Shown one piece after another: positions 1 through 35,211 of a DNA stretch of 35,211 nt (position 1 is the stretch's first letter; the number at the start of each line of letters is the position of its first letter). Made by a program: the position numbers and the translations under genes. A model generated the notes under the pieces. The model worked only from the letters and a program-made list of their open reading frames with translations, did not search any database and was not told the origin of the DNA. This stretch comes from a virus: positions 1 through 35,211 of IMG/VR virus record IMGVR_UViG_3300022745_000104; one strand, given 5' to 3'.

Positions 1-153
1 GGCCGCGGCTCGCCAGGCCCGGCTCCCGGTGTGGGGAGGCACTCAGTTTGATCAACTGGGGAGGCCCCCAAAAATTGGCCTAAGTGATTGATTTGCCTGG
101 GAAAGTTGTCCACAGGCAGGCGCCGGCCGGTTTGATCAAAACCGCGCCGAATC
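1..153. other. Left flank without a recognisable gene
   Basis: No convincing coding region is visible here. The stretch is less GC-rich than the rest of the window. It contains two copies of the palindrome TTGATCAA (near 50 and 132) and a sequence close to a DnaA box, TTGTCCACA, near 107. It is probably host DNA beside the left prophage end. The exact junction is uncertain, because no target-site duplication matches the right flank. Confidence 0.5.
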
Positions 154-162
154 TGCGCGAAA

Positions 163-181
163 ACGCGCGCGCTTTGCAAAA
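163..181 (+). repeat. Left-end transposase site (L1-like), inverted copy of R1
   Basis: The 19 bases ACGCGCGCGCTTTGCAAAA are the exact reverse complement of 34013-34031. Their position, nine bases inside the proposed TG end, fits a transposase-binding end site such as Mu L1. No second or third left copy was found, although Mu has L1 to L3. Confidence 0.8.
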
Positions 182-231
182 AACCGCGACCAGACTGACT
201 CGGCCTGATCCAGCCTGGCCAAACGGTGGCC

Positions 232-289
232 GTGAGGCGTTACTGGCGCAGGTTGACCGCCCTGGGAAGGGTGGCGAGTAACGCCTCAC
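232..289. repeat. Perfect 13-bp inverted repeat containing AGTAACGC
   Basis: GTGAGGCGTTACT at 232-244 is the exact complement of AGTAACGCCTCAC at 277-289, with 32 bases between them. The right half covers the stop codon of the leftward gene that ends at 286. Twelve of the 13 bases (AGTAACGCCTCA) recur at 33977-33988 beside the right end. The repeat could be a protein-binding pair or a hairpin ending the leftward transcript. There is no U-run, so a simple terminator is unlikely. Confidence 0.7.
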
Positions 290-729
290 AGGAGGTCGGA
301 ATCTCGAGCACGCCGCACCCAGGATCTGGCGAGGCGGAACCGCTGAGCGGTGATCGGCTCATTAGGTCCGGCATCGATCGCCTGGTGCACCAGGTCCCAC
401 GCCCGGGCGAGGGTCAGCCTGGGCGCCTTGCCTGCGCGGTTGTGCACCGTCACCCACGACTCGACCAGTTCGAGCAGCTCATCCTCGTGGTCGGCGCCTG
501 CCGGCGCCGGCTGAGCTGCCGCGCGCTGGCGGGGCTTCCGAGCTGCAGGCCTGCGGCCCGGGGCATCGGAACCCGTTGCCAGGTGCAGATGACCATGGTT
601 GACGATGTTGAGCACCACGATGGCGCCCTCAGGGTCTCGTGGTCGCGGAACCGGTGTTGCCTCCCCGGTATCAGCGGACACCGCCGCCTGCATCAGCTGC
701 ACCAGCTTCTTCTTCGTGGACTCGTTCAT
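286..729 (-). CDS. Hypothetical protein in the lysogeny operon
   Basis: I do not recognise this 147-residue protein. The N-terminus is basic (STKKKLVQL). Around residues 36-50 is a short beta-like stretch with NHGHLHLATG. A low-complexity Arg/Pro/Ala linker follows, and then a helical, charged C-terminal half. No membrane segment or signal peptide is seen. The gene lies directly downstream of the repressor on the same strand with a gap of about 54 bases, so it is probably co-transcribed with the repressor in the lysogen. In Mu-like phages this position often holds accessory lysogeny genes such as repressor partners or exclusion functions, but nothing in the sequence decides between these. Its stop codon lies in the 13-bp inverted repeat at 277-289. 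Confidence 0.65.
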   Translation of the reverse strand: MNESTKKKLVQLMQAAVSADTGEATPVPRPRDPEGAIVVLNIVNHGHLHLATGSDAPGRRPAARKPRQRAAAQPAPAGADHEDELLELVESWVTVHNRAGKAPRLTLARAWDLVHQAIDAGPNEPITAQRFRLARSWVRRARDSDLL

Positions 730-783
730 CCCAATGGTCCGTGGGGCTCTCTGGCCCCGTCAGACGTCCCTTTAGGCGCGCAC

Positions 784-1308
784 CTATGCCGCCAGCTTCA
801 CGATGTTGATCAAGTTGGCGGTGTTCTTGATGGTTTCATCGTCAAGCATGTTGGCGATGGAGATGACCAATTCGAACTTCTTCTTGGGAGAGAGCGTCCG
901 TCCGATGGTCACCAGACCTTCTTCGACCGCCACGAACGCTGTTTCCAGCGAGTCCAGGCTAGCCACCCTGTAAGCACCCTGCCCCTCGCGTGCAGATAGC
1001 GGCTCTTCTGCTGCTGCGAACGACATCGGGCCGTACCCGGTCAACAACCAGTTCAGGTTCACACCGGTAGAGGCGATCGCGGCCAGGGAGTCGCCTCCAG
1101 GAACAGCGCGGTCCTGCTCGTACTTCTTGAACTGCCCGATGTTGATGCCAGTCCGCTCCGCGAACGCAGCCTGAGTCATCCCCAGTTCGCTCCGCCAGGC
1201 GGCGATTCGCTTCCCTAGGTCGTTCATTTCGCGCCGATCGGTGTAAACGAGCACATCGCGCGAAATGCGCGAAATTTCAGCAGCGTGCGACGCAAGTTGT
1301 TGATGCAT
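784..1308 (-). CDS. Phage repressor with XRE-type HTH domain
   Basis: This is the probable lysogeny repressor, of 174 residues from the chosen start. A Cro/CI-type helix-turn-helix spans about residues 32-88 (GKRIAAWRSELGMTQAAFAE...INIGQFKKYEQDR), followed by the motif NWLLTGYGPM that is common in phage repressors of this type. The C-terminal 80 residues are helical and probably mediate oligomerisation. The ATG at 1308 is preceded on the minus strand by AGGAAAG at good spacing. The internal ATG at 1227 would retain the HTH but has a weak ribosome site, and the frame also stays open upstream to 1395. The gene diverges from the early operon, the standard position of a Mu-type c repressor. Its target operators were not identified with confidence. 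Confidence 0.85.
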   Translation of the reverse strand: MHQQLASHAAEISRISRDVLVYTDRREMNDLGKRIAAWRSELGMTQAAFAERTGINIGQFKKYEQDRAVPGGDSLAAIASTGVNLNWLLTGYGPMSFAAAEEPLSAREGQGAYRVASLDSLETAFVAVEEGLVTIGRTLSPKKKFELVISIANMLDDETIKNTANLINIVKLAA

Positions 1309-1815
1309 AACGGTTTTCTTTCCTGCCTCTGACTCACAGTCGCCACCGGTCGCGCGAAACGGCGAGATCGAAGCGAAAAAGCGCATCGCACCCATTGACC
1401 TGGGAGCGAACTAGCACCTATCATCGCCAGCATTGAACAGCAAAAACCAACAAACGGCACCCCTAGCTCGGGGGGCCACCTAAGGGGGATCACACAAACG
1501 GGCATTCGAGCAAGGTCGTAATCAGCGCACTGCGGGAGCCAATGAGTCCCGTATTCGGAACCGAGCCAGTCGGCCAGGACGCGCTAAAGCCCAGCCAATG
1601 TTTTGGGGAACGCGAATCCGGCATGACCGCCAACAGTGACGCTAGCCACGGGAGATTGAACCGAGAACCAAGACACACAGCGAACCCACCGGCCGAGGGG
1701 TGTCTCGACCAGACAGATCAGCCACAGGGCGATGAATCCACCTCTGGATCTGGATGTAACCAGTTGCCCCCCGATTGTGATTAGCAATCAACAGAAAACG
1801 CAACCATCAAACAAC
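1309..1815. promoter_or_regulatory. Divergent control region between repressor and early operon
   Basis: This stretch of about 500 bases separates the leftward repressor from the rightward ner-like gene. It should hold the repressor promoter, the early promoter and the operators. It is less GC-rich than the coding regions. An inverted repeat GATTG-N7-CAATC lies at 1773-1789, just before the ner-like gene, and is a possible operator. The short open frames here lack convincing coding character. No exact AGTAACGC motif occurs in it; partial forms are CATAACGG near 1307 and GTAACCAG near 1756. Confidence 0.5.
1395..1424 (+). promoter_or_regulatory. Candidate early promoter
   Basis: TTGACC at 1395-1400 and TATCAT at 1419-1424 are separated by 18 bases, a reasonable sigma-70 arrangement in otherwise GC-rich DNA. 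It points towards the early operon. If real, it gives a leader of almost 400 bases before the ner-like gene, so another promoter closer to 1816 is possible. Confidence 0.35.
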
Positions 1816-2088
1816 ATGAAGCACGCTCAACTGAAAACCCATACCGAGGCCCGCGAGTGGTTTACCAACCACGGCGTGAGCATCGCGGAGTGGTGCCGGG
1901 AGCGAGGATTTGGCGTCTCGCTGACGCGCCAGATCCTGCTGGGCAAGAACCCGTGCACTCGCGGCCAGAGCCACCTGATCGCGATCGCGCTCGGGATGAA
2001 GCACGGCGTCGCGACCAAGACGCCCGAGGAGGCTCGCCAGCGCGGCCCGCATTCCAACCGCCGCGCCGCCGCGCAGCCCCAGCTGTAA
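1816..2088 (+). CDS. Ner/Cro-like DNA-binding early regulator
   Basis: This 90-residue protein is the first gene of the rightward operon. The pattern EWFTNHGVSIAEWCRERGF followed by SLTRQILLGK and RGQSHLIAIALGMK is a helix-turn-helix fold typical of small phage regulators found next to Mu-like transposases, such as the BcepMu type. By analogy with Mu Ner it would bind the control region just upstream and tune early and repressor transcription. The ATG at 1816 was chosen because the domain begins there. An in-frame ATG at 1732 would add 28 residues without family character. The C-terminus is a basic Arg/Ala/Pro tail. The stop codon begins a TGTAACGCGTCA sequence, a variant of the dispersed motif. 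Confidence 0.75.
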   Translation: MKHAQLKTHTEAREWFTNHGVSIAEWCRERGFGVSLTRQILLGKNPCTRGQSHLIAIALGMKHGVATKTPEEARQRGPHSNRRAAAQPQL

Positions 2089-2105
2089 CGCGTCAGGGGC
2101 AACAG

Positions 2106-4445
2106 ATGCAAACGTCACCTGCAGCAACTGGAGTTGATGTGCACCTGGTCGCAACGGCGATCGGTCGCACCACCCGGGCTGTGCAATTGCGAGCAGACAG
2201 TGAGGCGTGGCCGTACACAACCGCGTCCGGCAGCGCGCGCCGGCGTCTCTATCGCGTCGAGTCGCTCCCTGCCGATGTCCGGAGTCGCGTCCAGGCATAC
2301 CAGCAGCAACAGGCCATGGAGCGAGCCCGCGCCACCCTGTCCGGATCCATGGATCTGGCTATTGCAGGAAAGGCACAGCGAGGCGTTACCGCCTTGCAAG
2401 TCGTGCCGCGCTCGACCGCCGTCACGAGTACTCCCCACGAGATCCAGCTGGCCGCGCCCAGCCGCCCGGGCTCCACCCGCGCCGAGCGCATCCGCCGCCA
2501 GGCGCGTGAGCTGGTGGTCCGCGCCGTGCGCGACCTGGTTGACCGTGGCGGCTATCGCCTGAACGGCGCTTGTGTCGAGCTGCTCGAAGCCGCGCGTTAC
2601 GACGATCTCAGCCACCCCATGCAGCAGGCCCTGCGAGAGGCCTGCGACCCCCGCGGCCGCGAGAGCCAAGGCGACGAACTGCCCAGCGTGGCCACGCTGC
2701 GCCGCTGGGTCGAATCGGCCCAGCGTGGTGTGGACCTCACCCCGAAGCCGAGCGCCCAGGTCGACCTGGCGGTGCGGCCGTGGTACGGCCCGCTGTTCGC
2801 GCTGACGGATCGCCCGCAGAAACCCACGATCCGCGCGGCCTACGAGCAGCTGATCCAGCACTGGCGCGACGAGTGGGCCGACTACCCGGGCGCCGAGCCG
2901 CCGAGCTACGACGCGGCAGTGCGGGCCTACGCCAAGCGCTCCGGTACCGACAAGCTCAAGGGCCGCAACACGGGCAGTGCTCTGCGCTCGAAGACGTTCT
3001 ACAAGAGCCGGGACTACTCGGGCCTGCAGCCGTTCTTCGAAGTGCACGCCGACGGCTGGAATTCGCACTTCACGGCGCCGCACCCGGTGACGGGCGAGTA
3101 CGTCAGCTATGAGCTGTGGCACTTCCACGATACCGCCACCCGGTACGTGACGCCCATGGCCATCGGGCTCACCGAGAACACCGACATCATCATGCAGGGC
3201 CTGCAGTCCTGCATCGCAGTGGGCGGCTTGGTCGCGATCCTGCAGACCGACCACACCAGCAGCGTCAAGAACAAGCGCTGGCTGGAGGACAACGCCGGCC
3301 TGGCCGAGCGCCTGGGCCTGTCCATCGTCCACCCGCAGGAAGTCGGCAACAGCCAGGCCAACGGCATCGCCGAAAACTTCAACACGTGGCTGGACAAGGA
3401 AAGCCGCGAGCTGGCGACCTACCAGAACCCGAACCGCATGGACAGCGGCACGTTCGTGAAGGTGCGCCGCCTGACGAACGCCATGGTCAAGGCCTCGGCC
3501 AAGCCCGCTGAGCGCGCCGCGCTGCGCGCCAAGGCGATTTCGCTGGGCAAGGGCTTGGTGTTTGACAGCCACGCGGAGGCGGTGGCCTGGATCCACTCGA
3601 AGGAAGTCAAGTGGAACAACCGACCGCACCGTTCGCTGCCCAAGGTGCGTAACGCCGCGGGCAAGTTGGTGCACCAGACCCCGGCCCAGGCCCTGCAGGC
3701 TGCACGTGACGCCGGATGGGAGCCGATGCTGCTGAGTCACGAGCAGCTCGTCGACGAGTTCCGGCCCCACTTCCGCAAGTTCGTCCGCCGTGGTGCCGTC
3801 ACGCCGTTCGGCGGCATGCGTTACCACCACGCCGACCTGGCGCACTACGAGGGCGCCGAGGTGCTGGTCGCGGTCGACAAGGACCAGCCTGACCAGGTGT
3901 GGGTCAAGGACCTGGAAGGCCGCGCGATCTGCGAGGCGCGGTTCGTCGAGGCGACCGGCCCGCGGATTCAGAGCATGGCCGAGGCCGCGGAGCGCCGCCG
4001 CGCCGAGCAGCAGATCCGCCTGCGCGAGCGCCAGATCGAGCGCATCACCGACCGCCTGCCCCGCGAGGTGCTTGAGGCCCACGACGGCATGCCGGCCATC
4101 GAGTCGCGCCTGACGAACCAGGAACTGACCGAGGTCGTGCAGCAGCTGGTCGAGATGGGCCCGGCCCCGGTCAACGTGGTGCCGCTGCGCGACTCCCTGC
4201 AGGAGCTGCAGGCCGAGGTCACCGAGCCGGACGGCGATGTGCATCCGATGGCCATGTACGTGGCCATGAAGCGGCGGGAGAAGGAGGAAGCGAAGGCCGC
4301 CGAGCAGCGCCGCAAGGATGAGGCGATGTTGGCCTGGCACGCCAAGAACGAACGCCGCCGGGAGGCCGCCGAGAAGGGGGTGCCGTTCCTGGAGGACGAC
4401 ACCGACGGCGAGGACGACGAGGGTTTTGAGAAGGCCGCCCGGTGA
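2106..4445 (+). CDS. A: Mu-type DDE transposase A
   Basis: This protein cuts and joins the prophage ends during integration and replicative transposition. It has 779 residues, somewhat longer than Mu A. The N-terminal 70 residues form a winged-helix DNA-binding segment (VATAIGRTTRAVQLRA...GSARRRLYRVESLP). Helical DNA-binding domains follow to about residue 250. The RNase H-like core has candidate catalytic residues D316 (VHADGWN), D382 (LQTDHTSS) and E423 (QANGIAENFN). A Mu-transposase C-terminal beta-barrel spans about 540-620, then a long charged helical tail (620-779) that could contact protein B. The ATG at 2106 follows AGGGG at proper spacing; the frame is open further upstream but is only overlap with the ner-like gene. 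The gene lies immediately upstream of B. Confidence 0.95.
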   Translation: MQTSPAATGVDVHLVATAIGRTTRAVQLRADSEAWPYTTASGSARRRLYRVESLPADVRSRVQAYQQQQAMERARATLSGSMDLAIAGKAQRGVTALQVVPRSTAVTSTPHEIQLAAPSRPGSTRAERIRRQARELVVRAVRDLVDRGGYRLNGACVELLEAARYDDLSHPMQQALREACDPRGRESQGDELPSVATLRRWVESAQRGVDLTPKPSAQVDLAVRPWYGPLFALTDRPQKPTIRAAYEQLIQHWRDEWADYPGAEPPSYDAAVRAYAKRSGTDKLKGRNTGSALRSKTFYKSRDYSGLQPFFEVHADGWNSHFTAPHPVTGEYVSYELWHFHDTATRYVTPMAIGLTENTDIIMQGLQSCIAVGGLVAILQTDHTSSVKNKRWLEDNAGLAERLGLSIVHPQEVGNSQANGIAENFNTWLDKESRELATYQNPNRMDSGTFVKVRRLTNAMVKASAKPAERAALRAKAISLGKGLVFDSHAEAVAWIHSKEVKWNNRPHRSLPKVRNAAGKLVHQTPAQALQAARDAGWEPMLLSHEQLVDEFRPHFRKFVRRGAVTPFGGMRYHHADLAHYEGAEVLVAVDKDQPDQVWVKDLEGRAICEARFVEATGPRIQSMAEAAERRRAEQQIRLRERQIERITDRLPREVLEAHDGMPAIESRLTNQELTEVVQQLVEMGPAPVNVVPLRDSLQELQAEVTEPDGDVHPMAMYVAMKRREKEEAKAAEQRRKDEAMLAWHAKNERRREAAEKGVPFLEDDTDGEDDEGFEKAAR

Positions 4446-4495
4446 GCCAACACCGGGCGGCGGGGTGGCCAGAACAGGCCACGGCTGTTGCCAAA

Positions 4496-4511
4496 CGCGC
4501 CCGAGGGCGCC
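4496..4511 (+). other. Small GC hairpin between A and B
   Basis: A self-complementary GCGCCC...GGGCGC sequence lies in the 92-base gap between the transposase and ATPase genes. It is followed by CAACAAAAAG, not a U-run, so it is not a standard terminator. It may pause transcription or stabilise mRNA. Confidence 0.35.
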
Positions 4512-4537
4512 AACAAAAAGCGAGAGAGGAGTTTACT

Positions 4538-5263
4538 GTGAAGACGCACTTTGTGAAGACGAGCAACCTGACCCGCCTGGAGGATGGCGTGCAGATGCTG
4601 AGTGAGCGCGGCGCCCGCGAAGCCGCTTGGATGCTCGTGACCGGCCGGCCGGGCGAGGGCAAGACGACGACGCTCTACAACTGGGGCAGCCGCAACGGCG
4701 CGGTCTACCTGACCATGCAGCAGGGCATGACGCCCGGCAAGATGGTCTCGGCCATGGCCGAGAAGGTCGGCGTGGCGATCACCCGCAACACCGAGACCGC
4801 GCTCGGTGCCCGCCTGGCGCAAGAGCAGACGGCGGTGATCCTGGACGAAGCCCAGTTCGCCCTGGCCGAGAACGGCGCCTGCCTGGAGCGCCTGCGCGGC
4901 ATCACCGACAAGTCCGGCACGCCGGTGGTGCTGGTGGCGATGGAGCGCGACGTCTGGAAGTTCGGCCAGCGCGAGCAGATCGGCAGCCGCATCTTCAACT
5001 GGGTCGAGTTCAAGCCGTCGAGCTTGGAGGACGTCGCCACGGCCTGCCGCCAGCTGGCTGAGGTGCAGATCGCGCCCGACCTGGTCGAGCGCATCCATGC
5101 CGACACCCATGGCCGCATGCGCGGCGTGCTCAACGCGATCAGCCGGATCGAGATGGCCGCCAAGGGCCTGGGCATCGCCGACGTTCACGCGTCGCACGTG
5201 CGCCGGATCCAGCTGGTGCAGGACTACCGCGCTGGGCACGACGCCAAGGCGGGCAAGCCGTGA
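4538..5263 (+). CDS. B: Mu B-like ATP-dependent target-DNA activator
   Basis: This is an AAA ATPase of 241 residues. It has Walker A GRPGEGKT (residues 36-43) and Walker B AVILDEAQ (D103, E104). By family knowledge it binds DNA as an ATP-dependent filament, selects target sites and stimulates transposase A. The GTG at 4538 is chosen because GAGAGAGGAG lies just upstream at good spacing. The same frame is open from another GTG at 4442, which would add 32 residues with no family character. It ends with a 4-base overlap with the next gene. It is shorter than Mu B and lacks a clear N-terminal HTH domain, as in B3/D3112-type phages. Confidence 0.92.
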   Translation: MKTHFVKTSNLTRLEDGVQMLSERGAREAAWMLVTGRPGEGKTTTLYNWGSRNGAVYLTMQQGMTPGKMVSAMAEKVGVAITRNTETALGARLAQEQTAVILDEAQFALAENGACLERLRGITDKSGTPVVLVAMERDVWKFGQREQIGSRIFNWVEFKPSSLEDVATACRQLAEVQIAPDLVERIHADTHGRMRGVLNAISRIEMAAKGLGIADVHASHVRRIQLVQDYRAGHDAKAGKP

Positions 5264-5553
5264 GCCCGCGCCCGCTGCGGACGCGCGCCTGGTGGGTCAT
5301 GCGGGAAATGGCGGCGTTCAGCCTCACCGACCTGCTGATGACCGTGGCCGACGGCAGCGAGCGCACGGCAGCCGACAACCTCGGCCGCTACGTGCGGAGC
5401 CTGGAGCGCCATGGCGTCCTGGCCCGCGTTCGGCGCGGCACCGAGGCCTGGCGCCTGGCGCGCGACCTGGGCCCCCACGCCCCGATCTGCCGACGCACGA
5501 ACGACCCGGTGTTCGACCCGAACTCGGGCACCACGTTGACCGACAAGAAATGA
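5260..5553 (+). CDS. Small winged-helix-like early protein
   Basis: This 97-residue protein starts at a GTG that overlaps the stop of B (GTGA). The pattern AFSLTDLLMTVADGSERTAA...LGRYVRSLERHGVLARV...TEAWRLARDLG looks like a winged helix: three helices, then a wing with the phrase HGVL. The C-terminus (DPNSGTTL) is disordered. It is probably a DNA-binding accessory protein of the early operon. Genes of this kind are common after B in B3/D3112-like phages, but no specific function is assigned. Confidence 0.75.
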   Translation: MSPRPLRTRAWWVMREMAAFSLTDLLMTVADGSERTAADNLGRYVRSLERHGVLARVRRGTEAWRLARDLGPHAPICRRTNDPVFDPNSGTTLTDKK

Positions 5554-5564
5554 CAAGGGATCAC

Positions 5565-6095
5565 ATGAACGACACGATGAACACCGCGGCCCTGGAGCCG
5601 CAACTGGGCGCGATCGCGCTGAGCATCGCGGGCAAGACCGCAGAGCCCAAGACGGTCGAGCAGGCGCGCATGGAGGCGCTCGCCCGCCGCTTCCCCGCCG
5701 GCGTGCCGGCCTGGCGCCTGGCGTTCGAGGAAGCACTGCGCACCGATCCGCGCGGCGCGGCTGGCGTCGCCGAGAAGTTGGGCGTGAGCCGCCCGTACGT
5801 CAGCCGCGTCTACACGTTCCACATGCCGGTTGCGCCCCAGAGCTTCGCCGAGCGCGTGACCGCCGTGTACATGCGGGTTGACTGCCCGCACTTGTGCCGC
5901 ACCATCTCGCCCGAGGAATGCCGGCAGTTCCACCGCCGCACGTTCGCGGTGATCAGCCAGTTCGAGGTGGACCACTGGCGCGCCTGCCAGCGCTGCAGCG
6001 TGAAGGCGGGCCCGGCCCCGATCAACCAGGCCGCCGCCGCCGCTGCCGCCGCTGTGGCCGCCATCGGCGCCGCTTCGGGGGGTGCCCAATGCTGA
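5565..6095 (+). CDS. HTH protein with cysteine cluster, early operon
   Basis: This is a 176-residue protein. A helix-turn-helix lies around residues 64-83 (AAGVAEKLGVSRPYVSRVYT). A cysteine-rich segment follows, with C107, C111, C119, C141 and C144 (CxxxC and CxxC spacing). This could bind a metal, but it has not been matched to a known zinc finger. The C-terminus contains an alanine run. AAGGGA precedes the ATG at 5565 at good spacing. It is a probable regulator or DNA-binding accessory protein; no precise role can be given. Confidence 0.75.
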   Translation: MNDTMNTAALEPQLGAIALSIAGKTAEPKTVEQARMEALARRFPAGVPAWRLAFEEALRTDPRGAAGVAEKLGVSRPYVSRVYTFHMPVAPQSFAERVTAVYMRVDCPHLCRTISPEECRQFHRRTFAVISQFEVDHWRACQRCSVKAGPAPINQAAAAAAAAVAAIGAASGGAQC

Positions 6096-6361
6096 GCGCC
6101 AACGTGTTCGAGCAGCGCGTGCTGCCGGTAATCGCCGCCTTTGCGGCCGGCGTCGTGATCGCCCAGTGGCGCCAGGACGCCTACGTCGGCGAGCTGCTGG
6201 CCCAGGAGCACGCCCGCGTTGACCTGGCGCATCACACGGCCCGCAACGCCCAGCGCGTCGCCGACCTGTACGCCAGCGCCTGCGGCCCGCTGCTGAGCTG
6301 GCCCGTCGAGTCGACGCCGGAACTGATCGCCGCCGAACGCACCGAGGAGGCCGCGCGATGA
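6089..6361 (+). CDS. Small single-pass membrane protein, unknown
   Basis: This 90-residue protein has one hydrophobic segment near the N-terminus (VLPVIAAFAAGVVIAQW, about residues 11-27), then an acidic and helical cytoplasmic or periplasmic part. It overlaps the preceding gene by 7 bases and the following gene by 4 (ATGA), so the three are translationally coupled. Function is not recognisable. Confidence 0.65.
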   Translation: MLSANVFEQRVLPVIAAFAAGVVIAQWRQDAYVGELLAQEHARVDLAHHTARNAQRVADLYASACGPLLSWPVESTPELIAAERTEEAAR

Positions 6362-6843
6362 ACACCGCGACCCGAACCCCGGCCCAAGGCCGCCAGCTGG
6401 CGCAGACCAAGGCCATCAAGGCCGCGCAACGCCAACTCGGCCTGGACGATGACACCTACCGCGCGATGCTGCAGCGGCTGACGGGCAAGACCTCGGCCAC
6501 GCAGCTGACCATTCCCGAAGGCGCCAAGGTGCTGGATCACATGCGCCAGGCGGGCGCGGTGAACCCCAACCGGGCCAACCGCGACGGCGGCCTGCGCCGG
6601 CCGGTTGTCGCCGCCGATCGCGCTGCGCTGATGGCACGCATCAATGCGCTGCTGGATGACCTCAGCCGCGTTACTGGCGAGCCCCACACGCTGCGCTACG
6701 CCGATGCGATCTGCAAGCGCAACGCCTGGGCGTCGGCCGTCGACATGTGCAGTGGCCCGACGCTGCACCTGCTTGTCGGCGCCCTGGCGCGCACGCTGCG
6801 CGCCAAGCGCCAGGCCAAGGGCCTGCCGGCGGGAGGTCTGTGA
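6358..6843 (+). CDS. Mu gp16-family protein (DUF1018)
   Basis: This 161-residue protein contains the signature of the Mu gp16 family: QLAQTKAIKAAQRQLGL, then DDTYRAMLQRLTGKTSATQL and a central LDHMRQAG. The C-terminal part (LRYADAICKRNAW, about residues 118-130) is also typical. The family occurs in the early region of nearly all Mu-like phages and is probably involved in DNA metabolism or regulation; the molecular role is not known. It starts at an ATGA overlap and ends overlapping the next small gene. Confidence 0.9.
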   Translation: MNTATRTPAQGRQLAQTKAIKAAQRQLGLDDDTYRAMLQRLTGKTSATQLTIPEGAKVLDHMRQAGAVNPNRANRDGGLRRPVVAADRAALMARINALLDDLSRVTGEPHTLRYADAICKRNAWASAVDMCSGPTLHLLVGALARTLRAKRQAKGLPAGGL

Positions 6844-6983
6844 TGGTCTACACGCGTCGCAACACGATCGCATGCTGGGTCGTCCCTGTTCTCGCCGTGG
6901 GCCGCCTGGACGGGCGCCTGTTCGTCGAGGTGGGCTGGCTGCTGTGGTCGGCCGGCTACGTCCTGGGAGGCCTGCCGTCATGA
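6843..6983 (+). CDS. Small membrane-associated protein, 46 residues
   Basis: The ATG at 6843 overlaps the stop of the gp16-like gene and the frame ends at 6983, where it overlaps the next ATG. The product is hydrophobic along most of its length (NTIACWVVPVLAV, then VEVGWLLWSAGYVLGG), which suggests one or two membrane passes. The tight coupling to both neighbours supports it as a gene. Function is unknown. Confidence 0.5.
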   Translation: MVYTRRNTIACWVVPVLAVGRLDGRLFVEVGWLLWSAGYVLGGLPS

Positions 6984-7174
6984 CCGCCCACACCGTCAAC
7001 ACCGTGGCCGCCGTGCTGTGCGTGCTGGTGCTGCTGATCGCCGGTCTGGTGATCTACAGCGATCGGCAGCACCGCGGCTGGACGATCCTGGGCATGGGAT
7101 CGCTCGCGGTGTTCTGCCTGTTCTGGATCGTCGCGGTGACCGCGGCGATCAATGTGGCCCTGATGCTGGGCTGA
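6980..7174 (+). CDS. Small two-pass membrane protein
   Basis: This 64-residue protein starts at an ATG that overlaps the stop of the previous gene by 4 bases. There are two clear hydrophobic segments (VAAVLCVLVLLIAGLVIY, and LAVFCLFWIVAVTAAINVAL), joined by a short basic loop (SDRQHRG). It ends 11 bases before the next start. It could modify the host membrane early in infection, or it may be an exclusion protein, but this cannot be decided from the sequence. Confidence 0.6.
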   Translation: MTAHTVNTVAAVLCVLVLLIAGLVIYSDRQHRGWTILGMGSLAVFCLFWIVAVTAAINVALMLG

Positions 7175-7176
7175 GG

Positions 7177-7184
7177 AGTAACGC
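7177..7184 (+). promoter_or_regulatory. AGTAACGC site between two early genes
   Basis: One copy of the dispersed octamer lies between the stop at 7172-7174 and the ATG at 7186. It directly follows the Shine-Dalgarno-like GAGGAG. It is in the direction of transcription. Confidence 0.5.
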
Positions 7185-7185
7185 G

Positions 7186-7761
7186 ATGGCACTGCATCGA
7201 ATCATGATCGATGTCAACCTGACGACGAACCAATGGAGGGACCAGCCGATGGACGGCGCCGACGTCATCGTGTGGCTGGAGGATGGCACCAGCACGCTGG
7301 GAGCATTCGCCGATGGCGAGTGGATCGACGCGACCGGCATGGCCTTCCGCCACCGGGGAGACGTTGTTCGCGCATGGGCACCGTTCCCGAAGTTGTTCGA
7401 CTCCATGCCGGTCAACGGCGGTCGCCGCATCGCCTCAGGCGCCCGGCATCTCGACCCGGCCCGGCGGTCGTCGTTGGTCGACCACGCAGAGAGTCGCCGC
7501 ACCAAGGCCGCAATCAGGGAGCTGGAACAGAAGGTGACGGCCTTGGAGCAACAGCTCCAGGCTGCAAAGCCGAAGGCTTGGCAGGTCTTCGTCACCGGCT
7601 CGAACGATGTGTACCGGCACGCCGATGAACTGACCGCACATCGCCAGGCCAATGGGATCAACAAGGCCCACTTGGCCGACAGCCTCTTGCACCCTGAACC
7701 GCCGGATCAGATGCTGGTGATCGCTACGGTGTCCCCGCTGGCGGAAGGCGGTGCCGCATGA
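7186..7761 (+). CDS. Hypothetical early protein with coiled coil
   Basis: This is a 191-residue protein. The N-terminal half (IMIDVNLTTNQWRD, DVIVWLEDGTSTLGAF, MAFRHRGDVVRAWAPFP) looks like a small beta domain often found alone in phage early regions. A coiled coil follows (KAAIRELEQKVTALEQQLQA, about residues 106-125), and the C-terminal part is hydrophilic. The ATG at 7186 is preceded by GAGGAG. It overlaps the Mor-like gene at ATGA. Function is unknown. Confidence 0.7.
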   Translation: MALHRIMIDVNLTTNQWRDQPMDGADVIVWLEDGTSTLGAFADGEWIDATGMAFRHRGDVVRAWAPFPKLFDSMPVNGGRRIASGARHLDPARRSSLVDHAESRRTKAAIRELEQKVTALEQQLQAAKPKAWQVFVTGSNDVYRHADELTAHRQANGINKAHLADSLLHPEPPDQMLVIATVSPLAEGGAA

Positions 7762-8273
7762 ACGCCGACATCGTGCCGCCGCCGGCCCGCATCACGGCCG
7801 ATGACCTGGAGACGCTGCGGCACCTGCTGCCGCCGAGCGCCGTCGAGATCGTTCGAGCTGTGGGCGATGCGGGCGCCACGGCGCTGCTGCACCGCTGGCC
7901 CGGCGTCCAGATCTCGGTGCCCAAGCACCCGGACGCCAACCCGGCGGGCATGCGCCGCTGGGCTCAGATCGCCGAGGTTGTCGGCGAGTCCCTGATGCCG
8001 CGGCTGGCGGCGCAGTTCGGGGGGACGGTGCTGGAGATCCCGGTTTGCCGGGACCTGCTGACCGAGAAGCGCAACCGCTGGCTGCGCCGCCGCTTCGATG
8101 ACCTGGTCGACCCGCACGGGGCGGCCATGGCTGCCAGCCAGGCCGTCTACGAGCTGGGCCTCGCGCTGGCCGAGGCCGGCCAGACGATGACCTGGCGCCA
8201 GATCCAGCTCGTCGTTGATCGCACCGACGCTTTGCCTGATGACCGGCAGGGCGATCTCTTTCAAACCACCTGA
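7758..8273 (+). CDS. Mor-like transcription activator
   Basis: This 171-residue protein resembles the Mor/C activators of Mu-like phages. It has an alpha-beta N-terminal part with RWPGVQISVPK, GMRRWAQIAEVVGESLMPRL and GGTVLEIPVCRDLLTEKRN. The basic C-terminal segment should hold the DNA-binding helices, and the last residues (RQGDLF) are typical of the family. It would activate transcription of late or middle genes from promoters that lack a good -35 box. Only one such gene is present, so it may serve the functions of both Mor and C, as proposed for D3112/B3 types. The gene overlaps its upstream neighbour. Confidence 0.75.
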   Translation: MNADIVPPPARITADDLETLRHLLPPSAVEIVRAVGDAGATALLHRWPGVQISVPKHPDANPAGMRRWAQIAEVVGESLMPRLAAQFGGTVLEIPVCRDLLTEKRNRWLRRRFDDLVDPHGAAMAASQAVYELGLALAEAGQTMTWRQIQLVVDRTDALPDDRQGDLFQTT

Positions 8274-8282
8274 GGAGGACAC

Positions 8283-8912
8283 ATGTCCCAGACCACCAAG
8301 ACCACCCCGCCCCCCGAGGGCTACATGCGCGATGCCATGGGCCGCCTCGTCCCCAACGAAATGGTGCGGCCGATCGACAAGCTGCGCGACCAGACCGTGA
8401 TCAAGATCGTCGAGGACGCTGTGCGGCTGCGCGCCGCCCTGGAGGCCTTCAAGCTCGCGGCGTTCTCGGACATCGCCGAGTTCGTCGCCACCAGCGCCGA
8501 GCAGTTCGACAGCCAGGTCGGCGGCACCAAGGGGAACGTGACGCTGCGCAGCTACGACGGCCGTTACAAGGTCGAGCGCGCGATCCAGGAACACCTGGCA
8601 TTCGATGAACGCCTGCAGGCGGCCAAGTCCCTGATCGACGGCTGCATCGAACGCTGGTCCGAGGGCTCCCGCCCGGAGATCAAGGTGCTCGTCAATGACG
8701 CGTTCCAGGTCGACAAGCAAGGCCGCATCTCGACCAACCGCGTGCTGGGCCTGCGCCGCTTGGAGATCAACGACGAGACCTGGCGCGCCGCCATGGACGC
8801 GATCGCACAGAGCGTGACCGTTGTCGGCAGCCGCGCTTACGTGCGCCTGTACGAGCGCGTCGGCGACACCGACCGCTACGAGCCGATCACGCTGGACATC
8901 GCCTCACTCTGA
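8283..8912 (+). CDS. DUF3164-family protein
   Basis: This 209-residue protein has the DUF3164 pattern: GYMRDAMGRLVPNEMVRPIDKLRDQTV near the N-terminus, a long central helix, GGTKGNVTLRSYDGRYKVER in the middle, and a conserved C-terminus with RISTNRVLGLRRLEI and RAYVRLYER. The family is widespread in Mu-like phages; a link to sulfate or DNA metabolism has been suggested by annotation only, and no activity is established. GAGGAGGACAC precedes the ATG. It is part of the early operon. Confidence 0.88.
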   Translation: MSQTTKTTPPPEGYMRDAMGRLVPNEMVRPIDKLRDQTVIKIVEDAVRLRAALEAFKLAAFSDIAEFVATSAEQFDSQVGGTKGNVTLRSYDGRYKVERAIQEHLAFDERLQAAKSLIDGCIERWSEGSRPEIKVLVNDAFQVDKQGRISTNRVLGLRRLEINDETWRAAMDAIAQSVTVVGSRAYVRLYERVGDTDRYEPITLDIASL

Positions 8913-8921
8913 CCGGGAGCC

Positions 8922-9212
8922 ATGAACATGCAGACCCAAACGCAATCTGAACCTCTCAGCGGACACGCTGACCCGTTGTCCATCTGCGACGTCTCCGTCC
9001 TGCGTGCTGCCCTGGTGCGCGCCAACGGCGAGCTGGTGAACTGCCAGATGCAGATCAAGGCCCGTGAGCGCCTGATCGATAGCCTGGCCAGCCAGATCGC
9101 CGTGATCGTCAACGCCAAGCTGGCCCGCGGTGAGCGCGGCGTGCTCGACGCCGTCGAGGCGATGATCCAGCGCCACGTGATCCTCAGCCCGGCCGCTGAG
9201 GAGGTGCACTGA
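8922..9212 (+). CDS. Small hypothetical protein
   Basis: This 96-residue protein is helical, with a possible short coiled coil in the middle (RANGELVNCQMQIKARERLI). No signal or membrane segment is seen. It starts 9 bases after the DUF3164 gene with GGGAGCC upstream. It was not matched to a known family. Confidence 0.6.
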   Translation: MNMQTQTQSEPLSGHADPLSICDVSVLRAALVRANGELVNCQMQIKARERLIDSLASQIAVIVNAKLARGERGVLDAVEAMIQRHVILSPAAEEVH

Positions 9213-9213
9213 A

Positions 9214-9447
9214 ATGGCGACCACCAGCACCAGAACCGCCGACCTGGTCGGCAAGCTGCAGGTCAACAACTCCGGCGCGTGGAAGACGATCAGCATGTTC
9301 GATCCGCGCGACGCGGCCGCGAAGAAGCTGGTCAGCCAGGCGGTGACCGCCCTGTGCCGCGTCAACCCCACGTTCAGCTGGCGCCTGGACCTGGGCGACC
9401 AGGTCGAGTACTGGGAGCGCGAGAACGGGATCTGGAGGGCTCGCTGA
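9214..9447 (+). CDS. Small hypothetical protein
   Basis: This 77-residue protein starts just after the preceding stop. The sequence has short beta-like segments (LVGKLQVNNSGAWKTISMFD and WRLDLGDQVEYWERENGIWR), which suggests a small beta fold. Its stop overlaps the next ATG. No function is assigned. GAGGAGGTG lies upstream of the start. Confidence 0.6.
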   Translation: MATTSTRTADLVGKLQVNNSGAWKTISMFDPRDAAAKKLVSQAVTALCRVNPTFSWRLDLGDQVEYWERENGIWRAR

Positions 9448-9728
9448 TGGCCACGATGCCCAAGCAGATCGCGAAGCTCTCGGTCGGCCACACCGACATC
9501 CTGCTGCCCGCGGACAAGGCGCTGAAGGTCGCGGCGCTGCTGATCGGTGCGGTACAGTGCCGTTACTCCGGTAGCTTCAGGCATGACATGGAGGATGATT
9601 TCCAAGGCGCGATGTATCTCGCCGAGGGTCCGGTGAGAGTCGAGATCGAGATGCTGCGCAGCAGCCAGGTGATCGCACCGGCCAGCCCCAAGTCCAAGCC
9701 GCGGGCACTGCCCGGTCCCACCGACTGA
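9447..9728 (+). CDS. Small hypothetical protein, last early gene
   Basis: This 93-residue protein begins at an ATG overlapping the previous stop. It has a hydrophobic helix ADKALKVAALLIGAVQC and a basic Ser/Pro-rich tail. It is the last gene before the terminator at 9781. The function is not recognised. An AGTAACGG variant of the dispersed motif lies inside it in reverse orientation (9560-9567). Confidence 0.6.
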   Translation: MATMPKQIAKLSVGHTDILLPADKALKVAALLIGAVQCRYSGSFRHDMEDDFQGAMYLAEGPVRVEIEMLRSSQVIAPASPKSKPRALPGPTD

Positions 9729-9735
9729 TTTCTGC

Positions 9736-9777
9736 GACCTGTCACCCTCCCACAGGTCTCCGGGAAACTCCCCCCGG
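9736..9777 (+). other. Two small hairpins before the early terminator
   Basis: GACCTGT at 9736-9742 pairs with ACAGGTC at 9752-9758. CCGGG at 9760-9764 pairs with CCCGG at 9773-9777. Neither is followed by a U-run. They precede the strong terminator and may help to end or protect the early transcript. Confidence 0.5.
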
Positions 9778-9780
9778 TTC

Positions 9781-9813
9781 AAGCCGCTGAGCATTGCGCT
9801 CAGCGGCTTTTTT
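9781..9813 (+). terminator. Strong rho-independent terminator ending the early operon
   Basis: AAGCCGCTGAGC at 9781-9792 pairs perfectly with GCTCAGCGGCTT at 9798-9809, a 12-bp stem with a 5-base loop. It is followed by an uninterrupted run of T to 9813. It separates early genes from the lysis and late genes. Confidence 0.92.
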
Positions 9814-9923
9814 CATGTCCTCCCGAAACGTCGCGCGCTGCGCCGGCGTGACCCTGGCCAGCACGATGAGGCCTCACGCGATCAACAGGTTCGCTGTGCT
9901 GAAACCAAACCTCGGGAGGCCCC
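9814..9923 (+). promoter_or_regulatory. Probable late promoter region before the holin gene
   Basis: This gap lies between the early terminator and the lysis operon, where Mu has its Plys promoter. No clear sigma-70 boxes are seen, as expected of an activator-dependent promoter. A 24-base element at 9819-9842 matches 18457-18480 at 20 of 24 positions. CGGGAGG before the holin ATG is a strong ribosome site. The first bases of the element (CCTCCC, 9819-9824) are complementary to that ribosome site (GGGAGG, 9914-9919). Confidence 0.5.
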
Positions 9924-10298
9924 ATGCTCAATCTGAAATTGCCCCGGCTGTCCGGCTGGATCGTGCTCGCGCTGCTGCTGATCGGCATCGTGCTGCTCGT
10001 CGCGCCGCAGCAGGTGCCGGTGATGATCTACAAGCTCGCCCTGGTCAGCCTGGCGGGCCTGGCCGGCTACTGGCTGGACCGCAGCCTGTTCCCCTACGCC
10101 CGTCCCGATCAGCTGATGGCCAAGGCCTGGCCGCCGGCCGGATCCGAGCCGCCGCAGGAACTGGAAACTGATGAGGGAGTGATCCAGGGAACCCTGGTGG
10201 ACTTCAACCAGGGCGAGTGCACGGCCTTCTCGGCGGCGATGCTGCGCCGCGCGTTGATCGTGGCGGGCGCCATGCTGGCCATCGGCCTGGGGGCCTGA
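9924..10298 (+). CDS. Probable holin
   Basis: This 124-residue protein has three hydrophobic segments: about residues 11-27 (GWIVLALLLIGIVLLVA), 31-51 (VPVMIYKLALVSLAGLAGYWL) and 108-124 (LIVAGAMLAIGLGA). It lies two bases before the lytic transglycosylase. The position at the head of the lysis cassette and the hydrophobic pattern support a holin that would open the inner membrane. It belongs to the putative holin type found in B3/BcepMu-like phages. The class is inferred from context. Confidence 0.7.
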   Translation: MLNLKLPRLSGWIVLALLLIGIVLLVAPQQVPVMIYKLALVSLAGLAGYWLDRSLFPYARPDQLMAKAWPPAGSEPPQELETDEGVIQGTLVDFNQGECTAFSAAMLRRALIVAGAMLAIGLGA

Positions 10299-10299
10299 C

Positions 10300-10983
10300 A
10301 TGAGCCGCGCGATCAACCGATGCGTCGTCGGGGTGCTCACCACCATGCTGATGTGCGTGGGCTGGGCCCTGCTGATGGCTGCTGCGGCCCTGGTGTTCCC
10401 GCCCGCGGCCCGCGCCGGCGAGAACCCGGTGCCCACCGCTGCCGCGCGCCTTCGGGGTGACCTGGTGCGCGAGGCCCACGCCCAGTGGGGCCTGGACGCG
10501 CCTGTGGCCGTCCTGGCGGCACAGGTGCACCAGGAGAGCGGGTGGAACCCCGAGGCCGTCAGCCGCGTGGGCGCCCGTGGCCTGGGCCAGTTCATGCCGG
10601 CCACGGCCCGCTGGTGGTGCGACCAGCACCGCTACAGCCTGGCCGACTGCCAGCCCACGAACCCCACCTGGGCCCTGCGCGCCCTGGTGGGCTATGACCG
10701 ATGGTTGTGGGACCGACTCCCCGAAGCGGCGCAGTCGCCGGGCGGCGATGCCGACCGCATGTGGGCGACCCTGCGGGCCTACAACGGCGGCCTGGGCAAC
10801 TGGCGCGCGGAGGCCGCCCTGGCCGCCGGCCGGCGCCGGCAGGACATCGATGCCGCGTGCGGCCGTGCCCGGCGTGCCGCGCAGTTCTGCCCCGAGAACC
10901 TGGGTTACCCCCGGGTCATCTTGGTGCAGCGCCAGGCGATCTACCGCACGTGGGGCGGGACGCTCGACTTGCGCGGGGAGTAA
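10300..10983 (+). CDS. Endolysin, lytic transglycosylase (SLT domain) with signal sequence
   Basis: This 227-residue enzyme would cleave peptidoglycan at host lysis. The SLT-type domain has the catalytic glutamate E79 in QVHQESGWNPEAVS and the conserved GARGLGQFMPATA, then AYNGG. The N-terminus is a hydrophobic export signal (VGVLTTMLMCVGWALLMAAAALV) ending in PPAARAGE, which suggests cleavage after ARA. Export by the Sec pathway would make it less dependent on the holin. The gene follows the holin by one base and its stop forms an AGTAACGC site. Confidence 0.9.
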   Translation: MSRAINRCVVGVLTTMLMCVGWALLMAAAALVFPPAARAGENPVPTAAARLRGDLVREAHAQWGLDAPVAVLAAQVHQESGWNPEAVSRVGARGLGQFMPATARWWCDQHRYSLADCQPTNPTWALRALVGYDRWLWDRLPEAAQSPGGDADRMWATLRAYNGGLGNWRAEAALAAGRRRQDIDAACGRARRAAQFCPENLGYPRVILVQRQAIYRTWGGTLDLRGE

Positions 10984-10986
10984 CGC
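10979..10986 (+). promoter_or_regulatory. AGTAACGC site at the endolysin stop
   Basis: The TAA of this copy is the endolysin stop codon, and the Rz start codon follows immediately at 10987. It is oriented with transcription. Confidence 0.5.
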
Positions 10987-11559
10987 ATGTGCCTGATCCC
11001 CTCACCCATCCAGGCCCCCCGGGCTGGCCTGCTGTTCCTGGCGGCCTGTGCTGCGGCGATCACGGGCGCCGCCGTCATGCACCAGATCGACCGCGTCGAG
11101 ATCGCCCATTTGCACCAGGCTGCGGCCGAGCGTGAGCGAGAGCTGGCCACCCGCGCACTGCGCGTGCACGAGCAGGCCGACGACGCCGCGGCGCTCGCCC
11201 AGGCCGCCTACGACTCGGCCAGCTTGGCCATCGATCAACTCATGCAGGAGCGAGACCATGCGATCACTGCTGCGGCCACTGGCCGTGCTTGCCTTGGCAG
11301 CCGCGTGCTGCGCGTGCTCGACGGTGCCCCAGGAGTCAGCGTTGCTGGTCTGCCCAGCGCCGCCTCAGGCGCTGCTGACGCCGCTGCCGCCGCTTCCACC
11401 GATCCCGACCAGGCGGATGGCGACCAGATCGCAACGGACGCCGACGTTGCTGCCTGGGCCGTCGCCGCCGGCGGGCAGTACGAGCAATGCCGAGCCCGGA
11501 TCGTCGCCCTGAACTCCTACTTCAGCCGGCTGGCCACGGCCGAGAAAGATCGTCCGTGA
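10987..11559 (+). CDS. Rz: Inner-membrane spanin subunit Rz
   Basis: This 190-residue protein has one N-terminal membrane segment (AGLLFLAACAAAITGAAV, about residues 13-30), then a long charged periplasmic helix (QAAAERERELATRALRVHEQ...) typical of Rz. The C-terminal part is Ala/Asp-rich, followed by a short helix. It would bridge to the outer-membrane lipoprotein Rz1 and fuse the two membranes at lysis. Rz1 is encoded inside it in another frame. The stop overlaps the GTG of the next gene (GTGA). Confidence 0.8.
   Translation: MCLIPSPIQAPRAGLLFLAACAAAITGAAVMHQIDRVEIAHLHQAAAERERELATRALRVHEQADDAAALAQAAYDSASLAIDQLMQERDHAITAAATGRACLGSRVLRVLDGAPGVSVAGLPSAASGAADAAAAASTDPDQADGDQIATDADVAAWAVAAGGQYEQCRARIVALNSYFSRLATAEKDRP
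11258..11512 (+). CDS. Rz1: Embedded outer-membrane spanin lipoprotein Rz1
   Basis: This 84-residue protein is encoded wholly inside Rz in a different frame. Its start is supported by CAGGAGCGAGACC before the ATG at 11258. The N-terminus is a lipoprotein signal (LLRPLAVLALAAACCAC) with a lipobox ending in Cys. A proline-rich stretch follows (PAPPQALLTPLPPLPPIP), which is characteristic of Rz1. It would be lipidated and sorted to the outer membrane. Confidence 0.85.
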   Translation: MRSLLRPLAVLALAAACCACSTVPQESALLVCPAPPQALLTPLPPLPPIPTRRMATRSQRTPTLLPGPSPPAGSTSNAEPGSSP

Positions 11560-11873
11560 CCACCTATGAACTCGCCATCACCACAGTCGCCGTGGTCAAC
11601 CTGGTGCTCAACCTGAGCCTCTTCCAGGCCAACCGGCACAAGGCCAGCACGGAGCGCGTCGAGCGCATGCGCAGCGACATCGATGACCACGCGCTGCGCC
11701 TAGCCAGGATCGATGCCCACCTGCAGAACTCGCCGTCGCACGACCACCTGAGCGAGATCTACGAGCAGCTCAACCGCACGCGCGACCAGGTCGGTCGCAT
11801 GGCGGGCGAGCTGGAGCAGGTCAACCGCAATCTGCAGATGCTGCTCAACCACCAACTGAAGGGGCCCCACTGA
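11556..11873 (+). CDS. Mu gp25-like protein (DUF2730)
   Basis: This 105-residue protein begins at a GTG that overlaps the Rz stop. It has an N-terminal hydrophobic segment (ELAITTVAVVNLVLNLSLF) followed by a coiled coil (STERVERMRSDIDDHALRLARIDAH, and later EIYEQLNRTRDQVGRMAGEL). This is the layout of the DUF2730 family found between lysis and terminase genes in Mu-like phages. The role is not known. The stop overlaps the next ATG (TGATG). Confidence 0.8.
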   Translation: MTTYELAITTVAVVNLVLNLSLFQANRHKASTERVERMRSDIDDHALRLARIDAHLQNSPSHDHLSEIYEQLNRTRDQVGRMAGELEQVNRNLQMLLNHQLKGPH

Positions 11874-12139
11874 TGTCCACCGCGATCCCCCCGGAAGTGC
11901 GCCGCCGTCGCTCCATCGTCGCCAGCCTGTTCTTCGCGCCCGGCTGCACCGCGACCGTTCGCGAGCTGCGCGCCGACCTGGAGAGCGTCCACAACCTCAC
12001 CGCCAGCTCCGACCTGGTGCGCGGTGACATGACCTGGCTGCAGGAGCAGGGCCTGGTGATCTGGCGCGACGACACCGCCCAGCTCACCGAGCGCGGCCGC
12101 GACGTCGCCCGCAACTCCGCACCCTGGCCCGGCCAGTAA
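11873..12139 (+). CDS. Mu gp26-like small protein with winged-helix pattern
   Basis: This 88-residue protein starts in the stop of the upstream gene. The segment VRELRADLESVHNLTASSDLVRGDMTWLQEQGLVI looks like a winged helix. It belongs with the small proteins found before the terminase in Mu-like phages. The function is unknown but it may bind DNA during packaging. Its stop codon is the TAA of an AGTAACGC site. Confidence 0.78.
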   Translation: MSTAIPPEVRRRRSIVASLFFAPGCTATVRELRADLESVHNLTASSDLVRGDMTWLQEQGLVIWRDDTAQLTERGRDVARNSAPWPGQ

Positions 12140-12142
12140 CGC
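12135..12142 (+). promoter_or_regulatory. AGTAACGC site at a stop codon
   Basis: The TAA of the motif is the stop codon of the gp26-like gene. A 42-base gap without a gene follows. Confidence 0.5.
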
Positions 12143-12181
12143 GCCTGCCACCCCTTCCCCGCAACCTCTGGAGCCCCGAGC

Positions 12182-12730
12182 ATGACCCCTCCGACCGTCG
12201 GCCGCATCGTGCACGTTTACCCGTCCGGCCACACCAAGCCCTGCCCCTGCCTCATCACCGATGTTCACGGTGACCGCTGCATTTCGGTGGGCGGCTACTG
12301 GCCCAGCGGCCAGCCGTATTCGGCCACCAGCATCCGCTTGGTGCACGCGGATGACCAGGCGTACCCCGGCGAGACGCATGCCGTCTGGCCCCAGACCCAG
12401 CCGACCGCGCCGGCCGAGCTGCCGGCCGTGCGGCCCATGATCGGTGGCGATGCCGTCATGGACGCGCCGCCCCTGAAGGTCACGCCCGACCAGGTCGAAG
12501 CCGCCATCATGGGCGCGGACTACCACGTGTTCCCGGGCACCACGGTGACGGTCTGCTGTCTGCGCCTGGCCAACGGCTTCACGGTGGTCGGCGAGAGCGC
12601 ATGCGCTGATCCGCGCGAGTTCAAGGTCGAGACCGGCCGCGTCTACGCCTACGCCGACGCCAAGCGCAAGATCTGGGCGCTGGAAGGTTACCTGCTGCGT
12701 CAGCGCCTGCACGACGGCCGCGCCGAGTAA
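12182..12730 (+). CDS. Fused phage protein: N-terminal small beta domain plus gp49-like domain
   Basis: This is a 182-residue protein. Residues 1-60 (GRIVHVYPSGHTKPCPCLI, then RCISVGGYWPSGQPYSATS) resemble small beta-rich proteins that are usually separate in phages. Residues 98-178 match the gp49 family (VTPDQVEAAIMGADYHVFPG, LRLANGFTVVGESACADPRE, ARRKIW-like DAKRKIWALEGYLLRQRL). The linker is Pro/Ala-rich. The gp49 family has no known activity. The ATG follows GGAGCCCCGAGC. The stop lies in an AGTAACGC site. Confidence 0.78.
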   Translation: MTPPTVGRIVHVYPSGHTKPCPCLITDVHGDRCISVGGYWPSGQPYSATSIRLVHADDQAYPGETHAVWPQTQPTAPAELPAVRPMIGGDAVMDAPPLKVTPDQVEAAIMGADYHVFPGTTVTVCCLRLANGFTVVGESACADPREFKVETGRVYAYADAKRKIWALEGYLLRQRLHDGRAE

Positions 12731-12733
12731 CGC
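12726..12733 (+). promoter_or_regulatory. AGTAACGC site between stop and start
   Basis: The TAA is the stop of the gp49 fusion gene and the GTG of the gp27-like gene follows two bases after the octamer. Oriented with transcription. Confidence 0.5.
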
Positions 12734-12734
12734 C

Positions 12735-13238
12735 GTGGCGCATCCCAACGAAACCCGCCTGGCGCTGCGCGCCGCTTACCTGTCGGGCCTGCCGCTTGAG
12801 CAGGCCGCCGACAAGGCGGGCGTCAGCCTCGCCAGCGCGCGGCGATGGAAAGGTGAGGCGTCGGCCGAGGGCGACGACTGGGACAAGTTCCAGCGAGCGA
12901 GCCTGATCGTGGCCGGTGGCGGCTTTGACCAGGCCATGGGCCGTGTCGCTGCTGCGGTGATTCTGCGCAGCGAGGCGATCATGGAGAACCTGGCGTCAGC
13001 GCCCGACGTCGATCCGATCGAAGCGGCCAAGGCGATCGCGAGCCTGGCCGACAGCCTGGGCAAGGCCCAGGCCGCTGCCAAGCGCCTGATGCCCGAGACC
13101 GACCGCTACGGCATCGCCATGGATGTGCTCAAGCAGCTCATGGAGCACTCCATGAGCCGCAAGCCCGCTCTGGCGAACGAACTGGTGGAACTGATCGAAG
13201 GCTTCGGTGAGGAGCTGGGCAAGTCCTGGGGCGGCTGA
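12735..13238 (+). CDS. Mu gp27-like protein (DUF1804), small terminase candidate
   Basis: This 167-residue protein starts at GTG. The N-terminal HTH pattern ALRAAYLSGLPLEQAADKAGVSLASARRWKGEA is typical of the DUF1804 family. The remaining part is helical. The gene sits immediately before the large terminase and its stop overlaps that start codon (TGATG), which supports a role as small terminase subunit that recognises the packaging site at the left end. The role is inferred. Confidence 0.88.
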   Translation: MAHPNETRLALRAAYLSGLPLEQAADKAGVSLASARRWKGEASAEGDDWDKFQRASLIVAGGGFDQAMGRVAAAVILRSEAIMENLASAPDVDPIEAAKAIASLADSLGKAQAAAKRLMPETDRYGIAMDVLKQLMEHSMSRKPALANELVELIEGFGEELGKSWGG

Positions 13239-14866
13239 TGGCCAACAAGACCAGGCACAAGGAATTCGCGGCCAACCTGGCCGAGTTCGCCGCAGCGCTG
13301 CGCCAACGCATCGAGGCCGAGGTCAGCGGGTTCTCCCCCGACGCGAATGCGCGCGCGGAGCGTCGGCTGCGGTCCTACAAGGACTTCGGTTTCTTCGTCG
13401 GGACCTACTTCCCCCACTACGTCCGCAGCCCGCACCGCAGCCAGCTGCATGACTACCTGTTCGGCCGACTGGTCGAGATCGTCGAATCGCCCAAGAGCGA
13501 AGTCGACGCGATCGCAGCGCCCCGCGGCGAAGCCAAGTCGACGCTGGTCAGCCAGCTGTTCGTGCTCTGGTGCATCCTGACCGAGCGCAAGAAGTACCCG
13601 GTCATCGTGATGGACTCGATCGACCAGGCCTATCCGATGCTGGAGGCCATCAAGGCGGAGCTGGAGTTCAATCCGCGCCTGGCCATGGACTACCCGGAGG
13701 GGGTAGGCCCAGGCCGCGTCTGGCAATCCGGGACCGTTGTAACGCGGGGCAACGCGAAAATCCAGGTGGCCGGCAGCGGCAAGAAGCTGCGCGGCTTGCG
13801 GCACGGCCCGCACCGGCCCGACCTGGCTGTTCTCGACGACATCGAGAACGACGAACAGGTCCGCAACCCGGACCAGCGCGACAAGCTGCAGTCCTGGCTG
13901 ACCAAGACCGTGCTGCCGCTCGGCGGCGCTGTCGGGAAGTTCGACGTCGTCTACATCGGCACGATCCTGCATTACGACTCGGTGCTGAGCCGGACCCTGG
14001 CCAACAAGCTCTGGCGCTCGGCCCGGTTCAAGGCTCTGCTGCGCTGGCCCGACCGCATGGACCTGTGGGACCGCTGGGAGGAGCTGCTGCGCAACGACGG
14101 CGAGGAGGTGGCTGACGCCTACTACTCCAAGCACCAGGCCGCGATGGATGAAGGCTCCATCGTGAGTTGGAAGGCGCGGCCGCTGGTGGCCCTGATGAAG
14201 ATCCGCGCCCGGGACGGCCACGACACGTTCGACAGCGAATACCAGAACGACCCGGTCGCCGGCGACGGCGCGCCGTTCGCCAACATCATCCAGTTCTGGG
14301 TCAACAAGCTCGCGGACTGGGTGATGTTCGGGTCCTGCGACCCGTCGTTGGGGAAGGCCGGCGCCGGGCGTGACCCCAGCGCCCTGCTGGTCGGGGGGCT
14401 CAACCGGCAAACCGGAGTGTTGTCCGTCGTCGAGGCCCTGATCAAGAAGCGCCTGCCGGACACGATCATCACCGACGTCATCGACCTGCAGCGCGAATAC
14501 CGGTGCCTGCTCTGGGCCATCGAGGTTGTCCAGTTCCAGGAGTTCCTGCGCTCCGAACTCGTCAAGCGATCTGCCGCCGCGGGCATCCCGGTACCGGCCC
14601 GGGCAGTAACGCCGCACAGCGACAAGCTGCTGCGCATCGAGACCCTGCAGCCGCATGTGAAGAACGGGCTGATCCTGCTGCACCCGTCCCAGGTCACCCT
14701 GCTGTCCCAGCTGCGCCATTTCCCCAAAGCCGACCACGACGACGGCCCTGACGCGCTGCAGATGCTGTGGGCCATCGCGACCGGTGGCTTGGCGGCCATC
14801 GGCGTGGCAAGCCGCCCCCGCCGCCGCGCCGGTGCGCCCGGCGTTGACCTTCGAGGCTACTCATGA
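13238..14866 (+). CDS. Large terminase subunit (Mu gp28-like)
   Basis: This 542-residue motor pumps DNA into the head and cuts it. The ATPase domain has a Walker A-like APRGEAKST (residues 94-102) and Walker B DLAVLDDIENDE (about 195-206). The C-terminal nuclease has an acidic residue in FGSCDPS (D368) and the conserved HDDGPDALQ (500-508). The length is normal for the family. It overlaps both neighbours. Mu-like phages package by headful from the left end with host DNA attached; the right-hand host DNA follows naturally. Confidence 0.95.
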   Translation: MANKTRHKEFAANLAEFAAALRQRIEAEVSGFSPDANARAERRLRSYKDFGFFVGTYFPHYVRSPHRSQLHDYLFGRLVEIVESPKSEVDAIAAPRGEAKSTLVSQLFVLWCILTERKKYPVIVMDSIDQAYPMLEAIKAELEFNPRLAMDYPEGVGPGRVWQSGTVVTRGNAKIQVAGSGKKLRGLRHGPHRPDLAVLDDIENDEQVRNPDQRDKLQSWLTKTVLPLGGAVGKFDVVYIGTILHYDSVLSRTLANKLWRSARFKALLRWPDRMDLWDRWEELLRNDGEEVADAYYSKHQAAMDEGSIVSWKARPLVALMKIRARDGHDTFDSEYQNDPVAGDGAPFANIIQFWVNKLADWVMFGSCDPSLGKAGAGRDPSALLVGGLNRQTGVLSVVEALIKKRLPDTIITDVIDLQREYRCLLWAIEVVQFQEFLRSELVKRSAAAGIPVPARAVTPHSDKLLRIETLQPHVKNGLILLHPSQVTLLSQLRHFPKADHDDGPDALQMLWAIATGGLAAIGVASRPRRRAGAPGVDLRGYS

Positions 14867-16326
14867 CCGCTACCAACCGGCCCCGCTCCAGCAACCTGGT
14901 CGGGGCAGACATCGCGACGCGGATGGCCGCGTTCGACTTCTCGGTGATCGGGCAGCTGCTGCCCAACCCAGACCCGCTGCTCAAGGAATTGGGCCAGGAC
15001 ATTCGCGTCTACCGCAACCTGGCACGCGACCCGCACGTGGGCGCCTGCATCCGGCGCCGGAAGTCCGCGCTCAAAGCGTTGCAGTGGGGGCTCAACCGCA
15101 GTAACGCGCCGGCCCGCGTCGAGAAGTCCGTCCGCGCGATGCTGGATGACCTGGACATGCAGCGGATCATCGGCCAGGCGGCCACCGCGGTGCTGTACGG
15201 CTACCAGCCGCTGGAGTTGACCTGGTCGGGCTCGGCCGGTGGGGTCTGGGTGACTGACATCCAGGCCAAGCCGCCCGAGTGGTTCGCGTTCGACCCTGAC
15301 GCCTGTCTGCGATTCAGGACCCGCCAGGACCCGTTCATGGGTGAGCTGCTGCCTGACCGCAAGTTCATCCTGGCGCGCCAGGATGCCGACTACCGGAACC
15401 CCTACGGAGACGCCGACCTGGCGCTCTGCTACTGGCCTGTCCTGTTCAAGAAGGGCGGGCTGCGATTCTGGGTCACGTTCGCCGAGAAGTTCGGCGGCGC
15501 GTTCGCAGTGGGCAAGCTGCCGCGCGGCACCTCGGACGCCGAGCGCAGCGCGATGCTGGCTGCGTTGGAGGATCTGATCCAGGACGCGGTGGCCACGATC
15601 CCGGACGACGGCAGCGTCGAGCTGATCGAGTTGGCGGGCAAGTCGGCCTCTGGTGATCTGTACGAGCGCCTGGCCATGTACTGCCGCAGTGAGATCAGCA
15701 TCGTTCTGACCGGCACCAACCAGACCATGGAGGCCAGCAGCAACCGGGCCTCGGCGCATGCCGGCATGGACGTCGCCGACTCGCTGCGGGACGCAGACGC
15801 CGAGATCGTGTGCGCCGCAGTCAACCAGGCCATCCGTTGGGCGGTCGACCAGAACTACCCGGGCGCCGCAGCGCCGGTCTTCGAGATGTGGGACCAGCGC
15901 GCGCGGGATCAGCTGCAGGCCCAGCGCGACAAATCCAACCACGAGGCAGGAGCGAGGTTTACCAATGTCTATTTCCAGCGTGCCTACGGCTACCAGGACG
16001 GTGACCTGGTGCAGCCCAACACGCCTGACCAGGTCGCCGGTAACGCCGCACCTGCCGCGTTTGCCGAGGCCGCGGCATCGGCCAACGCCGCCGACCCCAC
16101 CGCGGCCGACACGGCGGCATTGACCGCTGCAGGCGCACCTGCCCTTGCCGGGATCGTGGATCGGCTGCAGCGCCTGGTTGCGGACGCCCCCGACATGGCG
16201 ACGCTGCAGGACCAGCTCACGGCGGCCTACGCTGATCTGCCGACCGATGACCTGGTCAAGGTGATGGGCGCCGCGTTCGCGCTCGCGCAGCTCAAGGGCA
16301 TGGCCGACGCGGCCGAGGGGGTCTGA
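14863..16326 (+). CDS. Portal protein (Mu gp29-like, DUF935)
   Basis: This 487-residue protein matches the DUF935 portal family: DPHVGACIRRRKSALKALQW, GYQPLELTW, a central KFILARQDADYRNPYGDADL, VTFAEKFGGAFAVGKLP and the C-terminal GTNQTMEASSNRASAHAGMD. It forms the dodecameric ring at the head vertex. A long Ala-rich region near residues 395-425 precedes the C-terminal helices. It begins with a 4-base overlap with the terminase (ATGA) and ends in an overlap with the MuF gene. Confidence 0.95.
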   Translation: MTATNRPRSSNLVGADIATRMAAFDFSVIGQLLPNPDPLLKELGQDIRVYRNLARDPHVGACIRRRKSALKALQWGLNRSNAPARVEKSVRAMLDDLDMQRIIGQAATAVLYGYQPLELTWSGSAGGVWVTDIQAKPPEWFAFDPDACLRFRTRQDPFMGELLPDRKFILARQDADYRNPYGDADLALCYWPVLFKKGGLRFWVTFAEKFGGAFAVGKLPRGTSDAERSAMLAALEDLIQDAVATIPDDGSVELIELAGKSASGDLYERLAMYCRSEISIVLTGTNQTMEASSNRASAHAGMDVADSLRDADAEIVCAAVNQAIRWAVDQNYPGAAAPVFEMWDQRARDQLQAQRDKSNHEAGARFTNVYFQRAYGYQDGDLVQPNTPDQVAGNAAPAAFAEAAASANAADPTAADTAALTAAGAPALAGIVDRLQRLVADAPDMATLQDQLTAAYADLPTDDLVKVMGAAFALAQLKGMADAAEGV

Positions 16327-17567
16327 TGCCGGCGACGATGGAGCTGGGCTTGGGGACGCCCTTCGAGGACCAGCTCGCGCACTTCCGGGCCAAGCTCAAC
16401 TTGCCCACCGAGGCCTGGGACGATGTGATGCGCAGCGCCCACGATCGCGCGTTCGTGGTGGCGGGCGCGATGAAGGCAGATTTGCTGCAGGACCTGCGCA
16501 CCGCCATGGACAAGGCCATGGCCGGCGGCGGCCAGGCGCAGTTCACGCGGGACTTCAGGGAGATCGTCGCGCGCCACGGTTGGGAGGGCTGGACCGGGGA
16601 GGGATCGGCCCAGGGTGAGGCCTGGCGCGCCCGGACGATCTACCGGACCAACATGGCCAGCAGCTACGCCGCCGGGCGTTACAAGCAGCTGACCGAGCCC
16701 GACTTCCTGCGCGCCAACCCGTACTGGCGTTACCGGCACGCGGACGGCGTCACCCACCCGCGGCCCTTGCACTTGGCCTGGCACAACCTGTGCCTGCCGG
16801 CGACGCACGAGTTCTGGAGGACCCACTTTGCCCCAAACGGCTGGGGCTGCAACTGCAAGGTGTTCGCCGAGCCTGCACCGCCGCCTGGTGCGAAATTGGA
16901 GCCGCCTGCGGGCTGGGATTCGATCAATCCCAGCACCGGGGCCCAAGTGGGCATTGATCGCGGGTGGGACTACACGCCCGGCCAGGCGGATGCCACGCCG
17001 TGGCTCGACCTGGTCAACCAGAAGCTGCTGAACTTGGACGCGCCCATCGGGGCGGCGATGGCTGAGGTGCTGGAGCCGGCCATTGTTCAGGACCGTCGCC
17101 GAGCCTGGAGTAATGCGGTTGAGCGGGTGTTCACCGAGAAGCGGGCGACAAACGAGACGTTCGCTGTCGGGAGCCTGCGTCCGTCGGTGGTCGCTGAGCT
17201 GGCCAAGGTCGGGGTCACGCCAGACACTGCCAGCATCATGATCCGGGACGCAGAGATGCTGCACGCGATCCGCGCACTGAAAGAGGCGCGCCAGGCAGCC
17301 GTGCCGGAGGATCTGTGGAGGCAGCTGCCGGACCTCTTGAAGACCGCTGAGGTCTACCTGGACACCGAGGACAAGACCGCCCTGATGTTCGTGGTGGACT
17401 ATCCGCCCAGGCTGGCCAAGTTCGTCATCCGGGTGAACATGAGTCTGAAGACTCGGCTGGATGGCGTGCGGGAGACGCTGGTGGCCAACTTCATTCAGAC
17501 CGCTGGGTTGCTCCCTCCCGGGAACATCAGGGGTGACGCGAAATACCTGCGTCTGCCAGAGGAGTGA
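16326..17567 (+). CDS. F: MuF head protein (gp30-like) with possible nuclease-like C-terminal domain
   Basis: This 413-residue minor head protein helps head assembly and is probably packed in the virion. The MuF domain spans about residues 55-182, with ARTIYRTNMASSYAAGRY, PYWRYRHADGVTHPR and the conserved APNGWGCNCKV (C175, C177). A second domain, about 260-395 (NAVERVFTEKR, ETFAVGSLRPSVVAEL, SIMIRDAEMLHAIR, ALMFVVDYP, RVNMSLKTR), resembles the Barnase/EndoU/ColicinE5-D/RelE-like phage nuclease type (PBECR) found at the end of many MuF proteins. That assignment is my recognition, not a database result. The domain could be a delivered toxin or simply structural. Confidence 0.88.
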   Translation: MPATMELGLGTPFEDQLAHFRAKLNLPTEAWDDVMRSAHDRAFVVAGAMKADLLQDLRTAMDKAMAGGGQAQFTRDFREIVARHGWEGWTGEGSAQGEAWRARTIYRTNMASSYAAGRYKQLTEPDFLRANPYWRYRHADGVTHPRPLHLAWHNLCLPATHEFWRTHFAPNGWGCNCKVFAEPAPPPGAKLEPPAGWDSINPSTGAQVGIDRGWDYTPGQADATPWLDLVNQKLLNLDAPIGAAMAEVLEPAIVQDRRRAWSNAVERVFTEKRATNETFAVGSLRPSVVAELAKVGVTPDTASIMIRDAEMLHAIRALKEARQAAVPEDLWRQLPDLLKTAEVYLDTEDKTALMFVVDYPPRLAKFVIRVNMSLKTRLDGVRETLVANFIQTAGLLPPGNIRGDAKYLRLPEE

Positions 17568-17572
17568 GGGGG

Positions 17573-17656
17573 TGAGCGGCGCCGGATTCGAACCGGATAA
17601 TAGTGTTCAGCCGTCGCCGGCCTATGCCTAACCATTCCCATTGGAAACAACCGCTC
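17573..17656 (-). pseudogene. tRNA-like relic (acceptor stem and T arm)
   Basis: On the minus strand, GAGCGGT at the 5' end pairs with GCCGCTC at the 3' end (7 pairs including one U-G), followed by an A in the discriminator position. CCGGTTCGAATCCGG is a near-canonical T arm with loop TTCGAAT. The middle of the 84 bases does not form a normal D arm or anticodon arm, and CCA is not encoded. It is probably a decayed or captured tRNA fragment. It lies antisense in a gap of the late operon. Confidence 0.4.
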
Positions 17657-17666
17657 AGGCGGCAAT

Positions 17667-17674
17667 AGTAACGC
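17667..17674 (+). promoter_or_regulatory. AGTAACGC site before the gpG-like gene
   Basis: This copy lies 10 bases upstream of the ATG at 17684, overlapping the start of the ribosome-binding stretch GGAGGCGAC. It is oriented with transcription. Confidence 0.5.
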
Positions 17675-17683
17675 GGAGGCGAC

Positions 17684-18286
17684 ATGGTTGCCATCAGGGT
17701 TGAGGTCAAGGACGCCGCCGTCATGGCCACGCTGCACCAGCTGCAGGCGCGGGTCACCAACACCAGGTCGCTGCTGGCATCGGTCGGGGAGCGCCTGCTC
17801 ACCCGGATCGATGCCCGGTTCACCAGCCAGACCGATCCGGACGGCCACGCCTGGCAGCCGCTGTCTGCCGCGACACTGCGGTCCAAGCGGGCCGGCAAGC
17901 CGATCCTGACCGACCGCGGCGACCTGCGGCGCTCGATCGTGCGCCAGGTCACCGGCGGCTCCAGCCTGGTGCTCAGTTCGAGCGAACCCTACGCGGCGAT
18001 CCAGCACTTCGGGGGGACGATCCAGCGGGAGGCGCGGCAGACTGCGATCCGCCACCGCACGGACGCCAAGGGCAACCTGTTGCGCACGGCGATCATGGGC
18101 GGCCGCGGCTTGGTGTTCGCCAAGGCGTCGCACAAGCGCGCGCTGGAGCGCACTGTGACCGTGGGGCCACACGCCATCGTCATCCCGGCCCGGCCCTACT
18201 TCCCGGTCCGCCCGGACGGCACAATCTACGCGGCCGACCAGGCGGCGATCCTGGACGAGGTCAACCGGTGGTTGGCCCTGCGCTGA
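17684..18286 (+). CDS. G: Mu gpG-like virion morphogenesis protein
   Basis: This 200-residue protein has the phage virion morphogenesis pattern: RIDARFTSQTDPDGHAWQPLS, KPILTDRGDLRRSIV, YAAIQHFGGTIQ and a final IPARPYFPVRPDG. Members act in head completion or tail joining. The gene has a gap of 116 bases before it and a terminator after it, so it may be the last gene of the first late transcript. GGAGGCG precedes the ATG. An in-frame start further downstream is less likely. Confidence 0.88.
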   Translation: MVAIRVEVKDAAVMATLHQLQARVTNTRSLLASVGERLLTRIDARFTSQTDPDGHAWQPLSAATLRSKRAGKPILTDRGDLRRSIVRQVTGGSSLVLSSSEPYAAIQHFGGTIQREARQTAIRHRTDAKGNLLRTAIMGGRGLVFAKASHKRALERTVTVGPHAIVIPARPYFPVRPDGTIYAADQAAILDEVNRWLALR

Positions 18287-18307
18287 TGCGCTGAGGCCGA
18301 TTTCCGG

Positions 18308-18333
18308 AAAAACGGCCGTAGAGCCGTTTTTTT
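18308..18333 (+). terminator. Rho-independent terminator inside the late region
   Basis: AAAAACGGC at 18308-18316 pairs with GCCGTTTTT at 18323-18331 around a 6-base loop, and the T-run continues to 18333. It separates the gpG-like gene from the protease/scaffold gene. A late promoter should therefore follow it, as with Mu PI. Confidence 0.88.
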
Positions 18334-18511
18334 CGACCGGGTGGTACGCGGATAGCTGTGGCAGGCGAGTAACGCAGCCAAGGGCACTTTTAACGCGGGT
18401 TCCGGTCAAGCGTATGCGCGGGGAAGATGCCGGGAGGCATTCGGAGGGCGGGAAATCCTCCCGAAGCGCCACGCGATGCGACTTCGGGGGGTGGGTCGGC
18501 ACAGTCGACCC
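18334..18511 (+). promoter_or_regulatory. Probable second late promoter region before the protease/scaffold gene
   Basis: This gap follows a strong terminator and precedes the head operon, as Mu PI precedes gene I. It contains an AGTAACGC site at 18368-18375, a second TAACGC at 18391-18396, and a 24-base element at 18457-18480 that matches the region after the early terminator at 20 of 24 positions. GGGTCG at 18493-18498 pairs with CGACCC at 18506-18511, directly before the ATG. No strong sigma-70 boxes are visible, consistent with an activator-dependent promoter. Confidence 0.45.
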
Positions 18512-19672
18512 ATGCCCACCGCCAACCCCACCCTGCAGGTGTTTCGAGCCGGTCGCCACCAGGCGATGGACGGCCGGACGCTGTCGTTCTCCGAGATCGA
18601 CCTGGCCGCCACGGCCCGGGCCTACAACCCGGCGCTGCATGAGGCGCCGCTCGTCGTCGGGCATCCGTCCGTTGACGGGCCGGCCTACGGCTGGGTTTCC
18701 GGCCTGAGCGCTGCGGGCGGCGCGCTGGAGGCCTCGCACCGCGACGTCGACCCGGCCTTCGCCGAGATCGTCAACGCCCGCCGCTTCTCCAAGATCAGCG
18801 CCTCGTTCTACGCGCCGGACGCCCCGGGCAACCCGGTGCCGGGCGTGTACTACCTCAAGCACGTCGGATTTCTGGGCGCACAGCCGCCGGCCGTCAAGGG
18901 CCTGCGCACCCCCTCATTCGCCGCCGACCAGACCGGCGTCGTCGAGTTCGCCGAATGGGATGACGTCACCAACGCCAGCCTGTGGCGCGGCCTGCGCGAC
19001 TGGTTCATCGGCAAGTTCGGCCAGGCCGAGGCCGACCAGGTCATTCCCGGCCACCAGGTGCAAAGCCTGGAGCAAGCCGCCCGCGACGAATTGAACGCGT
19101 CGATCGACCAGGTCGACGAATCCACCACGCCGGCCGCGCCGGCATTCGCCCAACCCAATCAGGGAACCACCACCGTGACCGAAGCCGAACGCCTGGCCAT
19201 CGAGGCCGAAAACAAGCGCCTGCGCGAGCAGATCGCCGCCGCCAACGCCCGTGAGGCGGAGGCGCGTAACGCGGCCACCCATGCCGAGAACGTGTCGTTC
19301 GCGGAGGGCCTGGTGACCTCGGGCCGTCTGCCCGTGGCCAGCAAGGGCGTGCTGATCGCCGCCCTGGACGTCCTGTCCAAGGTCGAGACCTCCGGCGTCG
19401 TCGTGCAGTTCAGCGAGAACGGCGTTTCGGTCCCGCTGGTGCCGGCGTTCCGCGATGCCCTGGCCAACCTGCCGGCCGCCGTCGAGTTCGGCGAGGTCGC
19501 CACCGGCGCCCGCGCTGCCGGCGCCCCTGCCTCCGTCGAGTTCGCGGCCCCCCGCGGCGCAGTGGTGAGCCCCGAGCGCGCGCAGCTGCACTCCCGTGTC
19601 CTCGCCTACCAGGCGCGCAACGGCGGCAGCTACGTCGAGGCGCTGGACGCCGTCTCCGCCGGTAACGCCTGA
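18512..19672 (+). CDS. I: Prohead protease and scaffold (Mu gpI-like)
   Basis: This 386-residue protein is a Mu I-type protease. Residues 1-150 contain ALHEAPLVVGHPSVDGPAYG, RRFSKISASFYAPDAPGNP and the conserved YLKHVGFLGAQPPAVKGL with likely catalytic Ser and His. It would cleave the scaffold and itself during head maturation. The C-terminal half (from about residue 222) has a coiled coil (ERLAIEAENKRLREQIAAAN) and acts as scaffold. The ATG at 18512 was chosen because the conserved N-terminus begins there. The frame is open slightly upstream to 18476. A weak ribosome site is partly hidden in a hairpin. Confidence 0.9.
   Translation: MPTANPTLQVFRAGRHQAMDGRTLSFSEIDLAATARAYNPALHEAPLVVGHPSVDGPAYGWVSGLSAAGGALEASHRDVDPAFAEIVNARRFSKISASFYAPDAPGNPVPGVYYLKHVGFLGAQPPAVKGLRTPSFAADQTGVVEFAEWDDVTNASLWRGLRDWFIGKFGQAEADQVIPGHQVQSLEQAARDELNASIDQVDESTTPAAPAFAQPNQGTTTVTEAERLAIEAENKRLREQIAAANAREAEARNAATHAENVSFAEGLVTSGRLPVASKGVLIAALDVLSKVETSGVVVQFSENGVSVPLVPAFRDALANLPAAVEFGEVATGARAAGAPASVEFAAPRGAVVSPERAQLHSRVLAYQARNGGSYVEALDAVSAGNA
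19175..19672 (+). CDS. Possible internal start: scaffold protein (Mu Z-like)
   Basis: An in-frame GTG at 19175 inside the protease gene is preceded by AGGGA at about 10 bases. It would give a 165-residue product identical to the C-terminal scaffold part, from TEAERLAIEAENKRLREQ on. In Mu and lambda a separate scaffold (Z, or Nu3) is made this way. It is supported by the ribosome site and the domain boundary only. Confidence 0.5.
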   Translation: MTEAERLAIEAENKRLREQIAAANAREAEARNAATHAENVSFAEGLVTSGRLPVASKGVLIAALDVLSKVETSGVVVQFSENGVSVPLVPAFRDALANLPAAVEFGEVATGARAAGAPASVEFAAPRGAVVSPERAQLHSRVLAYQARNGGSYVEALDAVSAGNA

Positions 19673-19707
19673 GCGCGCCGGCCTATCCCTCTATACAGGA
19701 GCAATCA

Positions 19708-20154
19708 ATGTCCCAGCAATCACGCACCGTGCTCGACATCTCGGTCGTCGCATCCGGCGCGATCGCATACGGCCGCTGCGTCGGTCTGGTCGCCCCGACC
19801 GTCAGCGGCGCCCTGACCGGCGCGCAGGCGACGGTCGCGGGCCAGAAGGTCATCGGCGTCGCCCGCCGCGACGCGGCAAGCGGTGCGTTCACCGAACTGG
19901 CGGTCCTCGGCGCCACGCCCTGCGAAGCCGGTGGGGCGATCCCGGTCGGGAGTCGCGTCCAGTGCGATGCCACCGGCCGCGTCATCGTCGCCACCGCGCT
20001 GACCGTGGCCACCGGTGCGACCGCCGTGACCTCCGCTGCTGCCAATGGTGCCGGCTCGATTGCCGGTGGTGACCCGCCGGTGTTCGTGATCGGCACTGCG
20101 CTGCAGGCCGCGAGCGCGGCCGGGGATTTCATCGAAGTCCTCATCGTCCCCTGA
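19708..20154 (+). CDS. Head decoration (cement) protein, DUF2190-like
   Basis: This 148-residue protein has the small beta-rich, Gly/Ala/Val-rich character of phage capsid cement proteins (SGAIAYGRCVGLVAPTVSG, ATVAGQKVIGVARRDA, AGGAIPVGSRVQCDATGRV). It lies between protease/scaffold and major capsid genes, the usual place of lambda-D-like decoration proteins. It probably stabilises the expanded head. ACAGGAGCAATCA precedes the ATG. Confidence 0.8.
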   Translation: MSQQSRTVLDISVVASGAIAYGRCVGLVAPTVSGALTGAQATVAGQKVIGVARRDAASGAFTELAVLGATPCEAGGAIPVGSRVQCDATGRVIVATALTVATGATAVTSAAANGAGSIAGGDPPVFVIGTALQAASAAGDFIEVLIVP

Positions 20155-20193
20155 TCGCTCTGCGATCCCACCGAACCACCTCCAGGAGCAACC

Positions 20194-21135
20194 ATGCCTC
20201 TTTCGAACCAAGGCGTCCGCGTCATCGACCCGGTCCTGTCGTCGGTCGCGCAGGGCTACACCAGCCCCGACTTCGTCGGCAACGTCCTGTTCCCGCGCGT
20301 GCCCGTGGGCGCCAGCGGCGGCCAAATCATCGAGTTCGGCCGCGACGCGTTCCGGCTCTACCAGAGCAAGCGCAGCCCGGGCGGCAAGACTGCCCGCATC
20401 CAGTTCGGCTATCTGGGCAAGCCGTTCGCCCTGCTGCAGGATGCGTTTGACGTGCCCCTGCCCCGCGAGCACATCCGCGACGCGTCGCGCGTGCCGGGCC
20501 TCGACCTGGCCAAGCGCGCCGTCAACGTCGGCATGCGTGCCGCCGCGCTGAGCCTGGAGGTCGACCAGGCCACGCTGGCCACCACGGCCGGCAACTACGG
20601 CGCGGGCAACAAGGTCACCCTGGCCGGCGCCACCAAGTGGTCGACCACCACCGGCACGCCGATGACCGACATCGACACCGGCCGCGAGGCGATCCGCCAG
20701 GCGTGCGGCGCGTACCCGAACGTCCTGGTGCTCAGTGCCCTGGCCTTCAACGCCTGCAAGAACAACCCGTCGATCACCGCGCGGTTCCAGTACAACGGCG
20801 CGGCCGGCACCGATGCCAGCCAGATCACGCCCGCGATGCTGGCCGGTCTGTTCAACGTCAAGCGGGTCGTGATCGGCGCCGGCGTGTATTGGTCCGACGC
20901 CAACGTGTCGGCGGACATCTGGGGCAACAACGCCGTGCTGGCGTACGTGCCCGAAGCGGACCTCTCCGCCGAGACGCCGTCCTTCGGCTACACGTACACG
21001 ATGGACGGTCACCCCCTGGTCGAAGAGCCGTACTGGGACCCCGAGGCCAAGTCGTGGGTCTACGGCACCACGTACGAGCGCGCGCCCGTGCTCTCCGGCA
21101 TCTCGGCCGGCTACCTGATCCAGAACCCGAGCTGA
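20194..21135 (+). CDS. Major capsid protein
   Basis: This 313-residue protein follows the decoration gene, with CCAGGAGCAACC before the ATG. The segments VGNVLFPRVPVGASGG, EFGRDAFRLYQSKRSPGG and PNVLVLSALAFNACKNN, and the conserved end GYTYTMDGHPLVEEPYWDPE, fit the HK97-fold major capsid proteins of non-T-type Mu-like phages. It would be the most abundant late protein. A perfect 11-bp hairpin follows the stop. No prohead cleavage segment is visible at the N-terminus. Confidence 0.88.
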   Translation: MPLSNQGVRVIDPVLSSVAQGYTSPDFVGNVLFPRVPVGASGGQIIEFGRDAFRLYQSKRSPGGKTARIQFGYLGKPFALLQDAFDVPLPREHIRDASRVPGLDLAKRAVNVGMRAAALSLEVDQATLATTAGNYGAGNKVTLAGATKWSTTTGTPMTDIDTGREAIRQACGAYPNVLVLSALAFNACKNNPSITARFQYNGAAGTDASQITPAMLAGLFNVKRVVIGAGVYWSDANVSADIWGNNAVLAYVPEADLSAETPSFGYTYTMDGHPLVEEPYWDPEAKSWVYGTTYERAPVLSGISAGYLIQNPS

Positions 21136-21145
21136 TCAGCCTGGT

Positions 21146-21179
21146 TGCGCCTGGTCGGCTCCGTTGCTGACCAGGCGCA
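21146..21179 (+). other. Perfect hairpin after the major capsid gene
   Basis: TGCGCCTGGTC at 21146-21156 pairs with GACCAGGCGCA at 21169-21179 around a 12-base loop. No U-run follows, so it is not a strong terminator. It may protect the capsid mRNA 3' end or lower read-through to downstream genes. Confidence 0.65.
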
Positions 21180-21215
21180 GCTCCTATCCCCCCGAGTCTC
21201 AAGAGGAAACCCACC

Positions 21216-21392
21216 ATGTGGATCAAAGCCACCACCCCCGTCAAGGTTCTGCCCGTCGGCGAAGACGTTGCCCGGGTCATCGGCGAAGAAAACGATGCCG
21301 TCGAGGTCTCGGACGCCGACGGCGCCGAGATCGTGAAGCTGAAGGCCGGCATCGAGATCCCGGCCCCGGCGGCCAAGAAGACCGCGAAGTAA
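21216..21392 (+). CDS. Small hypothetical head-region protein, 58 residues
   Basis: The frame begins MWIKATTPVKVLPV, with AAGAGGA before the ATG, and ends in a Lys-rich tail (PAAKKTAK). It has an acidic, beta-like middle (NDAVEVSDADGAEIV). The ribosome site, spacing and position between capsid and gp36-like genes support a real gene. Function is unknown. Its stop codon is the TAA of an AGTAACGC site. Confidence 0.7.
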   Translation: MWIKATTPVKVLPVGEDVARVIGEENDAVEVSDADGAEIVKLKAGIEIPAPAAKKTAK

Positions 21393-21430
21393 CGCGGCCG
21401 CCGCCAGCCACCGCACGCAGCGAGTAACGC
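21388..21430 (+). promoter_or_regulatory. Two AGTAACGC sites in one gene junction
   Basis: Exact octamers lie at 21388-21395 and 21423-21430, both with transcription. The first holds the stop of the 58-residue gene, and the second ends directly before the ATG at 21431. The 36-base gap is made almost entirely of these two sites. Confidence 0.55.
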
Positions 21431-21859
21431 ATGCCCTACGCAACCCAGCAGGACCTGGTCGACCGGTACGGTGCGACCGAAATCGCCCAGCTCACGGACC
21501 CGGCAGCGGGCGCCGTGATCGACCCGGTCCTGGTGGCGCGTGCCATCGTCGACGCGACGGCCGAAATCGACGGCTATCTGTCGATCAGGTACGCGCTGCC
21601 GCTGCCCAGCTCGCCCCAGTTGCTGGTGCGCCTGTGCTGCGACATCGCGCGTTACATGCTGTTCGATGTCCGCGCGCCCGAGGCCGTGAATGACCGCTAT
21701 CGCGCGGCCGTCACCACGCTCAGGGCGCTGGCCAGCGGTGCGGCCAAGCTCGGCGACATGCCTGCGGCGCCAACCGCGCCTGGTGCTGTTGCCGTCTCGG
21801 TCTCCGGCCGTGACCGGCTGTTCGGCTCCGATCTCATGGACCAGTTCGGGCGGCTCTGA
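21431..21859 (+). CDS. Mu gp36-like head-tail connector protein (DUF1320)
   Basis: This 142-residue protein matches the gp36 family: YATQQDLVDRYGATEIAQLTD, then IVDATAEIDGYLSIRYALPL and CDIARYMLFD. These are head completion/adaptor proteins that sit under the portal. The stop overlaps the next ATG (TGATG). Only a weak ribosome site is present, and an AGTAACGC site lies there instead. Confidence 0.88.
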   Translation: MPYATQQDLVDRYGATEIAQLTDPAAGAVIDPVLVARAIVDATAEIDGYLSIRYALPLPSSPQLLVRLCCDIARYMLFDVRAPEAVNDRYRAAVTTLRALASGAAKLGDMPAAPTAPGAVAVSVSGRDRLFGSDLMDQFGRL

Positions 21860-22281
21860 TGGACACCCAGATCATCGTCGACCGCCTGCGCGCCCAGCTC
21901 ACCGGCTGGGTGCAGATCGCCGGGGCTGCGGACCTGGAGGCGGCAACGACCGGCCTGGTGCGTCCGCCCGCCGCGTTCGTGCTGCCCCTGGAGGAGCAGG
22001 GCTCCGCCAATCGCCTGATGAACCGCCAGGTGCAGCGCGTGACCTGCCGCTTCGGGGTGGTGATCGTGATCGCCAACCTGGTCGATCCGTCGGGAGCGGC
22101 AGCGAACCGTGACCTGGTCGCCCGCCGCCTGGCAGTGCGATCCGCCCTCCTGGGTTGGGCGCCGGTCGTGGATGAAGGTTTGCCCGTCGAGTTCTCGTCG
22201 GGCCGGATCCTCCGGTTCGAGGATCAGCGGCTCTGGTGGACCGACGAATTCATTGTTGACACCTACTACAGGAGCGCCTGA
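21859..22281 (+). CDS. Mu gp37-like tail completion protein
   Basis: This 140-residue protein resembles the gp37 family of Mu-like phages (IIVDRLRAQLTGWVQIAGAADLEAA, then VTCRFGVVIVIANLVD and RILRFEDQRLWWTDEFIVDTYYR). It probably acts as tail terminator/completion protein. It overlaps both neighbours, and the order after gp36 is conserved. Confidence 0.8.
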   Translation: MDTQIIVDRLRAQLTGWVQIAGAADLEAATTGLVRPPAAFVLPLEEQGSANRLMNRQVQRVTCRFGVVIVIANLVDPSGAAANRDLVARRLAVRSALLGWAPVVDEGLPVEFSSGRILRFEDQRLWWTDEFIVDTYYRSA

Positions 22282-22550
22282 TGGCCCCCCGAAAGCCCGC
22301 CACCGACACCGCCGACGCCAGCACCGAAAACGGTGACCAGGCCGTTGGCCAGGTCGACCAATCCGCCGCCTCCGGCGTCGCTCAGCTGCAGGTGGCACCG
22401 CCGCCGGCGGTCGCTGACGCGCCGGCCGCGCCGCCCGCCCAGGTGGCCGTCCAGGAGGCCGCGGAGGCCCCCACGCCCCGCTTCGGCGGCATGAACTACG
22501 TGTTCGACCCCAGCACCGGCGCCCACACGCCGATGACCAACGAGGAGTGA
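22281..22550 (+). CDS. Small Ala/Pro-rich hypothetical protein
   Basis: This 89-residue protein has a low-complexity N-terminal 65 residues rich in Ala, Pro and Val, and then a short conserved-looking end (RFGGMNYVFDPSTGAHTPMTN). It starts in the stop of the gp37-like gene. It was not matched to a family. The length and position, between completion and tube genes, suggest a small tail accessory protein. Confidence 0.65.
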   Translation: MAPRKPATDTADASTENGDQAVGQVDQSAASGVAQLQVAPPPAVADAPAAPPAQVAVQEAAEAPTPRFGGMNYVFDPSTGAHTPMTNEE

Positions 22551-22554
22551 CCTC

Positions 22555-23805
22555 ATGAGTACCTACTCACGGAATTGCGTCGTCCTGGCAAAGACGGAAA
22601 ACGGCCTGATCGGTGGATCGGGTGCGGTCATCACGGTCGGCGCCAATACCGGCGGTGCGCTGCCCACCGGCGCCGCCACCGTCACCACGGCCGGCACCGG
22701 CTACCCCGCGAATCGCACGATCGAAGTGTGGTTCCAGGGCTCGGGTGGCGTGAATGCGATCGGTCGCATCACCACGAGCGGAGCGGGCGCGATCCTGACC
22801 GCCACGGTCGACGATGGCGGTTCGGGCTACAACAACGCGTCGCCGGCGGCGATGACGATCGTGGCCACGGCCAATGGCTCGTACGGTGTCTACACCGCCC
22901 CGGCAACCACGGATGCGGTCCTGGTCGGCACCGATTTCAAGATCGACCCCGAGGTGATCACGGTCGATCGCGACGTCTACACCGGCTCGATGGGCGGCAA
23001 GCAGTCGATCCCCGGCGAGGCATACGTCCAAATTTCCTTCACGATCGAGTTGGCCGGCAGCGGCGCGGCCATCACTGAAGCCGCATGGAACTCGATCCTG
23101 AAGGCGGCCGGCGCGGTCGGCGTGCTGACCCCGGGCGTGAAGTGGGACTACACCCCGATCACCGATCAGTTCCCGTCGCTGAGCATGCGGATCTTCCGCA
23201 GCGGCTATGTGCACGTCGTGCGCGGTTGCCGTGTGGCCAAGATCGACTTCGATTTCTCGGTCAGCACGCTGCCGACTGCCGTGCTGACGCTCATCGGCAT
23301 CGACAACGGCCGCCAGGTCGCGGTCAACCAGCCGACGCCGAACCTCACGGCCTGGAAGACTCCCGTCGTCATCACCGATGCCAATACCGGCGACCTCCGG
23401 TTCGGTGGGACCTACTCCAACGCGACTGGTGCTTTCACTGGTGGCACGAACTACGGTTCCAAGGGCCTCAAGCTCACCTGGGACAACTCGGCCAAGTTCC
23501 GGCCGTTCCTGGGCGGGTCGGGTGTGCCCATCACCAACCGCGAGGTCACCGGTTCGTTCGTTCTCGACCTGCCGCCCGCTGACAACGTCGCGTTCTACAA
23601 CGCGTTCAAGGCCAACAGCACCATCAGCCTGGCATTCGTGATCGGCAGCGTCTCGGGGTCGATCCTGAAGCTGTGGATGCCGGCGATCGAGCGCAACAAC
23701 CCGGGCGACGAGGATGACGACGGTCTGGCGCTGGCCAGCTACTCGCTCCGCGCCCGCCCGAGCGCGATGGGTCTCAACGACGAGATTCGAATCATCACGA
23801 TGTGA
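22555..23805 (+). CDS. Tail tube protein with inserted GSGY-repeat domain
   Basis: This is a 416-residue major tail protein. The conserved parts are MSTYSRNCVVLAKTENG at the N-terminus, LVGTDFKIDPEVITVDRDVY, PGEAYVQISFTIELAGSG, ITNREVTGSFVLDLPP and the final ERNNPGDEDDDGLALASYSL. Between residues about 24 and 105 lies an insertion with repeated TGYPA... and GSGYNNASPAA strands, probably a separate surface domain. The function is tube polymerisation around the tape measure. Two hairpins lie after the stop. Confidence 0.85.
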   Translation: MSTYSRNCVVLAKTENGLIGGSGAVITVGANTGGALPTGAATVTTAGTGYPANRTIEVWFQGSGGVNAIGRITTSGAGAILTATVDDGGSGYNNASPAAMTIVATANGSYGVYTAPATTDAVLVGTDFKIDPEVITVDRDVYTGSMGGKQSIPGEAYVQISFTIELAGSGAAITEAAWNSILKAAGAVGVLTPGVKWDYTPITDQFPSLSMRIFRSGYVHVVRGCRVAKIDFDFSVSTLPTAVLTLIGIDNGRQVAVNQPTPNLTAWKTPVVITDANTGDLRFGGTYSNATGAFTGGTNYGSKGLKLTWDNSAKFRPFLGGSGVPITNREVTGSFVLDLPPADNVAFYNAFKANSTISLAFVIGSVSGSILKLWMPAIERNNPGDEDDDGLALASYSLRARPSAMGLNDEIRIITM

Positions 23806-23855
23806 TCTGGCCGCAGGGCCAGACCCCGAGGCCCCGGGTTCGCGCCCTGGGCCTC
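23806..23855 (+). other. Two hairpins after the tail tube gene
   Basis: TCTGGCC at 23806-23812 pairs with GGCCAGA at 23817-23823 (4-base loop). GAGGCCC at 23828-23834 pairs with GGGCCTC at 23849-23855, and a 3-bp inner stem is present as well. There is no U-run. They lie just after the highly expressed tube gene and may reduce transcription of the chaperone and tape measure genes or stabilise the tube mRNA. Confidence 0.6.
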
Positions 23856-23864
23856 ACCCTTCCC

Positions 23865-23872
23865 GCGTTACT
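23865..23872 (-). promoter_or_regulatory. AGTAACGC site, reverse orientation, before the tail chaperones
   Basis: GCGTTACT lies in the gap between the tube and chaperone genes. It is one of only three exact copies on the minus strand, and the only one of these in a gap of the rightward operons. Confidence 0.45.
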
Positions 23873-23893
23873 CAATAACTGCCGAGAACCAAC

Positions 23894-24232
23894 ATGTTCA
23901 AGCTGATCGTCTCCGATACCGTCGTCGCCCCCGTGAAGGGCTCCATGACCGACGCCAACGGCCGCAAGGTCGACTTCTCGTTCAGCCTGGTGGCGCGCCG
24001 CATGCCGGCCGACGAGCTGAACGCCATGCACCGCGATGGCGACTCCAAGACCGTCAACCAGGTGCTCACCGAGAACGTGACCGGCTGGCGCGACGTTGTC
24101 GCCGAGGACGGCACGCCCGCCGAATTCAGCCAGGCCGCGCTGGGCCAGATGCTCAACATCCTGGGCATGTCCGCCACCTGCTACACCGCCTACCTGGAGG
24201 CCTGCGGCGCGAAGGGCAAGGAAAAAAACTGA
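23894..24232 (+). CDS. Tail assembly chaperone, upstream part (G-like)
   Basis: This 112-residue protein lies before the tape measure, the position of lambda G. It has LIVSDTVVAPVKGSMTDANG at the N-terminus, KVDFSFSLVARR in the middle and a helical C-terminus ending in GAKGKEKN. The last codons read GAA AAA AAC TGA and form the slippery heptamer A-AAA-AAC just before the stop, so a fraction of ribosomes should shift by -1 into the downstream gene. It is a probable chaperone for the tape measure protein. Confidence 0.85.
   Translation: MFKLIVSDTVVAPVKGSMTDANGRKVDFSFSLVARRMPADELNAMHRDGDSKTVNQVLTENVTGWRDVVAEDGTPAEFSQAALGQMLNILGMSATCYTAYLEACGAKGKEKN
24223..24229 (+). promoter_or_regulatory. -1 ribosomal frameshift site A-AAA-AAC
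   Basis: The heptamer at 24223-24229 is in the right phase (zero-frame codons AAA and AAC, followed by the stop TGA). After a -1 shift, translation continues CTG ATG GAG directly into the next frame. This would join 112 residues to the 140 downstream, with one extra Leu. No downstream stem was tested. Confidence 0.75.
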
Positions 24233-24654
24233 TGGAGCTGGCTCAGCTGATGGCGCGAAAGCTGCTCATCAGCGAGCCAGGAAGCCAGGACGAACCGGCC
24301 GCCGATGACCCCGACAGCGTTAACGCGCTGCTGGCCGCGGCCGGGCTGATCGCCGAAGGCCCCAGCAGCCAGCAGCAACTCTGGGAGAGCGCTGAGGAGT
24401 TCTGGGTGCTCCCAGACAACCTGCCGGTTCTGGAGCTGTGGCGCGCAGTGCAGACGCAGTGGCGCACTGGACCAGCAGGGGCCACCGGCCTGGACTATCT
24501 CGGGGTGGAGGCGTGCATCCGGATGACCGCCCGTGGGTCTCGCCGGCGGCGCGCTGAGTGGTTCCGGGGGCTCCAGGTGATGGAGCGCGCAACGCTGGAA
24601 GAGTGGGCTGAGGCCCGGGCGATTGAGGCCGCGGAGAAACGCGGCAGCGGCTGA
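24232..24654 (+). CDS. Tail assembly chaperone, downstream part (T-like; DUF1799 type)
   Basis: This 140-residue protein is in the -1 frame of the G-like gene. It contains LWRAVQTQWRTGPAGATGLDYLGVEACIRM, typical of the DUF1799 family found before tape measure genes. It can be made as a fusion by frameshift and, because its ATG overlaps the upstream stop (TGATG), perhaps also alone by reinitiation. The role is assembly of the tape measure and tube, inferred from lambda G/GT. Confidence 0.8.
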   Translation: MELAQLMARKLLISEPGSQDEPAADDPDSVNALLAAAGLIAEGPSSQQQLWESAEEFWVLPDNLPVLELWRAVQTQWRTGPAGATGLDYLGVEACIRMTARGSRRRRAEWFRGLQVMERATLEEWAEARAIEAAEKRGSG

Positions 24655-24795
24655 TCAGCGGCCAGGCCGCGGGATCAGCCAGAGCAGCAGTGCGAGGGCG
24701 CCGATGACCGGCCCCGCCACTGCCCACACCAGCCACCAGCTGGCCGGCAGGACGAGAAAGCCCACGAGCCAGCCGGAGAGTGCGAGTCTAAACAT
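24655..24795 (-). CDS. Antisense small two-pass membrane protein
   Basis: This 46-residue frame fills the gap between the chaperone and tape measure genes on the opposite strand. It begins MFRLALSGWLVGFLVL and continues with SWWLVWAVAGPVIGALALLLWLIPRPGR, which is hydrophobic with a positively charged end. It would be a two-pass membrane protein. No strong ribosome site is seen. It could be a small lysogenic or late membrane gene, or chance, as hydrophobic antisense frames arise easily in GC-rich DNA. Confidence 0.4.
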   Translation of the reverse strand: MFRLALSGWLVGFLVLPASWWLVWAVAGPVIGALALLLWLIPRPGR

Positions 24796-24813
24796 GGGCG
24801 GACTGTAAACCTC

Positions 24814-27800
24814 ATGGCACAGCGCCTGCAACTTGAAATCGCTCTCGACGGCGCCGGAGCCGTCGTCGTTGACGCCCGCAGCGTCGAGCAGTCCCTGCAG
24901 CGCGTCGGCCAGGCCGCCCAATCCTTGGGGGCGGACACACAATCCGGCGTCGGCCGTGCGGGCGCATCTCTGGACGAGATTGGCAAGCAGGCGACCGGCG
25001 CGCAACGCGCGGTGGATGCCCTGGGCAAATCAGGCGAGGGCGCTGCAGTATCGGTGGGGTCGATCGCCCGCGCTTCGATCGGCATCTCGATCCTCACCGG
25101 CGGCGTTTCGGCCCTGGCGTCTGCGCTCATGGCGTTGCCGAGTAACGCCCTGGACTACTCCCGCGAGCTGGAGACCAGTGCGATCGGCATGGCCGGCATC
25201 GTCTCGTCCCTGACAACGCTCAACGGCAAGTCGACGTCGTTCAACGACTCCCTGCGCATTTCGCGCGGGATGATGGCCGGCCTGGCTGACGATGCCCTGC
25301 GCACCGCCGCGAGCAGCCAGGAACTGGTGGCCGGTTTCCAGGCGCTGCTGGCGCCCGGCCTGGCGGCGGGCATGAGCATGGACCAGATCCGCCAGCTGAC
25401 GGTCGTGTCGGCCAATGCGGTCAAGTCCATGGGGCTCAACAGCAGCCAGCTGGTGCAGGAGATCCGCGACCTGGTGCAGGGTGGCATCACCGCCAGCAGC
25501 TCGACCCTGGCCACTGCCCTCGGGCTGAAGGACGAGGACATCGCCAAAGCCAAGAACAGCAGCGAGGGCCTGTTCTCGTTTCTGATGGTGCGGCTGAAGG
25601 GCTTCGAGGAGGGATCGCAGCGATTCGGAGACACGCTGTCGGGCCGCCTGGACCAGCTCAAGGAAGGGGCTATCCGCGTTACCGCCGCCGGTCTCACCCC
25701 GCTCGCCGCCGCTCTCTCCGAAGGGGCGCGGCAGGCGGGCGCGTTTTTCGTGCAGATCGACCAAGCCGGAAACGTGCAGCTCAACCCGCAGTTGGTGAGC
25801 AGCATCGCGGGATATGCGCAAACGGCCGCTGACGCAATCTCGGTGGGCGGGAAGATGGTCAGCACTCTGTACGAGCACCGCGACGCGGTGCTGGCCGTAT
25901 GGGGTGCCTACAAGGCCTACTCGATCGGCACCTGGACCGCTGCAGCGGTCGAGGCGGTTGCAGCCAAGATCCAGTTGGCGGGCGCATCCCGCCTGGCGGC
26001 CGTCCAGGCGGCTGCGGAGGCCGGCGCCGCTCAGGCTGTCACCCTGTCAACGCGCGAGCAGATCGCGGCCACGCTGGCCGATCTGGAGGCCAAGGTGGCC
26101 AGCGCCCGCGCAACCGCAGCCCAGGCTGCTGCCGACTTGGCCGCGGCGCGCGCTCGCGGCAACCTGACCGGCCTGACGATGGCTGGCGCCGCGGCCCAGC
26201 TGTCGCTGGCCGAAGCCACCGCCGCGGCTGCGGCGGCGGAGGAGGGCCTCGCGCTGGCCACTGGCCGGCTGGGGGCGGCCCAGGCGGCCGCATCGATCTC
26301 GACGCGCATGCTATCCGGCGCCATGGCGTTGGTCGGCGGGCCTATCGGCGTCGCGGTCACTGCGTTCGCGGCCCTGGTGATGTGGATCCGGTCTGTCGTC
26401 AACGACGCGCGTGACGCGCAGGTGGAGCTGGTCAAGCTCAACCGGCTAAAGGGTGACCTGGCAGCGGGGAAAGCGCCGGAGGCTACCGACCTGGCCGCAG
26501 CCCAGGCTGCCCTTGAGCGGTTCAAGAAGCGGCGAGATGACCTGATGGCTTCTGGCGGCGACCGTGAATCCCCGCTGACCTACCAACGCGACGCGAAGAC
26601 GCTGGCCGATCTGAATGCTCAGGTGGCCTACTTCGCGGGGATCGTCAATCAGGCGCAGCAGGCGTCCTCGGGCGCTGCAGGCGCCGCCTCCGGCCTCGCG
26701 CTCAACCTGAACGCGACCAAGGCCGCGTGGGAGCAATCGACCGCCGGCGCGGCAACCTCGCTGTCGGTGCAGCAGAAGTACCAGCAGGAGCTGCAGGCAT
26801 CTCAGTCTGCGTTCGAGGCCTACCGGGAGGCCCTAGTGTCAAGCCACGCCGGCGCCGACGCCCTGGCGCAGGCCGACGCCAAGCAGGCCGCGGCTGAAAA
26901 GGCGTTCGCTGCCGAACGTGATCGCAAATTGAAGGAGGCGACGGCCAGCCAGCTGACCGCGCTCGATGTGCAGCTGCAGGGGGTCAAGACCGTCGAGCAG
27001 CTCAAGCAACAGGCGTACACGCAGACCGCGGACACCCTGAAATCCGAACTCACGCGCGGCGAGTTGAGCGAAGACGAGTATCTGGCCCGCCGTGTCGTGG
27101 CCGACATCGACGCGTTGTCAGCCAAGGCTGACGCTACCCAGGCGGAGCTGGCGCTCGCGAAGAAGCGCATCGGCTCGGAAAAGGAGGTTGCTGCGCTCAC
27201 TGGCCAGCTCGCGGTCATCCAGGCCCAGTACGCGACCACGGCGATCAAGTACAGCAATGACCTGGCTGAGGCTGAAAAGAAGCGTGGCGATGCGGTCATC
27301 GAGGCCCATCTGAAGGAGATCGCGGCGCTTCAGGATGGTGTCCAGAAGCTGAAGGACCAGGTCAAGCAGCAGCGCGAGGCGAACGAGGTCATCGGGCTGC
27401 ATGGCATCGCCCTGGCGGACGTTGAGGCCGCTCGTCTGCGCGACCAGGCGACGATCCTGCAGGGCGTCGCGATCAAGCGACTCGACCGCGATCTGGACCA
27501 GTCGGCATACGACCTGGCGATGCAGCAGGTCGAAGCGCTGCGCCAGCTCGCTGACCTGAAGCAAGCGGGTGCGGTGAAACAAGTGGCAGCCGACTCAGCG
27601 AAGGACGCCGCGGCAGCTTGGCAGAAGGCGGCGGACAGCATCAACCAGAGCCTGACCGATGCCCTGATGCGCGGGTTCGAGAGCGGCAAGGGGTTCGCCA
27701 AGAACCTTGCCGACACAGTCAAGAACATGTTCGCCACGATGGTGCTGCGGCCGGTCATCCAAGCTGGGGTGCAGGTCATCGGGAACGGCATAGCCAACTA

Positions 27801-30800
27801 CACGCAGCAGATGTTCAGCCAGCCTGGGAACGGGTCTGCTGGTGCGGCTGGATCTGGTGGGATGGGCGGTGTCGGTTCGATGTTGGGGTCGGCCGGTCAA
27901 CTGTCGTCGATGTTCGGGAGCGGCAGCAACTGGAGCGCGGGGTTCTCGACGGGTATGAAGGCCTACGGGTCCGAGGCCGGCGTGAGCGGAACCGCAGATG
28001 CCGGCATCACGGCGATGGGCGCCGGCAACGTGTCTGGCGGGATGGGTACGATGGCTGGGATCGGCGCGTCCTACGCCGGTGCCGCCATGGCTGGATATGC
28101 GGCCGGCAAGGCCATAAGCGGAGGGCATTCCATCGCCGGGAAGAGCGGCAACCTGGCGATCGGTGCCGGCGCGGCAATTGGCGCCTATTTCGGCGGGCCG
28201 ATGGGCGCCGCCTTGGGTGCCGCAATCGGGGGAGTGGTCAACCGCGCGTTCGGGCGGTCGCAGAAGAAAAGTGTAGGTAGCGAATTTTTATCCGGGACCG
28301 TAAGCGCAAATAGCGCCGATGTGGCGGCAAACCAATACTGGAAGAAGGACGGGGGCTGGTTCACTAGCGGCGCTACGGGCCTCGACACGGCCAGGAACGC
28401 GGCGACCGCAGCGATCGGCGAGCAGGTACAGGCCCAGATCAGAACGACGTTCGACTTCATGCAGCAGTCGGTCGAGGCGCTCACCGGTAGCGCGTCGATC
28501 ACCGACGGCATGCTCTCGTCAGTGACGGTCGACCTGGGCCGGGCTGGCCAGAAGTTCGCGACCACGCAGGAGGGCATTGCCGCCGCGCTGAGCTACACCT
28601 CAGACGCCGTGGTCAAGCAATTGGTCCCGGGCCTGCTGGCGTTCCAGCGCGAGGGCGAGACGCTGACCGAGACCGCAACGCGCCTGACCAGCGTGTTCGG
28701 CGTTGTGGACGCGGCGACCAAGAACCTGGGCGGCAACCTCACTGCGCTGGGCACCGGCCTGGGCTCGGCCGCGAACAAGCAGGCTCTCGTCGACGCGTTC
28801 GGTGGCACCGATGCGTTCGCCGCGGCGGCGCAGTCGTTCTACGGCTCGTTCTACACCGAGACCGAGCGCGCCGTGTCACAGGGGCAGCAGCTGGCCGCGG
28901 CGTTCGACAAGCTGGGCGTGGCCATGCCGACGACGCGCGACGGGTTCCGCGCTCTGGTGCAGTCGCTGGACCTGACGACGGACGCTGGGCGCAAAGAGTA
29001 CGCCGCCCTGCTGCAGCTGGCCGGGGCCTTTGATGCGTCCCAGGCCGCGATCGATAAGGTGCAGGCGACCATCGACAGCCTGTCGGGCACGCTGCCGATG
29101 CTCGCTGACGGCATGAGCGACGTCGCCAAGGCGACCGATGCCCTGGCCGCGTTCGACGCGCAGCTGGCCACCCTGCGCGCCGCGGCGGCCGACTCGTCTG
29201 ATGTTGCCGCGCGACAGGCTGCCGAGGCCAAGCTGCGCGACCTGATCACCAGCCGCTACCAGGCAGAGCTGCAGCTGGCTCAGGCGCTCTACAAGACCGC
29301 TTCCGACACCCTGGCCAGCATCGCTCAGCAGCGGCAGAGCATTGCCGACAGCATCACGTCGATCCGCGGCGGCCCGGTTGTGATGACCGCCGACCAGCTG
29401 GAGGCGGCGATCGGCCAGGTCACTGCCGGCACCGCGCCGTCCAACGCTGCCGTGGTGGCCGCCCAGGCCGCCGTGGACGGCTGGGGGGCCAAGCTGCAGG
29501 CCGCACAGGCCTACGATGCGTCGGCGGCGGTGCAGGCTGCTGCCACGGCGTCGGCCAAGAGCATGCTGGACGCGGCGCAGACCGCCAGCAAGGGCCTGGC
29601 CAGCGACGCCCTCTACAAGCAGTGGGACGTCATGACCGCCACGTTCAGCGGCGGCGCCACGCGCACCGCTACGCCGGACGGGCACTCGATCAGCTGGGAC
29701 GCCTACCAGGCGGCGGGCAACCAGCTGCAGATGCAGTGGGAGACCGCTGCGAGCCCCTTCAGCAACACGACGCTGGTCAGCCGCTTCGCCGCGTACCAGG
29801 ACGCCTTGAAAGCCTACGACGGCCAACTGGGATCGGTCACCGCTGCCCAGACCAGCTACAACGCCGCTCTGGCGGCGGAGAGCGCCTGGCGCGCCGCCAA
29901 CCCGGCGCCCAGCACCACCGCCGACCAGGCGACCAGCCAGCAGCTGGCGGCGCAGACCGCGCTTTCTGCCGCCCAGGCCGCCTACTACGCCGACCTGAAC
30001 ACCTACCTGGCCGACGCGCAGCAGGGCGTCGCCCGGCTGACCACGTTGCGCGAGGAGACGCTGCGCTACTACGAGGCCCAGAAGCAGCTGGCCGACCTGA
30101 TGAGCAAGTCGGCGGCCGGCCTGCGCGGCGCGGTGGACAACGCCGTGTTCCAGGACAAGACGCCGGCGGAGCAGTTCCAGGCCCTGCAGGACCAGTTCCA
30201 GGCCGCCTACGTCGCGTCGCAGACGGCGACCGGCGCTGATCTGGCCGGCTACGGCGACACGATGCAGGGCCTGCTGCAGACCCTGCTCGATCAGGCGAAG
30301 TCCAACGTGAGCGTCGACTACGTCGCTTTCCGGGATCAGCTGCTCTCCGAAGCGTCGTCGGTCGCCGACCGGATCAGCGCGCTCACGCCGTCCACCTACA
30401 CCGATCAGACCGTGGCTCTGCTCGATCAGATCGACGGCTCGCTGGCTGCCCTGCAGGCTGCGACCGCGAACGCCCAGGGCCTGGTGGTCGACGCGATCAA
30501 TCTCAGCCGCGACCAGACCGTTGCGGCGCTGCGGGCGGTGATCGCGGCGATCCAGGGCGACACGGTTCCAGGGTTTGCCGGCGGCGGCCTGTTCGGCGGT
30601 GGCCTGCGTATCGTCGGCGAGCATGGCCCCGAACTGGAGGCCACGGGTCCGTCCCGCGTCTGGTCGGCCGCGCAGACGCGCGACATTCTGCGGGGCGGAT
30701 CACAGCGCGGCGCCACCAGCATCCGGGTTGTTGACGATGCGGCGCGGCAGCGGACGCTGCTCAGCGATGTGTCGCGCCAGAGCAGCGAGGCCGTCCGCCA

Positions 30801-31062
30801 GCAGTCGCGCAACGCCGATGCGCTCAATGATGTCGGGGTCGCCGTCCGCGACGTCGGTAGTTCGGTTGAGCGGTCGAGCAGCGACACGGCTGACCGAGTG
30901 TCTACCGCTGTCCGAGAGAGCAGCCAGGCGCTGATCCGCGCAGTCTCCGAGCTGCGGTCTGAGTTCGGGTCCCGGCTCGGTCGGCTGGAGGATGCGACTG
31001 TGCGGCAGGGCCGCCTGGTCGCTGAGTCGGTCGAATCGACGCGTGGCCGGGGGCTGCTGTAA
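24814..31062 (+). CDS. Tape measure protein
   Basis: This 2082-residue protein sets tail length and is ejected first. At about 0.15 nm per residue the tail would be near 300 nm. Hydrophobic segments lie at about 88-110 and 496-528, and a Gly/Ala-rich hydrophobic stretch at about 1080-1145. Coiled-coil helices fill 530-980. The segment WQKAADSINQSLTDALMRGF to VIQAGVQVIGNG is the typical end of the first tape-measure module. The second half (from about 1150) is helical and Ala/Gln-rich, ending with GEHGPELEATGPSRVWSA (about 1935), another module end. The ATG at 24814 has only a weak ribosome site. It overlaps the next gene. Confidence 0.95.
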   Translation: MAQRLQLEIALDGAGAVVVDARSVEQSLQRVGQAAQSLGADTQSGVGRAGASLDEIGKQATGAQRAVDALGKSGEGAAVSVGSIARASIGISILTGGVSALASALMALPSNALDYSRELETSAIGMAGIVSSLTTLNGKSTSFNDSLRISRGMMAGLADDALRTAASSQELVAGFQALLAPGLAAGMSMDQIRQLTVVSANAVKSMGLNSSQLVQEIRDLVQGGITASSSTLATALGLKDEDIAKAKNSSEGLFSFLMVRLKGFEEGSQRFGDTLSGRLDQLKEGAIRVTAAGLTPLAAALSEGARQAGAFFVQIDQAGNVQLNPQLVSSIAGYAQTAADAISVGGKMVSTLYEHRDAVLAVWGAYKAYSIGTWTAAAVEAVAAKIQLAGASRLAAVQAAAEAGAAQAVTLSTREQIAATLADLEAKVASARATAAQAAADLAAARARGNLTGLTMAGAAAQLSLAEATAAAAAAEEGLALATGRLGAAQAAASISTRMLSGAMALVGGPIGVAVTAFAALVMWIRSVVNDARDAQVELVKLNRLKGDLAAGKAPEATDLAAAQAALERFKKRRDDLMASGGDRESPLTYQRDAKTLADLNAQVAYFAGIVNQAQQASSGAAGAASGLALNLNATKAAWEQSTAGAATSLSVQQKYQQELQASQSAFEAYREALVSSHAGADALAQADAKQAAAEKAFAAERDRKLKEATASQLTALDVQLQGVKTVEQLKQQAYTQTADTLKSELTRGELSEDEYLARRVVADIDALSAKADATQAELALAKKRIGSEKEVAALTGQLAVIQAQYATTAIKYSNDLAEAEKKRGDAVIEAHLKEIAALQDGVQKLKDQVKQQREANEVIGLHGIALADVEAARLRDQATILQGVAIKRLDRDLDQSAYDLAMQQVEALRQLADLKQAGAVKQVAADSAKDAAAAWQKAADSINQSLTDALMRGFESGKGFAKNLADTVKNMFATMVLRPVIQAGVQVIGNGIANYTQQMFSQPGNGSAGAAGSGGMGGVGSMLGSAGQLSSMFGSGSNWSAGFSTGMKAYGSEAGVSGTADAGITAMGAGNVSGGMGTMAGIGASYAGAAMAGYAAGKAISGGHSIAGKSGNLAIGAGAAIGAYFGGPMGAALGAAIGGVVNRAFGRSQKKSVGSEFLSGTVSANSADVAANQYWKKDGGWFTSGATGLDTARNAATAAIGEQVQAQIRTTFDFMQQSVEALTGSASITDGMLSSVTVDLGRAGQKFATTQEGIAAALSYTSDAVVKQLVPGLLAFQREGETLTETATRLTSVFGVVDAATKNLGGNLTALGTGLGSAANKQALVDAFGGTDAFAAAAQSFYGSFYTETERAVSQGQQLAAAFDKLGVAMPTTRDGFRALVQSLDLTTDAGRKEYAALLQLAGAFDASQAAIDKVQATIDSLSGTLPMLADGMSDVAKATDALAAFDAQLATLRAAAADSSDVAARQAAEAKLRDLITSRYQAELQLAQALYKTASDTLASIAQQRQSIADSITSIRGGPVVMTADQLEAAIGQVTAGTAPSNAAVVAAQAAVDGWGAKLQAAQAYDASAAVQAAATASAKSMLDAAQTASKGLASDALYKQWDVMTATFSGGATRTATPDGHSISWDAYQAAGNQLQMQWETAASPFSNTTLVSRFAAYQDALKAYDGQLGSVTAAQTSYNAALAAESAWRAANPAPSTTADQATSQQLAAQTALSAAQAAYYADLNTYLADAQQGVARLTTLREETLRYYEAQKQLADLMSKSAAGLRGAVDNAVFQDKTPAEQFQALQDQFQAAYVASQTATGADLAGYGDTMQGLLQTLLDQAKSNVSVDYVAFRDQLLSEASSVADRISALTPSTYTDQTVALLDQIDGSLAALQAATANAQGLVVDAINLSRDQTVAALRAVIAAIQGDTVPGFAGGGLFGGGLRIVGEHGPELEATGPSRVWSAAQTRDILRGGSQRGATSIRVVDDAARQRTLLSDVSRQSSEAVRQQSRNADALNDVGVAVRDVGSSVERSSSDTADRVSTAVRESSQALIRAVSELRSEFGSRLGRLEDATVRQGRLVAESVESTRGRGLL

Positions 31063-32543
31063 TGGCAATCTCTGACGCTCAATTCCTGGCCTGGTTGCGG
31101 ACCTCGACCGAGCGGATGGTGTTGGTCGAGGCCGACGTCTGGAGCGGCGGTGGCGTCGTCACGCGCTACATGAGTAACCGGGGCTGGGTCAGCGCTCCGA
31201 CCGATACCCCAGCCAGTACCGCGTACGACGACATCGTGCTAGATGTGCCGGGTATCCGGGCGCAGATGGCGGACGCGCTGCAAGGGCGCTCGGTGGTGAG
31301 CTTCGGTGACATCGAGATCGGCAACTGGAGCGGGGAGCGCGATTCCTGGCTGACCGATGCATGGGACGGCCGGCCGCTGCGGATCTATCTCGGTGACGCA
31401 AGTTGGGCCAAGTCGGATTTCAGACTGGTGTTCAACGGTGCGACGGCTGACATCCAGGCGCACGGCACCTCGCGCCTGACGTTGCGCCTGCGAGACCGGC
31501 AGATCGTGCTGGACCGGCCGATGCTCAGCGCAGTGGTGGGCGGTACCGGGAGCACGGCGGGCCAGCGTATCCCCTGCTGCTACGGCCAGGTTTACAACGC
31601 TGAGCCGCTGATGGTCGACGCAACGGCCCGCCGCTACCAGGTGCACGATGGGCAGATCCAGGCCATCACAGCGGTGCGCAGTAACGGGGAGGTCGTGAAC
31701 CCTGCGAACTACACGGTCGACCTGGCCACCGGCACGTTCGTCACAGCGTTTTCGATCCCCGGGACCATCACGTGTGATGTTCAAGGGAGTGCGACTGGCG
31801 GCCTCTATATCAACCGAGTCGGGGACATATTCGGCCGCATTCTCACCGAGCGCGGCCTGCTGACCGCTGGCGATATCGATGGCTCGGCTGTGGTCAATCT
31901 GAACCATGACAGCCCGGGCGTGGTTGGCCTGTACGTGCGTGACGACAGCACCACGGTTCTGGACGCGCTGGATGCTCTGATCACGGGTGTTGGCGGCTAC
32001 TACGCAGTTGCCCGAGACGGCACGTTCACGGGCGGGTTGTTCGCTGCGGCGACCGGGTCTCCTCTGATGACGATCACGGACGATGACCTGGTGGTTGGCG
32101 GCGTCGAGTTGTCCCGGCGGATCATCCCCCTGAAGTCGGTCCGATTGGGGTATGACCGCAATTGGGCGCCGGGCGGAACTATCAGCACGAACGTGACCGA
32201 CGAGGCTACCCGCGCGCGCCTTCGGGATGAGTACCGCATCGCATCGGCCGTAACCTCCGGTTCGGCCCAGTACCTGCTGGCCACCGACAGCGATGTGATC
32301 CCCACGGTGTTCGTCTCGGCGACCGATGCGACCACTGAGGCGACCCGCCGGGCCGGGCTCTACGGTGTGCTGCGCAGGGTGTTTACGCTCCGCGCGACGC
32401 TCGCGGCTCAGCCGTTGCGCCTGGGCAATGTCGTGGCGCTGGATCTGAGCCGGTTCGGCTTGGCTGGCGGTGTCTTGGCCAGGGTCATCGGGTTGCGCGA
32501 GTCGATCACCACCGACTCGGTTGAGGTTGAGGTCTGGGTATGA
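31062..32543 (+). CDS. Tail-tip/baseplate hub protein
   Basis: This 493-residue protein directly follows the tape measure with an overlapping start. The N-terminal half (RYMSNRGWVSAPTDTPASTA, GDIEIGNWSGERDSWL, RLTLRLRDRQIVLDRPML) and the phrase GQRIPCCYGQVYNAEPL are typical of tail-tip proteins of B3/D3112-like siphophages. The C-terminal half has beta-rich segments, ending RVIGLRESITTDSVEVEVW. It probably forms the ring or hub under the tube. No enzymatic motif was seen. Confidence 0.78.
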   Translation: MAISDAQFLAWLRTSTERMVLVEADVWSGGGVVTRYMSNRGWVSAPTDTPASTAYDDIVLDVPGIRAQMADALQGRSVVSFGDIEIGNWSGERDSWLTDAWDGRPLRIYLGDASWAKSDFRLVFNGATADIQAHGTSRLTLRLRDRQIVLDRPMLSAVVGGTGSTAGQRIPCCYGQVYNAEPLMVDATARRYQVHDGQIQAITAVRSNGEVVNPANYTVDLATGTFVTAFSIPGTITCDVQGSATGGLYINRVGDIFGRILTERGLLTAGDIDGSAVVNLNHDSPGVVGLYVRDDSTTVLDALDALITGVGGYYAVARDGTFTGGLFAAATGSPLMTITDDDLVVGGVELSRRIIPLKSVRLGYDRNWAPGGTISTNVTDEATRARLRDEYRIASAVTSGSAQYLLATDSDVIPTVFVSATDATTEATRRAGLYGVLRRVFTLRATLAAQPLRLGNVVALDLSRFGLAGGVLARVIGLRESITTDSVEVEVWV

Positions 32544-33895
32544 CGCTGAGGGTTTCGTTCGGCAATCTGGCGGCTGCTGCTGCGCTCGCGACGGCGCCGA
32601 CGACAAATCGTCTACCGTACAGCGACGATCTCTCGAACGCTGTCTGGACGAAGAACGGTGGCGTCTCGGCCGCCCTGAGCGGTGCGGTAACGGCGCCGGA
32701 TGGCTCGGCCTCGGTCTCGCTCATGACCGAGGGCGCGGTGACCGATCAACCTGCCGCCCTACAGGTGATCAGCGGTCATGTGGCCGGCACGATTTACACC
32801 GTGTCTGTGTACGTGCGGCGCTCTGCGGGCGCGCGAAACTTTGCGCTGGGCTTCGGGTCGACGGCGTTCGGCAACAACTTCGGTACGTGTTCCGTGGTGT
32901 TCGACGGCTCGACCGGGGCGGTGCTGGCAACAAACGGGGCTGCGATCGGCCGCAGCTACGTGCACGGTGCGGGTTGGCTGCGGCTGATCGTCACCGCGAC
33001 CGCATCCGTTGCCGGCAGCGGCGCGCCTCAGCTGCGCATCGTCTCCGGATCGTCGCTCTCCGCGTACTTGGGCGATGGTGCCAGTGGCGGCTACGTGTGG
33101 CGGATGCAGGAGGAGATTGGCCCGGTGGCCACCGCCGGCATCTATACCGCCGCAGCGGCGGCGTCGGGTGGGGGTTGGTCGGCGACGTTGCCGATGACCA
33201 ATGTTCAGGTCGAGGGCCGCGCTCGGGTCGCCCGCAGCGTTGGTGTTGTCGGAGCCTCTGTCATTTCCGGGAATCTGGCGGCCGCGTCGGCTGTCGGCGC
33301 TGCGGCTCTGTACGGGCACAACGCGTCTGCGACGGCGCGCTGGACCGTGGAGGTCTACAGCGGCCTGAACCTCACTGGATCGCTGCTCTACAGCGGAGAG
33401 GCAGCTGTCGCAGCGCTTGGGACCGTGGGGCCCGGATTGGCCGCGATGTGGTTCCCGTCCGTGGCTGGCGCGGCGTCCTTCCGGGTTACCGTCAGCGATC
33501 CGTTCAACGCCGCGGGCTACATCCAGGTTGGGCGCCTGTATCTCGGGGACTCGATCGCTCCGGTTTACGGCGCCGAGTATGGGTTTCATGTGTCTTGGCA
33601 AGATACCAGTGAGCAGTCCAGAACCCAGGGCGGTAGTTTGCGCACCGATGTTCGCGCCAAGTTTCTGAGAATCAATATTGAATTTGGCCTGCTGAATGAA
33701 TCTGAGCGGGCATATATTCTCTCGGGCCTATATTCAGTGGGGCTGAAGGATGAATTGCTGGCGAGCCTCTACGCCGGCGAGGGCGGCCTGAAAGAGCGCG
33801 ATTACCAGATTCTGGGCAAGGTGACGCAGGCGGTCGACTTGGCGCACCTCGGGATCGGTGCCTACGGCGGCTCGGTCACTATCGACTCGGTCTGA
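32540..33895 (+). CDS. Tail-tip protein with carbohydrate-binding-like N-terminal domain, probable receptor-binding protein
   Basis: This 451-residue protein overlaps the hub gene (ATGA). Residues about 20-165 look like a phage carbohydrate-binding module: LPYSDDLSNAVWTKNGGVSA, GTIYTVSVYVRRSAGARNFAL, AGWLRLIVTATAS. The middle part is beta-rich and Ala/Gly-rich. The C-terminal 90 residues (RTDVRAKFLRINIEFGLLNE, then YILSGLYSVGLKDELLASLY) match the end of B3-like tail proteins and have a clearly lower GC content. Binding to host surface polysaccharide is inferred. It is the last gene before the right end. Confidence 0.75.
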   Translation: MTLRVSFGNLAAAAALATAPTTNRLPYSDDLSNAVWTKNGGVSAALSGAVTAPDGSASVSLMTEGAVTDQPAALQVISGHVAGTIYTVSVYVRRSAGARNFALGFGSTAFGNNFGTCSVVFDGSTGAVLATNGAAIGRSYVHGAGWLRLIVTATASVAGSGAPQLRIVSGSSLSAYLGDGASGGYVWRMQEEIGPVATAGIYTAAAAASGGGWSATLPMTNVQVEGRARVARSVGVVGASVISGNLAAASAVGAAALYGHNASATARWTVEVYSGLNLTGSLLYSGEAAVAALGTVGPGLAAMWFPSVAGAASFRVTVSDPFNAAGYIQVGRLYLGDSIAPVYGAEYGFHVSWQDTSEQSRTQGGSLRTDVRAKFLRINIEFGLLNESERAYILSGLYSVGLKDELLASLYAGEGGLKERDYQILGKVTQAVDLAHLGIGAYGGSVTIDSV

Positions 33896-34012
33896 CCGTT
33901 GGGTGTCTCGGGCTCGCAACAGCGCCGGCCTGAGCCGGCCGATTCCGGCGTTACAGCACCCCATCATCGGGGGTCTAGTAACGCCTCATGTTTTGCAAAG
34001 CGTGCGCGTCGT
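33896..34012. other. Non-coding right-end region with hairpins and motif sites
   Basis: After the last gene stop, GCCGGC-CTGA-GCCGGC forms a hairpin near 33925. CCCC...GGGG can form another near 33959-33973. A TGTAACGC variant in reverse lies at 33949-33956, and the exact octamer AGTAACGC lies at 33977-33984. The tandem end sites begin at 33991. No gene is seen. Confidence 0.55.
33977..33988 (+). promoter_or_regulatory. AGTAACGCCTCA site at the right end
   Basis: The 12-base sequence is identical to the two half-sites of the inverted repeat at the left end (232-289). It lies two bases before the R2 repeat. Confidence 0.55.
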
Positions 34013-34031
34013 TTTTGCAAAGCGCGCGCGT
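33991..34031 (+). repeat. Tandem right-end transposase sites R2 and R1
   Basis: TTTTGCAAAGCGTGCGCGT (33991-34009) and TTTTGCAAAGCGCGCGCGT (34013-34031) are spaced exactly 22 bases apart. The second is the exact complement of the left-end site at 163-181. The 22-base period matches Mu R1/R2. They are bound by the transposase in the family model. Confidence 0.85.
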
Positions 34032-34038
34032 CCGTACA

Positions 34039-34212
34039 CCGGCGTCACCATGCGTCGGCGCCGGGTGGCCCCCCCACTGGCGCCGTGTCGGGCACCACTG
34101 GCGCCACCTGCGCCGGGCTTGTCGCAGGTCACTGGCGGGGGCGGGTCTGCATGCCCACACTGCCCGGCATGCGTTGGGCGTCCGCCCGGCGCGCCACGTC
34201 AGGGAGTCCGCC
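34039..34212. other. Right host flank, non-coding
   Basis: This is a very GC-rich gap between the prophage end and the first host gene, and no gene is visible in it. The pentamer following the proposed end is CCGGC; no equal pentamer stands directly before the left end. Confidence 0.5.
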
Positions 34213-35064
34213 ATGCCCACCCCTCAACACCCCGACGCCGGGGCCGTTCGTCCCCGCCCGCCCCTCACCCGCGACCGCGCCCGCCTTGCGGCCCGCCCGC
34301 TGGGCCTGACCGCCGCCACGGCCGCCTGTGCCGTCGTGACCGGCCTGGCGGGCGTGGGCCTGCTGGCTGGCTCGCCTGCGGCCGCCGCGGACACGCCCGC
34401 ACCGGCGCCGTCGGTCGCTGCCGCCTCGCCCGTGGCCTCGGCACCCGGCACCGGCGCCGCCACGTCGCGAGCCCTCCAAGCCGATGACCGTGCCTGGACG
34501 CCGGCCTTTGCCGCCTTCCTGCGCGCCCCGCAGGACGCGGCCGCCCGCACCGAGGCCACCGAGGCCTTCACCCGGCTCAGCGCCGCCCACCCCGAGGACC
34601 TGTCCGCCCTGGCCTGCCTGGGCGCGCTGACGGCCCTGTCGGCCCAGGACACCTGGCTGCCTTGGCGCAAGATGGCCCGCGCCGAGGACGGCCTGGCCCT
34701 GCTGGACCGCGCGCTGGCCCGCCTGCCCGGCGTGGCCGCCGGCCTGACCGCCGCGCCGGCCCACCAGGGCGTGCCCGCGCCGCTGCAGGTGCGCCTGGTG
34801 GCCGCGCGCACCTTCCTGGCCTTGCCCGCGATGTTCCACCGCCAGGAGCGGGGCCAGGCGCTGATCGAGCAGTTGGCCGCGGACCCCGCGCTGGACCGGG
34901 CACCCGCCCCGTTCCGTGCCGAGGCCTGGCTGCAGGTGGCCCACACGCGCCAGGCGGCCGGCCAGTCCGCCGCCGCCCGGCAGGCGCTGGACCGCTTGCA
35001 GACGCTGACCGGCACGCCCCAGCAGGTGCAGGCCGACAAGCTGCGCCGGGAGTGGTCGCTGTGA
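34213..35064 (+). CDS. Host exported or membrane-anchored protein of unknown function (TPR-like)
   Basis: This 283-residue protein has a basic N-terminus and one hydrophobic segment (LGLTAATAACAVVTGLAGVGLLAG) followed by ADTPAPAP, so it is a signal or anchor sequence. The rest is helical with alternating Ala/Leu patterns (EAFTRLSAAHPEDLSALACL, AWLQVAHTRQAAGQSAAARQ) like tetratricopeptide repeats. The ATG at 34213 is preceded by AGGGAGTCCGCC. The stop overlaps the ABC ATPase start (GTGA), so the two are likely part of one transport system. Function beyond this is not clear. Confidence 0.75.
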   Translation: MPTPQHPDAGAVRPRPPLTRDRARLAARPLGLTAATAACAVVTGLAGVGLLAGSPAAAADTPAPAPSVAAASPVASAPGTGAATSRALQADDRAWTPAFAAFLRAPQDAAARTEATEAFTRLSAAHPEDLSALACLGALTALSAQDTWLPWRKMARAEDGLALLDRALARLPGVAAGLTAAPAHQGVPAPLQVRLVAARTFLALPAMFHRQERGQALIEQLAADPALDRAPAPFRAEAWLQVAHTRQAAGQSAAARQALDRLQTLTGTPQQVQADKLRREWSL

Positions 35065-35211
35065 GCGCCGCCCGTGACACGGCCGGATCCGCCGGCCAAC
35101 CCGGCCCGGTGCTGCGCCTGCGCGGCATCACCCGCACCTGGCACCTGGGCCGGCACAGCGTGCCCGCGCTGCGCGGCGTGGACCTGGACCTGGCCCACGC
35201 CGCGCAGCGCG
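35061..35211 (+). CDS. Start of an ABC transporter ATP-binding protein (partial)
   Basis: The GTG at 35061 opens a frame that runs off the end of the window. The 50 residues include VLRLRGITRTWHLGRHSVPA and LRGVDLDLAHA, the opening of a MacB/LolD-type ABC ATPase with the stretch before Walker A. Substrate cannot be told. Confidence 0.75.
   Translation, partial: MSAARDTAGSAGQPGPVLRLRGITRTWHLGRHSVPALRGVDLDLAHAAQR

What the first reader, a model, noticed from the sequence alone, without database searches (positions are those of the whole stretch)
17085..17535. MuF protein with a toxin-like C-terminal domain
Residues about 260-395 of the MuF protein look like the phage Barnase/EndoU/ColicinE5-D/RelE-like nuclease group. 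MuF proteins in other phages carry polymorphic toxin domains at this place. Packing a nuclease in the head could affect the host on infection. No neighbouring immunity gene is obvious, and the next gap contains a tRNA-like relic.
Basis: inference. Interest (0 to 1): 0.55.

Follow-up and report, generated by a model that had tools for sequence, protein, structure and literature searches.

The report
Phage toxin with tRNA-like RNA partner
A Mu-like phage carries an RNA-cutting-type domain on one of its head proteins, and right beside it sits a small tRNA-like RNA gene that looks like its antidote, which would be an unusual RNA form of immunity to a phage toxin.

Summary
In detail: residues about 248-413 of the MuF protein (16326-17567) form a separate domain, modelled at pLDDT 94. 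It belongs to the published MuF-C/PBECR group of predicted RNases and keeps its predicted active site (His313, Thr392). It is not a relic. It is one member of a covarying, tRNA-like RNA family, on the minus strand at 17573-17657, antiparallel to the toxin, usually with its own -10 box. Related RNAs follow the same domain in MuF genes, in non-MuF proteins and beside stand-alone toxin genes. A pattern search from the RNA alone led to an antiparallel toxin at 46 of 55 sites. Phages whose domain lacks the His (Mu, JBD67 and two others) have no gap there. RNA class tracks active-site type. RNA-only tandem arrays exist, as expected of orphan immunity genes. One class resembles host tRNA-Gln. Best explanation: an RNase toxin packaged in the virion with an RNA antitoxin, probably a tRNA mimic, that protects lysogens. 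Linkage and structure are shown; neutralisation, RNase activity and expression are inferred. My text searches found no description of the pair.

The parts
16326..17567 (+). MuF (gpF/gp30-like) minor head protein gene, 413 aa
16506..16862 (+). Phage_Mu_F domain, residues 61-179
   Evidence: PF04233 E 1.4e-10
17067..17564 (+). C-terminal MuF-C/PBECR-like domain, residues ~248-413
   Evidence: alignment of 82 sequences; AlphaFold2 pLDDT 94.3
17262..17264 (+). His313, predicted catalytic residue of the N-terminal helix
   Evidence: role from literature passage
17487..17489 (+). Asn388, N in 74 of 82
17499..17501 (+). Thr392, T or S in 80 of 82, predicted second active-site residue
   Evidence: role from literature passage
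17573..17657 (-). tRNA-like RNA element (class I), candidate RNA antitoxin
   Evidence: model R1 70.5 bits, E 4.5e-19, the only hit in the window; window is a training row of R1; covariation
17582..17596 (-). T-arm-like hairpin CCGG-TTCGAAT-CCGG
17665..17670 (-). -10-like hexamer TACTAT, 7 nt 5' of the RNA; no good -35 found
17684..18286 (+). gpG-like tail completion/neck gene, 116 nt after MuF
   Evidence: phrog_26 E 1.1e-34
14863..16326 (+). portal protein gene (context)
   Evidence: phrog_113

Best explanation
The MuF protein carries an RNase toxin of the MuF-C group, built into the phage head and delivered with the DNA. The prophage makes the matching antidote: a small folded RNA transcribed from its own promoter on the opposite strand, just after the toxin gene. 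The RNA mimics the toxin's substrate (for the window's class, a tRNA-Gln-like shape with a changed anticodon arm), occupies the active site and neutralises the enzyme. A lysogen in which the late operon is silent is thus protected from toxin brought by superinfecting virions and from leaky toxin. SHOWN: domain, active-site conservation, covarying RNA, strand, -10 enrichment, tight linkage in both directions, RNA-only arrays. INFERRED: RNase activity, delivery, expression of the RNA, binding and neutralisation, tRNA-Gln as target.
For: (1) Covariation: class I 15 pairs, 30 cells changed on both sides against 7.0 in shuffles, 0 of 500; class II 16 of 21 pairs with compensatory change, 53 cells against 11.0, 0 of 500; class III 13 of 15 predicted pairs. 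(2) Strand: G-U against A-C cells 22:3, 18:4, 9:4 favour the strand opposite the toxin. (3) Promoter: 40 of 52 elements have a -10-like hexamer 4-22 nt upstream of the RNA, shuffled mean 12.0 (max 21 in 300 shuffles), 6 on the control side. (4) RNA to toxin: patterns from the RNA alone gave 55 sites, 46 with the toxin domain antiparallel within 400 nt (class I 38 of 41, class II 8 of 14). (6) Active site: MuF-C genes followed by gpG with the His have a gap of >= 90 nt in 11 of 11, without it 0 of 4 (gap <= 9 nt or overlap), p 7e-4. (7) RNA class follows His type: class II 18 of 18 with His319, classes I+III 32 of 33 with His313. (8) RNA-only arrays: L221 has class II, I, II in about 270 nt with no toxin found beside them; L232 two class II. 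(9) tRNA-Gln(TTG) is what R1 finds in host genomes: 29 of the 30 best loci.
Against: No experiment. Linkage and class matching are partly inherited together, so p values overstate. Curvibacter phage TJ1 keeps His313 (Asn388 lost) but shows no R1/R2 element. Pasteurella Pmp9 has the gap and a tRNA-like element but Asn at 392; its His was read by eye, the aligner placed a gap there. Of the 11 His-bearing cases only 6 are R1/R2 hits, B3 is in the class III alignment, and L002, L010, L044 and Pmp9 are judged by eye. The window's RNA has no recognisable -35 and a fold of the gap's plus strand is no better than shuffles (z 0.31). Being antisense to the region after the toxin stop, the RNA could act by pairing with the mRNA instead.
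Confidence: 0.66

Rival explanations
1. Type I-like control: the RNA is a cis-antisense transcript that pairs with the region after the toxin stop codon and lowers toxin expression, without touching the protein.
For: The RNA is antiparallel and starts 0-13 nt after the stop in most loci; own promoter-like box.
Against: Antisense pairing needs no conserved fold, yet helices covary. It would not protect against toxin protein brought in by a virion. RNA-only arrays without the toxin gene exist. RNA class tracks the active-site type of the protein.
Confidence: 0.15
2. The RNA is a substrate or guide of the nuclease, or a processing signal of the late mRNA, with no protective role.
For: tRNA-like shape suits an RNase of a fold class that includes tRNA-cutting toxins (literature passages).
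Against: It lies on the strand opposite to the late mRNA by the G-U test and occurs without the toxin.
Confidence: 0.1
3. The element is a recombination or integration site (a captured tRNA fragment) that lets C-terminal cassettes move; its link with the toxin is mechanical.
For: C-termini are swapped among relatives; phage sites often use tRNA sequence (recalled).
Against: Compensatory changes in several helices, three distinct RNA classes, -10 enrichment on one side only (40 of 52 against 6 on the control side), and no R1/R2 hit beside metallopeptidase, JAB or missing C-termini in the same MuF set.
Confidence: 0.05
4. The MuF C-terminus is only a structural head domain and the RNA an unrelated phage small RNA.
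For: No clear PDB match (best Foldseek E 0.22); Mu works with a domain lacking the His.
Against: The same domain stands alone outside phage heads and in a 604-aa non-MuF protein, with the RNA beside it; active-site conservation.
Confidence: 0.04

Closest known systems
MuF-C / PBECR domains of phage head and polyvalent proteins (PMC5512222, passages read)
   Same: C-terminal to MuF; predicted metal-independent RNase of BECR type; [quoted passage not shown] inactive version in phage Mu gpF
   Different: The window's copy escapes the Pfam models. The passages I read mention no RNA partner. The family here shows two alternative His positions, 313 or 319.
MuF polymorphic toxins of temperate phages, including Ct_MAD extensions in Proteobacteria (PMC5576092, passages read) and the prophage toxin Bxa (PMC11699363, passages read)
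   Same: Same N-terminal carrier, swapped C-terminal domains, immunity expected just downstream
   Different: Known immunity factors there are small proteins. Here the downstream factor is an antiparallel RNA.
Type III toxin-antitoxin systems such as ToxIN (PMC5772629, abstract start in search listing)
   Same: An RNase-type toxin paired with a folded RNA antitoxin
   Different: ToxI is described there as a co-transcribed pseudoknot. Here the RNA is tRNA-like, downstream, on the other strand, with its own promoter-like box; the toxin is on a virion protein.
Host tRNA-Gln(UUG)
   Same: Model R1 finds tRNA-Gln in host genomes: 29 of the 30 best loci
   Different: The element is not called a tRNA by ARAGORN and its middle arm is variable.

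Membership tests
MuF polymorphic toxins | N-terminal MuF domain | tested here: met
   PF04233 E 1.4e-10
MuF polymorphic toxins | C-terminal domain exchanged among relatives with the same N-terminus | tested here: met
   MuF-C-like, PBECR2, metallopeptidase-like HExxH, JAB-like, or no extension
MuF polymorphic toxins | Small immunity ORF just downstream | tested here: not met
   116-nt gap; longest ORF starting there 21 codons; an RNA element lies there instead
MuF polymorphic toxins | Toxicity of the C-terminal domain | not testable with these tools
   needs expression in a laboratory strain
PBECR/MuF-C predicted RNases | Match to the Pfam models | tested here: inconclusive
   P0001 none up to E 10; of 61 alignment members 27 match MuF_C, 8 PBECR3, 4 PBECR2 at E <= 1; hhalign to 5 PBECR2-type rows negative, prob 1%
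PBECR/MuF-C predicted RNases | His in N-terminal helix plus C-terminal Thr/Ser | tested here: met
   His313 and Thr392; definition from PMC5512222
PBECR/MuF-C predicted RNases | BECR fold | tested here: inconclusive
   Confident model; PDB Foldseek nothing at E <= 0.001; best VIA rows BrnT RNase Z 4.8, CDI toxins Z 3.7 and 3.3; viral library 9 matches at E <= 0.001, including 'Nuclease' and 'Minor capsid protein' records
Type III toxin-antitoxin | RNA antitoxin binds and inhibits the protein toxin | not testable with these tools
   inferred only
Type III toxin-antitoxin | Antitoxin RNA co-transcribed with the toxin | tested here: not met
   RNA on the opposite strand, downstream; defining feature from the listing of PMC5772629
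tRNA gene | Recognised by tRNA finder or Rfam tRNA model | tested here: not met
   ARAGORN 0 in window; Rfam none at gathering

The most novel reading that the evidence does not exclude
A new kind of toxin immunity: phages (and some bacterial genomes) pair BECR-type RNase toxins with antiparallel RNA antitoxins that mimic the toxin's tRNA substrate. The window's class mimics tRNA-Gln, so the virion-delivered enzyme would cut tRNA-Gln. RNA-only arrays act as poly-immunity loci, and phages that lost the catalytic His, such as Mu, also dropped the RNA.
Probability: 0.45. Interest if true: 0.95.

Novelty: new variant of a known kind. Interest (0 to 1): 0.86.

Why it matters
The toxin half was predicted in 2017, but how lysogens with an active MuF-C domain survive it, and what it cuts, were open. 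A tightly linked RNA that looks like a tRNA offers one testable answer to both. It would be an RNA form of immunity for a virion-packaged toxin, distinct from the protein immunity known for other MuF toxins and from co-transcribed type III antitoxins. It would also explain natural phages such as Mu, where both the catalytic His and the RNA are missing, and it gives covariance models with which to find such modules.

Tried and rejected
Real tRNA or known RNA family: ARAGORN none in the window, Rfam none at gathering, only an unrelated E 0.82 match near the gap. Among six element loci, L096 alone came close to the tRNA model (24.8 bits, gathering 29); four RNA-only loci showed no known family at the elements. 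Transcription terminator or consensus promoter in the window: none found. Single-sequence folding of the plus strand: no signal. Terminal inverted repeats scored one sequence at a time against shuffles were mostly not significant, so the structural claim rests on covariation. Defence-system models: no useful match. Profile comparison with PBECR2-type domains: negative. PDB sequence searches: no relevant match. R2 in 369 genomes gave 6 hits: L176 lies beside the toxin domain; L177-L179 lie near gpG-like fragments with no toxin-domain HMM hit, though one frame of L177 resembles a decayed copy by eye; L180 and L181 are marginal. Nine of 55 RNA pattern sites had no toxin: L226 looks like chance in coding sequence, L239 is cut short, the rest look RNA-only.

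Bias: the search used a pattern containing the His motif, so the overall His count is inflated. In the 22 rows found by MuF or by HMM only, 15 have His313, 6 His319, 1 both, but the HMM itself came from His-bearing rows. D108 was dropped from the four His-less phages as a near copy of Mu. KS10 (no His, no R1/R2 hit) and TJ1 were left out of the gap table because no gpG-like gene was found after their MuF. In one search the 61 rows with a gpG hit include duplicates of the same contig.

Literature: all 10 text searches were of the held open library only. None listed a paper that I recognised from title and abstract start as describing an RNA partner of MuF or BECR toxins; most listed papers were seen only as listings.

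Full report
What is there. The window is a Mu-like phage head region: terminase, portal, MuF, gpG-like neck protein, protease and major head protein in order. The MuF gene at 16326-17567 encodes 413 aa with a Phage_Mu_F domain at residues 61-179. Relatives found through the whole protein share the N-terminal half but differ after residue ~222. Some carry the same domain as the window, others a metallopeptidase-like HExxH domain, a JAB-like domain, a PBECR2 domain or no extension. So the C-terminus is an exchangeable cassette.

The domain. An HMM from 22 rows and later scans gave 82 distinct sequences. Conserved points are Gly282, Asp308, a His at 313 or at 319, Leu334-Pro335, Asp346, Lys365, Asn388 and Thr/Ser392. 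In 78 of 82 rows exactly one of the two His positions is filled and 392 is Thr or Ser; the two rows with neither His are phage Mu and JBD67. One search pattern contained the His motif, so the total is biased. Published passages describe PBECR domains, including the MuF-C domain of phage Mu gp30, as predicted RNases with a His in the first helix and a C-terminal Thr/Ser, and call the Mu copy inactive. The window copy has His313 and Thr392. Pfam does not match it directly, but 27 of 61 members of the domain alignment match MuF_C at E <= 1. AlphaFold2 gives a confident fold. The best solved structures in the second-look alignment are an RNase toxin (BrnT, Z 4.8) and two CDI toxins (Z 3.7, 3.3), all below the level that tool calls safe. 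I take the domain to be MuF-C type and probably an active RNase; activity is inferred.

The gap. Between MuF and gpG lie 116 nt. On the minus strand they contain a seven-pair acceptor-like stem and a canonical T-arm. Aligned with 17 relatives from the same gap of other phages, the acceptor stem shows frequent compensatory change (15 pairs in all, 9 with change on both sides, 30 double-change cells against 7.0 in shuffles, 0 of 500). A second class, found behind the His319 type, is unlike the first in sequence but equally structured (16 of 21 pairs with double changes), and a third behaves likewise (13 of 15). G-U pairs place the RNA on the strand opposite the toxin in all three (22:3, 18:4, 9:4). 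A -10-like hexamer precedes the RNA in 40 of 52 elements against 12.0 by shuffling and 6 on the other side. These are the marks of an independently transcribed small RNA gene.

Linkage to the toxin. First, model R1, trained only on phage MuF loci, finds elements beside stand-alone toxin genes of one bacterial genome (L065, L066, L069, L067). That genome holds seven stand-alone copies. Four have R1 hits, two (L068, L070) have class II elements that were themselves in the R2 training set, and L062 is followed by a truncated copy. Second, a 604-aa non-MuF protein (L061) and an unannotated copy on a Rhizobium plasmid (L189) are followed by class III elements, read by eye. Third, exact RNA patterns scanned over the viral collection, with no protein information, gave 55 sites; 46 have the toxin domain antiparallel within 400 nt. 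Fourth, among MuF-C genes followed by gpG, the 11 with the His all have a gap of at least 90 nt, while Mu, JBD67, a Klebsiella phage and a Shewanella phage, which lack it, have gaps of 9 nt or less or overlaps (Fisher p 7e-4). For L002, L010, L044 and Pmp9 the RNA itself was judged by eye. Against this, TJ1 keeps His313 but shows no R1/R2 element. MuF genes with no extension also have gaps of 25 nt or less, and those with metallopeptidase or JAB domains have an ORF of 54-76 codons in the gap. Fifth, RNA class and His position correspond (18 of 18 and 32 of 33), though shared descent contributes.

RNA-only loci. Seven contigs hold elements for which no toxin was found beside them, one of them cut short. 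L221 carries class II, class I and class II elements within about 270 nt, and L232 two class II elements. Arrays of immunity genes without a matching toxin are known from polymorphic toxin systems (mentioned in PMC11699363), so this fits an immunity role and does not fit a purely cis-acting one.

What it mimics. Over 385 genomes, R1 matched 115; the 30 best loci were 29 host tRNA-Gln(TTG) genes and one stand-alone-toxin element. Class I therefore resembles tRNA-Gln while its middle arm varies. This suggests, without proving, that the class I toxin acts on tRNA-Gln. R2 gave only 6 hits in 369 genomes, so class II shows no such likeness to an abundant tRNA.

How it probably works. The toxin rides in the head and enters with the DNA (inferred from MuF biology in the passages). 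The prophage expresses the RNA from the opposite strand, so a lysogen is protected while late genes are off. The RNA would bind the RNase as a substrate mimic. Rivals are cis-antisense control of the toxin mRNA, a substrate or processing role, a recombination site, or a purely structural domain with an unrelated RNA. The fold-level covariation, the link to the active site and the RNA-only arrays make immunity the best reading, at about two in three.

Known or new. The domain belongs to a published group; the RNA partner is not described in any paper that I recognised in the listings of my ten library searches, and Rfam 15 gave no family for it. It works like a type III toxin-antitoxin pair but fails the co-transcription feature, so I do not file it there. 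I rate it a new variant of a known kind, with a categorically new reading possible.

Noticed in passing
L007, L008, L026, L013, L037, L028, L011, L024: first ORF after MuF: MuF relatives with metallopeptidase- or JAB-like C-termini have an ORF of 54-76 codons filling the gap before gpG, a candidate protein immunity gene or cofactor.
   Followed up: partly
L032:4243-4320 (-) and its MuF C-terminus: A MuF with a different small C-terminal domain carries a class II RNA (R2 E 2.2e-10, not in training), so the RNA partner may extend beyond the MuF-C family.
   Followed up: partly
L015, L018, L022, L025, L030, L036, L039, L048: gap after MuF: Other small C-terminal domains are also followed by a ~90-430-nt stretch before gpG, some with terminal inverted repeats; possibly further RNA classes.
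   Followed up: no
L001:4222-4297 and 4350-4442 (-): Two RNAs of different class in tandem between MuF and gpG: a class I beside the His313 toxin and an extra class II.
   Followed up: partly
L232:4921-5008 (+): Rfam sRNA-Xcc1 (81.7 bits) a few hundred bases from two toxin-less class II RNAs; the setting of this contig was not examined.
   Followed up: no
   Followed up: partly
L061 (604-aa protein), L080 (869-aa ORF): The toxin domain ends long proteins outside the usual MuF architecture; their N-terminal parts and delivery route are unknown.
   Followed up: no
L186 (Pseudomonas phage H71) and L045: Two MuF proteins with divergent or degenerate-looking C-terminal domains of other families also lack the gap, echoing the loss seen in Mu and JBD67.
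   Followed up: partly
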